A stretch of 64,000 nucleotides of DNA from Acetobacter fallax (lineage in GTDB: Bacteria; Pseudomonadota; Alphaproteobacteria; Acetobacterales; Acetobacteraceae): assembly GCF_011516735.1 (NCBI RefSeq), contig NZ_WOSX01000019.1, forward strand, positions 1 through 64,000, given 5' to 3'. Shown here one piece after another: positions 1 to 64,000 of this stretch. The notes under the pieces are model-generated. The model saw nothing but the letters and a program-made list of their open reading frames with translations, did not search any database and had not been told where the DNA came from. Every line of letters starts with the position of its first letter. Positions within the stretch are counted from its first letter, which is position 1. The position numbers and the translations under genes are program-made.

Positions 1-96
1 GACGCTCTTCAAAATACCGTCTGTGGAGCAATTGACGATATCTCTCATCGCCAGGCCGCAGCGTGCTTCACCGCCGCCGGATATGAACCAGACTGA
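1..96 (+). pseudogene. 3' fragment of an IS630-type transposase
   Basis: The frame is open from the window edge and ends at TGA 94-96. Its C-terminus reads AAACFTAAGYEPD, the usual end of IS630-type transposases. The same ending, AAAGYEPD, occurs in the remnant near 5.4 kb. Only about 31 residues are inside the window, so whether the upstream part is intact is unknown. The following bases (TTATGCTCT) resemble the outer end of such an element. Confidence 0.6.
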
Positions 97-153
97 TCGG
101 ATTATGCTCTAACAGAACCTTTGCAGACCGAACGGTATAGTGAGAAATCCCTT

Positions 154-338
154 ATACCGGAGGCTGTGAAGACTGACCTGTGGATGAGAGCATCCGGGTT
201 CAGCCCGGACCCGGCAGGGACAACAGGTCCCTGCACCCTGATTTGTTGATAATCAAATGGTTTGCAAAGGCTCGCCTTTGCCGGGTTCCAGGGCAGAGCC
301 CCGCCAGTCTCTCACCGGGCAAAGGTTGTTCCTGATAT
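154..338. repeat. Four-hairpin intergenic repeat, subfamily 2
   Basis: The core contains the hairpins GGGTTCAGCCC, CAGGGACAACAGGTCCCTG, GCAAAGGCTCGCCTTTGC and CCAGGGCAGAGCCC in order. The ends ATACCGGAGG and CCTGATAT form imperfect terminal inverted repeats, like the better preserved copies at 16317-16517 and 33571-33767. It lies just beyond the flgH stop codon. Non-coding. Confidence 0.7.
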
Positions 339-359
339 GAGTCTCTGAGAAATCACACA

Positions 360-1082
360 TCAGAAAGGTGCGATCGAGTTCAGAATCTGCTGGCCGTAGC
401 GCGGTGTTTGCAGGATTGTCAGCTGTCCACGACCGCCATAAGAAATGCGGGCTTCGGCCATTCGATCGTGCGTGACGGTATTGTCGGCGGTGATGTCCTG
501 CGGGCGCACGACGCCTGTCACCTGTAATTCGCGCAATTCACTGTTCACACGGACTTCCTGTCGGGCGACCACGACGAAATTTCCGTTCGGCAGAACCTGT
601 GTGATCGTTCCTGCGACACGAACGGTCACCGTTTCGTTCCGGCTGATCCGGCCGGCGGCGGTATTGCCGCTGCTGCTTGACGTTGACAACGCGCTTGAGC
701 TGGTCAGACGCGAAATTGCCTTTCCATGAAAGCCTAAAATATTTGGCATCCCCATCGCCTCGCTGCCGGAACCGGTGGCGCTCGTATTGTCGATCATTGT
801 GGCATTGTCGGTAATATCGACAATGACGGTCACGAGGTCTCCGACCTGTGATGCGCGCTGATCCTTAAAGAATGCCCGACTGCCTGGTCGCCACAGGCTT
901 GCGACTTCGGCTGGTGGCGGCTGGAGTGGCGGCATCGGCATTGTAACCGGGCGATAGCTGGTATCACGCGTCGGGTCCTGCGTGCGGGTGAGGCTGGGGG
1001 GATGACCAATCTCAGTCATGCTTCCGAAGCTGTTACAGCCCGATAAAAAAAGAACGCTTAGAATAACAGAAGATTTTTTCAT
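360..1082 (-). CDS. flgH: Flagellar L-ring lipoprotein FlgH
   Basis: FlgH forms the L ring that passes the flagellar rod through the outer membrane. The 240-residue product starts with a lipoprotein signal peptide with lipobox LSGC, lipidated Cys16. The family core LWRPGSRAFFKDQRA is present, followed by the GDLVTV segment. Length is typical. It is the last gene of flgF-flgG-flgA-flgH, starting 29 nt after the flgA stop. flgI and flgJ, which often follow, are not here. The sequence beyond the stop is a repeat and an IS630 fragment, so the cluster may have been broken at this point. Confidence 0.95.
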   Translation of the reverse strand: MKKSSVILSVLFLSGCNSFGSMTEIGHPPSLTRTQDPTRDTSYRPVTMPMPPLQPPPAEVASLWRPGSRAFFKDQRASQVGDLVTVIVDITDNATMIDNTSATGSGSEAMGMPNILGFHGKAISRLTSSSALSTSSSSGNTAAGRISRNETVTVRVAGTITQVLPNGNFVVVARQEVRVNSELRELQVTGVVRPQDITADNTVTHDRMAEARISYGGRGQLTILQTPRYGQQILNSIAPF

Positions 1083-1111
1083 TAACTATGTAATATCCGG
1101 AAATGGAAATT

Positions 1112-2110
1112 TCAGATGTTTCGTTGTGACCTGACTCCCGCAACCCGCAGAACGCGCTGGTCTGCCGGCATCGGTGTGCTGCCTGGCAGGACTTCCACGC
1201 GCGTGCGGTCAATGATCTGACCGACCACGATCATGCGTGATGTGGGATTGAGAACATGAATACGTTCTCCTAAGGCCCCTGAATCGACGGCAATGCCGCT
1301 GGCTGTCAGATGGAGTCCTGTGGATGAAATATCGAGAATGACGGGCGCGCCTTTTTCGACGAGATCAACGTGAATGATCTGATCAGGTGTCAGCGGGCTG
1401 CCGGCGGAGATGGTGTGACGTGCGGTCTGGCCGACGACAGCAGCTGGATCACTGATCGTCCGCGCCGGGAGTGTGCGGGAATCTTCATTGATCACATCAA
1501 GATCGTTACGGCTTATGATCTGGCCAGGTGACAGGTCATGAAGCGCTGTCACCACGTCGATCTGCGCGCTGACCGTGCCATCTGCGCGGAAAGAGGACGA
1601 TATTCCCTCGTCGGAGGGGACGGTGAAGTAGGCTGAAAATCGTCCATGCGAGGCATCGTAGACGACATTTGCTAAGTGCGGTGTCTCGTCCTGGCTGGCG
1701 GCAATGGTCGGACCGGAAAAATTCGGGATATCGAGTATGGCGTTTTCGGGAGCGCCGCGTTTTCTCAGTTCTGCCGTGATGAGTGGCATGATGTCATCGC
1801 GGGTAATGGTCCGCGCGGCGCGGGTGAGCCTGACGCGTGCCGTGTCAGACGCATCAGGCCAGTCGATGCCGAACTGGGTCGCGATCGCTTCAAGCTGTGC
1901 TCCGTCGATGATCTGGCTTTGCCCGGGTGCCGGGGCCGGCCCAAGGTCGCAGTCCTGCCCCGGAGCGAGGTCGGCGAAAAGATCGGAGAGGCGCACCTGC
2001 GCGCGGTGCAGGATCGCCGCTTTACGAAGCGTTGCAGCATCCGATGGCAAAGCTGCCAGGCAGAGGCCGAGAGCAAAAACCGGCAGGAAATACTGCGGCA
2101 GACGGCTCAT
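1112..2110 (-). CDS. flgA: Flagellar P-ring assembly chaperone FlgA
   Basis: FlgA is a periplasmic chaperone for P-ring (FlgI) assembly. The 332-residue protein begins with a signal peptide (FALGLCLAALPSDAA), and its C-terminal half is the SAF-type domain (DLSPGQIISRNDL through GSPLTPDQI and the VLNPTSRMIVVGQI end). The start overlaps the flgG stop by 4 nt (ATGA), so translation is probably coupled. It is longer than enteric FlgA (about 220 aa), as is common in Alphaproteobacteria. Confidence 0.92.
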   Translation of the reverse strand: MSRLPQYFLPVFALGLCLAALPSDAATLRKAAILHRAQVRLSDLFADLAPGQDCDLGPAPAPGQSQIIDGAQLEAIATQFGIDWPDASDTARVRLTRAARTITRDDIMPLITAELRKRGAPENAILDIPNFSGPTIAASQDETPHLANVVYDASHGRFSAYFTVPSDEGISSSFRADGTVSAQIDVVTALHDLSPGQIISRNDLDVINEDSRTLPARTISDPAAVVGQTARHTISAGSPLTPDQIIHVDLVEKGAPVILDISSTGLHLTASGIAVDSGALGERIHVLNPTSRMIVVGQIIDRTRVEVLPGSTPMPADQRVLRVAGVRSQRNI

Positions 2111-2895
2111 TTCAATCCTGTCAGCGTCTGCAGCATCTCGTCGGAGGCTGTAATCACCTTGCTGTTCATCTCATAGGCCCGCTGGGCGGTGATGAGATCG
2201 GTAATTTCCGTCACGACATTGACGTTGGATTCCTCGACATAGCCCTGGCGGATACTGCCGAAGCCAACGCTCTGTCCGGTTCCGGTGATGGCGTTTCCGG
2301 AAGACTGTGTCTCGGTAAAAAGGTTCTGACCCATTGCCGCCAGACCGTTCTCGTTCTGGAATGTCGCCATCTGAAGCTGCCCGACGACCGTTGAGGTCGT
2401 CTGGCCCGAGATCGTGACCTGCACCTGACCGGTCTGGTCGATTGTGATGGTCTGGGCGTTGTTCGGAATCGTGATGCCGGGGCTTACCGGATATCCGTCC
2501 GCCGTGACGAGCTGTCCCGTGTCAGACATAGAAAATGTGCCGTCACGCGTATAGGCATATTCACCGGAAGGCAGTGTAACCTGAAAGTAGCCGGTCCCTT
2601 CAATTGCGAGATCAAGGCTGTTGCTTGTCTGCTCCAGCGTGCCCTGTTCGTTGATCCGGTAGATGCCCGCGGTCCGGACACCGAGACCGACCTGAGCTCC
2701 GGCGGGAACGAGTGTGCCGCTGTCGGAACTCATGGTGCCGGCGCGGCGCATGTCCTGATAAATCAGATCCTGAAATTCGGGACGGCGGCGTTTGAAGCCT
2801 GTCGTGGTCATGTTTGCGATATTATTTGAAATGACCTCAACATTCGTCTGCTGGGCCTGCATGCCGGTGCCGGCGATGTCGAGAGAACGCATCAT
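2107..2895 (-). CDS. flgG: Flagellar distal rod protein FlgG
   Basis: The product is the distal rod subunit that links the MS-ring side to the hook. Its 262 residues match the family length. The N-terminus MMRSLDIAGTGMQAQQTNVE followed by SNNIANMTTTGFK is the classic FlgG rod signature. The C-terminal heptad helix (NVNVVTEITDLITAQRAYE) is the conserved FlgG/FlgE tail. It follows flgF by 26 nt and overlaps flgA by 4 nt, within one minus-strand operon. Confidence 0.97.
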   Translation of the reverse strand: MMRSLDIAGTGMQAQQTNVEVISNNIANMTTTGFKRRRPEFQDLIYQDMRRAGTMSSDSGTLVPAGAQVGLGVRTAGIYRINEQGTLEQTSNSLDLAIEGTGYFQVTLPSGEYAYTRDGTFSMSDTGQLVTADGYPVSPGITIPNNAQTITIDQTGQVQVTISGQTTSTVVGQLQMATFQNENGLAAMGQNLFTETQSSGNAITGTGQSVGFGSIRQGYVEESNVNVVTEITDLITAQRAYEMNSKVITASDEMLQTLTGLK

Positions 2896-2921
2896 ATCGG
2901 TGAATTTCCGTCTGTATCAGT

Positions 2922-3662
2922 TCAGGACTGGAGCTGTGTGATCTTGTCGATTGCGTTCTGACGACGCGTCGACTCGCTTTCCACAAGATTGGATGCGACC
3001 TCGAAGTCGCGCTGCAACTGGACGAGCTGCGTCATCTCGGTCATGGCGTTGACATTACTGCCCTCGACCATGCCCTGGCGCAGTTCCTTGGTGTCCATCT
3101 GGCGTGTTGGCGTGGTCGCGCGAAAAACCTGATTACCTTCACCGGACAGAGTGTAGGGGTTGTCTACCGTGACAAGGCCGATTTCTGCTGCCACGCCGTT
3201 TTCCGTTGAAAGCGTTCCGTCGGAAGCGAGATTGATCGTCCGGTCCTCCGGGCGAAGCTGCACGGGCTGGCCAGTGCGATCCAGGAGCGTGTTGCCGGCG
3301 CCGTCGGTGATACGACCATCCGCAAGGCGCTGGAACCGGCCGTTGCGGGTGAGCCGCACGCCCTGAGCAGTCATCACCGAGAAGAAGCCTTCTCCGGTAA
3401 TGGCGATATCAAGCGGATTGCCCGTTTGCTGCAGGGTGCCCTGGGTGAAATCCCGCCAGGTCGCCCGGTCCTGATTATAGGCCTCCGTGGAGCTTCCTGC
3501 CGCCGTGTGATCGCCCTTCTGCGTGACGAGATAGTCTGAAAAGAGGACATGGCTGGCTTTGTAGCCGGGCGTGTCCGCATTGGAGAGATTATTGGCCAGA
3601 ACGCTCATCGCACGCATTTGCGTGTCCATGCGTGACAGCGCGATATAGGTCGTATTGTCCAT
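2922..3662 (-). CDS. flgF: Flagellar proximal rod protein FlgF
   Basis: This proximal rod component is 246 aa from the ATG at 3662 (MDNTTYIALSRMDTQMRAMS). An upstream in-frame extension to 3920 exists, but it has no family similarity and would run into the divergent gene. AGGGAGCG precedes the chosen ATG. The rod signature LANNLSNADTPGYKA and the C-terminal helix NVNAMTEMTQLVQLQRDFE are clear. It is the first gene of flgF-flgG-flgA-flgH; the promoter must lie in the 3663-3764 gap shared with the glycosyltransferase gene. Confidence 0.93.
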   Translation of the reverse strand: MDNTTYIALSRMDTQMRAMSVLANNLSNADTPGYKASHVLFSDYLVTQKGDHTAAGSSTEAYNQDRATWRDFTQGTLQQTGNPLDIAITGEGFFSVMTAQGVRLTRNGRFQRLADGRITDGAGNTLLDRTGQPVQLRPEDRTINLASDGTLSTENGVAAEIGLVTVDNPYTLSGEGNQVFRATTPTRQMDTKELRQGMVEGSNVNAMTEMTQLVQLQRDFEVASNLVESESTRRQNAIDKITQLQS

Positions 3663-3764
3663 TTGGCGAGGCGCTCCCTTCACGGGCAGACTGCCGGTCA
3701 AAGATTGATAAAGGGTTGCTTTGCGTCTTCCGGCGGCGGGCGACTCAGGAAAGGTTCCTGTTCG

Positions 3765-4823
3765 TTGCGTATCCTTCACTGCATTCTGACCCACGAATTT
3801 GCCGGTACGGAGCGCTATCTCAGCGAACTCGCCCGCATGCAGGCAGAACATCACGAGGTCACTGTCCTCGTTGCCCGTCAGACCCGCGACTCGCTGACCG
3901 GAGGAGATCTGGTGCCGCATCTCGCTCCGCCGGTTCGGGTTATCCGGGCGGGGCGGGGCGGATATCTTTCCGCATTGATCGGTCTGTCACGACGCTGGCG
4001 TCCGGATGTCATTCATACTCACGTCGGGGCTGCCAGTTTTCGGGCCGGTGTGCTGAACCGGCTGCACAGGGGACCGCTCCGGCGATTTCTTCCGGGTGGT
4101 GCCGGGCCGGCGGTTGTGGCAACGCTCCATCGTGGGTTCGCGCGCCGTGCCTATGGCGGGCATGACGGTCTGATCTGTATCGCGAACTGGCAGAGGGCCG
4201 GCATTCCCGCCAGCTTTCCCGGGCCTGTTGAGACGATCGCCAACTGGACGTGTCCGGCGGGTCCGGCGGAGGGCGCCAGAGAGCGACTTCTCTCGGAAAC
4301 CGGTCTGGGTCCGGACACATTTCTTCTCGGTGCCGCCGGGCGGATGATCCCGGAAAAGGGCTTCGATACGCTGCTTGATGCTTTTTCCCGTGCGGATTTG
4401 CCGGATACTGCACTTATTCTGTTTGGAGACGGTCCCTCCAGGGCAGCGCTTCAGGTCAAAGCTGGCCCGAATGTCATCTTTACTGGTTTTCGCACCGCAT
4501 TGCGGTCTGATCTGGCGGGGCTCGATGCATTTGTTCTTCCGTCTCGCCGTGAACCGTTTGGTCTTGTTCTTCTGGAGGCGATGGCGGCCGGTCTGCCGGT
4601 GCTCGCCACGAACGCGGGTGGGGTGCCGGACATTCTGGGAGCACATCCGGAGTGCATGGTGCCGCCGGATGAGCCGGCTGTCATGGCTGCCGGGCTGGAG
4701 ATGTTGCGGCGCCGCCCAAAGCAGATCTGGGATCTGGCGTCCTTCGATCCCCGCGGGCAGGTTGCCAGGACTGAGGCCTTCTACCGGCATTGTATGGCCT
4801 GGAAAGAGAGGACATACCGATAG
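3765..4823 (+). CDS. GT-B fold glycosyltransferase, family 4 type
   Basis: A glycosyltransferase of the GT4 type that moves a sugar from a nucleotide donor. I place the start at TTG 3765 because AGGAAAGG lies 10 nt upstream and the protein then begins LRILHCILTHEFAGTERYL, the usual GT-B N-terminus; this gives 352 aa. The donor-site domain includes GAAGRMIPEKGFDTLLDAF and the E-x7-E motif EPFGLVLLE. It is divergent from the flagellar operon. A role in flagellin or surface-polysaccharide glycosylation is possible but only inferred from position. Confidence 0.8.
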   Translation: MRILHCILTHEFAGTERYLSELARMQAEHHEVTVLVARQTRDSLTGGDLVPHLAPPVRVIRAGRGGYLSALIGLSRRWRPDVIHTHVGAASFRAGVLNRLHRGPLRRFLPGGAGPAVVATLHRGFARRAYGGHDGLICIANWQRAGIPASFPGPVETIANWTCPAGPAEGARERLLSETGLGPDTFLLGAAGRMIPEKGFDTLLDAFSRADLPDTALILFGDGPSRAALQVKAGPNVIFTGFRTALRSDLAGLDAFVLPSRREPFGLVLLEAMAAGLPVLATNAGGVPDILGAHPECMVPPDEPAVMAAGLEMLRRRPKQIWDLASFDPRGQVARTEAFYRHCMAWKERTYR

Positions 4824-4848
4824 GGTCGTTCCGGTCGGATGGTTTCAG

Positions 4849-5422
4849 CCAGAGCGTCTCCACTGAACTCCGGATCGTTGTGGTGACACTGAAAGCGAAT
4901 TGTGATTCACCGTTTTCATTGATGGAGACGGTGATGGCGCGAGCATTGAGTGATGACCTTCGGGCGCGTCCACCCGTTCGGTGGCGGCCCGGTTCGGGGT
5001 GGGGATTTCGACGGCAGGACTGGTCTGATCTCCAGCCCGACCCAGATCCGCAGCGCCTGTGTTCATCGACGAAACCAGCCTCTCCGCGAACATGGCCAGC
5101 TTGCGCGGTCGCGCTTTACGCGGGGAACGGTGTCGGGCCGGTATGCCGCACGGCCACTGGAAAACCACGACCTTCACCGGTGGGCTGCGTCTGACAGGCA
5201 TGACCGCGCCCTTCGTGCATAATGGTCTCATAACGGCGCAATCTTTCAGATCTGTGTCGAACAGGTTCTCATACCGACGCTGACACCGGGTGATATCGTC
5301 GTGATGGATAATCTTCCTACACACACAGGCCTGGTGCAGGAAAGGTGATCAACTGGCCGGGGCCACGCTCCGGCTTCTGCGCAGCCGCAGGTTATGAACC
5401 GGATTAAGGGGGCATGCTCTGG
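4849..5422 (+). mobile_element. Decayed IS630-type insertion sequence
   Basis: Imperfect terminal inverted repeats are visible: CCAGAGCGTCTC at the left end and GGCATGCTCTGG at the right. The helix-turn-helix reading frame starts MARALSDDLRAR but loses homology after a frame change. The catalytic half is recognisable in another frame: VFIDETSLSANMASLRGR, then PHGHWKTTTFTGGLRLTGM, then PGDIVVMDNLPTHTG, then AAAGYEPD. At least three frameshifts and an internal deletion make it inactive. Confidence 0.8.
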
Positions 5423-5432
5423 CATAAAGATT

Positions 5433-5560
5433 GACCGTCATAAAGAAGTCCAGGCTTTGGCCCGCATCCGGAAAGGACCGCAGACCCCTTTACCCCGATC
5501 TGTTGACTAATAAAGCGGACTCTAAAGGTCTGCGACCTTTGGCGGAGCTCCAGGACTCTT
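5433..5560. repeat. Diverged copy of the four-hairpin intergenic repeat
   Basis: Segments of the family are recognisable: GGACCGCAGACCCCTTTACC, a GATCTGTTGACTAATAAA spacer, the hairpin TAAAGGTCTGCGACCTTT, and GGAGCTCCAGGACTC in place of the usual final hairpin. The ends are lost. It sits directly beside the IS630 remnant. Confidence 0.5.
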
Positions 5561-5940
5561 TTTCAGTGTATCAGCCTCAACGCTGGTTAGTATTACAATG
5601 CCGGGAAATATTGTAAATAAAAAATACAAAATCATATAAATGTACAATAATTTTTATCTATATACGAGATGAGGTTATTAATCTGAATAAAATTTTTACT
5701 ATTAATCCTAAAAAATCTCGCACCCTGTAAATTTTAGTTGTGATGTAATTTATGTTTCTCAAATTTTATTGATGGGTAATTCCTATTCAACTGCCGCATG
5801 ACTCCTATCGTAATCGTGAACAGATAACGGCAGGTACACCATAGGGCCTCCCTGTTCCTCCGTGCTAGTGCCAGAGACCTTTCCCGCGACACCATGAGAT
5901 GTTCGCGACAACAACAAAAAACGGGGAGCCAGTTCCGCCC
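5561..5940. other. AT-rich spacer upstream of icd
   Basis: No gene is supported here. About 5590-5800 is strikingly AT-rich against GC-rich surroundings, with several TAAA and TATA runs (for example TACAAAATCATATAAATGTA). It may hold the icd promoter or be leftover foreign DNA. A long minus-strand frame here runs antisense into icd and is not a gene. Confidence 0.5.
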
Positions 5941-7158
5941 ATGGCAAAAATCAAAGTAAAAAACCCGGTCGTCGAACTCGATGGCGATGAAATGACCCGG
6001 ATCATCTGGCACTTTATCAAGGACAGCCTGATCCTTCCCTACCTCGACATCGATCTGAAATATTACGATCTTGGCATCGAACATCGCGATGCGACAGATG
6101 ACAAAGTCACCGTCGAAGCCGCCGAAGCGATCAGAAAATATCGCGTCGGCGTCAAATGCGCGACCATCACCCCCGACGAGGCCCGTGTCGAAGAGTTTGG
6201 CCTCAAAAAGATGTGGCGCTCGCCCAACGGTACCATTCGCAATATCCTCGACGGCACCATTTTCCGCGAGCCGATCATCTGCTCCAACGTGCCTCGTCTG
6301 GTGCCACACTGGAGCAAACCCATCGTCATCGGTCGTCATGCCTATGGCGATATCTACCGCGCCGCCGAGACAAAAATCCCCGGCCCCGGCAAGGTGACTC
6401 TGAATTACGTGCCCGACGGTGGCGGTGAACCCATCACGCTCGACGTGCATGACTTCAAAGGCCCCGGCGTCGCGCTCGGCATGCACAACACCCTCGCATC
6501 CATCGAAGGCTTCGCCCGCGCCTCGCTCAGCTACGGCCGCGACCGCAGGTTGCCTGTTTATCTCTCAACCAAGAACACAATCCTGAAAGCCTATGACGGC
6601 ATGTTCAAGGATGTGTTCCAGGCGATCTACGAGAAAGAGTTCAAAGCCGATTTCGATAAACTCGGCCTGACCTACGAACACCGTCTGATCGACGACATGG
6701 TCGCTTCCGCCCTGAAATGGGACGGCGGCTATGTCTGGGCCTGCAAAAACTATGATGGCGACGTCGAGAGCGATATTGTCGCGCAGGGTTTCGGCAGTCT
6801 GGGTCTCATGACTTCTGTCCTGCTCGACCCGACCGGTACCATCGTCGAATCAGAAGCTGCTCACGGCACCGTGACCCGCCATTACCGCGAGCACCAGAAA
6901 GGTCGTCCGACCAGCACCAACCCGATCGCCTCAATCTACGCCTGGACGCGCGGTCTGGCCTATCGCGGACGCTTCGACGACACCCCCCAGGTCGTCAACT
7001 TCGCAGACACCCTCGAACGCGTCTGCGTCGAAGCCGTCGAAGCCGGTGAGATGACGAAAGATCTGGCCGGTCTTGTCGGCAACGGCACGAAGTGGCTCGA
7101 CACGCAGCCCTTCCTCGACACAATCGACACCCGTCTGAAAAAAGCGCTCAAAGCCTGA
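5941..7158 (+). CDS. icd: NADP-dependent isocitrate dehydrogenase, dimeric eukaryote-like type
   Basis: It oxidises isocitrate to 2-oxoglutarate and CO2 in the TCA cycle. The start is ATG 5941 ([20 protein letters not shown]), giving 405 aa, the size of the alphaproteobacterial homodimeric enzyme; an in-frame upstream ATG at 5899 adds 14 unrelated residues. Family blocks are KSPNGTIRN-like [36 protein letters not shown], and YMTKDLA-like [12 protein letters not shown] near the end. It is a single gene with no operon partner; the next gene is 266 nt downstream. Confidence 0.95.
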
Positions 7159-7424
7159 AAACGGCGTTCCTGCGCGGAAGAAACGACTTTCGCGCAGGTA
7201 GAAGCTGATCCACGCGACATCCAGGATCAACTCGGTCGTCCCGTTGCACATCGTGCCGCCCGACCAGCAGAACGACCTCCTGAAACGCTTCATCTGCACG
7301 CTGCTAAATGCTGCCCTGCACGAACCATCCCGTGTCACGCTGCGTTGTGTCCCGACATGCATCCCGCAAAATACTGAATGCGGGTCACAACACCGACCGC
7401 CATGGTCGATAAAGGAGTGATGTC

Positions 7425-7955
7425 ATGACCAGAAAAATAGCTGTTCTCGCCACTGACGGTACCGAAGAAATCGAACTGACGTCCCCCGTGGAGGCGCTGA
7501 AAAAAGCGGGTGCCGAAATTATCGTTATTTCTCTCGAAAAGGGAGAATTTCAGGCAGTCAAAAGCGATATCTATCCATCAGGGAAACTGAAAGCCGATCT
7601 GGCTGTCAAAGATGCTGTTGCCAGCGATTACGACGCCCTGCTTCTGCCCGGCGGTGTCGCGTCTCCGGACAAACTGCGTGTTAATGAAACGGCCGTGCAA
7701 TTCGTCCGGGATATCATTGATGCCGGAAAACCTGTCGCCACGATCTGCCACGGATCGCAGACCCTGATTGAAACCGGTGCACTGCGCGGGCTTACGGTCA
7801 CATCATGGCCCGCAATCCGGACCGACCTCAAAAACGCCGGGGCGACCTGGGTCGATCAGCCAGTCGTCACCGATGGCCAGTTTCTCTTCTCACGCTGTCC
7901 AGACGATCTTGATGCTTTCAATCCTGCTACGATAACGCATTTTCGAATCACCTGA
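7425..7955 (+). CDS. DJ-1/PfpI family protein
   Basis: Single-domain member of the class I glutamine amidotransferase-like superfamily, 176 aa. The nucleophile elbow is VATICHGSQTL with Cys108 and His109; the preceding acid is in the TDGTEEIEL loop. It also has the family tail SWPAIRTDLKNAGATWVDQ and the SRCPDDLDAFN end. Members act as chaperones, peptidases or proposed deglycases; which applies cannot be told. AAGGAG precedes the ATG. Probably monocistronic and stress-related, by family habit only. Confidence 0.85.
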   Translation: MTRKIAVLATDGTEEIELTSPVEALKKAGAEIIVISLEKGEFQAVKSDIYPSGKLKADLAVKDAVASDYDALLLPGGVASPDKLRVNETAVQFVRDIIDAGKPVATICHGSQTLIETGALRGLTVTSWPAIRTDLKNAGATWVDQPVVTDGQFLFSRCPDDLDAFNPATITHFRIT

Positions 7956-8090
7956 CGGCCACAGACCTGTCAGGCTGGTGGATTCCCCGGCCATTCTCAC
8001 GTGGCGAGGGCCGGCACGGTCAGGGCTTCGGACTTCGGGCCTCTTTACAAAATCAGCAAATCAGCGACCCTGCTCTGGCCATCATGCCAT

Positions 8091-8726
8091 ATGAAAGGTG
8101 GAGTCTTGCGCATACTAAGCTGGAATGTCTGGGCGCATGGTCATGCGCGCCCGGGGAATGTCAGTCGACTCATCACTGCCCTCCAGCCGGATCTCGTTCT
8201 CCTCCAGGAAGCCACGTCGGTGATGGATGCGCTTCCTCAGCTGGCCGGCGGTCATTACAGGCGAATCACAGCTCCGGAGCGGAACAATGGTCCCGCGGCC
8301 TGGAGTCCTGCACCCTTTGAGTCAGACGAGTTTATTCTGCCGCTCGGAAAACAGCTGGATGTCCCCATCGCAATTCTCCGCAAGATCGCCCTGCGGGGCG
8401 CCCTGATCATCCATCAGAACGGTCTCGAAATCGCCAATGTCCATCTCGATCACGGCCAGTTCGCCAATCGCCGCCAGCTCCGTTCTCTCCTCAGGGCGTA
8501 TCCGGATCTGAAAATCATCATGGGGGATTACAATGCCCTCGGACCAGTCCGTTTGCCTGGCTTTCACGATGTCGGCCCGCGCCGCTCAACACACCGGATG
8601 TATGGCCTCGCACCCCTGAGGATCGACCGCTGCCTCGTGCGCAATATGGCTGCGACCGGGGCCTGCACCTTCGCATACGGTCCTTCCGATCACCGCCCGA
8701 TCTGTGTCGATCTCACCGATCTGTGA
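8091..8726 (+). CDS. Endonuclease/exonuclease/phosphatase superfamily protein
   Basis: Metal-dependent phosphodiesterase fold. The residues expected at the active site are present in order: ILSWNVW (Asn), LLQEAT (Glu), IANVHLDHG (His), GDYNALG (Asp, Asn) and SDHRPI (Asp, His). Length is about 211 aa from ATG 8091. A TTG at 8106 with AAAGGTGG four bases upstream is an alternative start. Substrate cannot be assigned: DNA, phospholipid or phosphoinositide are all possible in this superfamily. Confidence 0.8.
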   Translation: MKGGVLRILSWNVWAHGHARPGNVSRLITALQPDLVLLQEATSVMDALPQLAGGHYRRITAPERNNGPAAWSPAPFESDEFILPLGKQLDVPIAILRKIALRGALIIHQNGLEIANVHLDHGQFANRRQLRSLLRAYPDLKIIMGDYNALGPVRLPGFHDVGPRRSTHRMYGLAPLRIDRCLVRNMAATGACTFAYGPSDHRPICVDLTDL

Positions 8727-9045
8727 CATGCGGATGCGTGTGACAGTGAGCAGCCCCGGCAACAGTAACAGGGGCTTGATTCTGCAATAGACTAAGCGAC
8801 GGTGGAACGCAGGTTGCGTGACTGTCAAAGCTGATGATTTCTGTGACTTTCCAATATCGCGTAGTGTCATCTGTATCGGGAAACTGTGGCTTCGTATCGA
8901 AGACATTATCCATCACGAAATTAATGTTGTCGTACGTGCGGACTGTGTGCCCGGAAAAGACCGCAGGCCCCTGGACTCTCTTTTCACGCCGTCGGACGTA
9001 TCGGACCGACAGATCCTGTTTGCCGCGTCCTCCTGAACGGCCGTC
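8727..9045. other. Intergenic region with no supported gene
   Basis: Between the converging EEP-type gene and sldA. A weak hairpin (GCCCC...GGGGC) lies shortly after the upstream stop codon, and a few bases near 8955 (GACCGCAGGCCCCTG) recall the dispersed repeat. Nothing else is recognisable. Confidence 0.5.
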
Positions 9046-9082
9046 AAAAAAAACCCTCTCCGGCCGAGAAGACCAGAGAGGG
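9046..9082 (-). terminator. Rho-independent terminator after sldA
   Basis: Read on the minus strand, CCCTCTC and GAGAGGG form a 7-bp stem followed by a run of eight T residues. It begins 22 nt past the sldA stop codon, consistent with ending the sldBA transcript. Confidence 0.85.
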
Positions 9083-9103
9083 CTGATAACTGAAAGCCGG
9101 AAA

Positions 9104-11305
9104 CTATCCCCCATCAGGCAGGGCGTAGACCACCAGCGCATCACTGACCGGTGTCATCATGAAATGATGCCCGCCCGCCATGATGGCGACATACTGTTTG
9201 CCGTTATACTCGTATGTCATCGGCGTTGCCTGTCCTCCGCCTGGCAGAACATCGCTCCATAGTTCTTTCCCTGTCTTTGCGTCGAAGGCGTGGATCAGAT
9301 TGTCAGTCGTCGCAGCAACAAAGATCACGCCTCCGGCGGTTATGACCGGACCACCATTGTTCGGTGTCCCAATGGTAAGCGGCAGATGTGTCGGCAGACC
9401 CCATGGCCCGTTTGCCCGCGCACTGCCCAGCGGATGCTGCCACAGAACTTTCTGCGTGTGTATGTCAATGGCCGTGATCATCCCGTAAGGCGGTTTGTTG
9501 CACATCATGTGCGTGAACTCGTTCCAGAACGGAGAAACGACAATACCATAAGGCGTGTCCGCCATCGCACCGGCACCTTCCGCTCCGCCGCCTGAGGGAC
9601 TGAAGTGCGGATCGTCCACCGGCATGAGACCCAGTTCATCCGCCTTCTTGCGAGTTACAAGCTGGTCATACATCGGTGTGATGTTCCAGTTCGCAATCAG
9701 CACTCCGGCCTTCGGGTCATAGGCCATGCTGCCCCAGTCACTGCCGCCGTTATAACCAGGATATTCCAGCCAGGGCCGACTGATTTCGGGAGCGGTGAAC
9801 TCACCCTGATATTTCGCCCGGCGATATTTCAGACGACAGTAGAGCTGGTCGATCGGCGACATGCCCCACATATCGGTCTCTTTGAGCTCCGGCACGCCAA
9901 GCCGCGGCATCCCCGGGGACCAGGGCTGAGTGGGTGAACGCGGATCATTCGGCACGTCTGTTGCCGTCGGAGCCGGTCGCTCTTCCACCGGAAGGATCGG
10001 TTTACCATCCCGGCGATCCAGAACAAATGTCTGTCCCCGTTTCGTTGGCATGATCAGGGCTGGTATCGGTCCGTCTTTCCCCGGGAAGTCCAGCAATGTG
10101 GGTTGTGATCCGATATCATAGTCCCAGACGTCCTTATGCACAGTCTGAAAGACCCATCGCGGTGAACCCGTTTTGACGTCGATCGCAACAACGGATGACG
10201 AAACCCTGTTCTCCTCCGGAGATCGGAGCGCGCTATAGTAATCCGCCGCTGAATTGCCGGTCGGAACATAAACCAGACCAAGCTCGTTATCGCCCGTCAT
10301 CGTCGCCCAGGAATTCGGGGTGCCACGGCTGTAATGTTCTCCTGGCTGCGGCTCGCCGTGCTGGTCAGGACGGTTCACATCCCAGGCCCACAGAAAACGT
10401 CCCGTCTCGGCATCATACCCCCGGATCACACCCGAAGGCGCCCAGCGCCGCTGCCCGTCCAGAACTTCATGGTTGACCACGATTGCGCCATTCACGATCG
10501 GCGGAGGTGCGGTTACGGAGACAAATCCCGGAACAGACTCGCCCATGCCTTTCATCAGATTAACCTGCCCGTGATAGCCAAAGCCCTCACAGAGCCTGCC
10601 ATCCGCGGCATCAACCTGAATCAGGCGCATGTCGAGAGTCGCAGCAAGAATCCGATTATGACAGGGCTGTCCTTCCGGTACCGTCGAAGACGTATAATAC
10701 ACCACGCCCTTACAGGCCGCCGTATACGGAATGCTATCGTATTTCACACCGGAATTATGGCGCCAGATCTCTTTTCCGGTGCCCGGATCGAGCTTGATGA
10801 TGTCGTCCATCGCGGAGCAGGTATAGAGTCCGTCACCTACCTTGATCGGCGTTGTTTCCGCTGCCCATTTGTTGAGCTGCCCCGGCGCCGGCTTACTGCC
10901 GGTATGATACACGAAAGCCCGTTTCAGGCGTCCGACATTTTCCGGTGTAATCTGATCCAGCGGGGAATAGCGTGTGGCGCTGGTGTCACGGCCATAAGCC
11001 GGCCAGTCATCATGTACAGGATTGCCGGTGACCTGCTCCACAGCAGGCGTGGCTTCACCCGGCTCCGCAGGCGGTCCATCCGGAATATTCGCTGCATTGA
11101 CGCCTGGCGCCTGAGGCGCATCAGGGGAGGGGGCCGCGAATTTGTCGGAACTCTTCTCCGAATCACGACCGGTTGTCGCATTGCCCGGCCCCGGTGCGCT
11201 TTCGCTTGGAGGAGTCTGTGCAAATGCCGCGTCATCTGTCACCAGAGAAACAGCGCCAAGTCCACACAGGATCGTCGCCGTCAGAAGTGGTATCCTGCGC
11301 ATCAT
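9104..11305 (-). CDS. sldA: PQQ-dependent glycerol/D-sorbitol dehydrogenase, large subunit SldA
   Basis: Periplasmic quinoprotein that oxidises polyols (glycerol, sorbitol, arabitol) and passes electrons to ubiquinone. I set the start at ATG 11305, overlapping the sldB stop by 4 nt (ATGA); this gives 733 aa, near the 740 aa of known SldA. A longer open frame extends upstream but only as a shadow of sldB. Signal peptide MMRRIPLLTATILCGLGAVS with the cleavage region DDAAFAQ. Eight-bladed propeller repeats include DWPAYGRDTSATRYSPLDQI, HKDVWDYDIGSQPTLLDF and LWSDVLPGGGQATPM. A Pro/Ala/Glu-rich linker (about 30-80) precedes the catalytic domain. Confidence 0.88.
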   Translation of the reverse strand: MMRRIPLLTATILCGLGAVSLVTDDAAFAQTPPSESAPGPGNATTGRDSEKSSDKFAAPSPDAPQAPGVNAANIPDGPPAEPGEATPAVEQVTGNPVHDDWPAYGRDTSATRYSPLDQITPENVGRLKRAFVYHTGSKPAPGQLNKWAAETTPIKVGDGLYTCSAMDDIIKLDPGTGKEIWRHNSGVKYDSIPYTAACKGVVYYTSSTVPEGQPCHNRILAATLDMRLIQVDAADGRLCEGFGYHGQVNLMKGMGESVPGFVSVTAPPPIVNGAIVVNHEVLDGQRRWAPSGVIRGYDAETGRFLWAWDVNRPDQHGEPQPGEHYSRGTPNSWATMTGDNELGLVYVPTGNSAADYYSALRSPEENRVSSSVVAIDVKTGSPRWVFQTVHKDVWDYDIGSQPTLLDFPGKDGPIPALIMPTKRGQTFVLDRRDGKPILPVEERPAPTATDVPNDPRSPTQPWSPGMPRLGVPELKETDMWGMSPIDQLYCRLKYRRAKYQGEFTAPEISRPWLEYPGYNGGSDWGSMAYDPKAGVLIANWNITPMYDQLVTRKKADELGLMPVDDPHFSPSGGGAEGAGAMADTPYGIVVSPFWNEFTHMMCNKPPYGMITAIDIHTQKVLWQHPLGSARANGPWGLPTHLPLTIGTPNNGGPVITAGGVIFVAATTDNLIHAFDAKTGKELWSDVLPGGGQATPMTYEYNGKQYVAIMAGGHHFMMTPVSDALVVYALPDGG

Positions 11306-11688
11306 GCCATGCTCCGACCGGACGATATCGTGGTGCCGCCAATGCGGCGCAGAACCGGAACAGTCAGAGCAACAGCAATGGCCACCAGTGTTGGACCGAA
11401 CAGGCGCGGCAGCAGCCCCCAGCCATCCAGACCGACCTCCCAGAACGCCCAGGGCCAGGTCAGCGCCCAGGCGACCAGATAAAGGAGAGCCCCGTTCACC
11501 GAGCCCGTAAGCATCAGCCCGCCCGCCGCAATCAGCGCCGCACCAAAAAGAACATAGTAAAAGGAACCGCCAATCATTGCGAGCTGCGCGCCCATGATCA
11601 GAAGCGGAAGTCCGAGCAGAACGAGCAGAACGGCTACAAGAACCGTAGCCCACTCCGCTGCGCTCTGCGGTTTGTGAATGCTTGCCAT
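11302..11688 (-). CDS. sldB: Membrane subunit SldB of the PQQ polyol dehydrogenase
   Basis: Small hydrophobic protein of 128 aa that anchors SldA and corresponds to the N-terminal membrane domain of fused PQQ glucose dehydrogenases. It has four or five membrane segments (about 13-33, 36-60, 65-80, 98-115) and the motif FGAALIAAGGLMLTG. The paralogous fused enzyme at 25321-27777 has the same domain (FGGGQLLFLGGSWFYILAGG) in one chain. Its stop overlaps the sldA start, so the two are translationally coupled. Known SldB is about 126 aa. Confidence 0.87.
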   Translation of the reverse strand: MASIHKPQSAAEWATVLVAVLLVLLGLPLLIMGAQLAMIGGSFYYVLFGAALIAAGGLMLTGSVNGALLYLVAWALTWPWAFWEVGLDGWGLLPRLFGPTLVAIAVALTVPVLRRIGGTTISSGRSMA

Positions 11689-11919
11689 AAGGCGTCTCCG
11701 GAAAACAACTTTTCAGAAACGTATGAACAGCCTGTCAGGTACGGAAATTTAAAGAAAAATTTTCGTGATGGCAGGGTACTGTGATCGCCGTCGGGCGTTC
11801 AGGTTCATGACTGCGGTCATCCGCTCCCGGGTGCTCAACGACAATCGGCCACAAGGATAATCCCGCAGCAGACCCCGTGGGCAGCATTCCTCAGGAAGAT
11901 AACAGGGAGACACGGCCCC

Positions 11920-14175
11920 ATGACAGAATTCCAGGACGCGGCGCCCCTGCAGGGCGATGTGATATCTATTGCTGCCCCTCCGTCAAAAGGTCCTGTCACT
12001 TCCACGCAACCTGTGCCGTCGGAGCTTGACGAGTTCTCGCCAGCCGGAAGCTCCCTGCTTTCCAGCCGTCGCATCCACGCACTCAAGCAGGGGGATCTGT
12101 TCGGTGTTTTCGATCAGACCGGCGACATTCTCTGGGGGCAGGATATCGCAGACGGGCTGTATTACCGCGATACACGTTATCTCTCCGGTCTCACGTTTCG
12201 TATAGGAGAACAGCGCCCCGTGCTGCTTTCCTCCGTCGTGCGCGAAAACAATGTGATGCTGTCGGTCAACCTCACCAATGAAACGCTCACCCTGGACGAC
12301 GGCACACGCCTGACCCATGATCTTCTGCACGTCCTGCGCTCCCGCTTCCTGTGGGAGGGTAAATGTTTTGAGCGTATCGAAATCAGAAATTTCGATGTCA
12401 GACCACACGATATTTCCTGTGACCTGCGTTTCTTCGCGGATTTTGCGGACCTGTTCGAAGCCCGGGGCATGAAGCGGAAGAAACGCGGTGAAAACCTCGA
12501 ACCTGCGGTTGGCGAATGTGACGTCAATCTTTCCTATCGGGGGCTGGATGACCGTATCCGCACAACCCGGATACTCTTTTCACCAAAACCGAAAACCCTT
12601 TCTTCAGATCACGCAACGTACGATTTCTCCATAGCTCCGGGCGAGAAAATCCTTATTCATATCGAAGTCCAGTGTGATCCCACAAGTTGCAGCACCCTGC
12701 CGCCCAATCGTGCCTTCCTGGTGGGCGCCGTCGCCGCCCGTCGCTCTCTGCGTCTCGCCTCATCACGCGCCACAGCTATTGCAACGTCGAACGAAATCTT
12801 CAATGAGGCTATCCGCCGCTGCATCTGCGACATCTATATGTTGCTGACTGAGAAAAAGACCGGCCCATACCCCTATGCCGGCGTTCCCTGGTACAGCACC
12901 GTCTTCGGTCGGGATGCCCTCGTCACTGCCATGCAGACCCTGTGGCTCGATCCGCTGATTGCAAAGGGTGTGCTGAAATATCTCGCCCTCAACCAGGCTG
13001 ATAAAGAAGATCCCCAGGCTGACGCCGAACCGGGGAAAATCCTGCATGAAGTGCGTCTTGGTGAAATGGCCGAACTGGGAGAGATCCCCTTCCGTCGCTA
13101 TTACGGCTCTGTCGATTCCACCCCGCTTTTCGTCATGCTGGCAGGCGAATATCTCGAACGCACAGGCGATGTTGGGACCCTCAGTGAACTCTGGCCTCAT
13201 GTTACCCGCGCCATCGACTGGATCGAACGCTTCGGAGATCGTGATGGCGACGGTTTTGTGGAATATAACCGGCGCAACAAGGACGGTCTGGCAAACCAGG
13301 GCTGGAAAGACAGCTACGACAGTATCTTCCATGCAGACGGAACCCTCGCGGAAGGACCCATCGCTCTGTGCGAGGTCCAGGCTTATGTCTACGCAGCTCG
13401 CCGTGCCGCCGCACAGATTGGCCGTCGTCTTGGTCAGACTGCTTATGCCGCTCACCAGGATGAGAAAGCCGATGCCCTGCGTGTCGCCTTTAATCTTACC
13501 TTCTGGAATAACGATATCGGCACGTACGTCATTGCTCTGGACGGAAAAAAACAGCAATGCGCCGTCCGCTCATCAAATGCCGGCCATGTTCTGCTCACCA
13601 ATATCGCTCCGGCCGCACGCGCCTCGAAAGTGGTCGAGGGGCTGATGCACCGCAGCTCTTTCTCAGGGTGGGGTATTCGCACTATTCCCGAAGGAGAAGC
13701 TCGTTATAACCCTATGGCCTATCACAATGGTTCCGTCTGGCCTCACGACAATGCCCTGATCGCTATGGGCTTCGCTCGTCATGGATATCGCCGGGAAGCC
13801 ATCCGCGTATTCCAGGCTCTCTTCGATGCCGCTCTCTACACCGATCTCCGCAGGCTTCCTGAGCTGTTCTGTGGTTTTTCAAGATCCCGCTCTGAAGGGC
13901 CGGTTCGCTATCCTGTTGCCTGCTCGCCCCAGGCCTGGGCCGCCGCAACCCTGCCCGCCCTGCTTCAGGCTGTCCTCGGCCTGCGCTATGATCCGGGAAC
14001 CGTCACTGTCGAATTCACACGTCCACGACTGCCGGAATCCATAGACTCCATGACACTGTTCAACCTCGCCGTTGGCGGGGAATCGCTGTCCGTTCATATC
14101 GTCCGCACTGGTGAGGAAGTGGCCATCAATGTCGTCAAACGCTCCGCTTCCATCAGAATGCAGATCGTCAGTTAA
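11920..14175 (+). CDS. Amylo-alpha-1,6-glucosidase / glycogen debranching-type glycoside hydrolase
   Basis: 751-aa cytoplasmic protein with an N-terminal debranching-associated beta domain (about 50-270, with WGQDIADGLYYRDTRYLSGL) and a C-terminal alpha/alpha-barrel (about 290-740). Barrel motifs are YAGVPWYSTVFGRDALVTA, DGLANQGWKDSYDSI and RTIPEGEARYNPMAYHNGSV. It probably hydrolyses alpha-1,6 glucosidic bonds in glycogen or a related glucan; the natural substrate is not shown. It starts 10 nt after AGGGAG. Divergent from sldBA across 231 bp, which must hold both promoters. Confidence 0.82.
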   Translation: MTEFQDAAPLQGDVISIAAPPSKGPVTSTQPVPSELDEFSPAGSSLLSSRRIHALKQGDLFGVFDQTGDILWGQDIADGLYYRDTRYLSGLTFRIGEQRPVLLSSVVRENNVMLSVNLTNETLTLDDGTRLTHDLLHVLRSRFLWEGKCFERIEIRNFDVRPHDISCDLRFFADFADLFEARGMKRKKRGENLEPAVGECDVNLSYRGLDDRIRTTRILFSPKPKTLSSDHATYDFSIAPGEKILIHIEVQCDPTSCSTLPPNRAFLVGAVAARRSLRLASSRATAIATSNEIFNEAIRRCICDIYMLLTEKKTGPYPYAGVPWYSTVFGRDALVTAMQTLWLDPLIAKGVLKYLALNQADKEDPQADAEPGKILHEVRLGEMAELGEIPFRRYYGSVDSTPLFVMLAGEYLERTGDVGTLSELWPHVTRAIDWIERFGDRDGDGFVEYNRRNKDGLANQGWKDSYDSIFHADGTLAEGPIALCEVQAYVYAARRAAAQIGRRLGQTAYAAHQDEKADALRVAFNLTFWNNDIGTYVIALDGKKQQCAVRSSNAGHVLLTNIAPAARASKVVEGLMHRSSFSGWGIRTIPEGEARYNPMAYHNGSVWPHDNALIAMGFARHGYRREAIRVFQALFDAALYTDLRRLPELFCGFSRSRSEGPVRYPVACSPQAWAAATLPALLQAVLGLRYDPGTVTVEFTRPRLPESIDSMTLFNLAVGGESLSVHIVRTGEEVAINVVKRSASIRMQIVS

Positions 14176-14282
14176 ATCCGGGATAAAGTCAGCCGGTCAT
14201 AGTTGCCCCTTCGGACTGGCAATGATTTGTCGGACCTGCTGCCACGATGGCCACACAGACGTAGCGTAGCTCGATGGTTCTC

Positions 14283-14680
14283 AGAGGCTGTTTCAAGAGG
14301 CTCTGTTAGCGTTGCGTGTTGATCTGTGGTTTTTCAACGAGCTGGCGGAAGACCGGGCTCAGCCCGGACCCGGCAGGGACCGTCACGCGAAGGCGTGCTG
14401 CGCACGACGGCCCCTGCACCCCGATTGATTTATAATAAAATGGTTTCCAAAGGTCTGTGACCTTTGGTGGGTTCCAGGGCAAAGCCCTGGGAAGGAGCCA
14501 GCACGCAACGACAACAGATCCTTTCAAAAGCCCCTCTGCCGGCGATCCGACGCGCGTTTTCTGCGTTTCGATGCTCACGGCCCGCGCGACCGCTCCGTTT
14601 CTGTGCTCAAAACACACGCCGGTCATTCTCCTCAGGGGGCATTCTCGCCCGGCAATGAGGCTTTTGAAACAGCCTCTTAA
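14283..14680. mobile_element. Small non-autonomous element containing a nested repeat
   Basis: The left end reads AGAGGCTGTTTCAAGAGGCT and the right end AGGCTTTTGAAACAGCCTCT, so the two are near-perfect inverted repeats of about 20 bp, of a type common at IS ends. No transposase gene lies between them. The minus-strand frame from the right end starts MTGVCFEHRNGAVARAVSIE but is short and unmatched. A four-hairpin repeat (14302-14518) has landed inside, close to the left end. Confidence 0.6.
14302..14518. repeat. Four-hairpin intergenic repeat, subfamily 1, extended
   Basis: The ends TCTGTTAGCGTTGCGTGTTG and CAGCACGCAACGACAACAGA are inverted repeats differing at three of 20 positions. Internal hairpins are GGGCTCAGCCC, an enlarged second hairpin GGGACCGTC...GACGGCCCC, AAAGGTCTGTGACCTTT, and CCAGGGCAAAGCCCTGG. 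The extra 29 bases in hairpin two remain self-complementary. Confidence 0.8.
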
Positions 14681-14775
14681 AGGAATGCACTTTCTGTCAC
14701 TGGTTGCCGTGGTCTCACCCCCACGATACAAACCCCGCATTCCGCAACCAGCCGACCGAGTGACCCCGACACCTT

Positions 14776-15657
14776 ATGACCGACCCAGGCCTGTGCAGAA
14801 CTGACCTTGTCGCGGTTCTCATGACCGTCAAAAACGGTGATCCCCATATTCTGACACTTCGAAGCGGTGCGTCTCTCCCTTCCGGGCCTCTGAAATCGGG
14901 TCACCGTTCACTTCAGAAAGGTCTCCGCGCCTGGGTCGAACAACAAACCGGCTTTCATCTCGGCCATATCGAACAGCTCTACACGTTTGCCGATGGCCTG
15001 AACGACGACGACGGTCGCCTTGTCCGCATCTCTTATATGGCTCTCACCAACACCTGGAGCGCCGAAGGCGACTGGCGACCGGTCTACGATTATTTTCCCT
15101 GGGAAGATCGTCGCGCCAGTGAGGTCTGTCCTCTTCTGTCCCGTATCATCACGCATATCCGTGCATGGGCTGATGCCCATACTCATCGCCGCCGCCGCTG
15201 CGCCGTCGCTTTCGGCCTCGATGGACATCTTTGGAACGACGAACTTGTCCTCCAGCGCTACGAACTCCTGTGGGAAGCCGGTATGGTCACGGAATCCCGC
15301 ACACCTGGCAGCATGATCCTGGACAGTGCCTGCATGGATGATGATTATCGCCGCGTGCTTGCCACCGCCATGTCCCGCATCCGTGCCCGTATCCGCTATA
15401 CTCCGGCCGTCTTCGACCTTTTGCCTGCACATTTCACTCTCCTTCAGTTGCAGCAGACTATGGAAGGCCTTGCAGGTCGCCCGATGCACAAACAAAACTT
15501 TCGCCGCCTTGTGCTCAGCCAGCATCTTGTCAGTGAAACCGGCAGCTACGAGCAGGCGGGGCAGGGGAGACCCGCTCGTCTCTACCGCTTTGATCCCGCA
15601 GGCGCGGAAAACTGCTATCTCGCTGGCGCTAAACTCCCGCTGGAGCATCTCCCCTGA
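14776..15657 (+). CDS. nrtR: NrtR-type NAD metabolism transcriptional regulator (Nudix-like plus winged helix)
   Basis: 293 aa. The N-terminal half is a Nudix-derived sensor domain (DLVAVLMTVKNGDPHILTLR, then LQKGLRAWVEQQTGFHLGHI) and the C-terminus is a winged helix (HFTLLQLQQTMEGLAGRPM, then KQNFRRLVLSQHLVSE). This is the NrtR architecture; those regulators sense ADP-ribose and repress NAD genes. The segment after the Nudix-like part lacks a clear catalytic Nudix box, as in other NrtR proteins. No NAD genes lie next to it, so its targets must be elsewhere. Confidence 0.75.
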   Translation: MTDPGLCRTDLVAVLMTVKNGDPHILTLRSGASLPSGPLKSGHRSLQKGLRAWVEQQTGFHLGHIEQLYTFADGLNDDDGRLVRISYMALTNTWSAEGDWRPVYDYFPWEDRRASEVCPLLSRIITHIRAWADAHTHRRRRCAVAFGLDGHLWNDELVLQRYELLWEAGMVTESRTPGSMILDSACMDDDYRRVLATAMSRIRARIRYTPAVFDLLPAHFTLLQLQQTMEGLAGRPMHKQNFRRLVLSQHLVSETGSYEQAGQGRPARLYRFDPAGAENCYLAGAKLPLEHLP

Positions 15658-15689
15658 ACCCTGAATCTTCTGGCGATGTTTTCTGTGAT

Positions 15690-16240
15690 TCGTGATTCAT
15701 CATTTTCATTTATGGAAATGATGATGGGCGTGCGTTGAGTGATGACTTTCGAACGGATCACGACACGATCGCCACCTTCCGGCAGGCACACCGCACACCG
15801 CATCCTGCAGCGTCTCGAGGGTTCGCGGCGTCACCCGTCTGCTCCATTGCCTTCATCCTGGCGAAGATGTTCTCGACAAGGCTGAAGTCGGGACTACAGG
15901 GCGGCAGAAACAGCAGTCGGGTGCCGACTGCCTCCATGGCTTCCTGCGCTGCAGCACCCTTATGGGCCGGAAGATTATCCGGGATGACGGCGTCTTCCGC
16001 CGATAGTGTGGGAGCGCGTATCTTGCGGGCATAAGCAGCGAACCATTCCCCGGTCATTGGGCCATCCGGTATCATCGGTGCTGTCATGCCGGACAGGCGC
16101 AGCTCGTCAACGAAGGCCGCGGTTTTCCAGTGCCCATGAGGAATGGATATCCGAGCGCATGCCGCGTCGTGACTGTCCCTGCAAGCGGGTCGTCTTCGTC
16201 GAGACAGCGGTTGCACCGCAGATCAGACGATAATGCTCAG
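15690..16240 (-). mobile_element. Rearranged IS630-type remnant
   Basis: The minus strand keeps much of the catalytic domain with frameshifts: STKTTRLQGQSRRGMRS, then IPHGHWKTAAFVDELRLSGM, then VIPDNLPAHKGAAAQEAMEA, then FLPPCSPDFSLVENIFARMK, ending near LETLQDAVCG. The flanking plus-strand bases at about 15712-15755 instead encode the element's N-terminal start (GRALSDDFR) in the opposite direction. The two ends therefore no longer belong to one continuous element. Not functional. Confidence 0.75.
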
Positions 16241-16316
16241 GGCATGGTCGCCGGCCTCCATCCCGGTAACCAAGACGAAACAGATCCTGGCCGATATGGG
16301 AAGCCGGAAATGACTT

Positions 16317-16517
16317 ATACCAGAGGTTGGGAGGATTGACCTGTGGCCGGGGCATCCGGGCTCTGCCCGGACCCGGCAGGGACCACAGGCCCCTGCACCC
16401 CGGTTTGCTGATCATAAAATGGTTTGCAAAGGCGAGCCTTTGCCGGGTTCCAGGGCAGAGCCCGGCCGTCCTGCACCTGCCAGTCTTACACAGGTCAAAG
16501 GTCAGACCCTCTGGTAT
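16317..16517. repeat. Four-hairpin intergenic repeat, subfamily 2, well preserved
   Basis: Ends are ATACCAGAGG...GATTGACCTGTG and CACAGGTCAAAGG...CCTCTGGTAT, a clear inverted pair. Internal hairpins are GGGCTCTGCCC, CAGGGACCACAGGCCCCTG, GCAAAGGCGAGCCTTTGC and CCAGGGCAGAGCCCGG. TTA flanks both sides, suggesting a 3-bp target duplication (or TA, depending on where the end is drawn). The right end touches the tpm stop codon. Confidence 0.85.
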
Positions 16518-17170
16518 TAATCCGGTCCTGGCCAGCGCCGAGGCATCACCCATACGCGCTCACGGGCCGGACAACGTCCTTTAAAGCCGCCGGTAATATC
16601 CCGGACCTCAACAGACTCCGGTCGATAAGCGCTATCATACAAAACGAGTAATTCCGTCTCCGGAACGGAAAAAGGCGGGCCTTCTGCATGTGATTGCTCA
16701 TATTCTAATGTCACGAGCAATTGTGGTGCTGCCTTCGTCAGCGCAATCAGATGCGGAGCATAACGACGCCGCATCGTTTCAGGCAGCGCCACCAGTGCTG
16801 CCCGATCATAAACAGCATCCACCCTTCCCAGTGTTTCCGGATCGAGATCAAAAATATCGCCTGCAAACAGTGTCACGCCACCGGCTTCAAACCGTTCGAA
16901 CGATCCTGTGGAACTGATCTCCGGCACCAGACCGGATTCAGCAAAAAACTGCGTGACCGCAAGCCGGCTCAGTTCAACCCCGACGACAGTGAAGCCCTGC
17001 TCACAAAGCCATGCAGCGTCCCGGCTTTTGCCACAGAGCGGAAGAAAAATCCGTCCACCCGGCCTGATATCCAGAGCAGAAAAATGTGCCGTCAGGAACG
17101 CATTGGGTGTGGGCTCATGAAAGCCGATCCGATTGTTCTGCCAGCGGGAAAGCCAGAAATCCCGTTCCAT
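16517..17170 (-). CDS. tpm: Thiopurine S-methyltransferase family protein
   Basis: SAM-dependent methyltransferase, 217 aa from ATG 17170 (MERDFWLSRWQNNRIGFHE), which has AGAAGG eight bases upstream; a GTG three codons earlier is less likely. Bacterial TPMTs are about 218 aa and begin the same way. The SAM site is LPLCGKSRDAAWL with the following VVGVELS; AVYDRAALVALP and QLLVTLEYEQ are further family blocks. In bacteria these enzymes methylate selenium, tellurium or aromatic thiols. The TAA stop is formed at the edge of the adjacent repeat. Confidence 0.88.
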   Translation of the reverse strand: MERDFWLSRWQNNRIGFHEPTPNAFLTAHFSALDIRPGGRIFLPLCGKSRDAAWLCEQGFTVVGVELSRLAVTQFFAESGLVPEISSTGSFERFEAGGVTLFAGDIFDLDPETLGRVDAVYDRAALVALPETMRRRYAPHLIALTKAAPQLLVTLEYEQSHAEGPPFSVPETELLVLYDSAYRPESVEVRDITGGFKGRCPARERVWVMPRRWPGPD

Positions 17171-17335
17171 GACCCACACCTTCTTTCACGTTATTCGTGT
17201 TCAGAACATAATGAATTCTGCTCGCCAGTCTGCGGCCTGTAAAAAAATCTTTTATACTGAAGTCATTTTCCCATCATGGACCAGATGAAACCTGCCTGTC
17301 CGATGCGAAACGCAGCCGGACGTTCTTCCCTTCGA

Positions 17336-18661
17336 TCAATCGGGATAGTCGCTGGAAGAATGTAGAAATGAACCAGCCTTCAATTCCTCCGGTGAAAACC
17401 ACATCCCCACCACTCCGACAACGGCTATCACTGCCACATACACTGCCGGTGCCAGCGGCGTCTGCGGCACAAGCACGGAAATCACAGCCGGCGTCAGTCC
17501 TCCGAAAATTGCGTAAGAGATATTGTAAGACAGGGACAATCCCGAAAACCGAACCGCAGCCGGAAATGCCCGTAACATTCCCACCGGAACTAGCCCCACA
17601 AATCCGGAACAGAGCCCGCTTACTGCCGCCCATCCCACAAGCGTTCCTGGCCAGTAAGGTGCCAGCCCGTACAGCGCAAACGCTCCACCCGCGAGCAATG
17701 TCCCGCACAGGACCGCCAGTCCGCGCAACGACAGCACATCCGACAGTGCCCCGACGCCAACAACAGAAAGGGTCAGACAGAATGTGGCTACAAGACTGGC
17801 CCGCATTGTTTCCTCTGCCGACACATGATGCAGTGTCTGCATCAATGGCGGCATCATCAGCACCAGAACGACAATCGCCGCCGTCAGTGTCCAGGTCGTC
17901 GCCATCGAACACAGCACGGCCCGCCGATGCAGCCGCAGCAAAATCCCGACCGGTAATGTCTCCGCAATTTCAGCCCGGGAGTGCATCTCCCGAAATACCG
18001 GCGTTTCATCCAGCCAGCGTCGCAACACCATCGCCCCGAGCCCAAATACACCCCCCAGAAGAAACGGAATCCGCCACCCCCAGTCCGCAACAGCCGCCAC
18101 AGTCATCACCGCATGCAGCACCAGAATCACAACAGACCCCAGCAGAATTCCGCCTGTCAGCCCCCCGGTCAGCAGCCCGGTTGCAAATCCCGCTCGTCCT
18201 GGCGGAGCATGTTCTGAGACGAAAACCCAGCCGCCGGGGGCCTCACCACCAATTGCTGCTCCCTGCATCATCCGCAAAGCCAGCAAAGTCAGTGGCGCCC
18301 CGACCCCAAGCACGTCATATCCCGGCAGAAGCCCCATCAGCAGCGTCGGCACCGCCATGAGCAATACGCTGAAAGTAAAAACTTTCTTCCGGCCCGACAC
18401 ATCACCATAATGCGCCATTACCAGGCCACCCAGGGGCCGTGCCAGATACCCTGCGCCAAACAGCCCGAATGTTTCAGCCTGCCGCAACCATTCAGCCTGG
18501 CTCGCCGGGAAAAACTGCGCCGCAATCACTTTCGCCAGAAAGGCAAAGATGACGAAATCATAGAATTCCAGCGCCCCGCCCAGCGAGGCCAGGGCAAAAA
18601 TACGTAACTGCGAGAGCAGCGAACCGGAAGAAGCGGGCAGGGCGCCCGGGGACGAAGACAT
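17336..18661 (-). CDS. MFS transporter, metabolite:H+ symporter type
   Basis: 441 aa with about 12 predicted membrane helices. The N-terminal LGGALEFYDFVIFAFLA is the start motif of the proton symporter (MHS) group. The loop between helices 2 and 3 reads GGLVMAHYGDVSGRKKVF, matching the MFS signature, and helix 4 has LALRMMQGAAIGGEAPGG. Substrates in this group are organic acids or zwitterions; none can be named here. It stands alone between oppositely spaced gaps. Confidence 0.82.
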   Translation of the reverse strand: MSSSPGALPASSGSLLSQLRIFALASLGGALEFYDFVIFAFLAKVIAAQFFPASQAEWLRQAETFGLFGAGYLARPLGGLVMAHYGDVSGRKKVFTFSVLLMAVPTLLMGLLPGYDVLGVGAPLTLLALRMMQGAAIGGEAPGGWVFVSEHAPPGRAGFATGLLTGGLTGGILLGSVVILVLHAVMTVAAVADWGWRIPFLLGGVFGLGAMVLRRWLDETPVFREMHSRAEIAETLPVGILLRLHRRAVLCSMATTWTLTAAIVVLVLMMPPLMQTLHHVSAEETMRASLVATFCLTLSVVGVGALSDVLSLRGLAVLCGTLLAGGAFALYGLAPYWPGTLVGWAAVSGLCSGFVGLVPVGMLRAFPAAVRFSGLSLSYNISYAIFGGLTPAVISVLVPQTPLAPAVYVAVIAVVGVVGMWFSPEELKAGSFLHSSSDYPD

Positions 18662-18841
18662 GAACCGCGATCCGCCTGTGTCTGAAAAAGCGGACGCTTA
18701 TAGAGCGTCACGGCACAAGAACAGGAAAAACTCAGGCTTCAGCCCGGAAATCCATCAAAAACAACAGAGCGCGGGCGACAGTGCTTAATGAAATGACAGC
18801 ACAGCAACGAAGACGTGACCAAACGCGGATAAAGTCCACCT

Positions 18842-19699
18842 TCAGAGCGACGGCGCTCCAAATGTATCGCACTGCTTCACATCCCCGGACTCCAGCCCGC
18901 GTCTGAACCACCCCACCCGTTGCGCCGATGTTCCATGCGTAAAGCTATCCGGAACCACATAACCCTGGGTTTCTTTCTGCAGCCTGTCGTCCCCCACAGC
19001 CGCGGCCGCGTTCAGGCCCTGTTCCACGTCGCCCGTCTGCAAAATTTTCTTCGCTTCATCAGCCCGTTTCGCCCACACGCCAGCAAAACAGTCTGCCTGC
19101 AACTCCGTCCGTACAGACAGCCCGGAAGCCCCGTCTCCCGTCAGGCCAGCACGCCGTTTCGCATCTACCTGCTCCATGGTTCCCAGTTCATTCTGAACAT
19201 GGTGGCCCACTTCATGCGCCACCACATAGGCCTGCGCGAAGTCGCCGCCAGCGCCAAGCCGGTCCCGCAATTCCTTAAAGAACGCCAGATCCAGATAAAC
19301 CTTGCGATCAGACGGACAGTAAAATGGTCCGACCGATGTCTGAGCAAAACCACAGGCTGATTGCACACCCCCCGTAAACAGCACCAGATGCGGATCATGA
19401 TACGTCCGCCCCATCTGCTGAAAGTAAGAGGTCCATACATCCTCGGTGGATGCCAGAATCCGGGAGATAAAAATTTTGCCTGCATCATCACCGGCGGAAG
19501 GGGCCTGCGCCACAACCGGCGCGGAACTTCCCGACGTCGGAGCATTATTGAGCAGATTCAGCACCACCTGAGGATCGACCCCGAAATACAACGCCCCGAG
19601 AACGAGGATCACACCGCCAATCCCGATGCGGACCCGCCCTCCACCAGACCCGCGCCGGTCCTCGATGTTGCTGCTTTCTCTTTCATCATCCAGACGCAT
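18842..19699 (-). CDS. YpfJ-type neutral zinc metallopeptidase-like protein
   Basis: 285 aa, one N-terminal membrane helix (about 24-41, VRIGIGGVILVLGALYFGV) and a large periplasmic domain. The zinc motif is HEVGHH at residues 162-167, in YVVAHEVGHHVQNELG, followed by ELQADCFAGVWA, which supplies the third ligand. This is the KPN_02809/YpfJ family; no substrate is established. Its start codon lies 15 nt from a tandem 15-bp repeat. Confidence 0.87.
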   Translation of the reverse strand: MRLDDERESSNIEDRRGSGGGRVRIGIGGVILVLGALYFGVDPQVVLNLLNNAPTSGSSAPVVAQAPSAGDDAGKIFISRILASTEDVWTSYFQQMGRTYHDPHLVLFTGGVQSACGFAQTSVGPFYCPSDRKVYLDLAFFKELRDRLGAGGDFAQAYVVAHEVGHHVQNELGTMEQVDAKRRAGLTGDGASGLSVRTELQADCFAGVWAKRADEAKKILQTGDVEQGLNAAAAVGDDRLQKETQGYVVPDSFTHGTSAQRVGWFRRGLESGDVKQCDTFGAPSL

Positions 19700-19714
19700 A
19701 TCGTCCCGCCCTGT

Positions 19715-19744
19715 CGCTCAGTGATCGTTCGCTCAGTGATCGTT
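19715..19744. repeat. Tandem duplication of a 15-bp unit
   Basis: CGCTCAGTGATCGTT occurs twice in a row, directly upstream of the YpfJ-type gene. It may be a duplicated operator half or a chance slippage product. Confidence 0.7.
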
Positions 19745-19805
19745 GCATGGTGTGTGGCTCAAACATCTGACAAAGCCCGCAGGTTCCCCGCCGGCTCAGT
19801 GAGCC

Positions 19806-20279
19806 CTACCGCATTCCCCGGCGCGCTCTGGTCCGTAGCCACTCCAGCTCCAGAATGTTGTCCAGGCGCCGGCCCTCCGCCGTCGGCAGCAATGGCGATC
19901 CGGCATGCGGCTCAACAAAGCCCCATTTCATCAGATCCTCCAGGATCTTCCTGTTGTCGTAGTCGTAGTCATTCTCAATGATGATTTTCAGCCGGCCGAT
20001 GATCCGCGCCAGTGCAATCAGGTCGTCAGCATGCTGTTCCGCGCCAGCCCGGTGTTCGGTTTCCACCGCCGAAGAAATCGCTTCACAGGCTTCAGTCTCC
20101 GGAACAAGCGGCACAATTTTATAGCCCAGGGCGCGATACCGCTCGGGATTATCATCCGTGACCCAGCTTTTTCCGACTGGCGGCGTCACCCGCCATGCAA
20201 CCGTCTGAAGCGGCAAAGAGGGAGGCGTGCCGTCAGAAACGACCGGAGCAACATCAGATTTTTGGCTCTCATGCGTCAT
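19806..20279 (-). CDS. Hypothetical protein
   Basis: I do not recognise the family. From ATG 20279 (MTHESQKSDVAPVVS) it is 157 aa; the frame stays open to 20402 but the extra N-terminus crosses an inverted repeat and looks non-coding. The protein is soluble: a proline-rich N-terminus, a charged central helix (HADDLIALARIIGRLKIIIE) and a C-terminal DLMKWGFVEPHAGSPLLPTA segment. No signal peptide. It runs in the same direction as the YpfJ-type gene, 106 nt upstream of it. Confidence 0.55.
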   Translation of the reverse strand: MTHESQKSDVAPVVSDGTPPSLPLQTVAWRVTPPVGKSWVTDDNPERYRALGYKIVPLVPETEACEAISSAVETEHRAGAEQHADDLIALARIIGRLKIIIENDYDYDNRKILEDLMKWGFVEPHAGSPLLPTAEGRRLDNILELEWLRTRARRGMR

Positions 20280-20349
20280 GTCAGCTGAACAGACTTCTCT
20301 CCAGAGGCGTTCCAGGCACGCCAGCCCGCACATCACAGGCCAGAATGAT

Positions 20350-20381
20350 CGAAAATCGTCTCCTTTCGTAGACGATTTTCG
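20350..20381. repeat. Perfect 12-bp inverted repeat
   Basis: CGAAAATCGTCT and AGACGATTTTCG are exact reverse complements separated by 8 bases. It lies 70 bp upstream of the hypothetical gene start. No T run follows, so an operator is more likely than a terminator. Confidence 0.7.
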
Positions 20382-21072
20382 GTGCCGGACAATGCGCCCC
20401 ATCCGCTTTACTCTATTATTAATTCATCAGGCCAACACACTTACGTAACGGCTTCAAAGGTTTGCCCGGAACGACCGCCTGTATCTGATGAGAAGCCGGA
20501 GTCAGCAGACCAGTCCCGGAAGGACCGGAGGCATGAGAGGCGGGTCAATACTTTTTGGCGTGCAGTCCCTTGCTGTGGATGAGCCATTCACGAAACCCCG
20601 TTGCATCCCTTCCGGACACCTCTGAGCTTTGAAGGTGTGCAGAAGGGGCGTTAAGCGGCCCTTCTGCTCTCGCTGCCAGCGATCCGGAAAAGGCCCCAAT
20701 GCTCCCTTCTGCTGATCCGCTGCTGTTGCTGTGGAGCGGGTCGGCGCTTCCTGAAAGCCGCATTGAGGCTTTGGCGGATGGCTGCGATTGCTGCATCACG
20801 GCGCTGGATGGCCTCACGGTGATCTCTGGTGCCAGGGGAGGGGACGATTTCTCTGCACAGTCCATTGGATGACCCAGGGGCCTTTCCGGAATCTGTCCAG
20901 CGGCTCCAGGGAATACTCACCTGAACTGAATAACACCGTCGCCTCAGGACAAACTGATGCACCTGTTTCCGCTCCATCATAAGATGTGTAACGGTGAGCG
21001 TATAACGCAGCATCACAGAAGCCTGACGGAGACCTCAGGATAACCGGCTGATTTCTTTGGGAAAATACATGC
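20382..21072. other. 690-bp region with no supported gene
   Basis: Short frames occur on both strands but none has a family match, a good ribosome binding site or consistent codon use. GAAGGGGCGTTAAGCGGCCCTTC near 20642 is a hairpin. The region may contain a decayed gene that I cannot identify. Confidence 0.5.
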
Positions 21073-21150
21073 TGGGGCGGAAGACGGGGCTCGAACCCGC
21101 GACCTCCGGTACCACAAACCGGCGCTCTAACCAGCTGAGCTACGTCCGCC
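21073..21150 (-). tRNA. tRNA-His (GTG anticodon)
   Basis: Cloverleaf on the minus strand: acceptor GCGGACG, D arm GCTC...GAGC, anticodon arm CCGGT-TTGTGGT-ACCGG with anticodon GTG, and T arm GCGGG-TTCGAGC-CCCGT. The encoded extra G at position -1 faces C73, the identity mark of tRNA-His, and CCA is encoded. Position 6-67 is a C-U mismatch and 49-65 is G-U, slightly unusual. A frame starting MADVAQLVRAP that covers this tRNA is a well-known false ORF. Confidence 0.96.
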
Positions 21151-21228
21151 ACACAGCGGTCCCGTGATTAGACAATGCCGCATCGCCCGTCAACAGCTTT
21201 GATACTGTTAATAACTGCCCGACTGCTT

Positions 21229-22428
21229 TCAGCCCCGCTCCACCCGATCCCGGAACCGCGTCAGAGCCTGCTCAAGAACCAGGGGCTGCTTGCAGAAGGC
21301 AAAACGCACCAGATATCCCGGTGCCTCGCCGCCCGAGGGATCGTAAAAAGCAGACACCGGAATCAGCGCCACGCCCGCCTCCGCCGTCATCCGTCTGCAC
21401 CAGGCCTGATCATCCTCGCCATTCCGCACAACCGATCCCAGCGTGCGAATGTCGGCAGTCAGAAAATATGTCCCGTCACAGGGCAGCACCCCGAATCCGA
21501 TCTCCCGCAACCCTGCGGCCAGAATATCGCGCCGCAACGTCATGTCCTGCGCCAGCGTGGTGAAATACGCGGTGTCCTGATCCAGCCCGACAGCCACCGC
21601 GCGCTGCAGATTCGGCGCCGTCGCAAACACCAGATTCTGATGCGCTTTCGCCACAACAGCCGCCAGCCGGGCTGGGGCGGTGACATAGCCGACTTTCCAG
21701 CCCGTCAGCGAGAAACTCTTCCCCGCGCTGCCAATCCGCAGACAACGATCACGCATCCCGGGCAACGTCATCAGCGGCACATGCGGCACGCCGAAGGTGA
21801 GATGCTCATACACCTCATCACAGATCGCATAGGCATCGTGCTGTTGCAGCAATCCGGCCACAAACCCCAGTTCCTCCGACGTAAACACCTTGCCGGTCGG
21901 ATTCATCGGGGAGTTCAGCAGAATCGCCTTCGTCTTCGGCCCGAACGCCGCCGCAAGAGCATCACGCGGCACCGACCACTCCGGCGGCGTCAGCCGGACC
22001 AGTTTCGGAATCGCCCCCAGAAGCCGGATCACGGGAAGATAGGTGTCATAGGCCGGTTCAATCACCACGACCTCGTCACCCGGATTGAGCAGAGCCGCCA
22101 GTGAAACCGCCAGCGCCTCAGTCGCGCCGGAGGTCACGACAACCTCCGTCGCCGGGTCGACATCAAGACCATAAAATCGCGCATTGGACCGCGCCACCGC
22201 CTCCCGTAACTCAGGAAGACCTGTCAGAGGCGCATACTGGTTCCGTCCGTCATGCAGAGCCGCCGCCGCCGTTTCCGTCAGATGCGCCGGTCCCTCCGTA
22301 TCAGGAAACCCCTGCCCGAGATTGATGGCGCCATGCTGAGCGGCAAGAGCAGACATGACCGTAAAGATCGTCGTCGGCTGACTGGCAATCTGATGGTTGA
22401 GCGGTTTCACGGCGTCTCCGGTCGGCAT
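21229..22428 (-). CDS. Class I/II PLP-dependent aminotransferase (YbdL-like)
   Basis: 399 aa fold-type I aminotransferase. The PLP lysine lies in GSAGKSFSLTGWKVGY; the phosphate cup and cofactor contacts are in VVTSGATEALAVSLAALLNP, NSPMNPTGKV and AICDEVYEHL. The N-terminus INLGQGFPDTEGP resembles the methionine / kynurenine / glutamine aminotransferase subgroup. A methionine:oxo-acid specificity is a guess by similarity. Monocistronic by spacing. Confidence 0.85.
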   Translation of the reverse strand: MPTGDAVKPLNHQIASQPTTIFTVMSALAAQHGAINLGQGFPDTEGPAHLTETAAAALHDGRNQYAPLTGLPELREAVARSNARFYGLDVDPATEVVVTSGATEALAVSLAALLNPGDEVVVIEPAYDTYLPVIRLLGAIPKLVRLTPPEWSVPRDALAAAFGPKTKAILLNSPMNPTGKVFTSEELGFVAGLLQQHDAYAICDEVYEHLTFGVPHVPLMTLPGMRDRCLRIGSAGKSFSLTGWKVGYVTAPARLAAVVAKAHQNLVFATAPNLQRAVAVGLDQDTAYFTTLAQDMTLRRDILAAGLREIGFGVLPCDGTYFLTADIRTLGSVVRNGEDDQAWCRRMTAEAGVALIPVSAFYDPSGGEAPGYLVRFAFCKQPLVLEQALTRFRDRVERG

Positions 22429-23070
<642 letters not shown>

Positions 23071-23233
23071 GCCATTTGCCCGAAAACTACGCAGCGTCAC
23101 AGACTTGCGAAGCCGGACAACATGGGACAAAAAAGTTCAGGATCAATGTCACAGCGGAAAACTCATTTCCCGATCGGTGATATTGAAAACATGAGAGCCG
23201 CGCGGCGGCGTCTAAAAGGCAGGTAAGGGCATT

Positions 23234-24679
23234 ATGGCGAAGAAAGAATCCGGGTCGACCAGCGCGTCGGCTGTTGCGGTTGCCAGGGTCTTCGACCTTA
23301 TCAAGGAAAACTCCGTCGAGCTGGTGGATCTGCGCTTCACCGATCCACGTGGCACATGGCATCACACCACCCAGTATATCACGACCATCGAAGACGACAC
23401 CTTCACCGAAGGCTTCATGTTCGACGGCTCGTCCATCGCAGGCTGGAAAGCGATCAACGAGAGCGACATGGTTCTGCTCCCTGATCCCGCAACCGCTGTC
23501 ATGGACCCGTTCTCGGCCAAGCCGCAGCTCATCCTGATCTGCGACATCATCGACCCGGCCACCGGACAGTTCTACAACCGTGACCCGCGCTCGACCGCCA
23601 AACTCGCTGAGAAATACCTCCAGTCCACCGGTCTCGGTGACACCGCGTTCTTCGGCCCTGAAGCCGAATTCTTCATCTTCGACAATGTCCAGTTCGGCAC
23701 CGGCCCGAACTACGGCAAATACCAGCTCGACAGCATCGAAGGCCCCGGCGCTTCCCTGAAGGAATACCCCGAAGGCAATCTCGGTCACCGTCCGGGCGTC
23801 AAAGGCGGATACTTCCCCTGCGCCCCGGTCGACAGCGAGAGCGATCTGCGCGCCGAAATGCTCACCACCATGGGTGAGATGGGCCTGCCGATCGAAAAGC
23901 ATCACCATGAAGTCGCACAGTCACAGCACGAACTCGGCACGAAGTTCGACACGCTGGTTCGCTCAGCCGACTTCATGCAGATCTACAAATACTGTATCCA
24001 CAACGTCGCGGTGTCTTATGGTAAGACCGCAACATTCATGCCGAAGCCGATCTATGGCGATAACGGTTCGGGCATGCACGTTCACCAGTCGATCTGGAAA
24101 GCCGGCAAGCCAACCTTCGCCGGTAACGGTTATGCCGACCTGTCCGACACGGCGCTGTATTACATCGGCGGCATCATCAAGCATGCGAAGGCGCTGAACG
24201 CCTTCACCAATCCGTCGACCAACTCCTACAAGCGCCTGATTCCGGGATTCGAAGCCCCTGTGCTGCTGGCTTACTCCGCCCGCAACCGATCAGCCTCCTG
24301 CCGCATTCCGTATGCGACGAGCCCGAAAGCCAAGCGCGTTGAAGTCCGCTTCCCGGACCCGACAGCAAATCCCTACCTCGCTTTCGCCGCCATGCTGATG
24401 GCCGGCCTCGACGGCATCAAGAACAAGATCCACCCAGGCGACGCCATGGACAAGGATCTCTACGACCTGCCGCCGGAAGAGCTGAAGCAGATCCCGACTG
24501 TGGCTGGTTCGCTGCGTGAAGCGCTGGATTCCCTCCAGGCCGATCACGAGTTCCTGCTCGCAGGCAACGTGTTCACGAAGGACCAGATCGAGAGCTACAT
24601 CGCCATCAAATGGCAGGATGTGTACCGCTTCGAACACACGCCGCACCCGGTCGAGTTCGAAATGTACTACTCCGTCTGA
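23234..24679 (+). CDS. glnA: Glutamine synthetase type I
   Basis: Condenses glutamate and ammonia using ATP; dodecameric. 481 aa, ATG after AGGTAAGG. Signature blocks: [49 protein letters not shown] and the ATP-region [20 protein letters not shown]. The adenylylation tyrosine is in [10 protein letters not shown], so it should be controlled covalently via P-II. Follows glnB; a terminator ends the unit at 24708-24735. Confidence 0.97.
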
Positions 24680-24707
24680 TCGCTTTCAAAAGCTTCAGAA
24701 CAGACAG

Positions 24708-24735
24708 AAACGCGGCCTTCGGGCCGCGTTTTTTG
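24708..24735 (+). terminator. Rho-independent terminator after glnA
   Basis: AACGCGGCC-TTC-GGGCCGCGTT stem-loop followed by TTTTTTG, 29 nt past the glnA stop. Confidence 0.9.
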
Positions 24736-24930
24736 TTTTCAGAACCAGTCAGGGCTCATCAATCTGGTGGCGCGAACCTGGTCACGGACCTTCTCCGGAA
24801 AAGCGCCGCGCCGGAGACGGTGATTCCTCCACGCTTCCGACCGTGTCTTTTCTCAGCAGAAATGCAATGGCGTCCACGGCGATATCGCCGCTCCTGCCCG
24901 CGAGCAGAGCAAAACCAGGGTTTCGTTAGG

Positions 24931-25126
24931 CCTTGTTGTTGTTACGTGTTGATCTGTGATTTTTCAAAGGGTTAGCAGAATCCGGGCTCTGCCTGAACCC
25001 GGTAGGGACTGCAGACCCCTTCACCTGATCTGTTGATAAAACAAGCTGATCTCCGGAGATCAGCGAGCTTTTTGTGGTCATCACGGGCAACGCCTGAGAA
25101 AGCCCTGGCACGTAATGCGAACAGGG
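24931..25126. repeat. Four-hairpin intergenic repeat, subfamily 1, degraded
   Basis: Left end TTGTTGTTGTTACGTGTTGA and right end CACGTAATGCGAACAGGGCC are imperfect inverted repeats. The first hairpins (GGGCTCTGCC, GGGACTGCAGACCCC) remain. The third has been replaced by GCTGATCTCCGGAGATCAGC, a new perfect hairpin. The rest of 24736-25320 shows no gene. Confidence 0.7.
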
Positions 25127-25320
25127 CCGGAACCATCCGGACTGTCGCGCTTATGAGACAGTTTCGCCGTGGCTGAACACAGATGTGTGAGGCAGTACCG
25201 GCGAAGCATGACGCACGCTCGTTTCTTCGGGCTGAGCACATGCGCTGGCCCCCGGATATCAGAACGTAACCTGCCTTACGCACCGAGCGGCCAATAAAAA
25301 CAATAAGAGAGTAAGACGGC

Positions 25321-27777
25321 ATGCAAGAAAACAGTGGGAGGTTATGGTCAGCAGCAACCTCGGTTCTGCTCGGCCTGACAGGGCTTTTTCTGATTTTTGG
25401 CGGGGGGCAGCTCCTCTTTCTGGGCGGTTCATGGTTCTACATTCTGGCCGGCGGCGTCATGCTGGGCGCCGCGGTCAGCGGCTTTAAAAAGCCGGAACTG
25501 GCCACACGGCTCTATGCAAGCCTGCTCGTGGTGGCAACGCTATGGGCCTTGTTTGAAACAGGCTTCAACATCTGGGGCCTCGAAGTCCGCCTGCTGACCC
25601 TGATCGGCTTCGGAGTCTGGCTCCTCCTCCCGTGGGTCTGGCGCTCCGGCCAGCGCTGGCTCACCGACAAGCGTGAAGTGCTCGGCGCACTCGCCGTTTC
25701 CTGTCTCGCCCTGCTCATCAGCTGCTTCACGTCCTACTCCATCGACGGCACCGTCCCCGATGATCGCATGACTGCTCAGGGCCAGCCCGACCCGACCCCG
25801 GACAGCATCCCCGACGGTGACTGGGCCGCCTACGGCCGCACCGTCGGCGGCGATCGTTATTCACCGCTGAACCAGATTACCCGCGCCAATATCAGCCATC
25901 TGAAGCGTGCCTGGGTCACACGCACCGGAGACGTCAGACGGGTGGACGAAGGCGGAGCCGCCGGCCCGGATCAGGGCCACGAATTCAACCTTGAAGTCAC
26001 ACCCATCAAAGTCGACAACACGCTCTATATGTGCACACCCCATAGCTGGGTGATGGCTCTCGATGCCGCGACCGGCAAGGTCAGGTGGAAGTTCGATCCC
26101 CGGCCTGATGCTGCAGACCAGGCAAAGAACGTCTATCTCTCCTGCCGCGGCGTCACCTATTACAAAATCCCGGATGAGATCCGGACAAGCTGCCGTACTC
26201 GCATCTACTCGCCGGTCGCCGACGTCCGCATGGTCGCCCTCAACGCCGAAACCGGTCAGCCCTGTGACGATTTCGGAGACCATGGCTACATCTCCCTCCG
26301 GCAATATCTCGGTCATGTGCCTCATGGTTTCCACTTCGTCACTTCACCGCCAATGGTCGCGCAAAACCGCCTGATCACCGGCGGCTGGATCTTCGACAAC
26401 CAGGCCAATTTCGAACCCTCCGGCGCCATTCGCGGCTTCGATGCCACGACCGGAGAACTCGCCTGGGCCTGGGATGCAGGCCACGATCCGGAAACCTGGA
26501 AGCCAGGACCCGATGATGTCCTGACCCGCAACACACCGAATGGCTGGGGCGTCTATACCGCCGACCTCAACCTCGGACTGGTCTATATCCCGACAGGCAA
26601 TGCCACGCCCGACAACTGGGGCGGCACACGCCGTCCGTTCGACGACGCCACCTCATCGGCAACCATCGCTCTGGATATCGTCACGGGTGAACGCCGCTGG
26701 ACCTACCAGACGGTCCATCACGATCTGTGGGACATGGACATCCCGTCCGGCCCCTCCATGGTCGACCTTCCCGGTCCTGACGGCGCAATGATTCCGTCGC
26801 TCGTCCAGAGCACCAAACGCGGCGAATTTTTCGTCCTCGACCGTCGTACCGGCCAGCCCGTCCCCGGCTATCCCGTCGAAGAGCGCCCCGTCCCGACAGC
26901 GGGTCACGCGCCGGACGATCGCGTCTCCCCGACCCAGCCTTACCCCACAGCAATGCCCAGCCTGACGCCTCCCGATCTGAAGGAAAGCGACATGTGGGGC
27001 GCGACGCTACTCGATCAGATGATCTGCCGCATCGAGTATCGTCAGTCCGCTTATGAGGGTCAGTTCACACCACCACATGTCGGCCAGACGACGATCGTCT
27101 ATCCGGCCTTCTACGGTATTGTTGACTGGCAGGGCATCACCATCGACCCGCAGCGCAAAATCATGCTGGCGAACGCAAGCTATATCCCGTTCCGCATTAA
27201 ACTCGACAAACGCGGCCCCTATGAAGCCTCCGGAACACTGCCGAAATGGGACGGCCAGGGCGAAAAACCTGATGCAAAGGGCGACGCCCTGTCCATTTCC
27301 CCGAATTACGGCACGCCTTATATCGCTCTGACCAGCCCATGGCTGAACCCGCTGCAGATCCCCTGCAAAGGCCCTGTCTGGGGCACGCTGACGGCGATCG
27401 ACCTCGTCACGAAGAAAATTATCTGGCAGCACCCGGTCGGCACGACACGCGATAACGGACCTTTCCGGACCCACAACAACATTCCGCTGCCTACCGGCAT
27501 GTATAATATCGGCGGCAACATCGTGACCAAAGGTGGCGTGGTGTTCATGGGCGCAACCGCCGACGATTACCTGCGGGCCTTCGACCTCGCCACGGGCAGG
27601 GTTCTGTGGAGCGACCGTCTCCCCGCAGGCGGTCAGGCCACACCGATGTCCTACGAGACTGGTGGCAAACAATATGTCGTTATTGCAGCCGGCGGTCACG
27701 GCGGTCTTGAAACAAGAAGCGGTGACTACATCATCGCCTACACACTCGATGGTACGCAGAATACTGCGGCCCAATAA
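25321..27777 (+). CDS. Membrane-bound PQQ-dependent dehydrogenase, glucose/quinate/inositol type
   Basis: 818 aa. Residues 1-140 form the membrane domain with five helices (LLGLTGLFLIFGGGQLLFLG onward), which binds ubiquinone. The rest is a periplasmic PQQ propeller: GDWAAYGRTVGGDRYSPLNQ, GERRWTYQTVHHDLWDMDIP (active-site Asp region), TPMSYETGGKQYVVIAAGGHG. The domain order equals membrane glucose dehydrogenase (about 800 aa), but quinate and inositol dehydrogenases share it, so the substrate is open. It is followed after 62 bp by an outer-membrane protein gene that may supply substrate. Confidence 0.85.
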   Translation: MQENSGRLWSAATSVLLGLTGLFLIFGGGQLLFLGGSWFYILAGGVMLGAAVSGFKKPELATRLYASLLVVATLWALFETGFNIWGLEVRLLTLIGFGVWLLLPWVWRSGQRWLTDKREVLGALAVSCLALLISCFTSYSIDGTVPDDRMTAQGQPDPTPDSIPDGDWAAYGRTVGGDRYSPLNQITRANISHLKRAWVTRTGDVRRVDEGGAAGPDQGHEFNLEVTPIKVDNTLYMCTPHSWVMALDAATGKVRWKFDPRPDAADQAKNVYLSCRGVTYYKIPDEIRTSCRTRIYSPVADVRMVALNAETGQPCDDFGDHGYISLRQYLGHVPHGFHFVTSPPMVAQNRLITGGWIFDNQANFEPSGAIRGFDATTGELAWAWDAGHDPETWKPGPDDVLTRNTPNGWGVYTADLNLGLVYIPTGNATPDNWGGTRRPFDDATSSATIALDIVTGERRWTYQTVHHDLWDMDIPSGPSMVDLPGPDGAMIPSLVQSTKRGEFFVLDRRTGQPVPGYPVEERPVPTAGHAPDDRVSPTQPYPTAMPSLTPPDLKESDMWGATLLDQMICRIEYRQSAYEGQFTPPHVGQTTIVYPAFYGIVDWQGITIDPQRKIMLANASYIPFRIKLDKRGPYEASGTLPKWDGQGEKPDAKGDALSISPNYGTPYIALTSPWLNPLQIPCKGPVWGTLTAIDLVTKKIIWQHPVGTTRDNGPFRTHNNIPLPTGMYNIGGNIVTKGGVVFMGATADDYLRAFDLATGRVLWSDRLPAGGQATPMSYETGGKQYVVIAAGGHGGLETRSGDYIIAYTLDGTQNTAAQ

Positions 27778-27839
27778 CAATAATAACCAGCAGGCAGTTT
27801 TTCATCGGATTGTCTGCTGCTTTCCACGGGAAGCAACCC

Positions 27840-28733
27840 ATGTGCCTGACAGAAAGGCCGGAATGGCTGCGCGCCATACAGACTCTCGCTGCGACCGGTG
27901 TCGTTGCGCTCCTCAGCACAACAGCGACCCGAGCCGCCGACATCAATCTCGCAATCATAGGGCCGCACGAATACGACCTGCCAGTCGATTTCAAACCCTT
28001 CAACGTATTCGTCCAGTATGGAAACGGTAATGTTGCCGATAATTCCTACAATAGTCTCGGAAACCGAAATCCGGGAGGCGGCAGCCACACCTGGTCAGGC
28101 CTGTCAAAATACGTTCATTTCCGCAGTTTCGACGCCATCCCGCATGTCGGTTTCGCCTTCGAAGTCCTCCAGGCGGAAAGCTTCACACTGGCGAACGGAA
28201 AAAATTTCGGCGGCCTCGGCGCCACCATCATTGGCCCTGCCGCCTGGTTCAAGCCGAACAAACACAGCACTTTCGGAATCCAGACCTTCGTGCAGACTCC
28301 ATCCGGAACAAGAGACGCCCTCTCCACCGGATACTGGGCGAATATCTCAACATTTATCTTCGATTACGAGTGGGAGCATTTCAGCTTCGACGGTGATGCC
28401 GGCGCAATCGCGGGTGTCGAAAAACACAAACAGGGAGAGCACACCTATTCACCCGGCGTCATCTTCGTCACCAATCTGCGTTTCAGCTGGAAAGCCACGA
28501 AACTCATCGAACCGTTCTTCGCCTTTGACTGGCAGAACGTCAAAGGAACCTACGACCGGACCATCAGTCAGTACGTCGATAACTCCGGCAGCCGGGAAGT
28601 CGCTCTCGGCGTCGGCATCATGTTCAACATCGCGAAAAACCTCTCCTTCACGGCGCGCTATTCCCACTCCGTCGAAGGACGCAATATCCCGGAAAGCAAC
28701 GCGTATTACGGTAAGTTCGTCTATCTCTGGTAG
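27840..28733 (+). CDS. Outer-membrane beta-barrel protein, phenol-degradation MetA-like family
   Basis: 297 aa from ATG 27840, which has ACGGGAAG upstream; an in-frame TTG at 27810 is possible. Signal peptide ends near TATRAADINLA. The mature part alternates like a barrel and ends in the aromatic KFVYLW, a typical outer-membrane C-terminus. The blocks GLGATIIGPAAWF and VALGVGIMFNIAKNLSFTAR fit the MetA/SphA-like transporter family. Co-directional with the PQQ dehydrogenase, so uptake of that enzyme's substrate is a plausible role. Confidence 0.72.
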   Translation: MCLTERPEWLRAIQTLAATGVVALLSTTATRAADINLAIIGPHEYDLPVDFKPFNVFVQYGNGNVADNSYNSLGNRNPGGGSHTWSGLSKYVHFRSFDAIPHVGFAFEVLQAESFTLANGKNFGGLGATIIGPAAWFKPNKHSTFGIQTFVQTPSGTRDALSTGYWANISTFIFDYEWEHFSFDGDAGAIAGVEKHKQGEHTYSPGVIFVTNLRFSWKATKLIEPFFAFDWQNVKGTYDRTISQYVDNSGSREVALGVGIMFNIAKNLSFTARYSHSVEGRNIPESNAYYGKFVYLW

Positions 28734-28818
28734 CTTCCGGGGCGCCTGTTCTTCCTGCCGGCAGCCCGACCGCAACCGGGCATCATGAAAAATTTTGTCC
28801 TGTTCAGCATCAATCTGA

Positions 28819-28923
28819 TGCGCTCTTGTCCTGTTACAGGGAAATACCAGCGCGACCGTTCGCATCCTCGGGATCGGCCGCGCAACGCTCTATCGTAAAA
28901 TGAAAACCTTCGGACTCAGATGA
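28819..28923 (+). pseudogene. Relic of a Fis-type HTH C-terminus (sigma-54 activator)
   Basis: The frame after the stop at 28816 encodes QGNTSATVRILGIGRATLYR followed by KMKTFGLR and a TGA stop. This is the DNA-binding end of NtrC/AcoR-type activators (compare GNKSQAARLLGISRPTLYRK). The AAA+ and sensor domains are gone. It ends 5 bp before the metF stop codon. Confidence 0.65.
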
Positions 28924-28928
28924 GATCG

Positions 28929-29855
28929 TTACTGTGTAAGGCTGGTTTCAGGGCTCTGCTCTGAAACCATTGTCTCCTGCTCACACCCCAGCAGCCGACA
29001 GAGCGCAGCACTTTGTGCCGAGCGGTTCAGCGTATAGAAATGAAATGCCCGAACCCCATGCTCCCGTAACGTGCGACACATCATCGCCGCAAACGCCGTC
29101 GTCACCAGCCCCCGCGTCTCCGGCTGCTCATCCAGCCCGTCAAAAAGCGCCCTGATCCGCTCAGGAACATGCGCACCGCACATCGTCGCGAATTTATACG
29201 CCTGAGCAACGCCGGTCACAGGCAGAATCCCTGGTACAATCTCCGCCGTGATCCCCTGCGCCACTGCGCGGTCCCGAAAATGCAGGAAAGCATCAGGGTC
29301 AAAGAAAAACTGTGTGATAGCCCGGTCCGCTCCGGCATCAATCTTCGCCTTCAGATTGTCCAGATCACTCTGCGCACTGAGCGCTTCAGGATGCACCTCA
29401 GGATAAGCCGCAACCGAAATATCGAAGGGCGCAACAGCCTTCAGCCCTGTCACCAGCTCCACGGCACTCCGATATCCCTCCGGGTGCGCCTCGAACGGTG
29501 TTCCCGGAACCGCCGGATCACCACGGAGCGCCACAATGCTGCGAATGCCGGAGTTCCAGTATTCTTTTGCAACAGAATCAACGTCCTGTTTCGAGGCACC
29601 CACACATGTCAGATGCCCCGCAACCGGCACATCCGTGCGTCGGACCAGCGTTGCCGCGGCCTCAATGCTCCGATCCCGCGTCGTCCCGCCCGCGCCGTAA
29701 GTCATCGACAAAAAGCGCGGCCGAAACCGGGCCAGATTGTCAGCACTCTGAAAAAGAGCCTCCGCCGCCCTGTCCGTTTTTGGCGGAAAGAATTCAAATG
29801 AGACGTCCACACCAGACGAACTGACAGGACTTGTGCGGAACGTTTCAGATAACAT
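28929..29855 (-). CDS. metF: 5,10-methylenetetrahydrofolate reductase
   Basis: Reduces methylene-THF to methyl-THF, the methyl donor for MetE. From ATG 29855 the product is 308 aa; the ATG three codons earlier directly abuts GAGGG, which leaves no spacing. Motifs: VSFEFFPPKT at the N-terminus, LSMTYGAGGTTRDRSIE, VALRGDP, FDISVAAYPEVHPEA and TQFFFDPD. It lies 101 nt downstream of metE on the same strand, so it probably shares the riboswitch-controlled transcript. Confidence 0.93.
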   Translation of the reverse strand: MLSETFRTSPVSSSGVDVSFEFFPPKTDRAAEALFQSADNLARFRPRFLSMTYGAGGTTRDRSIEAAATLVRRTDVPVAGHLTCVGASKQDVDSVAKEYWNSGIRSIVALRGDPAVPGTPFEAHPEGYRSAVELVTGLKAVAPFDISVAAYPEVHPEALSAQSDLDNLKAKIDAGADRAITQFFFDPDAFLHFRDRAVAQGITAEIVPGILPVTGVAQAYKFATMCGAHVPERIRALFDGLDEQPETRGLVTTAFAAMMCRTLREHGVRAFHFYTLNRSAQSAALCRLLGCEQETMVSEQSPETSLTQ

Positions 29856-29956
29856 CGTAATCATCCCTCAATGCCATGGGCAATACTACTGGTTCTGGTC
29901 TTCTGTCCGTGACACCTGACGGTCATCACGGACAGAACGCGGGTTAAAGTGCCTCT

Positions 29957-32236
29957 TCAGCCACGCAATGCGCGGGCCGCGGCAACCATGTTCGCAATCG
30001 CCGGTTCAACTTCGTCCCATTTCCGCGTCTTGAGCCCGCAATCCGGATTAACCCAGATCTGGTCGTCTTTCAGACGCGTCCGTGCCGCTTCCAGAAGCGT
30101 CACCATTTCGCCGACGGCCGGCGTGCGCGGCGAATGGATGTCATAAACACCCGGCCCGATCTCCGCCGGATAAGCATATCCTGCGAAGGCATCGAGAAGT
30201 TCCATTTTCGAGCGCGCCGTCTCAATGGAAATGACATCAGCATCCATTGCGCCGATCGCCGCAATGATGTCGTTGAACTCCGAGTAGCACATATGCGTAT
30301 GAATCTGCGTCACATCCGCGACTCCCGAAGACGCAATGCGGAACGCCTCAACGGCCCACTGCAGATATCGCCCCCAGCCGGCACGACGCAGCGGCAGCCC
30401 TTCACGCAGCGCAGCCTCATCAATCTGGATCATGGCCGCGCCGGCCTTCTCCAGATCGAGAACTTCGTCGCGAATCGCGAAAGCAATCTGAAAACAGGTT
30501 TCGCTGCGTGGCTGGTCATCGCGCACGAAGGACCAGTTCAGGATCGTCACCGGCCCTGTCAGCATGCCTTTCATCGGACGCTTCGTCAGCGACTGAGCAT
30601 ACTGCCACCATTCCACCGTCATCGGCACCGGACGCGAAACATCGCCGAAAATGATCGGTGGCCGCACACAACGAGAGCCGTAAGACTGCACCCAGCCATA
30701 TTTTGTGAATGCAAAACCTGAGAGCTGCTCACCGAAATACTGCACCATGTCATTGCGCTCGAATTCGCCATGCACCAGTACATCCAGCCCGGCCTCTTCC
30801 TGCCAGCGCACCGTCCGGGCCGTTTCTTCCCGCAGAAACTCCGTGTAGCCAGCATCTGACAATGTGCCCCGGGCATGACCGGCGCGTGCTCTGCGCACTT
30901 CCGGGGTCTGCGGAAAAGACCCGATCGTAGTGGTCGGAAAAGGCGGAAGATTCAGAGACTCATGCTGCTGAACACGCCGCGTTTCAAATGAAGAAGACCG
31001 ACGGGCCTGCGTCTGGTTCATGCCCGCGACACGTGCCCTGACCGTCTGATCATGAATTTTCTCATGCACCTGGCGTGACGCCGCAGCCCGGTCAGAAGCT
31101 TCCAGCGCACCCCGGACAGCATCACGACCGTCCGTAAGCGCCACAGCCAGAACTTTGAGTTCCGTCACCTTCTGCACAGCAAAAGCCAGCCAGCTTGCGA
31201 CATCAGGATCCAGGGCCGTCTCACGTTCCAGATCAACCGGCACATGCAGCAGCGAGCAGGACGGGGCCAGCACGATCTCGCGACGCGCAAGGGAGACAGG
31301 CTCCAGATGATCCAGAAGCTTACTCAGATCGGCCCGCCAGACATTGCGTCCGTCAATCACGCCAAGTGAAAGAACCAGATCCGGACGTGCTCCTTCCAGA
31401 ACCTGAGCAAGCTGCTCCGGCGCCCGGACCAGATCGACATGCAGCCCGTGCACCGGCAACGCCAGCGCCGTGGCGAGATTGTCCGCCAGCGCCCCGAAAT
31501 ACGTCGTGAGCATCAGTTGCACAGCCGGTACAGCCTGCGTCAGATATGTGTAAGCCTCCGCAAACGCCGCACGGGCCGCATCGGAGAGATCCAGCACGAG
31601 CGCCGGTTCATCCATCTGCACCCAGGACACGCCCATCGCGGCAAACCGGGATAAAATCTCAGCATACACAGGCAATAGTCGCGGAAGCAGCGCCAGCGGG
31701 TCACCGCCGCCATGACTCATCTTGCCAAGCAGGAGAAAGGTCACCGGCCCGAGCAGAACAGGCCGCGTGTCGATTCCCAGTCGCTTCGCTTCCTGATATT
31801 CATCCAGCGCTTTCGTGCCGGCGAGGGTGAAATACTGATCGGGAGTGAATTCAGGAACGAGATAATGATAGTTCGTGTCGAACCATTTCGTCATTTCACC
31901 CGCAGTCACCCCCGGCGCGCCGCGAGCCATGGCGAAATACGTCGCGTGATCGACCGCGCCGCCGTTCCAGTCATAACGCGCCGGGACAGCGCCAACCATC
32001 ACGCTGGTGTCAAGCACATGATCATAAAATGAAAAATCGCCGGACGGCACAATATCCGCACCCAGATCGCGCTGGCACAGCCAGGTGCTCTCCCGCAGCC
32101 CGGCCGCCGTGCCAAGCAGCGTCGTCAGTTCACTCGCACCTGACCAGTATGTCTCAAGCGCCGTCTTCAGTTCACGACGCGGACCAATGCGCGGAAAGCC
32201 GAGAGTGGCAACACTCACGCTCCTGAAAGCACCCAT
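29957..32236 (-). CDS. metE: Cobalamin-independent methionine synthase
   Basis: Transfers methyl from methyl-THF-glutamates to homocysteine without B12. 759 aa, full length; GGAGAA precedes ATG 32236. N-terminal domain starts VATLGFPRIGPRRELK; the C-terminal catalytic half begins LPPFPTTTIGSFPQTPEVRR and holds the zinc ligands in THMCYSEFNDI and WVNPDCGLKTRKWDE. It is the first gene of metE-metF and sits below a cobalamin riboswitch, which would shut it off when B12 allows use of MetH. Confidence 0.97.
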   Translation of the reverse strand: MGAFRSVSVATLGFPRIGPRRELKTALETYWSGASELTTLLGTAAGLRESTWLCQRDLGADIVPSGDFSFYDHVLDTSVMVGAVPARYDWNGGAVDHATYFAMARGAPGVTAGEMTKWFDTNYHYLVPEFTPDQYFTLAGTKALDEYQEAKRLGIDTRPVLLGPVTFLLLGKMSHGGGDPLALLPRLLPVYAEILSRFAAMGVSWVQMDEPALVLDLSDAARAAFAEAYTYLTQAVPAVQLMLTTYFGALADNLATALALPVHGLHVDLVRAPEQLAQVLEGARPDLVLSLGVIDGRNVWRADLSKLLDHLEPVSLARREIVLAPSCSLLHVPVDLERETALDPDVASWLAFAVQKVTELKVLAVALTDGRDAVRGALEASDRAAASRQVHEKIHDQTVRARVAGMNQTQARRSSSFETRRVQQHESLNLPPFPTTTIGSFPQTPEVRRARAGHARGTLSDAGYTEFLREETARTVRWQEEAGLDVLVHGEFERNDMVQYFGEQLSGFAFTKYGWVQSYGSRCVRPPIIFGDVSRPVPMTVEWWQYAQSLTKRPMKGMLTGPVTILNWSFVRDDQPRSETCFQIAFAIRDEVLDLEKAGAAMIQIDEAALREGLPLRRAGWGRYLQWAVEAFRIASSGVADVTQIHTHMCYSEFNDIIAAIGAMDADVISIETARSKMELLDAFAGYAYPAEIGPGVYDIHSPRTPAVGEMVTLLEAARTRLKDDQIWVNPDCGLKTRKWDEVEPAIANMVAAARALRG

Positions 32237-32357
32237 GAAGGTTCTCCAATGTTAGCGACAGGAAAGCTGTGGGCAGCCGGGCGCATAGCCACGATGCCAG
32301 AAGCAGCGCAGCCGGAGACGAACGACCCGCCCGGGACACCCCGCCGGAGGATTTGAT

Positions 32358-32530
32358 GTGTCCTGGCAGGTCTCCTGGCTCACGGGTCCTCACCGGTGAG
32401 CCGTCTTCCCGGGCGTAATGCCCAGTGACGTACTGGCTCGCGGCTCGTCGCTGACAGTTGCGGGGGCAGCGCCGGTCTCACACCGGCTTCCCTCTTAGCT
32501 CCGGCATATCATCGCAATGCCGGAGAACCA
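32358..32530 (-). promoter_or_regulatory. Cobalamin (B12) riboswitch controlling metE-metF
   Basis: On the minus strand, the conserved core appears in order: GCCGGTGTGAGACCGGC, GCTGCCCCCGCAACTGT, GGAAGACGGC and GAGCCAGGAGACCTGCC (the B12 box). An upstream stem CCGGCATTGCGATGATATGCCGG-type hairpin lies at 32501-32523. The aptamer ends about 120 nt before the metE start, leaving room for an expression platform that I could not fold confidently. Confidence 0.93.
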
Positions 32531-32582
32531 TGACAGTTCCGGCCATACGGCCAGACTGGCAACGCTGTCAAATTATTTGCTT

Positions 32583-32602
32583 ACATAAAGATATTATTAT
32601 AT
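32583..32602. promoter_or_regulatory. Candidate operator for the ArsR-methyltransferase regulator
   Basis: ACATAAAGATATTATTATAT matches a perfect palindrome (ATATAAAGATATCTTTATAT) at 17 of 20 positions. It lies 10 bp before the regulator's ATG and upstream of the riboswitch on the metE strand, where it could affect both promoters. The site type recalls SahR-like ArsR operators, from memory. Confidence 0.5.
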
Positions 32603-32612
32603 AGAATTGGAA

Positions 32613-33566
32613 ATGACGACTGCACTCTCCATTTTCCAGGCCCTCGCAGATCCGACACGCCTGCGCATCCTTGCCCTTCTGCACCGTATGGAACTCTCCG
32701 TTGGGGAACTCGCGCAGGTCCTGGGCCAGAGCCAGCCCCGTGTTTCCCGTCACCTCAAAATCATGACGCAGGCCCTGCTGATCGCGCGCCGCAAGGAGGG
32801 AAACTGGGTCTTTCTCACACTCGGTGAAACCCACATCGTCGAACCTGTCCTGCTGGCCATGGAAAGCTGGCAGACCACGCCAGACCCCGAAATGGAGGCC
32901 GATCGCGCCCGCCTGGTCGCCGTCCGCTCAGTGCGCGCGACAGAAGCCGGGGATTACTTTGAAAACCATGCCGCCGAGTGGGATGCCATCCGCTCCCTGC
33001 ATGTTGCAGAACAGGAAGTCGAAACCGCAATCCTGCGCCTGCTGTCACAGAATCCGCCTGGCCGCCCCATCGGTCGCCTGCTCGATATCGGCACCGGCAC
33101 AGGCCGTATGATCGAACTTCTCGGCCCGACCGCTGACAATGCCACAGGCATCGATCGCAGCCCCGCCATGCTGCGCCTTGCCCGAAGCAAACTGGACGGC
33201 ATGCCCCGTATCGAACTCCGTCAGGGCGATCTCTACGCACTGCCCGTCTCCGCCGGCAGCATCGACACCGCCATCATGCATCAGGTCCTGCACTACGCGC
33301 AGCATCCGGGAGCTGCGATCACCGAGGCCGCCCGCGTCCTCGCCCCCGGTGGTCTGCTGCTGATTGTCGATTTCGCCGTCCACGACCGGCGTGACCTCAG
33401 AGAGAAAGATGCCCATGCCTGGCTCGGTTTTCCCGACGAGCGAATGCGCTTCTGGCTCACCACGGCGGGCCTGGAAATCACTGAAGTCGTCACACTGGAA
33501 GATAAACTCACCGTCCGGCTCTGGCTGGCTAAATCACCTGATTTTTTCAACGTCATTTCCGGCTAA
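32613..33566 (+). CDS. ArsR-family regulator fused to a SAM-dependent methyltransferase
   Basis: 317 aa from ATG 32613 (an in-frame TTG lies two codons earlier). Residues about 5-85 form an ArsR winged helix (ALADPTRLRILALLHRMELS, then LGQSQPRVSRHLKIM), with no metal-binding cysteines. Residues about 145-260 form a class I methyltransferase with SAM motif LLDIGTGTGRMIELLG and acidic VIGID-like ATGIDRSP. Such fusions accompany met genes in Alphaproteobacteria and probably sense SAM or SAH. Divergent from metE, so it is a likely regulator of it. Confidence 0.85.
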   Translation: MTTALSIFQALADPTRLRILALLHRMELSVGELAQVLGQSQPRVSRHLKIMTQALLIARRKEGNWVFLTLGETHIVEPVLLAMESWQTTPDPEMEADRARLVAVRSVRATEAGDYFENHAAEWDAIRSLHVAEQEVETAILRLLSQNPPGRPIGRLLDIGTGTGRMIELLGPTADNATGIDRSPAMLRLARSKLDGMPRIELRQGDLYALPVSAGSIDTAIMHQVLHYAQHPGAAITEAARVLAPGGLLLIVDFAVHDRRDLREKDAHAWLGFPDERMRFWLTTAGLEITEVVTLEDKLTVRLWLAKSPDFFNVISG

Positions 33567-33570
33567 CGTA

Positions 33571-33767
33571 ATACCAGAGGATCTGGCCTTTGACCTGTGT
33601 GCGACCGGGTGGGGCAGGGCTTTGCCCTGGAACCCACCAAAGGTCGCAGACCTTTGGAAACCATTTTATTATTAATCAATCGGGGTGCAGGGGCCTGCGG
33701 TCCCTGCCGGGTCCGGGCTGAGCCCGGATACTCTCATCGACAGGTCAGTCTTCACAACCTCTGGCAT
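33571..33767. repeat. Four-hairpin intergenic repeat, subfamily 2, inverted orientation
   Basis: Ends ATACCAGAGG...TTTGACCTGTG and CAGGTCAGTC...CCTCTGGCAT pair as inverted repeats, and TAA flanks both sides. Core hairpins in reverse order: CAGGGCTTTGCCCTG, CCAAAGGTCGCAGACCTTTGG-type, GGGACCGCAGG complement and CCGGGCTGAGCCCGG. Confidence 0.85.
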
Positions 33768-34137
33768 AACAACATCACGAAGCGTGGAAAATTTATAAAA
33801 CCCGGCCTGTAGAAAGCGGATGGCTCCCGACAGTTAAGGACCCCTGAACAAGCGCATCTACGGCTTCAAATCGCGTAACGCATTTTCCGACGAGTGAACC
33901 GGGCGCTCCAGGGGGACCTGCTGGTCGCACAGATGCCGCTCATTCCAGAATAATCCGCAATAACGTGCGGCGCCTGGACCTGTGACGCCCTGCTCCTGAA
34001 CATCCAGGCCGATGAGACACTGTCAGCATAAGACATCAGCCAAAAACCCGAAGCCGCTATCACCTGCAATAAGTACTATCAGACGTCTGCAAGGCCCCTG
34101 AAACACGGCCCCGGTCAGGGCCAGATCTCAGAACGCC
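33768..34137. other. Intergenic region with no recognised gene
   Basis: Short frames with stops; nothing recognisable. The bases near 33880-34040 look like decayed coding sequence but I cannot assign a family. Confidence 0.4.
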
Positions 34138-34257
34138 TCACTCTTCCGTCTTGCGGTCCACAACAGTCATAACCAGTCCAAAAAGCCCGATAATCGCAAA
34201 CAGATCGATAAAGACGTCAAACATGCCCGGCCAGCCCTCAGAACATGTCTCATCCAT
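34138..34257 (-). CDS. Possible 39-residue single-span membrane peptide
   Basis: ATG 34257 to TGA 34138 encodes a peptide whose residues 12-34 (MFDVFIDLFAIIGLFGLVM and on) form one hydrophobic helix, followed by the charged tail DRKTEE. It begins 79 nt after the addA stop on the same strand. The ribosome binding site is poor. Chance is a real alternative. Confidence 0.35.
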   Translation of the reverse strand: MDETCSEGWPGMFDVFIDLFAIIGLFGLVMTVVDRKTEE

Positions 34258-34335
34258 TACATGATTTTTTCTGTCTTTCGGTGTCTCCCGGATTTCCAAA
34301 TATGTCCTGAACCGGTATTTCAGACATATCAGATC

Positions 34336-37300
34336 TCAGCCGATCTCATGCTCATCCAGAACCGCGCCCGGAATGACCATGACCACCGGTGTTTCAGTCC
34401 AGACGAGGCTGCATTCCACTGAACGCCCCGGATACAGACTGCTGAGCAATGCACGGTAAGCCGCCATCTGGCGCAGATAGAGAACCGGGATACGGTCAAC
34501 TGAGGCGGGTGGGCGACGGTTTGTCTTAAAATCACAGATCAGAACACGGTCTTTCAGAACCTGCATGCGGTCAACCTGGCCCACGATGACGCTATCGCCC
34601 ACAATCCCGGCGAGGCGTTGCTCAGCCCGGCTGCCCGCAGCGAATAACGGCGCCAGAACCGGGTTTTCCATCACCGCAATCACCCGCGCGACCAGACGGG
34701 CCGATTCCTGTTCATCGAGACCGTTTCCCGGCCGCAGCAGCCAGTGATACGCGATGTCCGTGCGGTCTGCCGGTGGTCTGTCAGGCAGGAACTGGAGCAG
34801 AGCATGAACCAGCGTGCCACGCCGGAAAGCCGCTTCACGAGCAGCATTGGGCGTGAGCGCCGCCAGATCCAGTGGTGAGCGGGTGGCGGGCCGCTCACCC
34901 AGCATCGCCTCATCGGGCCGGCTGGGCGAGAGTGGCCGCGCCAGCGCAGGCTCGGCAGGCAGTGGCGCCGGCGTCCAGTCAGGCGCCTGACCCATCCAGA
35001 CAGGCAGAGGCGGCGGAGACGGAAGGACTATTTCCGCGCTGGCTTTCGGAGGAGCGCTGCTTCGTTCCTCAATCACAAGGCGCTCGCCCGCCCAGTCCTG
35101 ATCAAAGGACTCTGAAACCGCACCAGCGGCAGAAAAACCATCCACGCAGCGGGCATACCAGCTTTCCTCGCTGAGCTTTCGCGGCTCCCACCCGCAAATA
35201 ATAAGCCTGTCACTCGCACGGGTCAGAGCGACATAAAGCAGACGGTTATATTCCTCAGCCGCCCGAACGCGGAGTTTCTCGCGCAGCACACGCGTCGTGT
35301 CCGTCGATGCATCACTCCGCGGCACAAACAGCGGCAAGGCCGGCTCGCCTTTCTCTTTCGGTAGCCAGAGAAGACGGGAGTCCGAACGGGGCATGCCAAC
35401 AGTGTCAGGCAGAATGACCAGCCGCGCCTGCAAGCCCTTCGCGCCATGGGCCGTCATCACACGCACAGCGTTGCCGGAGGCGTCCGGTTCACGTTTCACC
35501 GTCTCATTCGAGTGTCGTAACCAGTGAAGGAAACCCTGCAAAGATGTTGCATGGGCTTCCTCAAAACGAAGAGCGGCGGACAGGAGATCATCAATCGGCT
35601 CTGCTGCCTCTGGGCCAAGCCGGGCAAGAATCCGGGCGCGGCCACCATGCGTGCCAAGCGCTTCAGATAACAGCCTGTAAGGCGAGGCATAATCCACCCG
35701 GCGAAACAGCGCCGAAAGGAACGTCCATGCCGCCGACCAGTCCGGACGCCCGGCATGACGCTCGCGCAGAACTGTCCAGAGTGGCTCCGGGCGGCCTTCC
35801 GGGTCATCCCGGGGCTGGCGGTCGAGTGCAAGCGCCATCAGACTGTCATCCGTGAGACCACCGAGCGGCGAGGTCAGCACGCAGGCGAGCGTGAGATCAT
35901 CCTGCGGAAGCAGCAGAGCATCACACAGCGCCATAAGATCCTGCACGACAGTCTGGTCGGCAAGTCCGGTGCGAACAAGCGTGGCGACTGGCACATCAAC
36001 AGATTTCAGCGCCCGGATCAGCGCGCGAACAAAAGCGGAGCGGCGTGGAACCAGAACCAGCACGTCACCCGGTGTCAGAGGCCGCTCACCCGGCCCGGCA
36101 GGTTTGAGCAGTTCAGCGGCAATCCGGCGGGCAAGCGTGTCCGCCAGGCGCTGCTGAGGTGAAACCTGCCCTGCATTTTCAGTCGGCGCCGCCCACGGAC
36201 CAGCCGAAGCCGGTGTCTCCGCATCGTCTTCCTTTCCGTCGTCCTTCGGGACAAGCGGCCAGAGTTCAGCGCATCCACCCTGACCGGGCCGTGCACTTTC
36301 ATGACGCGGCATCGGCTGACCAGGTTCGCTGACGCCGCGTGCGGCCAGCGGATTGCCGAACACAGCATCGACAAGAGAAAGCACAGGGGCCGTGGAGCGA
36401 AAAGACACGGTGAGCGAAGGCTCTTCCCACACTTCGCCCGCATCCCGCACGCGCCGCTCGAAGCGCCGCCGCCACTCATGAAAAGCATCGGGATCAGCGC
36501 CCTGAAACCCGTAGATGGACTGTTTGTAGTCACCCACGGCAAAGACAGTGCGCGGCCCCTGAGCCCGCTCATGAGCGCCTTCGCCAGTGAAAAACTCTTC
36601 CGTCAGACCGCCGGCAATGCGCCATTGCGCACGGGATGTGTCCTGAACTTCATCGAGCAGCAAATGATCGATGCCGCCATCAAGCTTGTAGAGAACCCAT
36701 GCCGCACCCGGATCGCGCAGAAGACCAAGCGTGCGGATGATCAGATCGTCATACTCGACCTGACCGCGCAGACCTTTCCCCGTCGCATAGGTGTCCAGAA
36801 CAGGCGCGGCAGTCCGCAGCAGCGCCAGCGTCAGCGTCGCAAGCGCCAGGGCGCGCCGGGTTTCCTCAACGGCAAGAATACGGGCCGCCTCATTCTCCAG
36901 CGTTGCGACAACATCCTCATGTCCATCTGAAAATTTCTTGTTCAGACCAGCTTTTTTCCGTGGCTCTCCCTTTGTCGTGAGAAAAAGCCCGCACCATGTC
37001 GCCCAGTTCTCCGCACGGGCATCATCCTGCTGCGCAAGCCAGTCGAGCATCGCAACGGCCATGCGCTTCACACTCTCCGAAGCGCCCCCGGCAACCTGCC
37101 GCAGCGCATCCCGAAGCTGTTTTTCATCCGGAATATTCGCGCACGCGTCCCGCACCGGATCAGTCGTTTCAGCCTTCGCCACTCCAAGGCCGCGCAGTAG
37201 CCTTGCACGCAGACTTTCCGGATCGGAACGGGCAAGATCCAGAACGTTATGTGCCTTTCCGCCACTGCGAAGTTCGGCAAGAAGCCCGGTAAAATCAGTC

Positions 37301-37875
37301 AGCGTAATTTGTGCGGCCAGTGGCGCGATCTGGCCCGATGGCAGGCGGCCCAGCTCGGTTTCCGTCGCATCCTGCAACGCAAGCGACGCATCCGTATCTT
37401 CCAGCAACGTGAAATGCGGATTGATAGCGGCTTCCAGAGGGAAACGCCGCAGCAGCGACTGACAGAAAGCGTGAATCGTGCCAATCCGCATACCGCCCGG
37501 CAGATCAAGCACACGGGCGAACAGCGCGCGTGCCGGCACGCGCGCGGATGTCGGAACATGCAGATCGCGCAGGGCATGATCCAGTTCCGCATCCGGCAGC
37601 GTGACCCATCGGCCAAGCGTCCGTTGCAGACGGATCGCCATCTCCGCCGCCGCCGCTTTCGTGAAGGTCAGACACAGAATACGCGCGGGATCAGTGCCCG
37701 GAATAAGGGGAGCGGCAGGATCGTGAGGGTTCGGACGGGGCAGCATCAGACGCAGCAGCCGGTCGATGAGCAGCTTGGTTTTGCCGCTGCCGGCGGAGGC
37801 TGACACAAAAACGGACGCATTCGGGTCGGAGGCGATGTTCTGCTGGGCGCATGCCAGGTCGATGGCGTTCATCAT
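34336..37875 (-). CDS. addA: Double-strand break repair helicase-nuclease AddA
   Basis: Subunit of the AddAB complex that resects DNA ends for RecA. The ATG at 37875 overlaps the addB stop (ATGA), giving 1179 aa; the frame is open 10 codons further but without need. UvrD-type helicase motifs: Walker A SASAGSGKTKLL (about 25-36), the DEVQDTSRAQWRI box, AVGDYKQSIYGFQGADP, and VMTAHGAKGLQARLVILPDT. The C-terminal RecB-like nuclease has DRVLICDFKTNRRPP (DxK). Last gene of tsaE-addB-addA. Confidence 0.95.
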   Translation of the reverse strand: MMNAIDLACAQQNIASDPNASVFVSASAGSGKTKLLIDRLLRLMLPRPNPHDPAAPLIPGTDPARILCLTFTKAAAAEMAIRLQRTLGRWVTLPDAELDHALRDLHVPTSARVPARALFARVLDLPGGMRIGTIHAFCQSLLRRFPLEAAINPHFTLLEDTDASLALQDATETELGRLPSGQIAPLAAQITLTDFTGLLAELRSGGKAHNVLDLARSDPESLRARLLRGLGVAKAETTDPVRDACANIPDEKQLRDALRQVAGGASESVKRMAVAMLDWLAQQDDARAENWATWCGLFLTTKGEPRKKAGLNKKFSDGHEDVVATLENEAARILAVEETRRALALATLTLALLRTAAPVLDTYATGKGLRGQVEYDDLIIRTLGLLRDPGAAWVLYKLDGGIDHLLLDEVQDTSRAQWRIAGGLTEEFFTGEGAHERAQGPRTVFAVGDYKQSIYGFQGADPDAFHEWRRRFERRVRDAGEVWEEPSLTVSFRSTAPVLSLVDAVFGNPLAARGVSEPGQPMPRHESARPGQGGCAELWPLVPKDDGKEDDAETPASAGPWAAPTENAGQVSPQQRLADTLARRIAAELLKPAGPGERPLTPGDVLVLVPRRSAFVRALIRALKSVDVPVATLVRTGLADQTVVQDLMALCDALLLPQDDLTLACVLTSPLGGLTDDSLMALALDRQPRDDPEGRPEPLWTVLRERHAGRPDWSAAWTFLSALFRRVDYASPYRLLSEALGTHGGRARILARLGPEAAEPIDDLLSAALRFEEAHATSLQGFLHWLRHSNETVKREPDASGNAVRVMTAHGAKGLQARLVILPDTVGMPRSDSRLLWLPKEKGEPALPLFVPRSDASTDTTRVLREKLRVRAAEEYNRLLYVALTRASDRLIICGWEPRKLSEESWYARCVDGFSAAGAVSESFDQDWAGERLVIEERSSAPPKASAEIVLPSPPPLPVWMGQAPDWTPAPLPAEPALARPLSPSRPDEAMLGERPATRSPLDLAALTPNAAREAAFRRGTLVHALLQFLPDRPPADRTDIAYHWLLRPGNGLDEQESARLVARVIAVMENPVLAPLFAAGSRAEQRLAGIVGDSVIVGQVDRMQVLKDRVLICDFKTNRRPPASVDRIPVLYLRQMAAYRALLSSLYPGRSVECSLVWTETPVVMVIPGAVLDEHEIG

Positions 37876-40800
37876 TCGGCTCCGTCCTCTCGCGCCGTGC
37901 TCCACTCGGCAACACGCGCAAGCTGGGCATAATCCGCAAAGCGGGGCTCATTCCCCGGATGAGGGTGCGAGAGATAAGGCTGATCCGGCTGATCATAAGC
38001 CGTGACCCGCGCCCGAAGATTCTCCCAGGCCTCCGTGGCGAGTTCCGCGATGGTGCCGTCTTTCACTGTCACTGCTGCCTGCTCGCCGGGTTCGGCCCCG
38101 CCGGTAAGACGCCAGTAAAGCAGTTCCGTAACCGTGAGCGGCGCCGCGCCGTCCGGCCCGGCCGTCACCCCGGCAAACCCGCCCGCCGCGAGCATGGCCG
38201 CTTCAAGCGGAAGCTGCGGGTTCCAGCCCGCCACGACGGCGGTGTTCGACGGCACGCTTCCCGTTTTGTAATCGAGAATGGATGTGCTGCCATCGTCAAA
38301 GATATCAATGCGGTCAGCACGGCCGGTCAGGGAAAACGGACCGCCCGGCATATCGGTTATCGTCGCCCGACCCTTCGCTTCCGTCATGATGGTCCGTGGC
38401 ACAGCCTCCCGGCGGCGCACCGCCTCAGCCTCAGCGACCCAGCCCGCAATACGGATCAGACGGGGACGCCACCAGGCGGCGAGGGCAGGGCGCAGGCCGG
38501 CATCCTCAAGACTGGCCAGAAACACGTCCCGCAACCGGCTCGCGGCATTCGCCGGCCAGTTCGTGCCGTGCTCGCGAAACCAGACATCGAGCGCCCCGTG
38601 GACAAGGCTGCCATAATCCGACGCGTCAACCGACTGTTCGAGAGGATCAAGCGGTTTCAGCTTCAGAACATGACGGGCATAGATCGCATAAGGATCACGC
38701 ATCCACGTCTCGATTTCCGTGACACTCAGCCTGCGCGGGCGTCTGGCGACCGGCGGGCGCGGTGAGGGCGGCGTCGCGGCAACGGGCGCGCCATCCGGGC
38801 GATCAAGCTGTTTCAGCCAGGAAAGCGCCGGATGCTCCGGCAGGCTCTGGTCGCGCCCGGCAAGGAACGCATCAAGCCGGACAAGCCAGCGCGCCGGAAC
38901 AGCCGGCGCCCCCTCAAGCCGCCCCGGAGCCGACAGAACAACCTCGCCTGCCGCCGCAATGCAGGACGCGAAATCATGTGCAGCCTGCCCGATTGCCAGC
39001 TCCGGAGAGGGCAACCCGACGCGGGCACGCATCGGGCGACTCAGCCACGGCCCCGGATCGGTCGCAGGCGGCCAGACACTTTCGACAAGCCCCCCGAGAA
39101 TCATCAGATCAACCGTTTGCAGCCGCGCTTCCGTGAGCCCCCAGATAAACACGCGCGGATGCAGCGTGAGCATCGTCTCGCCACGTCCGCGCAGTGCATG
39201 ACGGGTCTGAATACGTTCCTCGGTCAGCACGGCGCAGAGCAGGCCATCCAGCACCGTCCATGGCTGCGCAGGCAGCACATCGCCCGAGGCCAGCAGGTCG
39301 GAAAGCTGATGCGCCAGTGCATTGCCGTCCTCTCCACGCCAGAGACGATCAGCGCCCGACATGTCATCGGTGGCGGTCAGAGCCTCCGCGGCCGTCAGCA
39401 GAGCGGTCAGCAGATCTGGCAACGGTCGCGCATCGCGCGCCGCGGCCAGAGCCGGAGCCAGGCAGCCTTCAAGACGATCGAGAAAAATATCGACCGGCTG
39501 CGGTTCATCCGGGCGATCCGCCGAAGCGCCAGGACGCAGCCCGGCACTGTCAGCCCGCATGTCCGCGACCCGCGCACGCAGACCGTCAAAACCGGGCGCC
39601 GGAGCCGGCCCGCGCAGCAGCAGACGTTCCAGAAGCCGGGCGGAAGCACGACAGGCGCCGGGAGTCGTGCCGCACGCCACCAGAGGATGTTTCAGCAACG
39701 CCAGCAGCGCGACCGGTGCGAGCGCCTGATCGATCGCCTGAGCAAGAAGACGCACCAGAACAGCCGGAGGCGTCGCAATCAGAAGCTCACCGGCACTGTC
39801 GTCAGCAAGAATATCCCACCGGGCAAGTTCGGCTGAAACCCGACCAGCCAGTCCGCGATCAGGCGTCACCAGCGCGACACGCACGCCCTCCTGTCCGATC
39901 GCGGCACGGAGCGCGAGCGCAATGGCTGCCGCTTCCTCCTGCTGATCTGTGGCCGTCAGACGCGTCAGACCGGCACAGTTCACACGGTCCTGATCCTGCG
40001 CCCAGTCACCGAGCGCGCTCGCCGGCAAAAGAGTGCGGGCTATCATCCTGGCGCGGTCCGCCAGCGCCGCGCGCGTGGCGCCCGCGCCCGGCAGAACCGA
40101 GGGCCACAGCGCCACGTCGTCCCGCCGCGCGTCAAGGCTGGCCAGCAACCGGGAGAGCCCGGCCTGCGGGTGGCCATCCGGCAATCCGGCGAAGGTGTCC
40201 TCATCCATTGAAAGATCGAGACCGGGAAGAACAAGGAGTCCGTTCGGGTGTCTGAGAATGCCGCGAAGCGCCTCCACTGTTGCCGGCAAAGCGTCCGTGA
40301 AACCCACCGCCCAGAGACGGCTGGTGGCATCCGTCGCGTTTTGCGCCCAGTAATCGCCCTGCGCTTTCAGCAGCGCGACCTGGCGCGCGACAGGGTTCAT
40401 CAGTCCCTGTTCGCGCAGCCAGTCCGGCCACACGGCGGTAACAATGCCCAGGAATCGCAGCGTCACCTGCCAGTGCGCCGCGAACCCCTCATCCACGGCA
40501 TCCGGCAGCACCGTCCTGAGATCAACACCCGCCCACTCCGCTTCATCCATCAGATCCGCCAGCGCCCGCGCCAGCGGCCAGGCCTGATCGAGCATGGGGC
40601 GCGTGCCAAAAGCTTCCCCGGCCTGCAACACCAGGCATGTCAGCACGGCCAGACGCCGCATCGGCGGAACAGCAGGGGGCAGCAACAGGCTTTCAGGGCT
40701 GGCGAGTGCCGTTTCCGCCTCATCGAGGCCCCCGATGGGAACAATGCGTGGCAACAGAATGGCGCGACCATCGGCATGACGAAGAAAAGCCTCAGTCAGT

Positions 40801-40949
40801 GCCCGCGCGGCACGCCGGCCAGGCAGTACAAGTGTGCCATCACCCGTCCGCTCCGGATCGTCTTCCACACCGGCAGTCCAGCGGGCGGCAATTTCGTCAA
40901 GAAAGCAAAGATGGGCGGGGATCGTCGCCAGAGGGATCACATGGCTCAT
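37872..40949 (-). CDS. addB: Double-strand break repair protein AddB
   Basis: Partner of AddA; 1025 aa, the size of alphaproteobacterial AddB. The N-terminal half is a degenerate UvrD-type helicase (TLVLPGRRAARALTEAFL in place of a good Walker A). The C-terminal PD-(D/E)XK nuclease holds GRADRIDIFDDGSTSILDYK. Starts and stops overlap tsaE and addA by 4 nt each, so the three are translationally coupled. Confidence 0.93.
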   Translation of the reverse strand: MSHVIPLATIPAHLCFLDEIAARWTAGVEDDPERTGDGTLVLPGRRAARALTEAFLRHADGRAILLPRIVPIGGLDEAETALASPESLLLPPAVPPMRRLAVLTCLVLQAGEAFGTRPMLDQAWPLARALADLMDEAEWAGVDLRTVLPDAVDEGFAAHWQVTLRFLGIVTAVWPDWLREQGLMNPVARQVALLKAQGDYWAQNATDATSRLWAVGFTDALPATVEALRGILRHPNGLLVLPGLDLSMDEDTFAGLPDGHPQAGLSRLLASLDARRDDVALWPSVLPGAGATRAALADRARMIARTLLPASALGDWAQDQDRVNCAGLTRLTATDQQEEAAAIALALRAAIGQEGVRVALVTPDRGLAGRVSAELARWDILADDSAGELLIATPPAVLVRLLAQAIDQALAPVALLALLKHPLVACGTTPGACRASARLLERLLLRGPAPAPGFDGLRARVADMRADSAGLRPGASADRPDEPQPVDIFLDRLEGCLAPALAAARDARPLPDLLTALLTAAEALTATDDMSGADRLWRGEDGNALAHQLSDLLASGDVLPAQPWTVLDGLLCAVLTEERIQTRHALRGRGETMLTLHPRVFIWGLTEARLQTVDLMILGGLVESVWPPATDPGPWLSRPMRARVGLPSPELAIGQAAHDFASCIAAAGEVVLSAPGRLEGAPAVPARWLVRLDAFLAGRDQSLPEHPALSWLKQLDRPDGAPVAATPPSPRPPVARRPRRLSVTEIETWMRDPYAIYARHVLKLKPLDPLEQSVDASDYGSLVHGALDVWFREHGTNWPANAASRLRDVFLASLEDAGLRPALAAWWRPRLIRIAGWVAEAEAVRRREAVPRTIMTEAKGRATITDMPGGPFSLTGRADRIDIFDDGSTSILDYKTGSVPSNTAVVAGWNPQLPLEAAMLAAGGFAGVTAGPDGAAPLTVTELLYWRLTGGAEPGEQAAVTVKDGTIAELATEAWENLRARVTAYDQPDQPYLSHPHPGNEPRFADYAQLARVAEWSTAREDGAE

Positions 40950-41446
40950 ATCGTGGACACTCCGTCTGTCAGCAGGCCACCAAGCCGGTCCGGCCAGCCG
41001 CTCAGAGTGGCGATCCGGGGCACATCGTCTCTGTCATGATGATCCTCTGCGACGAAGGCATCCGTCGCGAGGGCAATACACAGGGCATCCGGCGGCGTCA
41101 TATCCTCAAGCCGCTCAGGCCATTCCACCAGCACCACCCCGTTCCTGGCATCATCCCAGCCCAGTTCTTCCAGCGCCCCGGGACCATCAAGGCGCCAGAG
41201 ATCGAAATGAGCCACCGGCGCAACAGGTGCGTCGTAGGTCTGCACGAGCGTGAAGGTAGGGCTGGGCACATCCAGCGCGGGGTCCAGACAAAGCCGGCGA
41301 AGAAACGCGCGCGCGAATACACTCTTTCCCGCGCCGAGTGGTCCCGAGAGGAGAATCGCATCTCCCGGCCGGGTGGCCCGTGCGACGGTGGCGGCAAGGC
41401 ATTCCGTATCGGCGCGGGTCTGAAGCCTTAATGTGATGGCGGTCAT
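40946..41446 (-). CDS. tsaE: tRNA threonylcarbamoyladenosine biosynthesis ATPase TsaE
   Basis: P-loop ATPase that, with TsaB and TsaD, makes t6A37 on tRNAs. 166 aa. Walker A GPLGAGKSVFARAFLR, then SPTFTLVQTYDA and HFDLWRL, match the family; the C-terminus is VLVEWPERLEDM. First gene of the tsaE-addB-addA unit, with a 4-nt overlap to addB. The pairing with addAB is common in Rhodospirillales but functionally unexplained. Confidence 0.93.
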   Translation of the reverse strand: MTAITLRLQTRADTECLAATVARATRPGDAILLSGPLGAGKSVFARAFLRRLCLDPALDVPSPTFTLVQTYDAPVAPVAHFDLWRLDGPGALEELGWDDARNGVVLVEWPERLEDMTPPDALCIALATDAFVAEDHHDRDDVPRIATLSGWPDRLGGLLTDGVSTI

Positions 41447-41542
41447 GCGCGGTCTGTCCCGGTCGGGCCTGTGTCAGAAGTTGTTACGTTTACCCCTGTT
41501 AGCTGTCACGAGCGAGTTTGACAGGATGATTATGAGGACCAG

Positions 41543-41971
41543 CTATTCCTGCTTGTGAAAGCGACGGGCGGAAAGATCGTCCAGCGCGTTCTGTTCCTGC
41601 CTGTCCCGCCGCGCCTGTTCTTCCTGAGCGCGGGCCTCAGCCAGCTTCTCCGCGACTTCCAGCGCCGCACGGGCCATGTTCACGCGGGTGCGGGAAGACT
41701 GAACGCCGGTGGCCGCATCCTGCTCAAGCTTTCTGGCCCGTTCGAGCGCGGCACGCCCGATAGGGAGCCAGCGGGAATACGTCTCCACCGTCCGGTCATC
41801 CGCCGAAAGATCGAGAGCGATATCACGCTCATTGACCATATTCTGTTCCGCGGTTTTCACCGCCTCCGCCGCCATCATGGCCTGCGCGAGCGCTTCGGAA
41901 AGCAGGCGTTTCGCTTCGTCGAGTTCCTGACGTCTCAGACGAAGAAGCGAGTCGAGAGGGGAACGAGGCAT
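41543..41971 (-). CDS. fliJ: FliJ-like flagellar export coiled-coil protein
   Basis: 142 aa, almost wholly helical with heptads from 5 to 125 (LDSLLRLRRQELDEAKRLLS; RARKLEQDAATGVQSSRTRV; EEQARRDRQEQNALDDLSAR). Length and position fit FliJ, the stalk of the flagellar export ATPase. It follows fliI by 60 nt on the same strand. Sequence similarity is low, as for all FliJ proteins, so the call rests largely on context. Confidence 0.7.
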   Translation of the reverse strand: MPRSPLDSLLRLRRQELDEAKRLLSEALAQAMMAAEAVKTAEQNMVNERDIALDLSADDRTVETYSRWLPIGRAALERARKLEQDAATGVQSSRTRVNMARAALEVAEKLAEARAQEEQARRDRQEQNALDDLSARRFHKQE

Positions 41972-42031
41972 GATGTCTGTCCTGTCAGGAAATAATTCGG
42001 GTCCGGGGCCGGAAAAAGGTCAGGCGAAAAA

Positions 42032-43432
42032 TTATCCGGTGGCTGATGGATCTTCAGGGATCGGTGTCTCATCGAGTGCGTCTCTGAGTGCCGCAAAACT
42101 TTCCGGCAGCCGGGCGCAGTCATGCTTGCCCTGCGACAGGACCGCTTCGATGGCAGGCTGCAACCGGATGGCCTCGTCGACTTTGGGATCAGCGCCGGCG
42201 CGATAAGCGCCGAGGCGGATCATGTCGGCCATATCGGCATACGTGGCGAGAATGGCGCGGGAACGGCGGGTGAGGGCATTTTCATCGGCGGAATTACAGC
42301 CAGGCACGGTGCGTGACAGCGAGCGGAGAACATCAATCGCCGGATACCGTCCTCCTTCCGCGATACGCCGGTCCATCACAACGTGACCATCAAGAATGCC
42401 TCTTACGGCATCGGCGATGGGCTCGTTCTGGTCGTCACCCTCCACCAGTACCGAGAAAAGCGCGGAAATCTGACCAGCCGAACCATCCGGCCTGACAAGA
42501 CCCGGGCCTGCCCGTTCAAGCAGTCGCGGAAGTTCAGCGAACACCGAAGGCGGATAACCCCGCGTGGCAGGCGGTTCGCCCATGGAAAGACCAATTTCGC
42601 GCAGCGCCTGGCAGAAGCGTGTGACACTGTCCATGAGAAGCAGCGCCGATTTGCCCTGGTCACTGAAATATTCGGCCACGGTCAGCGCCGCGTAAGCCGC
42701 TTCCCGTCGCATCAGCGGCGGAGAGTCAGACGTCGCCACCACCACAACGGAACGCGCAAGCCCTTCCGGTCCGAGGTCATCCTCGACAAACTCCCGGACC
42801 TCGCGTCCCCGCTCACCCACCAGCGAGATCACAGCGACATCGCAGGCCGTATTCCGGGCCAGCATCGACATCAGGGTGGATTTCCCTACGCCGGATCCGG
42901 CGAACAGCCCGAGTCTCTGGCCTTCGCGGCAGGTCGTGAAAAGATTCATGGCCCGCACGCCAAGATCAATGCGCGGACCCAGGCGACCGCGCAGGGTCGC
43001 CTCCGGGGGCGACGAGCGGACAGACCGGGTCCTATCGCCCTGCGGCAGCGGCCCTTTCCCATCAATCGGGCGGCCGAGCGGGTCAATGATACGCCCGACC
43101 CATGCATCGGAAACCCGCAGACTACCACCAGGTTTTGGCGCGGAAGGACCAATAAAGAGCGGAAACCGCACCTCGCTGCCGCTGCCGATCCCGTCAAGGC
43201 TGCCAAATGTCATGGCACGGGCAACCGTGCCGGAAAATCCGATGATTTCCGCCGGAACCTCCGTGCCATCCCGTTTCATCAGCGTAATGCGGTCGCCAAC
43301 CGATGCGAGTCCGCCGAGCCCGGAAACCGTCACGGCAAGCCCCGATACACCCGTAATACGTGCAGTCGCGGTCGCGGCGGGAATACACGCACAGGTTGCT
43401 GAAAGCTGTTCCATAAGGTCGAGAGCCATCAC
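42032..43432 (-). CDS. fliI: Flagellar protein export ATPase FliI
   Basis: Hexameric ATPase of the flagellar type III export apparatus. 466 aa. Walker A GSGVGKST at 179-186, the GERGREVREFVEDDLG block and Walker B LLLMDSVTRFCQALREI are typical. The protein begins directly with the N-terminal beta-barrel region (TATARITGVSGLAVTVSGLG). Divergent from ctrA across 138 bp, in which CtrA-like half sites occur. Confidence 0.95.
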   Translation of the reverse strand: MMALDLMEQLSATCACIPAATATARITGVSGLAVTVSGLGGLASVGDRITLMKRDGTEVPAEIIGFSGTVARAMTFGSLDGIGSGSEVRFPLFIGPSAPKPGGSLRVSDAWVGRIIDPLGRPIDGKGPLPQGDRTRSVRSSPPEATLRGRLGPRIDLGVRAMNLFTTCREGQRLGLFAGSGVGKSTLMSMLARNTACDVAVISLVGERGREVREFVEDDLGPEGLARSVVVVATSDSPPLMRREAAYAALTVAEYFSDQGKSALLLMDSVTRFCQALREIGLSMGEPPATRGYPPSVFAELPRLLERAGPGLVRPDGSAGQISALFSVLVEGDDQNEPIADAVRGILDGHVVMDRRIAEGGRYPAIDVLRSLSRTVPGCNSADENALTRRSRAILATYADMADMIRLGAYRAGADPKVDEAIRLQPAIEAVLSQGKHDCARLPESFAALRDALDETPIPEDPSATG

Positions 43433-43491
43433 AATCCCTGAATAAATAAGATTATTGCGCGCGTAAGATCAAAAATCATACATTTTCCGTT

Positions 43492-43507
43492 TTAATAACG
43501 AGTTTAA
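43492..43507. promoter_or_regulatory. Possible CtrA-binding element between fliI and ctrA
   Basis: TTAATAACGAGTTTAA contains TTAA half sites separated by 8 bases (7 if the second is read as TTTA). The Caulobacter CtrA consensus is TTAA-N7-TTAA. Position between fliI and ctrA would suit control of both. The surrounding 60 bp are AT-rich, so chance is possible. Confidence 0.4.
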
Positions 43508-43570
43508 AAATTCTTTATACACGCTTTACGTGATATTTTCGTAGACGCTTACAACCCAAGGTGGTAACTA

Positions 43571-44362
43571 ATGGTCAACAACAAACCGGGGGTTACTCAG
43601 ATGCGTGTTCTGCTCGTCGAAGATGATATGGCAGCGGTGAATGAAATCACCCAGATCATGAAAGGCGCCGGATTTACTGTCGATCACGTTGGCAGTGGCG
43701 AAGAGGCGGTCGAGATGCTCCGCCATTATGATTACGATCTCGCTGTCCTGGAGCTGATGCTTCCGGATCTGGAGGGATACGAGGTGGTCCGCCGCGTCCG
43801 TGCGGCCCGCGTTTCGACACCGATCGTCGTTCTCTCCGGTCTGACCCGCCCGCAGGCCAAGGTGAAGGCATTCTCCGTCGGCGCGGACGATTATCTGACC
43901 AAGCCCTTCGATCCCGAGGAACTGGTGGCGCGCATGCAGGCGATCCTGCGTCGTTCCAAAGGTTTCAGTGAGCCGACATTGCGGGTCGGTCCGCTCGAAC
44001 TGAGCCTCGACAGCCGCGAGGTGACGGTCAGCAACGTCCCCGTTCATCTGACGGGCAAGGAATATGCAATTCTTGAACTGCTCGTGCTGCGCAAGGGGAT
44101 GGTCCTGACCAAGGATGCGTTCCTGAACCATCTATATGGCGGTATGGATGAACCGGAGATGAAGATCATCGACGTTTTCATCTGCAAACTGCGTAAGAAA
44201 CTGCAGGTCGTCGGAGCCGGAAACCTGATCACGACCGTCTGGGGCCGCGGTTACATGCTGCGCGAGCAGATCCAGCGTGCGGATGTGTCTGTCGCTGATG
44301 AGGTCGCGGAAGAGGCTCCGGTCAAAGCTGTCCGGGCCGCTCACTCACAGGTCGCTGCCTGA
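43571..44362 (+). CDS. ctrA: CtrA-type cell-cycle response regulator with Glu at the phosphorylation site
   Basis: OmpR-class DNA-binding regulator, 263 aa from ATG 43571 (AAGGTGG six bases upstream); the homologous start is Met11 at 43601. The receiver keeps the acidic pocket (LLVEDD), the switch Ser (VVLSG) and Lys (YLTKPF). The phosphoacceptor position reads YDYDLAVLELMLPD: Glu instead of the Asp of LLDLNLPD, i.e. residue 51 in Caulobacter numbering (61 here). The DNA-binding half is very close to CtrA: VHLTGKEYAILELLVLRKGM, NHLYGGMDEPEMKIIDVFIC, VWGRGYML. A glutamate there should mimic phosphorylation. Confidence 0.93.
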   Translation: MVNNKPGVTQMRVLLVEDDMAAVNEITQIMKGAGFTVDHVGSGEEAVEMLRHYDYDLAVLELMLPDLEGYEVVRRVRAARVSTPIVVLSGLTRPQAKVKAFSVGADDYLTKPFDPEELVARMQAILRRSKGFSEPTLRVGPLELSLDSREVTVSNVPVHLTGKEYAILELLVLRKGMVLTKDAFLNHLYGGMDEPEMKIIDVFICKLRKKLQVVGAGNLITTVWGRGYMLREQIQRADVSVADEVAEEAPVKAVRAAHSQVAA

Positions 44363-44367
44363 GAGCG

Positions 44368-45183
44368 TCAGAGCGTCTGTTGTTCCGGTCCGTCTGAAGG
44401 CATCGTCACGGTGTGATTCAGCGGGCCGGCCCCCGCTCCAAATCCAGGAGCCGCCACAATGGCAGCTCTGAGATAGAGACGGGCCTCCATCACAGCATCC
44501 CGTAATGGCCGCCCCTGAGCCAGCAGGGTCGCGATCGCGCCGGACAAGGTGCATCCGGTGCCATGCGTATGCCGCGTCTCAATGCGTTCAGCCGTAAAGG
44601 TCTCAACGCTGTCACAGGTAACGAGAACATCAGTCAGGCGCGAGCCCGGCAGATGCCCCCCCTTTAGCAGGACCGCCGGCGCACCGTTCTGATGCAAGGC
44701 TTTCGCCGCCGCGATCATCTCGTCTTCACCGGAAATCCGACTACCCAGCAGGGCCTCCGCTTCAGGCAGATTCGGTGTGAGAAGCGTGCTGACGGGAATT
44801 AATATCTCCGACAGCGCCGCAATCGCGTCCGGTTTCAGAAGAAGCGCCCCGCCTTTCGCGACCATCACCGGATCAAGCACAAACGGTACTTTCCGGTAGC
44901 CGGAAATTTCTTCTGCTACCACCGCGATATTATCCGCGTGCCCAAGCATGCCGGTTTTAAAGGCATCTGTCCCGATGTCTTCAAGAACACACCGGATCTG
45001 GCTGCGCAGAAACTCCGCCGGAATATCCAGCACACCGAACACACCCAGCGTGTTCTGCGCCGTTACCGCAGTGATCGCCGTCGTCGCGAATCCGCCCAGC
45101 ACCGTAATGGTTTTGATGTCAGCCTGAATGCCGGCGCCTCCGCCGGAATCGCTGCCAGCAATGCTGAGCACCCGTCCGCGCAC
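44368..45183 (-). CDS. thiD: Hydroxymethylpyrimidine / phosphomethylpyrimidine kinase
   Basis: Phosphorylates HMP and HMP-P in thiamine synthesis. 271 aa with a GTG start at 45183. Ribokinase-like fold: IAGSDSGGGAGIQADIKT, VLDPVMVAKGG, the ATP-site HTHGTGCTLSGAIATLLA and the central LTPNLPEAEALLG. It starts 3 nt after the glmM stop and ends 5 nt from ctrA (convergent). Co-transcription with glmM is likely. Confidence 0.93.
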   Translation of the reverse strand: MRGRVLSIAGSDSGGGAGIQADIKTITVLGGFATTAITAVTAQNTLGVFGVLDIPAEFLRSQIRCVLEDIGTDAFKTGMLGHADNIAVVAEEISGYRKVPFVLDPVMVAKGGALLLKPDAIAALSEILIPVSTLLTPNLPEAEALLGSRISGEDEMIAAAKALHQNGAPAVLLKGGHLPGSRLTDVLVTCDSVETFTAERIETRHTHGTGCTLSGAIATLLAQGRPLRDAVMEARLYLRAAIVAAPGFGAGAGPLNHTVTMPSDGPEQQTL

Positions 45184-45186
45184 GGA

Positions 45187-46545
45187 TCAGGCCGGCTCGT
45201 GAACAGCACGGATGGCCGCACACATGTCCTCGACAGCATTTTCAACCGTGTCCGGATCTTCGGCTTCAACCATCACGCGCACGAGCGGCTCAGTCCCGCT
45301 CTCCCGCAACACCAGCCGCCCGCGCTTGCCAAGCCGCGCCTCAATTTCCGCGCGGGCGGTCGAAACGGCCGGTACCCGCAGCGGGCTCGGTCCGGAAAAA
45401 CGGATATTCCGGAGTGTCTGCGGATAAGGCGAAAACACGCTGCACACTTCGCTTGCCGGCCGGCCATCTCCGATCAGAACGGCAAGAACCTGCAATGCGG
45501 CGAGCAGACCGTCTCCTGTCGTGGCAAAATCCGACAACACCACATGCCCGGACTGCTCGCCACCAACATTGGCACCGTTTTCACGCATGCGCTCCACAAC
45601 ATAGCGGTCCCCGACGGCGGTCCGCTCCAGCGTGAGGTCAAGTGAGGCCAGAAAGCGCTCAAGCCCCATATTGGACATGACCGTCGTCACAATCGACGAT
45701 GTCGCGAGACGACCGCTCGCCGCCCATGAACGGGCAATCAGGCCGATGATCTGGTCGCCATCAATGAGCTTGCCCGTCTCGTCAGCCAGCAGCATCCGGT
45801 CCGCATCGCCATCAAGAGCAATGCCCAGATGAGCGCCATGCTCCACCACCGCCCGGCAAAGCGCCTCCGGGTGAGTCGAGCCGCAATTCTCATTGATATT
45901 AACGCCATCGGGCTCGCAGCCGAGACGGATGACCTCCGCGCCAAGCTCCCACAACGCCGTCGGCGCAACCCGATAGGCCGCGCCATTTGCGCAGTCGATG
46001 ACAATTTTCAGCCCGTCGAGACGGCACCCGCGCGGAAAGGACGCCTTGGCATGTTCGACATAGCGCCCGGCCGCGTCATTCAGCCGCGTCGCCCGGCCAA
46101 TTTCGGCTGGCGCCGCGAGGCGCCCCGACAGATCGGCCATCATCAGGCCCTCGATCGAGGCTTCTTCCTGATCGGAAAGCTTAAAGCCATCGGGGCCGAA
46201 AAGTTTAATCCCGTTATCGCTGAACGGATTGTGGGACGCTGAAATCATTACGCCGAGATCGGCCCGAAGAGAGCGGGTCAGCATCGCGATCGCAGGCGTC
46301 GGCATGGGGCCGACAAGAGTCACATCCATTCCCGCGGAGAGAAAGCCGGCAACAAGCGCACATTCAATCATGTAGCCGGAGAGGCGTGTGTCCTTGCCAA
46401 CCAGAACCTTGTGCCGGTGATTGCCGCGCATAAAATGGAGACCGGCAGCCTGTCCGAGTTTCTGCGAGACCTCGACCGTCATGGGGTGAGCGTTGGCCGT
46501 CCCGCGTATGCCATCTGTCCCGAAAAAATGCCGTGTCGTGCTCAT
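45187..46545 (-). CDS. glmM: Phosphoglucosamine mutase
   Basis: Converts glucosamine-6-P to glucosamine-1-P for peptidoglycan and LPS. 452 aa. N-terminus [14 protein letters not shown], active serine in [20 protein letters not shown], metal loop [14 protein letters not shown] and phosphate-binding loop [15 protein letters not shown] are all intact. Upstream of thiD with 3 nt between. Confidence 0.97.
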
Positions 46546-46657
46546 GTCGCGCCTGATAATTGTTCGTGCACGGAAACAAAAAGACTGTTCCGCGCACTTT
46601 GCCTGTAACGCCCCTCATAGCCGCCCGGCGCGCGGCATTCCAGAGCCGGCGTGCCCG

Positions 46658-48097
46658 TCACCCTCCGGGAATGCGGGCAACACGGAGAGTATTTGTCGAG
46701 CCACTGACCCCAAATGGCATGCCAGCCGCGATCACAATCGTGTCGCCTTCCCTGGCGACACCACTGCGTGTCGCGATGTCGATTGCCGTCGTGACCATCG
46801 ATTCTGTGTTGTAAACCGGATTGTCCGGGTCCGTCACAAATGCCCGCACGCCCCACACAAGTGCGAGTCGTCGTGCGGTCGTCTCGGTCGGCGTCACGCC
46901 CAGAATGGGCGAAAATGGCCGCTCGCGCGCCAGCCGCAGAGCCGTTGGCCCCGCATGGGTATAAGCGACGATCGCGCTGGCCCCGAGCGTCCCGGCAATC
47001 TGTTCAGCCGCGCCCGCGATGGCATCGGCGACATAATGCTCGGGTTCGGGGCGACCCGCCTTCATCATCGCCTGCCAGCCGGAATCCGACTCAACGCGCT
47101 CGACAATCCGGTTCATGATCGTCACCGCCTCGCGCGGATATTTCCCGGCCGCCGATTCCGCCGACAACATGACAGCATCAGCCCCGTCAAAAACGGCGGT
47201 CGCCACATCCGAAGCTTCGGCGCGGGTCGGTGTCGGTGCGGAAATCATGCTCTCCAGCATCTGCGTGGCAATAATGACAGGTTTGCCCAGCGTGCGTGCC
47301 AGACGGGTGATCCGCTTCTGTGCCAGCGGCACGTTTTCAGGCGGCAACTCCACGCCAAGATCGCCGCGTGCCACCATGACAGCATCGGTCACCTCCAGAA
47401 TCGCTTCCAGATTGTCCATCGCCTGCGGTTTTTCGAGCTTGGCCACAATCCAGGCCCTCCCGTTCGTAAGCGTGCGGGCCTCAACAACATCCTCGGCACG
47501 CTGAACGAACGACAGGGCGACAAAATCGACCCCAAGATTCAGAGCAAAATCAAGGTCATCGCGATCCTTCTGCGTCAGTGCCGGAATGGGCAGAACCAGA
47601 TCCGGGACATTAACGCCCTTGTGGTTGCTGAGCACGCCCCCCACGATCACATCCGTATCGAGAAAATCCTTGCCGACCGCCGTCACGCAGAGCTTCAGCT
47701 TGCCATCGTCCAGCAGGAGGATGCTGCCGGGTTTCGCAACGGAAATAATTTCATGATGCGGCAGACTGACGCGCGTCGCGTCGCCAGGATCGTCATCGAG
47801 ATCAAGCCGGAACCTGCTTCCCGTCTCCAGCAGGACCCTGCCGTCAGCGAAGCGGCCAACGCGCAGCTTGGGGCCCTGAACATCGGCCAGAATACCAATC
47901 GGCCGCCCGATCTCTTTTTCAACCTGACGCACGATGCGATGACGCGCCGCGTGATCCTCATGGGTGCCGTGGGAAAAATTGAAGCGAAAAACATCAGCCC
48001 CGGCGCGGGCGAGATCTCGTATCGTGTCCAGATCAGACGAGGCTGGTCCCAGAGTGGCGATGATTTTTGTTCGGCAATGCGAGGCTACCATGGACAT
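46658..48097 (-). CDS. pyk: Pyruvate kinase
   Basis: Makes pyruvate and ATP from PEP. 479 aa from ATG 48097, which has AGGGAG five bases upstream; a GTG six codons earlier is the longer option. Motifs: TKIIATLGPASSDLDTIRDL, GADVFRFNFSHGTHEDH, the catalytic lysine block IVAKLEKPQAMDNL, VMVARGDLGVELPPE and PTRAEASDVATAVFDGAD. A pyruvate kinase is expected in acetic acid bacteria, which lack or reduce upper glycolysis. 112 nt upstream of glmM. Confidence 0.95.
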   Translation of the reverse strand: MSMVASHCRTKIIATLGPASSDLDTIRDLARAGADVFRFNFSHGTHEDHAARHRIVRQVEKEIGRPIGILADVQGPKLRVGRFADGRVLLETGSRFRLDLDDDPGDATRVSLPHHEIISVAKPGSILLLDDGKLKLCVTAVGKDFLDTDVIVGGVLSNHKGVNVPDLVLPIPALTQKDRDDLDFALNLGVDFVALSFVQRAEDVVEARTLTNGRAWIVAKLEKPQAMDNLEAILEVTDAVMVARGDLGVELPPENVPLAQKRITRLARTLGKPVIIATQMLESMISAPTPTRAEASDVATAVFDGADAVMLSAESAAGKYPREAVTIMNRIVERVESDSGWQAMMKAGRPEPEHYVADAIAGAAEQIAGTLGASAIVAYTHAGPTALRLARERPFSPILGVTPTETTARRLALVWGVRAFVTDPDNPVYNTESMVTTAIDIATRSGVAREGDTIVIAAGMPFGVSGSTNTLRVARIPGG

Positions 48098-48279
48098 GCT
48101 TTCTCCCTGCGGCACCGGATGGAGCCCCGTCCACGCGTGAAAGCCCGTTAACCCAGGCAGATCACACCCGGGCGTCCCGTCAGAACGGACACTGTGACCC
48201 GGTACGATAACCCTGGCTCAGCAGGGTCGACCCTCTGCTGAACGCATGGTCGCCGGGAGCGTTGCCTGCCGTCTCCGCG

Positions 48280-49302
48280 TCAGGAGGGCGGCAGGGCCTC
48301 ATCAGCAGAAAGCCCCCAGATCGAACCACGTTTCAGCCACCCGTCATACTGTCTCACCGAGACCCGGCACCAGGTCGTTCCGGAGGCGCAGGTTTTGATC
48401 GTCCCCACAGTGCCGGGTTCCAGCACGGCAACAGGGGCAGCGTCATTGTCACCTGATGCGCGCAGAATCACAGCGCCAGGAATGCCGGCAGCATCAGAGA
48501 TCGTGGCGATATGACCGATGACCTGTGATTCCGTATGGCGCGCCGCCTGCTGATCGGCGTCCGTCCCGCCCGCCGCCGTTTTGGCCGCAGGAGCCGGCGC
48601 TGATGATGCCGTAACGGGCGCGACCCCGGCGGGAGAGGGAACAACGAAATCGCGTGCCCCCGCCAGGGTAGCCTGATGCACCCAGCCCTTAACGCCATCG
48701 GCGTCCTCAACCAGCCGCCAGACATCAAACTCACGTTCAATCTGCACCGGCAGACCGCGACGATGGTAAACCCACTGAATCGGATAACGCTCGCCAGGCC
48801 CCGCCCGCATGTTCACTTTGTCAGCCCGCAAGGAGGCGAAGCGCGGAAGCGGCAGGCCGGTATTGGTGCCTTTTGGCGCATCTGGCACCGCAGACTGCGC
48901 GGAGCCGTCCGGTCCGTTGTCCGAACCCGCCGGCGCGCCATCTTCCGGCAGTGGAACCGCTACCGGATGACCGGGCGCGGCGCCTGTCGACTCAGGATGA
49001 TGAGCGTGTTTCGCAGTGTGCGCTTTGTGATGAGGTTTCTCCTCATGCGCGTCGTCTTTCTTAGCAACATGGTGTTTTGCGCCATGCGGCTTCGCCGCTT
49101 TTTCAGTGGCCGGAGACTTGTGATGATGCGCCGCGACTTTCTTCGACTGCGCAGTGCCCGCCCCGGCCTTCCCTTCAGCCTTGTGGTGATGGTGATGATG
49201 CGGGGACTCGCTCTGCGTGGCCGCATGAGCAGCGCCGGCGAGTAACACGGAAGCGGTCGCGGCCAGCAGCGTAGCCGCGCACAGGGAGCGGGGAGCGATC
49301 AT
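48280..49302 (-). CDS. Periplasmic SH3-domain protein with a histidine-rich region
   Basis: 340 aa. Signal peptide ends near LAGAAHAATQ (about 28). Residues 35-40 are six consecutive His; His/Lys-rich sequence then continues to about 105 (KKVAAHHHKSPATEKAAKPH and others). Two bacterial SH3 modules follow, at about 155-220 (LRADKVNMRAGPGERYPIQW) and 265-330 (WCRVSVRQYDGWLKRGSIWG). SH3b domains often bind cell wall; the His tract could chelate metal. Neither role is shown. Upstream of pyk with 182 nt between. Confidence 0.78.
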   Translation of the reverse strand: MIAPRSLCAATLLAATASVLLAGAAHAATQSESPHHHHHHKAEGKAGAGTAQSKKVAAHHHKSPATEKAAKPHGAKHHVAKKDDAHEEKPHHKAHTAKHAHHPESTGAAPGHPVAVPLPEDGAPAGSDNGPDGSAQSAVPDAPKGTNTGLPLPRFASLRADKVNMRAGPGERYPIQWVYHRRGLPVQIEREFDVWRLVEDADGVKGWVHQATLAGARDFVVPSPAGVAPVTASSAPAPAAKTAAGGTDADQQAARHTESQVIGHIATISDAAGIPGAVILRASGDNDAAPVAVLEPGTVGTIKTCASGTTWCRVSVRQYDGWLKRGSIWGLSADEALPPS

Positions 49303-49379
49303 GGCCGCATCCGTGCCAGGTTATGAGCCCGTCGGCAAGACGCTTCGTGCATTCGTGCGCCTCCTGACGGCAACATCGC

Positions 49380-49775
49380 TCAGAATGTCACGATCTGGTG
49401 CCCTGCGGCGAGGTCCAGAAAGGTCGGAAGACCCGCAACACGGGTGCCATCAATCAGGTCGGAGGCCTGGAGACCAGTTCTGCGCAGCCCCGATTCGCAG
49501 ACCAGCAGCCTGGCCTCCATGGCCACCAGCGCCTCACGAAGCGCAAACAGCGACACGACCCCGCGGCCAGCCAGCCCGGCGGCGTCTTCCGCAAAAGCGA
49601 GCGACGGCGCCTCCCGGCTCAGCGCCAGCACGCCAGGACCCGTCGCGAAAATGATCACCGGACGATCAAGCGCCAGCGCACTGGTGGCCAGCATGAACGC
49701 CGCATGCAGACGATCGAAACTGTCATCGCACAGCATCAGCGCAAAACCCTGCCGGTTCGGTGTGGACGAAATCAT
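49380..49775 (-). CDS. DsrE/F-like small protein
   Basis: 131 aa from ATG 49775, which overlaps the upstream moeB-type stop by 4 nt (ATGA); a longer start would lie inside that gene. Beta-alpha pattern of the DsrE fold: FALMLCDDSFDRLHAAFMLA, ALDRPVIIFATGPGVLAL, RLLVCESGLRRTGL. A cysteine lies in LLVCESG, where related proteins often have one. Coupling to a ThiF-type adenylyltransferase suggests sulfur transfer. Confidence 0.72.
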   Translation of the reverse strand: MISSTPNRQGFALMLCDDSFDRLHAAFMLATSALALDRPVIIFATGPGVLALSREAPSLAFAEDAAGLAGRGVVSLFALREALVAMEARLLVCESGLRRTGLQASDLIDGTRVAGLPTFLDLAAGHQIVTF

Positions 49776-50551
49776 CGCATCTGCTCCCGCGCCTGATGGC
49801 CGCAGGTCGGGCAATCAGGATCCCGCGCAATGGAAATCGTGGTGAAACGCGTGGCCAGAGCGTCCCACAGCAGCAGACGACCCGCGAGGGTCTCCCCGAG
49901 ATCAAGAATTTCCTTCAGCGCCTCAGTGGCCTGCAACGTGCCGAGCACGCCTGTGACAGCCCCGAAAATCCCGGCCTCGCCACAGGACGGCGCGTCGGCA
50001 ACACCATCGGTCCTCGGGAACAGACACTCATAACAGGGGCCTCCGATATGAGGACGAAATGTTGAAAGCTGCCCGTCGAACCGGGTTACAGCCGCCGAGA
50101 TGAGCGTGCGCCGTTCTCTCACACATGTGGCATTGACGAGGTAGCGGGTCTCGAAATTGTCGCTGCCATCACAAATAATATCATAGGCCCGAACCAGGTC
50201 CGCCGCGTTATCCTGTGTAAAACGCGTGTTATGAGTCTCGATCAGGATTTCAGGATTGAGTGCGGCAAGCGCTTCCCGGGCTGAATCCACCTTCGGCAGA
50301 CCAACTCGTCCGGTCGTGTGGAGAATCTGCCGCTGAAGGTTCGAAAGCTCGACCCGGTCGTCATCGACAATGCCGATCCGGCCCACGCCCGCCGCCGCAA
50401 GATAATGGGCCACAGGCGACCCAAGGCCGCCCGCGCCAATAATCAGAACCGATGCGCGCCGCAGACGTATCTGTCCCGTGCCGCCAACTTCAGGAAGAAG
50501 AATGTGGCGGGAATAGCGCTGGATTTCGTTTTCCGTAAGCTCAGAACGCAC
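49772..50551 (-). CDS. moeB: MoeB/ThiF-type adenylyltransferase
   Basis: E1-like enzyme that adenylates the C-terminal glycine of a sulfur carrier (MoaD or ThiS). 259 aa. N-terminus ENEIQRYSRHILLPEVGGTG; ATP site VLIIGAGGLGSPVAHYLAAA and DDDRVELSNLQRQILH; ATP-contact ICDGSDNFETRYLVN. Zinc site CYECLFP and CPTCGHQ. Whether it serves MoaD or ThiS cannot be told. Followed by a DsrE-like gene with a 4-nt overlap. Confidence 0.88.
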   Translation of the reverse strand: MRSELTENEIQRYSRHILLPEVGGTGQIRLRRASVLIIGAGGLGSPVAHYLAAAGVGRIGIVDDDRVELSNLQRQILHTTGRVGLPKVDSAREALAALNPEILIETHNTRFTQDNAADLVRAYDIICDGSDNFETRYLVNATCVRERRTLISAAVTRFDGQLSTFRPHIGGPCYECLFPRTDGVADAPSCGEAGIFGAVTGVLGTLQATEALKEILDLGETLAGRLLLWDALATRFTTISIARDPDCPTCGHQAREQMR

Positions 50552-50705
50552 GCGGATCTCCGGACAGGCAGGGCATAGAGCCAGAGGACACGATATAACG
50601 GGATGGAAATCACATTTCCGTGATGTGATCGCGAATCAGTGATCCCGTAAATGCATAACTGCGTTGCATGTGGTATCACGTCAGGACAGAAATCAGGGTT
50701 AAGTC

Positions 50706-51317
50706 ATGTATTCCGCACCAGTCACTCCCTCCTCCGACGCATGGGCCTGCCCCGCCAGGAAGCGGGCACGTGTGGTCTGCGTCGCGGCATTCATGATGTC
50801 CTTCGCCCTCTATGCCGCTTCCCCCTTCGTGACGCTGTGGACAATCGCATCCTCGGTTTCCACTCACGATATGACGTCGCTGGGGCAGACCATTAACTGG
50901 TCTTCGCTCGATGCGTCCCTGAAGGAACAGGTTCTGGGCGGCCTTCATCTCGGTCCGGCGACGGAAGCCGCCGATGAACTGCCGGAGTTCGGATCGTCCT
51001 TCGCGACGAATGCCGTATCGAACGCGGTTGATCTGACAGTGAACCAGCAAAATCTCGGGAATGTGGTGGATCAGGCCATGGCCGCCTCACCGAGGGCCGG
51101 CAGCGCAGTGGTCTCGGCCCTCACACATGCTGTCGTCAGATTTACCAGTGCGAACTCGTTTGAGGCGCAGGTTGCTCTGCCCGGCCATGAAAAAGAAACA
51201 CCACTACGCGTGCAACTGCGGATCGAAGGCTGGCGCTGGAAACTGACACGGGTCGATCTGCCGGCTCCGGCCAGCCATCCGGTCATGGAGGCATCCATCA
51301 CCCGACGTCGCGCCTGA
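50706..51317 (+). CDS. DUF2939 family membrane-anchored protein
   Basis: 203 aa. One N-terminal membrane segment (about 24-45, VVCVAAFMMSFALYAASPFV) and a periplasmic domain with TINWSSLDASLKEQVLGGL, which resembles DUF2939. Function unknown in the family. It ends at a strong terminator. Confidence 0.75.
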   Translation: MYSAPVTPSSDAWACPARKRARVVCVAAFMMSFALYAASPFVTLWTIASSVSTHDMTSLGQTINWSSLDASLKEQVLGGLHLGPATEAADELPEFGSSFATNAVSNAVDLTVNQQNLGNVVDQAMAASPRAGSAVVSALTHAVVRFTSANSFEAQVALPGHEKETPLRVQLRIEGWRWKLTRVDLPAPASHPVMEASITRRRA

Positions 51318-51347
51318 AATCAGGCTCGTCACACCGGTTTTCAGAGG

Positions 51348-51387
51348 GCTGGCTGCTGTCATCAGAGACAGCAGCCAGCTTTTTTTA
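51348..51387 (+). terminator. Rho-independent terminator after the DUF2939 gene
   Basis: GCTGGCTGCTGTC and GACAGCAGCCAGC form a 13-bp stem with a 6-base loop, followed by eight T residues. The T run overlaps the convergent DUF3126 stop codon. Confidence 0.93.
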
Positions 51388-51612
51388 TGCTTTAGGCGGC
51401 AGGTCTTCTTCCAGAAGAACAATGTTGAGGTTGTAGGACACTTCGCCTTCCTCCTCATCACGGTGCAGGGTGCCGATCACTTCACCATTCACGGCCAGTT
51501 CGACAGAAAGCCCTGCCCGTGGGGGCGGGTTAACAGTCAGGCCCTGTGATCCAAGCAGGCGGCGCAGGCAAACCTGCAGGCGGGCAATCTCGTTCGGCGA
51601 AATCGTGCTCAT
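51385..51612 (-). CDS. DUF3126 family protein
   Basis: 75 aa from ATG 51612 (MSTISPNEIARLQVCLRRLL). The DUF3126 pattern, with LHRDEEEGEVSYNLNIVLLE near the C-terminus, is clear. A small soluble protein found mainly in Alphaproteobacteria, function unknown. A longer frame upstream lacks family similarity. Confidence 0.85.
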   Translation of the reverse strand: MSTISPNEIARLQVCLRRLLGSQGLTVNPPPRAGLSVELAVNGEVIGTLHRDEEEGEVSYNLNIVLLEEDLPPKA

Positions 51613-51942
51613 TGATAGTCTCTCCGGAGAAGAGGCAGAGGCTCCGACCAGCGGTCGCCGGAAGTCTCCGGTCTGCCCTGCATACATAAATAACAGCGCA
51701 TCCGTCAGGACGCATGGCGTTGGCTAATAGGCATTGCTGACGAGGGCTGCAACACCTCTGTTCCTCCGATAAACCGATCGCCTGAACGATTCCGCTTCGG
51801 ACACATTCCGGACAAAAATCAGACATCCGGATTGACACCAGACGCCACCTTGTCTTGTTTCGCCAGGAAATCGATAGTGTACAGGTCTGTAAATGAGGCG
51901 GCTCCGTAGCTGTCTCCCCTGAAGTCTGGTTACGGAGAAGTT
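51613..51942. other. Divergent intergenic region
   Basis: 330 bp between the DUF3126 gene and the lipoprotein gene, holding both promoters. TTGACA at 51831 is a possible -35 for the lipoprotein gene, without a convincing -10. Nothing else recognised. Confidence 0.4.
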
Positions 51943-52614
51943 ATGTCCAGAATCGCGTCATGTGTGGTGCTGACAGGTGCCGCATTAAGCCTGAGCGGGT
52001 GTGGTTATTTTAACTCACGAACTGTGCATAAAGCGCAGATGGCGATGATCGGAATGACATCGAACGATCTGCAGTCCTGTGCCGGCACTCCGGACAAAGT
52101 CACAAAGCTGAATGGAACGACGCAGCTCTACCAATACAGCTACAAGCCCTCCGCAACGGGCGCGTTCTCATTCAACCCGCTGGGTTTCGGGGCGATCAGC
52201 TTCACCGGAAACGGCAGCTCCTGCACGGCACTCATGCGCCTTGACCATGATCAGGTCACAGAAGTGCATTACACCGGCGATGACGACCGGACGATCGGCA
52301 ACGATGGTGTTTGCGAGCCGCTGGTCCGCGGCTGCATGCGTCAGCCTGAGTCGACAATGCAAAAGGTCAACGGTGGTCCGTTCGGGCCTGTGTCGGCCTT
52401 CAGTGCGCCCGCAATTCCGGCCCAGAGCCAGAGCGCGGTCTGGAACGGTCCGGCCGTGGCGCTGCCCGCGACAGCAGTGCCGGGCGCAGCCGGCGCGGCC
52501 ACGACCACGTCCACAATGCCGACGCTCTCCGGTGCATCCACCGCCGCTACGGCAGCAGGCAACGGAACAGCGATCATCAACCGCACGGCGGCAACATCCG
52601 GCTCCGCGCAGTAA
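51943..52614 (+). CDS. Outer-membrane lipoprotein, hypothetical
   Basis: 223 aa with lipoprotein signal SLSGCGYF (LSGC lipobox, Cys20). Residues 28-65 (HKAQMAMIGMTSNDLQSCAG) resemble BamE/OmlA-like lipoproteins. The rest has paired cysteines and an Ala/Thr-rich low-complexity tail (ATAVPGAAGAATTTSTMPTL). The BamE comparison is loose. GGAGA precedes the ATG. Confidence 0.7.
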   Translation: MSRIASCVVLTGAALSLSGCGYFNSRTVHKAQMAMIGMTSNDLQSCAGTPDKVTKLNGTTQLYQYSYKPSATGAFSFNPLGFGAISFTGNGSSCTALMRLDHDQVTEVHYTGDDDRTIGNDGVCEPLVRGCMRQPESTMQKVNGGPFGPVSAFSAPAIPAQSQSAVWNGPAVALPATAVPGAAGAATTTSTMPTLSGASTAATAAGNGTAIINRTAATSGSAQ

Positions 52615-52761
52615 CACAACCATCGCCGTCCGGTGCGCCAGTCGCCCGGACGACATTCTTCCCCCGGTCGGCCGCATGACGGCCACCGGCACGGATGCGG
52701 CGTTTTCGGTGGTGCCGGATTGCTGTTAGCCTCCCACGACAAAACGGGAGGACCGGCCATC

Positions 52762-53325
52762 ATGTCTCATCCATCATCACCCCCTCATGCTGACCCGCTC
52801 TGCTGGGGACACGGACCTGTGGTCTTCGAGGCTTTTCTTGAGCCAACCTGTCCCTTTTCCGTGCGGGCTTTCAATAAGCTCGACGAACTGTTGCAGACAG
52901 CGGGCGAAGACCACCTCACAGTCAAAATCCGGTTTCAGTCACAGCCATGGCACATGTTCTCCGGGGTCATCATCCGGTGCATCCTGGCCGCGTCCACACT
53001 GGAAGGCGGAAAAGAAACCGCGAAAACCGTGATGGCCACCGTCGGAGCCCATCGTGAGGAATTCGAGTTCATCAACCACTGCTCCGGCCCCAATATGGAC
53101 GCCACGCCAGCCGATATTATCGCCCGGCTTGAGAGATATAGTGGCGTCAGACTGGCCAGTGCCTTCGCCATCCCGGAACTTCAGACGGTCATCAAATGGC
53201 ACTGCAAATATGCCCGGCAGAACGGTATTCATGTGTCACCGACCTTCATGGTCGATGGACTCATCAATCCCTCAATCAGCAGCGGAGACTCCGTCAAAGA
53301 CTGGATCGGAAAAATTTCAGGCTGA
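52762..53325 (+). CDS. DsbA/thioredoxin-like protein with a CPFS site
   Basis: 187 aa from ATG 52762 (GGGAGG upstream); no signal peptide from this start. The thioredoxin fold begins VVFEAFLEPTCPFSVRAF; the active site reads CPFS, so the resolving Cys is replaced by Ser, and the cis-Pro region is NGIHVSPTFMVDG. Such single-Cys forms can be glutathione-dependent reductases or binders. No partner gene is adjacent. Confidence 0.75.
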   Translation: MSHPSSPPHADPLCWGHGPVVFEAFLEPTCPFSVRAFNKLDELLQTAGEDHLTVKIRFQSQPWHMFSGVIIRCILAASTLEGGKETAKTVMATVGAHREEFEFINHCSGPNMDATPADIIARLERYSGVRLASAFAIPELQTVIKWHCKYARQNGIHVSPTFMVDGLINPSISSGDSVKDWIGKISG

Positions 53326-53329
53326 ACAG

Positions 53330-53414
53330 GCGCAGTCCGGGCTCTGCCTGCACCCGTAAGGGGTTGCAGACCCCTTTACCCCAATCCGTTGATCAACAGG
53401 CCGGTTTGCAAAGG
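53330..53414. repeat. Partial four-hairpin repeat
   Basis: Plus orientation: CCGGGCTCTGCCTG, AAGGGGTTGCAGACCCCTTT and a GTTTGCAAAGG tail. Truncated at its right by the complete copy. Confidence 0.6.
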
Positions 53415-53607
53415 TTCTGTTGTCGTTAGGTGTTGATCTGTGATTTTTCAAAGGGTTGGCAGAATCCGGGCTCTGCCCGAACCCGGCAGGGACCGCAGGT
53501 CCCTGCACCCCGATTGATTAATAATAAAATGGTTTCCAAAGGTCTGTGACCTTTGGTGGGTTCCAGGGCAAAGCCCGGGAAGAAGCCAACACTTAATGAC
53601 AACAGAG
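53415..53607. repeat. Four-hairpin intergenic repeat, subfamily 1, best preserved
   Basis: Ends TCTGTTGTCGTTAGGTGTTG and CAACACTTAATGACAACAGA are inverted repeats differing at 2 of 20 positions, so the element is about 193 bp. Four hairpins in order: CCGGGCTCTGCCCGG-type, CAGGGACCGCAGGTCCCTG, AAAGGTCTGTGACCTTT, CAGGGCAAAGCCCGG-type. Confidence 0.85.
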
Positions 53608-53700
53608 TCTTTCCAAAGGTCTGCGGTCCCTGCCGGGTTCGGGCAGAGCCCGATCTTCCGCCAACCTTCTGAAAAACAGATCAGCACCAAACAACAACAA
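53608..53700. repeat. Partial four-hairpin repeat, inverted
   Basis: Minus orientation: CCAAAGGTCTGCGGTCCCTG, CGGGTTCGGGCAGAGCCCG, and an end AGATCAGCACCAAACAACAA. It directly abuts the complete copy. Confidence 0.6.
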
Positions 53701-53761
53701 AGCCCCGATCACGGCAGCAACTTCGCCTGGAGAGTACGCGGTACATGAAAAAGAAACAGCC

Positions 53762-54391
53762 ATGAGCGAACCGGACTGGCTCGTCTGGGCCAGAGAATTG
53801 CAGGCCATCGCCCAGACTGGCCTCGCCTTCACCCGCGATCCATATGATCGGGAGCGATACGTCGCGCTGCGCGATCTTTCAGCCCGCATCTTCGCAGCCC
53901 ATACCGACACGCCCGCAGACCGGATTGCCAGCCTGTTCGCAGGCGAGTCCGGTTACGCCACGCCGAAAATCGATGTCCGGGCCGCCGTCTTTGATTCCCG
54001 GAATCGCCTGCTCATGGTGCGTGAGACGATCGACGAGGATCGCTGGACACTTCCTGGCGGCTGGGCGGACGTCAACGTGACGGCGGCAGAGAACGCCGTA
54101 AAGGAGGTGGCGGAAGAGAGCGGTTATCTGGTGACTGTCACAAAGCTCGCAGCGCTGTGGGACCGAACCCGGCAGTCGCACCCGAACGGTGTTTTTTCCT
54201 GCTGCAAGCTATTCTTCATCTGCGAACTCACCGGCGGATCAGCCACCACCAGCATCGAAACATCCGGCGCCGGATGGTTTGCGGAGAACGACGTCCCGCA
54301 GGATCTTTCAACCGGCCGTGTCCTGCCCGCGCAGATCAGCCGCATGTTCGATCATCGCCGGAACCCGGCTCTCCCCACGGATTTTGAATAA
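53762..54391 (+). CDS. Nudix hydrolase with N-terminal extension
   Basis: 209 aa. Residues 1-60 match the helical domain that precedes some Nudix hydrolases (LVWARELQAIAQTGLAFTRD, RYVALRDLSARI). The Nudix box spans GGWADVNVTAAENAVKEVAE plus ESGY; the usual Arg of RExxEE is Lys here, a mild deviation. It hydrolyses a nucleoside diphosphate linked to X, identity unknown. No operon partner; the preT operator lies 47 bp downstream. Confidence 0.83.
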   Translation: MSEPDWLVWARELQAIAQTGLAFTRDPYDRERYVALRDLSARIFAAHTDTPADRIASLFAGESGYATPKIDVRAAVFDSRNRLLMVRETIDEDRWTLPGGWADVNVTAAENAVKEVAEESGYLVTVTKLAALWDRTRQSHPNGVFSCCKLFFICELTGGSATTSIETSGAGWFAENDVPQDLSTGRVLPAQISRMFDHRRNPALPTDFE

Positions 54392-54437
54392 TCATGTCAT
54401 CAGACAAAATGCGTCCTGCCACCGCACTGCAAAAAAC

Positions 54438-54453
54438 CTGACCCGATAGTCAG
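54438..54453. promoter_or_regulatory. RutR-type operator upstream of preT
   Basis: CTGACCCGATAGTCAG, a TGACC-N4-AGTCA palindrome, 66 bp before the preT ATG. It matches the site at 61239-61254 and the RutR consensus TTGACCANNTGGTCAA (from memory) in both half sites. Confidence 0.7.
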
Positions 54454-54519
54454 GAATCATGTTGCGAAGTCGGATTGATACGGCCTAGGATCATCACAGG
54501 ACATATGACAGGAGCTGTC

Positions 54520-55887
54520 ATGACGCGAACGCCCGACATCGCCAGTAGCCGGCTGAGTGACGCCGAACTGGTTGTCAATTTCTCCGATGCCCATCCGCCC
54601 CTGACAAAGGAACAGGCGGTCGTCGAAGCCGAGCGCTGCTTCTTCTGTTACGATGCCCCCTGCACCGAAGCCTGCCCGACCGGCATCGACATCCCGAAAT
54701 TCATCCGGGCGATCGCAACCGGCAATATGAAAGGCTCCGCAAGGACGATCCTGGAGTCCAATATTCTCGGCGGCTCCTGCGCCCGTGTGTGTCCGACAGA
54801 AATTCTCTGCGAAGAAAAATGCGTGCATAACGCACGTGAAGAGGGTCATCCGATCAGGATCGGCGCGCTCCAGCGTCACGCAACGGACTGGCAGATGGAT
54901 CATGGTGGTCAGCCCTTCACCCGCGCGCCGGAAACCGGACGGCGGATCGCCATTGTGGGCGCCGGCCCGGCGGGTCTTGCCTGCGCGCACCGGCTGGCCA
55001 TGCATGGTCATGACGTCATGCTGATCGACGCCCATGCACAGCCAGGCGGACTGAACGAATACGGCGTCGCCGCCTATAAGCTGGCCGACGATTTCGCACA
55101 GCGCGAAGTCGATTTCCTGATGAAAATCGGAGGCATCAGCTTTGAAGGAAACCGCAAACTCGGACAGGATTTTTCTCTGACCGAACTGCGCCGGGACTAC
55201 GACGCCGTGTTTCTCAGCATGGGCCTGGCCGGCGTCCGGGCCATGGGCATCGAAGGCGAAGCTCTGGATGGCGTGCAGGATGCCGTCACTTTCATTGAAG
55301 CCCTGCGCTCCCGTGATAAAAAGGCCGTCCCGGTCGGGAGGCAGGTCGTCGTGATCGGCGGCGGCAACACAGCCGTCGATGCCGCTGTTCAGGCCCGCCG
55401 TCTCGGTGCCGATGACGTCACGCTCGTTTATCGCCGCGGCCATGAACAGATGTCCGCAACGTCGTCCGAGCGTGAATGGGCGCAGACCAACGGCGTCACC
55501 GTCCGCCTCTGGTCCTCCCCGTCCCGCATGGTGACGGAAGACGGCGTGCTGGCCGGTGTCGAATTCTCCCGTGGCAAAGCAACCGCCGACGGCCGCGCCA
55601 CCTACGATCCGAAGGACACCTTCATCGTCCCGGCGGATATGGTGCTGAAAGCCGTCGGACAACTCTTCGTGACCGATCCGATCAGCGGAGAGTCGATCCT
55701 CGTTGAAAATGGCCGGATTGTCGTGGACAGGTCTTACCGCACAACCATGGAAGGCGTGTACGCGGGGGGCGACTGCACCGTCGGTGAAGATCTGACCGTC
55801 GCTGCTGTCCGTGATGGACGGGACGCCGCCGAGGCCATGCATCTGGCTCTGTCCACGCCAGATCAGTCTGAGACGTCCGGGCAATAG
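54520..55887 (+). CDS. preT: NAD-dependent dihydropyrimidine dehydrogenase, PreT subunit
   Basis: Flavoprotein subunit that passes electrons between NAD(H) and PreA in reduction of uracil and thymine. ATG 54520 has AGGAG five bases upstream, giving 455 aa. The N-terminus has two 4Fe-4S sites (CFFCYDAPCTEACPTGIDIP and CARVCPTEILCEEKC), then FAD motif IAIVGAGPAGLACAHRLAMH and NAD motif VVVIGGGNTAVDAAVQARRL, ending in the YAGGDC block. 11 nt before preA. Confidence 0.94.
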   Translation: MTRTPDIASSRLSDAELVVNFSDAHPPLTKEQAVVEAERCFFCYDAPCTEACPTGIDIPKFIRAIATGNMKGSARTILESNILGGSCARVCPTEILCEEKCVHNAREEGHPIRIGALQRHATDWQMDHGGQPFTRAPETGRRIAIVGAGPAGLACAHRLAMHGHDVMLIDAHAQPGGLNEYGVAAYKLADDFAQREVDFLMKIGGISFEGNRKLGQDFSLTELRRDYDAVFLSMGLAGVRAMGIEGEALDGVQDAVTFIEALRSRDKKAVPVGRQVVVIGGGNTAVDAAVQARRLGADDVTLVYRRGHEQMSATSSEREWAQTNGVTVRLWSSPSRMVTEDGVLAGVEFSRGKATADGRATYDPKDTFIVPADMVLKAVGQLFVTDPISGESILVENGRIVVDRSYRTTMEGVYAGGDCTVGEDLTVAAVRDGRDAAEAMHLALSTPDQSETSGQ

Positions 55888-55898
55888 GAGAACGGAAA

Positions 55899-57176
55899 AT
55901 GGCCGATCTGCGCAGTAATTTCGTCGGTATCAAATCGCCAAATCCGTTCTGGCTGGCATCCGCCCCGCCCACGGATAAGGAATATAATGTCCGCCGCGCC
56001 TTCGAGGCCGGCTGGGGTGGTGTCGTCTGGAAAACCCTTGGTGAAGATCCGCCGGTCGTCAACGTCAGCTCCCGCTACGGCTCGCTGAACTATAACGGCA
56101 CGCGGATGATCGGCCTCAATAATATTGAGCTGATTTCCGACCGCCCTCTGGCGACCAATATCGCGGAAATAAAAGACGTCAAAAGAGACTATCCTGATCG
56201 CGCCGTCGTCGTCAGCCTCATGGTGCCCTGCGAGGAAGAAAGCTGGAAAGCCATCCTCCCCATCGTCGAGGACACCGGCGCCGACGGAATCGAGCTGAAT
56301 TTTGGCTGCCCGCACGGCATGTCCGAACGGAACATGGGTGCCGCCGTCGGCCAGGTTCCCGAATATGTCGAGATGGTGACCCGCTGGTGCAAACAGAACA
56401 CCCGCATGCCGGTCATCGTGAAACTGACCCCCAATATCACGAACATCCTGATGCCCGCTCACGCTGCCCTGCGCGGCGGCGCGGACGCCGTCTCACTGAT
56501 CAACACAATCCAGTCCGTCATCGGTGTCGATCTCGACCGGATGGTCCCCATGCCCGTCGTCGGCGGCAAAGGCACCCATGGCGGCTATTGCGGCCCCGCC
56601 GTGAAACCCATCGCCCTGCGCATGATCGGTGACATCGCCCGCGATCCGGAACTGTGCGGCATCCCCATCTCCGGCATCGGCGGTATCTCCACCTGGCGTG
56701 ACGCCGCCGAATTCCTTGCGATGGGTTCGTCCACCCTTCAGGTCTGCACCGCCGCCATGCATTACGGCTTCCGTATCGTGGACGACATGATCGACGGCCT
56801 GTCCGCCTGGATGGATGAAAAAGGCTACGCCACACTCGAAGACGTCACCGGTCGCGCCATCCCGAACTTCGTTCCGTGGAATAAACTGAACCTGAAGTTC
56901 AGGACCATCGCGAATATCGACCAGGAAGCCTGCGTCAGATGCGGCCTGTGCTACATCGCCTGCGAGGATACGTCGCATCAATCGATCTCGAAATCTCTCG
57001 TCGGGAACGAACGTCGTTACGAAATCATCGAAGAGGAATGCGTCGGCTGCAACCTCTGCGCGCATGTCTGCCCCGTCGATGATTGCATCACAATGCAGCC
57101 ACAGCCTGTTGACGGTGAACTGACCTGGCCGGAGCATCCCAATAACCCGAACAGGGTGGTGGCCGCTGTTTCCTGA
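55899..57176 (+). CDS. preA: NAD-dependent dihydropyrimidine dehydrogenase, PreA subunit
   Basis: Catalytic FMN subunit, 425 aa, full length. TIM-barrel blocks: NPFWLASAPPTDKEYNVRRA, ELNFGCPHGMSERNMGAAVG, IVKLTPNITNI and GIGGISTWRDAAEFLAMGSS. The loop cysteine sits in NFGCPHGM. The C-terminal ferredoxin domain has CVRCGLCYIACE (from Cys345) and CVGCNLCAHVCPVDDC (from Cys381). AGGAGAACGG precedes the ATG. Confidence 0.96.
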   Translation: MADLRSNFVGIKSPNPFWLASAPPTDKEYNVRRAFEAGWGGVVWKTLGEDPPVVNVSSRYGSLNYNGTRMIGLNNIELISDRPLATNIAEIKDVKRDYPDRAVVVSLMVPCEEESWKAILPIVEDTGADGIELNFGCPHGMSERNMGAAVGQVPEYVEMVTRWCKQNTRMPVIVKLTPNITNILMPAHAALRGGADAVSLINTIQSVIGVDLDRMVPMPVVGGKGTHGGYCGPAVKPIALRMIGDIARDPELCGIPISGIGGISTWRDAAEFLAMGSSTLQVCTAAMHYGFRIVDDMIDGLSAWMDEKGYATLEDVTGRAIPNFVPWNKLNLKFRTIANIDQEACVRCGLCYIACEDTSHQSISKSLVGNERRYEIIEEECVGCNLCAHVCPVDDCITMQPQPVDGELTWPEHPNNPNRVVAAVS

Positions 57177-57223
57177 TACGCCGGCCCGCGTCTTCGGCCA
57201 GTTCAGATGTAAAAGAGACACGA

Positions 57224-58516
57224 ATGACAAAACAGACCGATATCTCCGGGAGTGGCAGCAAGAGTAGTGGCGGCAATCTGCGGATAGACGGACAGGCGCT
57301 CTGGTCGGATCTGATGGAAACCGCCCGGTTTGGCGCTACCGCAAAAGGCGGAATCAAACGCCTGACCCTGACCGACGAAGACCGGCAAGTGCGGGACTGG
57401 TTCGCACGCACCTGCGAAAGCCTCGGCTGCACCATCACCTTTGACTCCATGGGCAACCTCTTCGCCCGCCGCCCCGGCCAGGACAACACCCTGCCGCCCA
57501 TTACGATGGGCAGCCATCTCGATACCCAGCCTACTGGCGGCAAATTCGACGGAATCCTCGGCGTAATCGGTGGCCTCTCCGTCCTCCGCGCCCTGCACGC
57601 ATCCGGCTACACCACCCGCCACCCGATCGAACTCATCAACTGGACCAACGAGGAGGGGGCGCGTTTCACCCCGCCCATGATGTGCTCCGGCGTGTTCGCC
57701 GGCGTCTTCACCGAGCAGGACGTCCTCGACAAACGCGACCGCGCCGGAATCCGTTTCGGCGATGAACTGGAGGCCATCGGCTATCGCGGCAGCGAACCCT
57801 GCGGCCAGCACCCGATCACGGCCTATTTCGAGCTGCATATCGAGCAGGGCCCCATCCTTGAAGTCGAAGACAAAACCATCGGAATCGTCGCCGGCGTGCA
57901 GGGGATGCGGTGGTACGAGGTCACGGTGCGCGGCAAGGACGCCCACGCCGGCTCCACCCCCATGCCGATGCGCCACGACGCATTGCTCGCCTCCGCCAGG
58001 ATGATCGAAGCGATCAGCGACATCGCCATTGCCCACGCGCCGGCCTCGGTCGGTACGGTCGGGCTGATCGAAAACCGTCCGAACAGCAATAATGTCGTGC
58101 CGGGCGAAACCTTCTTCACAGTCGATATCCGCAACCCGGATGATGCCATTGTAGCGACTATGGAAGGCGAATTCCGAAAACGCTTTGCCGCTATCGCGGA
58201 AGCCTCAGGCGTCACCCTCGATATCGTGCCAATCTGGGACGCCCCCGCCGTGCATTTCAGTCCGGCCTGCATCGACATGGTGACCGAGGCCGCCACTGAG
58301 GCAGGCTACAGCGCCCGTCGCATTGTTTCCGGACCAGGCCACGATGCCGCCTATCTAGCCAGTATCGCCCCGACAGCCATGATCTTCGTGCCCTGTAAGG
58401 ACGGCCTCAGCCATAACGAGGAAGAAAGTATCACGGAGCCGGATGCGGAAGCAGGAGCGAACGTCCTGCTCCGTGCCGTTCTGAAAGCGGATGCGTCATT
58501 CAGCACAGCCGCGTGA
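57224..58516 (+). CDS. Beta-ureidopropionase-type Zn amidohydrolase (M20 family)
   Basis: 430 aa. Hydrolyses N-carbamoyl-beta-alanine (or a related N-carbamoyl compound) to the amine, CO2 and ammonia: step three of reductive pyrimidine degradation. M20 metal ligands: GSHLDTQPTGGKFDG (His, Asp), NWTNEEGARFTPP (Glu, Glu), FELHIEQGPILE (His), and GPGHDAAYLA (His). The lid domain has VTVRGKDAHAGSTPMPMRHD. The position between preA and the tautomerase supports beta-ureidopropionase over allantoate amidohydrolase. Confidence 0.88.
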   Translation: MTKQTDISGSGSKSSGGNLRIDGQALWSDLMETARFGATAKGGIKRLTLTDEDRQVRDWFARTCESLGCTITFDSMGNLFARRPGQDNTLPPITMGSHLDTQPTGGKFDGILGVIGGLSVLRALHASGYTTRHPIELINWTNEEGARFTPPMMCSGVFAGVFTEQDVLDKRDRAGIRFGDELEAIGYRGSEPCGQHPITAYFELHIEQGPILEVEDKTIGIVAGVQGMRWYEVTVRGKDAHAGSTPMPMRHDALLASARMIEAISDIAIAHAPASVGTVGLIENRPNSNNVVPGETFFTVDIRNPDDAIVATMEGEFRKRFAAIAEASGVTLDIVPIWDAPAVHFSPACIDMVTEAATEAGYSARRIVSGPGHDAAYLASIAPTAMIFVPCKDGLSHNEEESITEPDAEAGANVLLRAVLKADASFSTAA

Positions 58517-58630
58517 CGAAAAGCCGGGCCCGCCGGAGCTGCGGCCCCTGCAACCCGTTGAAAAGCCACACGTTACTATTATCATGCGCACAGACCCCGG
58601 CTTGCCGGGATGTCTTTCAGGGAGATCATC

Positions 58631-59023
58631 ATGCCGCTGCTGCATTTTCATATCATCAAGGAAAGCCGGACACCCGATGAGCTGAAGTCTCTGCTCGACA
58701 CGACCCATGAAGCCATGCTGGACGCCTTTAAAGTGCCCGTCCGGGACCGGTATCAGCTCGTCTCCGAACACGAGCCAACCCACATGATCGTCGAGGATAC
58801 GGGGCTCGATATCCCCCGCACGAACAAAGTTGTCCTGCTGCAGATCGTGTCACGCCCACGCTCAAAAGAGCAGGTCGAAGGCTTTTACCGCCTGCTGGCG
58901 GAAAGACTGGAAAAGGTCTGTGGCCTCGCTCCGGCGGATCTGATGGTCTCGATCGTCCAGAACTCGGATGAGCACTGGAGCTTCGGTCTCGGCCGTGCAC
59001 AGTTTCTGACCGGCGAACTCTGA
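58631..59023 (+). CDS. Tautomerase-superfamily protein, malonate semialdehyde decarboxylase-like
   Basis: 130 aa from ATG 58631 (AGGGAGATC upstream), so after Met removal Pro is residue 1, the catalytic base of the superfamily. Numbered from that Pro, Asp38, Arg74 and Arg76 (in VSRPRSK) sit where malonate semialdehyde decarboxylase has Asp37, Arg73 and Arg75 (numbers from memory, with a one-residue insertion). The C-terminus WSFGLGRAQFLTGEL is shared with that family. It lies in the pyrimidine-degradation cluster, 114 nt after the amidohydrolase. Substrate assignment is inference. Confidence 0.78.
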   Translation: MPLLHFHIIKESRTPDELKSLLDTTHEAMLDAFKVPVRDRYQLVSEHEPTHMIVEDTGLDIPRTNKVVLLQIVSRPRSKEQVEGFYRLLAERLEKVCGLAPADLMVSIVQNSDEHWSFGLGRAQFLTGEL

Positions 59024-59057
59024 ACCCCGCCCGGCAGGCCGCGCATCGGAGCGGCGC

Positions 59058-59783
59058 GTGGCCCATGGTTGCGTTAAACGGGACAGACTCTACACTCAGG
59101 CCTCAGAACAGGATGACAGACAGGCCGGTTTTTTGCCCGAATCCATCAAAGCCCTGAAAGTGTCGGCGCGGCCCGGCCTCCCTCGCAGGAATAACATTCC
59201 GCAGATTCTGAACGCTGCGGAAAAGGTCTTTTCCGCGCGAGGTCTCGCCGGCTCCCGTGTCGATGACATCGCCAGAGCCTGTGAACTGCCCAAAGCCAAC
59301 ATTCTTTACTACTTCGGCACAAAAGAAGACCTCTATCGGGCAACGCTTGAACGTCTTCTGATGCACTGGCTTGACGATGCCGATCACTGGCTCTCTGCCG
59401 ACCACGCCCCGATGGACGCCGTCGAGGGGTACGTCCGAAGCAAAATGGAATTTTCACGCTACCGGCCCGAAGCCTCGCGGATCTTCGCCTATGAACTCCT
59501 GTCCGGCGGCGAACACGTGAAAAAATTCCTCGTCGGCACCCTGCGTGAGCACGTCACCCGCCGGACAGAGATCTTTCTCCACTGGCAGAGGCAGGGCCTC
59601 ATGGCTGAGGTCGACCCGGTCCACTTCCTGTTTTCCCTCTGGTCGCTGACCCAGGCCTACGCCGATATGCAGGTCCAGATGGCGGTCGTGCTCGGGACAC
59701 CACGGCTGAAGGAAAAAGACTTCGAGGCCGGCGTCCGGACCATCATGAAACTGGTCTCGTCCGTCTGCCTGCCGGGGAAATAA
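59058..59783 (+). CDS. rutR: TetR-family pyrimidine regulator, RutR-like
   Basis: 241 aa; GTG 59058 is the frame start, but the first 40 residues are unlike RutR and a later start is possible. HTH: ILNAAEKVFSARGLAGSRVD followed by ELPKANILYYFGTKEDLY. It aligns with E. coli RutR along its length; the Trp of LLMHWLDDA and the Trp/Gln of WSLTQAYAD match its uracil-pocket residues (from memory). Its 3' end overlaps the convergent permease gene by 41 nt. Probably represses the locus until uracil is present. Confidence 0.87.
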   Translation: MAHGCVKRDRLYTQASEQDDRQAGFLPESIKALKVSARPGLPRRNNIPQILNAAEKVFSARGLAGSRVDDIARACELPKANILYYFGTKEDLYRATLERLLMHWLDDADHWLSADHAPMDAVEGYVRSKMEFSRYRPEASRIFAYELLSGGEHVKKFLVGTLREHVTRRTEIFLHWQRQGLMAEVDPVHFLFSLWSLTQAYADMQVQMAVVLGTPRLKEKDFEAGVRTIMKLVSSVCLPGK

Positions 59784-61197
59784 GACGCGTCAGAACAGTT
59801 TGCAGAATCAGTCCCGCGAAAAATCCGGCAAACCACGAGAAATTTCGGACTGGCGCCAGCACTGGCACAAAAACAGTCATAAGCCCGCAGCCCGTTGACA
59901 GCAGCAGAGCCATCATCGCCACCGGGTTGATCCCGTTCACATACCAGTAGGCGCCATCAGGAGCCGCACTGTACAGCGCGTCCGGCTCCATGTGCCGCTT
60001 CTGTACAAGATAATAATCGGCGAGTAGAATCCCGGTCAGCGGCGCAATGAATGTTCCCAGAACATCCAGCGTCAGATGGATCAGATCTGGTCGGGCATAA
60101 AGATTCCACGGTGTCACAATAATGGCACCCCCTGAAGCGATCAGACCACCCATCCGCCAGGAAATGCGGCTGGGCGCAATATTGGAAAAATCAAAGGCCG
60201 CCGAAACAAAATTTGCCGAAATATTGATACCGATCGTCGCAACAACAAATGTTGTCACACCAACAATCACGGCAACGGAATTGTCGATCTGAGAAACAGT
60301 CTCCACCGGATCAAGAATGATCCGTCCGAAAACCGGCACAGTCAGCACAATCGTGATGAGCGTGAGCATGGAAAAACCCACGAAATTCACAGGAAGACCC
60401 CAGAAATTCCCACGCCTGATATCGGCCATGCTGCACCCGTATCGCGCGAAATCCCCGAAATTCAGCGCAATCGGTGAGAAAAACGCCACAATCAGCGCTA
60501 CCGCGTTGACGATCAGCGCAAGCCGGTGTCCCGTACTGATCGGTGCAACATGAAAGACATCAAAAGCCAGATGCCAGTGCGCGCGTGACAGAAGCCAGAG
60601 ATCAAGCAGCACCATCATCACGTAAATGACCGGGCCCGCCCAGTCGATAAAATGCCGGATCGCATCCATCCCGCGCCAGAACACAGCAATCTGCAACAGC
60701 CAGATAAACAGGAAAGCCCCCCAGCCCAATAAGGAAAGGCCAAGAAAGCCGTGCTGCCCGACATTCGTCCACGGGAGCAGTCCGGGCCAGAAGCGAAGGA
60801 GCAGGAAAATGACCGCATTGGAGGCAAGCCACGTCTGGATGCCATACCAGCCCACAGCAATCACACCGCGCACCACGGCGGGAACCACGGCGCCCCGCAC
60901 GCCAAAAGCCATGCGCGCAATGACCGGAAAAGGCGCTCCGGAGCGGAAACTGGGCACGGCGACGAAGTTGCAGACGAGATAAACAACGAGGATAGCCAGA
61001 AGGAGAGCAACAAAAACATCCGTCGCCGGCAGGCCGATCGTGAACAGACTCCCGGCCGTCACATACCCCGCGACACTGTGAATGTCTGACATCCACAGGG
61101 AAAGGTAGTCCTTCCAGTCCCATGTACGCGTTCGCACAGGTGCGAGATCGTCATTGATCAGATGACTGTCCGCATGGGCCTCTGTAATATCCGGCAT
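59743..61197 (-). CDS. NCS1-family nucleobase:cation symporter
   Basis: 484 aa with about 12 membrane helices. NCS1 marks: TWDWKDYLSLWMSDIHSVAG at the N-terminus, SFRSGAPFPVIARMAFGVRG, and WYGIQTWLAS. This family imports uracil, thymine, allantoin, hydantoin and the like; the neighbours suggest a pyrimidine or dihydropyrimidine. Transcribed from the gap with hydA, which holds a RutR-type operator. Confidence 0.9.
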   Translation of the reverse strand: MPDITEAHADSHLINDDLAPVRTRTWDWKDYLSLWMSDIHSVAGYVTAGSLFTIGLPATDVFVALLLAILVVYLVCNFVAVPSFRSGAPFPVIARMAFGVRGAVVPAVVRGVIAVGWYGIQTWLASNAVIFLLLRFWPGLLPWTNVGQHGFLGLSLLGWGAFLFIWLLQIAVFWRGMDAIRHFIDWAGPVIYVMMVLLDLWLLSRAHWHLAFDVFHVAPISTGHRLALIVNAVALIVAFFSPIALNFGDFARYGCSMADIRRGNFWGLPVNFVGFSMLTLITIVLTVPVFGRIILDPVETVSQIDNSVAVIVGVTTFVVATIGINISANFVSAAFDFSNIAPSRISWRMGGLIASGGAIIVTPWNLYARPDLIHLTLDVLGTFIAPLTGILLADYYLVQKRHMEPDALYSAAPDGAYWYVNGINPVAMMALLLSTGCGLMTVFVPVLAPVRNFSWFAGFFAGLILQTVLTRLISPAGRRTRPVS

Positions 61198-61238
61198 GCG
61201 TTCTTTCCCGAAACATGTTCCTGCTTCGGAACAGTATA

Positions 61239-61254
61239 TTGACCGAAAAGTCAG
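61239..61254. promoter_or_regulatory. RutR-type operator between the permease gene and hydA
   Basis: TTGACCGAAAAGTCAG, a TGACC-N4-AGTCA palindrome. It lies 42 bp from the permease start and 70 bp from the hydA start, suited to control both. It shares both half sites with 54438-54453. Confidence 0.72.
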
Positions 61255-61275
61255 AATAACAATACGCTGTCATGA

Positions 61276-62727
<1,452 letters not shown>

Positions 62728-62765
62728 ACAGCTCGCCAAAAGTTATGGACCACCTTTGTAAAGGC

Positions 62766-62958
62766 TCTGTTGTCATTAAGTGCTGCCTCCTTCCCAGGGT
62801 TTTGCCCTGGAACCCACCAAAGGTCGCAGACCTTTGGAAACCATTTTATTAACAGATCGGGGTGAAGGGGTCCGCGACCCCTTCCGGGTGCGGGCAGAGC
62901 CTGGTCTTTCGCTAACTCTTTAAAAAATCACAGATCAGCCAGTAACGCGAACATACCT
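62766..62958. repeat. Four-hairpin intergenic repeat, subfamily 1, inverted
   Basis: Left end CTCTGTTGTCATTAAGTGCT and right end AGCCAGTAACGCGAACAT pair imperfectly. Hairpins in reverse order: CAGGGTTTTGCCCTG, AAAGGTCGCAGACCTTT, AAGGGGTCCGCGACCCCTT, GGGCAGAGCC. Fills the gap between hydA and the permease gene. Confidence 0.8.
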
Positions 62959-62968
62959 CCCGGCGCAT

Positions 62969-64000
62969 TCAGGCCGTCCGGTCCGGCCCATGCTCCCGCG
63001 TCCAGTTCGTCCAGAGAAGATGCAGCGTCGCCATCGCCGCCGGTCCCACGAACAGACCCAGCAGCCCCCATGTCTCCGCGCCCCCGAGAATACCCAGCAG
63101 CACCCAGAGAAACGGAAGCTGCGTGCTCCCGCCAATCAAAGTCGGACGCACAAGATGATCGGCCGCGAAAATCACCACCGCGCCGATGGCCAGCACGCTG
63201 ATCGCGGCAAACATGCTGGCGCCGCCAATCAGAAGCAGAATGGAGGCCAGTGCCACCGGAATCATGGCACAGAAAGGAATCATCGCCGCGATCGCCGTGG
63301 CCACGCCAAGCAAAGCGGAATGGGGCGCTCCGGCGACGAGATAAACAATTCCCATCAGCAAACCTTCGCCGACACCGACAAGAACCAGTCCCGCGACCGT
63401 GCCATGGATGGAGGCCACGATCTGCTGACCGATGATTTCCCCACGCCGCCCGAAGGCCCGGCGGGACACCAGCGTGCATTCCCGCGTGATCGTATCACCG
63501 TCCTTGTAGAGAAAAAACAGCGTCAGGATCGAGAAGAAAAACAACGTGCCCCGATGGACCACCTGTGAACCAAGCGTGCGCGTCATCTCCAGACCACGAC
63601 TGTCAAAGGAGCTGAGAAGTTCATTCGCCGCATCAGGATTCGACAGATTGTTCTGCCACCAGCCGGTGATGGATTTGTTCCCGAAAGGCAGCCCGTGAAC
63701 CCAGGCGGGAACCGGAATGCCCGTCTCCCGCGCATGATGCATCAGCAAAAACACACTCTGCGCTTCGTTCGCCGCCTGCACGCCGGCCAGAATCATCGGA
63801 ATCAGAAAGACAAGCGCCATCGCCGCCGTGCCGGTCAGAGGCAGCAGCAGTCCTTTCCGCGCCAGACCCGGCCACCGCGTCTCAGCCTTCTTGTAGAGCG
63901 GCCATGTGGCGACCGCGAAAACAACACCCCAGGCAAGAGCCGTCAGAAAACCGTGGATCGTATAAATCGCAATCGCCACAATGGCGACAACGAGAAATTC
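62969..64000 (-). CDS. AI-2E/PerM-family permease, 5' end outside the window
   Basis: At least 343 aa; the frame is open through the window edge, so the true start lies beyond 64000. Multi-pass membrane protein: MALVFLIPMILAGV, GTLFFFSILTLFFLYKDGDT, GTVAGLVLVGVGEGLLMGIV and the terminal VILGGAETWGLLGLFVGP-like stretch LLGILGGAETWGLLGLFVGP. Family members include AI-2 exporters and Na+/H+ antiporters; function not assignable. Its stop codon is 10 nt from the repeat. Confidence 0.85.
   Translation of the reverse strand, partial: EFLVVAIVAIAIYTIHGFLTALAWGVVFAVATWPLYKKAETRWPGLARKGLLLPLTGTAAMALVFLIPMILAGVQAANEAQSVFLLMHHARETGIPVPAWVHGLPFGNKSITGWWQNNLSNPDAANELLSSFDSRGLEMTRTLGSQVVHRGTLFFFSILTLFFLYKDGDTITRECTLVSRRAFGRRGEIIGQQIVASIHGTVAGLVLVGVGEGLLMGIVYLVAGAPHSALLGVATAIAAMIPFCAMIPVALASILLLIGGASMFAAISVLAIGAVVIFAADHLVRPTLIGGSTQLPFLWVLLGILGGAETWGLLGLFVGPAAMATLHLLWTNWTREHGPDRTA

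Follow-up and report, generated by a model that had tools for sequence, protein, structure and literature searches.

The window (the whole 64,000-nucleotide stretch of Acetobacter fallax contig NZ_WOSX01000019.1 analysed here) carries the only strong match to CtrA in the genome (540.5 bits; next-best match 143.8 bits, 38% identity), flanked by a divergent fliI and a small ORF on one side and by thiD-type kinase and glmM genes on the other (Table 1). A similar glmM-thiD-ctrA-fliI order is found in the related genome G022 (gene names assigned by eye). Assignment of the ORF to CtrA in the initial annotation is borne out by NCBIfam model NF045991, whose cut-off of 350 bits is passed at 351.2 bits. 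Residues are numbered from the usual CtrA start (MRVLL..., ATG at 43601); the ORF start at 43571 adds ten N-terminal amino acids (MVNNKPGVTQ). As this upstream start is preceded by a Shine-Dalgarno-like AAGGTGG, and tblastn matches in A. musti, A. oeni, A. conturbans and A. estunensis cover residues 1-263, the 10-aa extension may represent the true start of the protein.

Table 1 Features of the ctrA locus in the A. fallax window.
Feature	Position	Strand	Basis
ctrA, 263-aa ORF	43571-44362	+	ORF list; NF045991; sole strong match in genome; usual start 43601
Phosphoacceptor position, GAG = Glu51 (D51E)	43751-43753	+	Sequence; alignment of relatives
Acidic pocket, D8 (43622-43624) and D9 (43625-43627), intact	43622-43627	+	Sequence
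Switch Ser79, kept	43835-43837	+	Sequence
Active-site Lys101, kept	43901-43903	+	Sequence
Alpha4-beta5-alpha5 dimer face, residues 87-118 (K87, D96, D97, E107, A110, R111, R118)	43859-43954	+	
Winged-helix DNA-binding domain, residues 128-226	43982-44278	+	
C-terminal Ala-Ala	44354-44359	+	Sequence
fliI, divergent, upstream of ctrA	42032-43432	-	TIGR03498, 597.5 bits (cut-off 587.45)
Small ORF after fliI, probably fliJ	41543-41971	-	Position only; no NCBIfam match
thiD-type kinase	44368-45183	-	TIGR00097, 312.5 bits
glmM	45187-46545	-	TIGR01455, 611.7 bits

As first described, the codon at phosphoacceptor position 51 specifies Glu (GAG), and the acidic pocket (D8, D9), switch Ser79 and Lys101 are intact. 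Asp51 and Lys101 are present in all seven of the other OmpR-type regulators of the A. fallax genome that were aligned.

Residue 51 in relatives of A. fallax

An error of sequencing or assembly at one base, which the initial annotation wanted excluded because GAG is one base from an Asp codon, is ruled out by relatives carrying Glu51: among the best 80 of 568 confirmed ctrA loci retained from a scan of named genomes, 29 have Glu51 and 51 have Asp51, so that A. fallax is no lone outlier, and Glu is found in the separately sequenced A. musti, A. oeni and further relatives, encoded in 14 near Acetobacter sequences by GAA (nine) or GAG (five). The Glu51 loci among these best 80 are titled Acetobacter, Gluconobacter, Neokomagataea, Brytella and Tanticharoenia, plus two bins labelled only as Proteobacteria (L091 and L112). 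Glu51 is present in each of the 14 near Acetobacter and 15 Gluconobacter-group sequences (groups assembled knowing this residue), with both synonymous codons represented. A natural D51E change, fixed in near relatives, is supported by these sequences.

Across the genus Acetobacter, a CtrA match at E 1e-40 was obtained in 46 of 49 genomes, with E (20), D (8), T (8), H (5), S (4) or N (1) at position 51; D9 is kept in 16/46 and K101 in 25/46. The three genomes with no CtrA match at this threshold are G210, G425 and G117, of which G210 has fliF. Glu51 is also seen in three records not placed in the main relay-less clade described below (L091, L112 and L224, the last from G081), and L091 keeps D8, D9 and K101. 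L102, whose bin bears the title Asaia bogorensis, differs from the other acetic acid bacteria in having Asp51, and this title is perhaps wrong.

Additional or unusual copies were also observed. The sole second match at E 1e-40 in the A. fallax genome has Asp at the phosphoacceptor position. Second CtrA-like proteins without the phosphoacceptor Asp are encoded at L160, L161, L162, L163, L255 and L256 (G429, G362, G428, G431, G060 and G042), and the two that were scanned have CtrA as their best NCBIfam match (154-162 bits). In G362, G428, G402, G416, G060 and G042 the second CtrA-like match shares a contig with fliF, ~30-52 kb away. ctrA is apparently truncated or frameshifted at the receiver in L252 (G032) and L259 (G062), the latter from a genome with ChpT and CckA matches.

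Distribution of the CckA-ChpT relay and order of events

The ChpT family (PF10090) is matched in 235 of 397 family genomes (219 over cut-off), with no match in the A. fallax genome or in the 13 other Acetobacter genomes of this draw. Within the relay-less clade, nothing convincing was found in the 28 of 33 genomes covered by the ChpT test: matches in three clade members (G390, G009 and G001) at E 3.7e-4 to 7.6e-4 were counted as noise. The ChpT match of G099 has an E value of only 2.7e-4. In four relay-bearing genomes (G205, G231, G112 and G047; loci L263, L264, L265 and L267) the ChpT match lies ~6-7 kb from ctrA, separated from it in the first two by what appears by eye to be a chemotaxis-like cluster.

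The curated CckA model NF046026 recognised Caulobacter, and none of 70 genomes searched exceeded its 1000-bit cut-off; a separate CckA profile was therefore made from ten CckA-like kinases, all from relay-bearing genomes, so that a very diverged CckA could escape it. Scores above 500 bits were obtained for 23/40 non-acetic picks (525-889 bits) and 0/30 acetic-type picks (best 372 bits, G025), counts that differ in kind from those of a random sample, since the 70 genomes were picked by hand, mostly one or two per genus, with prior knowledge of many CtrA residues and of the outcome for ChpT. By clade, this limit is exceeded in 0/33 relay-less genomes versus 23/37 of the other genomes searched. 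Thresholds of 500 and 400 bits were chosen once the scores were known, and below 422 bits the scores are not cleanly separated: a further three of the 40 non-acetic genomes score 410-420 bits, in the same range as second-best paralogues, and 14 of the 40 also have no match of at least 400 bits. The best match in the A. fallax genome has E 8.6e-87, and acetic-type genomes reach paralogue-level scores only.

GcrA is present in 67 of the 70 genomes, including all 30 of acetic type (with one odd control match, in Sulfolobus acidocaldarius). Of the three pathway genes that the initial annotation proposed to look for, CckA and ChpT proved informative: as neither was found in the A. fallax genome, the suggestion that CtrA is uncoupled from the CckA-ChpT phosphorelay is supported. 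SciP was dropped as a pathway marker, being uninformative with only two weak, sub-cut-off matches to its Pfam family across the 70 family genomes.

An RpoB tree, midpoint-rooted without an outgroup, was made for 64 of the 70 genomes (G017, G064, G083 and G087 gave no match, and G041 and G057 a partial one). It splits 31/33 with support of 100/99, and the side of 33, the relay-less clade, comprises the 30 acetic-type genomes together with G001, G056 and G071. Three genomes on the tree (G062, G095 and G102) are without a CtrA residue, and 61 were scored, with the relay coded as ChpT (E <1e-5) or CckA (at least 400 bits) and an intact site as D/E8, D/E9, D51, S/T79 and K101. Neither relay nor intact site is present in 34 genomes, both are present in 24, three have the intact site only (G013, G039, which is 87% complete, and G099) and none combines a changed site with a relay; ChpT or CckA thus accompanies 24 of 27 intact sites, and all 34 changed-site genomes are coded as lacking the relay. 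G013 (L246) is a single-contig genome with no ChpT or CckA match in which CtrA keeps D8, D9, D51 and K101, either a recent loss or a reversion.

G056 and G071, which adjoin the acetic-type genomes, have Gly8, Asp51 and no relay. As these two genomes are relay-less yet retain Asp51, relay loss probably preceded D51E, provided that the midpoint root is right, since in a tree without an outgroup both the clade and the order of events depend on that root. Outside the 33, the relay is also missing from G081 (H8, E51) and G053 (T8, R101), in line with parallel events. Independent losses thus number about three (main clade, G081 and G053), too few for an independent-pairs sign test to reach significance.

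Receiver, dimer face and possible control of CtrA without the relay

Comparisons between the 33 relay-less and 24 relay-bearing genomes leave out G039 and G099 (doubtful relay) and G081 and G053 (separate losses). Residue 51 is most often Glu in the relay-less clade (22/33); Glu is also constant, with both codons, in the near-Acetobacter and Gluconobacter-group sequences, and six of the 22 Glu51 genomes, including that of the window, retain D8. The identity of D51E as a phosphomimetic allele of Caulobacter, put forward in the initial annotation, agrees with passages of PMC12186491 and PMC4241560, and the change is described in the same way for Rhodobacter in a passage of PMC6363796. A natural phosphomimetic, with Glu51 locking CtrA in an active state and kept by selection for that, is nevertheless unlikely, and comparison with relatives does not support the idea that Glu was kept across the clade for this reason. 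By parsimony on the RpoB tree, position 51 has changed eight times among the 33 relay-less genomes (percentile 0.49 of receiver positions), close to the receiver median of nine (D8, 13 changes; K101, nine); D, T, H, S or N occupies this position in 26/46 Acetobacter genomes; and D8 is gone from 16 of the 22 Glu51 genomes. Because of this near-median rate, the variety of residues within the genus and the Asp51 of relay-less G056 and G071, D51E following relay loss is likelier than D51E causing the uncoupling.

Glu is not a known phosphoacceptor in receivers, and changes in the relay-less clade extend to other parts of the phosphorylation site: D8 is retained in eight of the 33 genomes, D9 in 27, D51 in seven, S79 in 29 and K101 in 22, and P55 is eroded alongside D8 and K101. 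Continued phosphorylation of CtrA through another histidine phosphotransferase or kinase is very improbable in view of this erosion and of the lack of a detectable CckA orthologue as start of the pathway, although the window keeps D8, D9, S79 and K101, the A. fallax genome has 21 HATPase_c matches (some of them not kinases), and passages of PMC2877005 propose substitutes for ChpT and report CckA as present in a group of Rhodospirillales.

The receiver as a whole is also more variable in the relay-less clade (mean pairwise identity 0.49, versus 0.73 in relay-bearing genomes), with a smaller difference in the DNA-binding domain (0.71 versus 0.80). Together with the three of 49 Acetobacter genomes that have no CtrA match at E 1e-40 and the apparently truncated ctrA of G032, this could indicate a receiver that is merely decaying in a CtrA on its way to loss. 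Such decay is more improbable still, given that the DNA-binding half is conserved, the dimer-face residues are nearly invariant and receiver dN/dS is lower in relay-less groups than in relay-bearing ones. For the dimer face we assumed a residue set (K87, D96, D97, E107, A110, R111 and R118) from the OmpR/PhoB literature, within which D96, D97, A110, R111 and R118 are retained in 33/33 relay-less genomes, E107 in 32 and K87 in 28; changes within the clade number none for the first five, one for E107 and two for K87. Against a background of 48 receiver positions that are near-invariant in the 24 relay-bearing genomes, retention is above chance for the dimer face, at 0.99 for six positions (permutation p 0.0005) and 0.97 (p 0.003) when the test is repeated with K87, which is part of the face and had been omitted from the first set, versus 0.50 for four active-site positions, below chance (p 0.023). 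A passage of PMC2586830 describes a common, conserved dimer face in the OmpR/PhoB family.

Rough pairwise NG86 estimates from pairs with dS 0.1-1.5 (58/91, 69/105, 61/276, 133/136 and 37/66 pairs) gave receiver dN/dS of 0.059 for near Acetobacter, 0.046 for the Gluconobacter group and 0.075 for eroded Acetobacter, versus 0.181 and 0.137 for two relay-bearing sets. Values of 0.05-0.08 in all three relay-less groups point to a receiver under purifying selection. The ratio of receiver to DNA-binding dN is 1.77, 1.69 and 1.31 in the same three groups and 1.56 and 1.22 in the relay-bearing sets, suggesting from the 1.7-1.8 of the Glu51 groups versus 1.2-1.6 of the relay-bearing sets that the receiver is, compared with the remainder of the protein, slightly less constrained in the former.

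In the window, the C-terminal Ala-Ala, which we take to resemble the ClpXP degron of Caulobacter CtrA, is kept and proteolysis is therefore a possible remaining control; this ending is kept in 9/33 relay-less proteins (including that of the window) versus 16/23 relay-bearing proteins (G045 left out). Upstream of ctrA in the window no significant TTAA-N7-TTAA site was found: the best one has one mismatch and is matched by 22% of shuffles. In most Gluconobacter loci (L048-L054, L056, L059-L061, L064 and L070) a similar site precedes ctrA at a constant distance of ~128 bases; it is a perfect match in L056 and L061, has one mismatch elsewhere and possibly reflects autoregulation. Full FliF is absent from 19 of 46 CtrA-bearing genomes tested, and since these 19 keep ctrA, its function in them extends beyond the flagellum.

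Proposed loss of the phosphorylation switch and comparison with known systems

From these comparisons of sequence we propose, with a probability of roughly 0.7, that CtrA became a phosphorylation-independent regulator, its receiver still serving dimerisation, after loss of CckA and ChpT. Loss of the relay would predate or coincide with the emergence of the acetic acid bacteria, and CtrA would dimerise and bind DNA without phosphorylation, by analogy with the atypical OmpR/PhoB regulators ChxR and HP1043. Its activity would be set by its amount (through transcription, and perhaps ClpXP acting via Ala-Ala) or by an unknown partner, and Glu51 in the window would be one of the various residues tolerated at a phosphorylation site that is no longer in use. 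As to cause, relay loss with subsequent loss of the phosphorylation site is a more likely reading than fixation of a phosphomimetic. In the lineage of the window Glu51 may in addition favour the active shape, and the constitutive CtrA activity supposed in the initial annotation is possible there. A broader version, in which CtrA receives no phosphate input in the whole group and is permanently dimeric, Glu51 stabilises the active conformation in Acetobacter and Gluconobacter, and control has passed to CtrA level (synthesis and proteolysis) or to a new partner of a remodelled receiver, is tentative, with chances somewhat short of even.

The alphaproteobacterial cell cycle is regarded as centred on CtrA phosphorylation by CckA-ChpT, and a clade that keeps CtrA and GcrA and shows neither relay enzyme would be a natural experiment on CtrA without its switch, in which the succession of steps (loss of the relay, change of the acidic pocket, D51E and then further erosion) could be followed. 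Relay loss would also offer a simple explanation for ChpT and CckA being reported missing in many Rhodospirillales.

Absence of ChpT and CckA in this taxonomic order has already been reported (passages of PMC2877005 and PMC8116508). Brilli 2010 describes a group of Rhodospirillales with relay members missing to varying degrees, in which cckA was present and chpT escaped detection, and suggests that a different phosphotransferase acts in alphaproteobacteria with CtrA and CckA but no ChpT (passages of PMC2877005). For Rhodospirillales genomes, Tomasch 2021 reports chpT, cckA and divL in 27-36% and ctrA, gcrA and ccrM in 72-82%, adding that genes may simply be too diverged to detect (passages of PMC8116508). 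The genomes analysed here resemble these Rhodospirillales in that relay genes are missing and ctrA and gcrA often remain, but differ from those of Brilli 2010 with respect to CckA, for which the acetic-type genomes gave paralogue-level scores only. The CtrA receiver is unmentioned in these passages of the two papers, and no report of a change in it was found in the CtrA literature covered, which lies mostly outside subscription journals.

CtrA of the window is orthologous to that of Caulobacter and other Alphaproteobacteria by the NCBIfam model and by similarity over its whole length, and shares the C-terminal Ala-Ala, but is without Asp51 and, with no CckA or ChpT found, without a known phosphate input. 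Its residue change is identical to that of the engineered Caulobacter ctrA D51E allele, which acts in a cell where the relay is present; in A. fallax no relay was detected, and relatives show erosion of further residues of the site. ChxR of Chlamydia and HP1043 of Helicobacter are phosphorylation-independent dimers formed through alpha4-beta5-alpha5 (passage of PMC3960148). The acetic-type CtrA presumably has an origin independent of these two, is the alphaproteobacterial cell-cycle regulator, with relay-bearing relatives for comparison, and is predicted to dimerise. The characteristics of such atypical regulators are nevertheless recognisable, with phosphorylation residues missing (D51 in the window; D8, P55 and K101 changed in many relatives) and the alpha4-beta5-alpha5 face kept across the 33 relay-less genomes, so that, as in ChxR and HP1043, the active site is changed and the dimer face and DNA-binding domain are kept.
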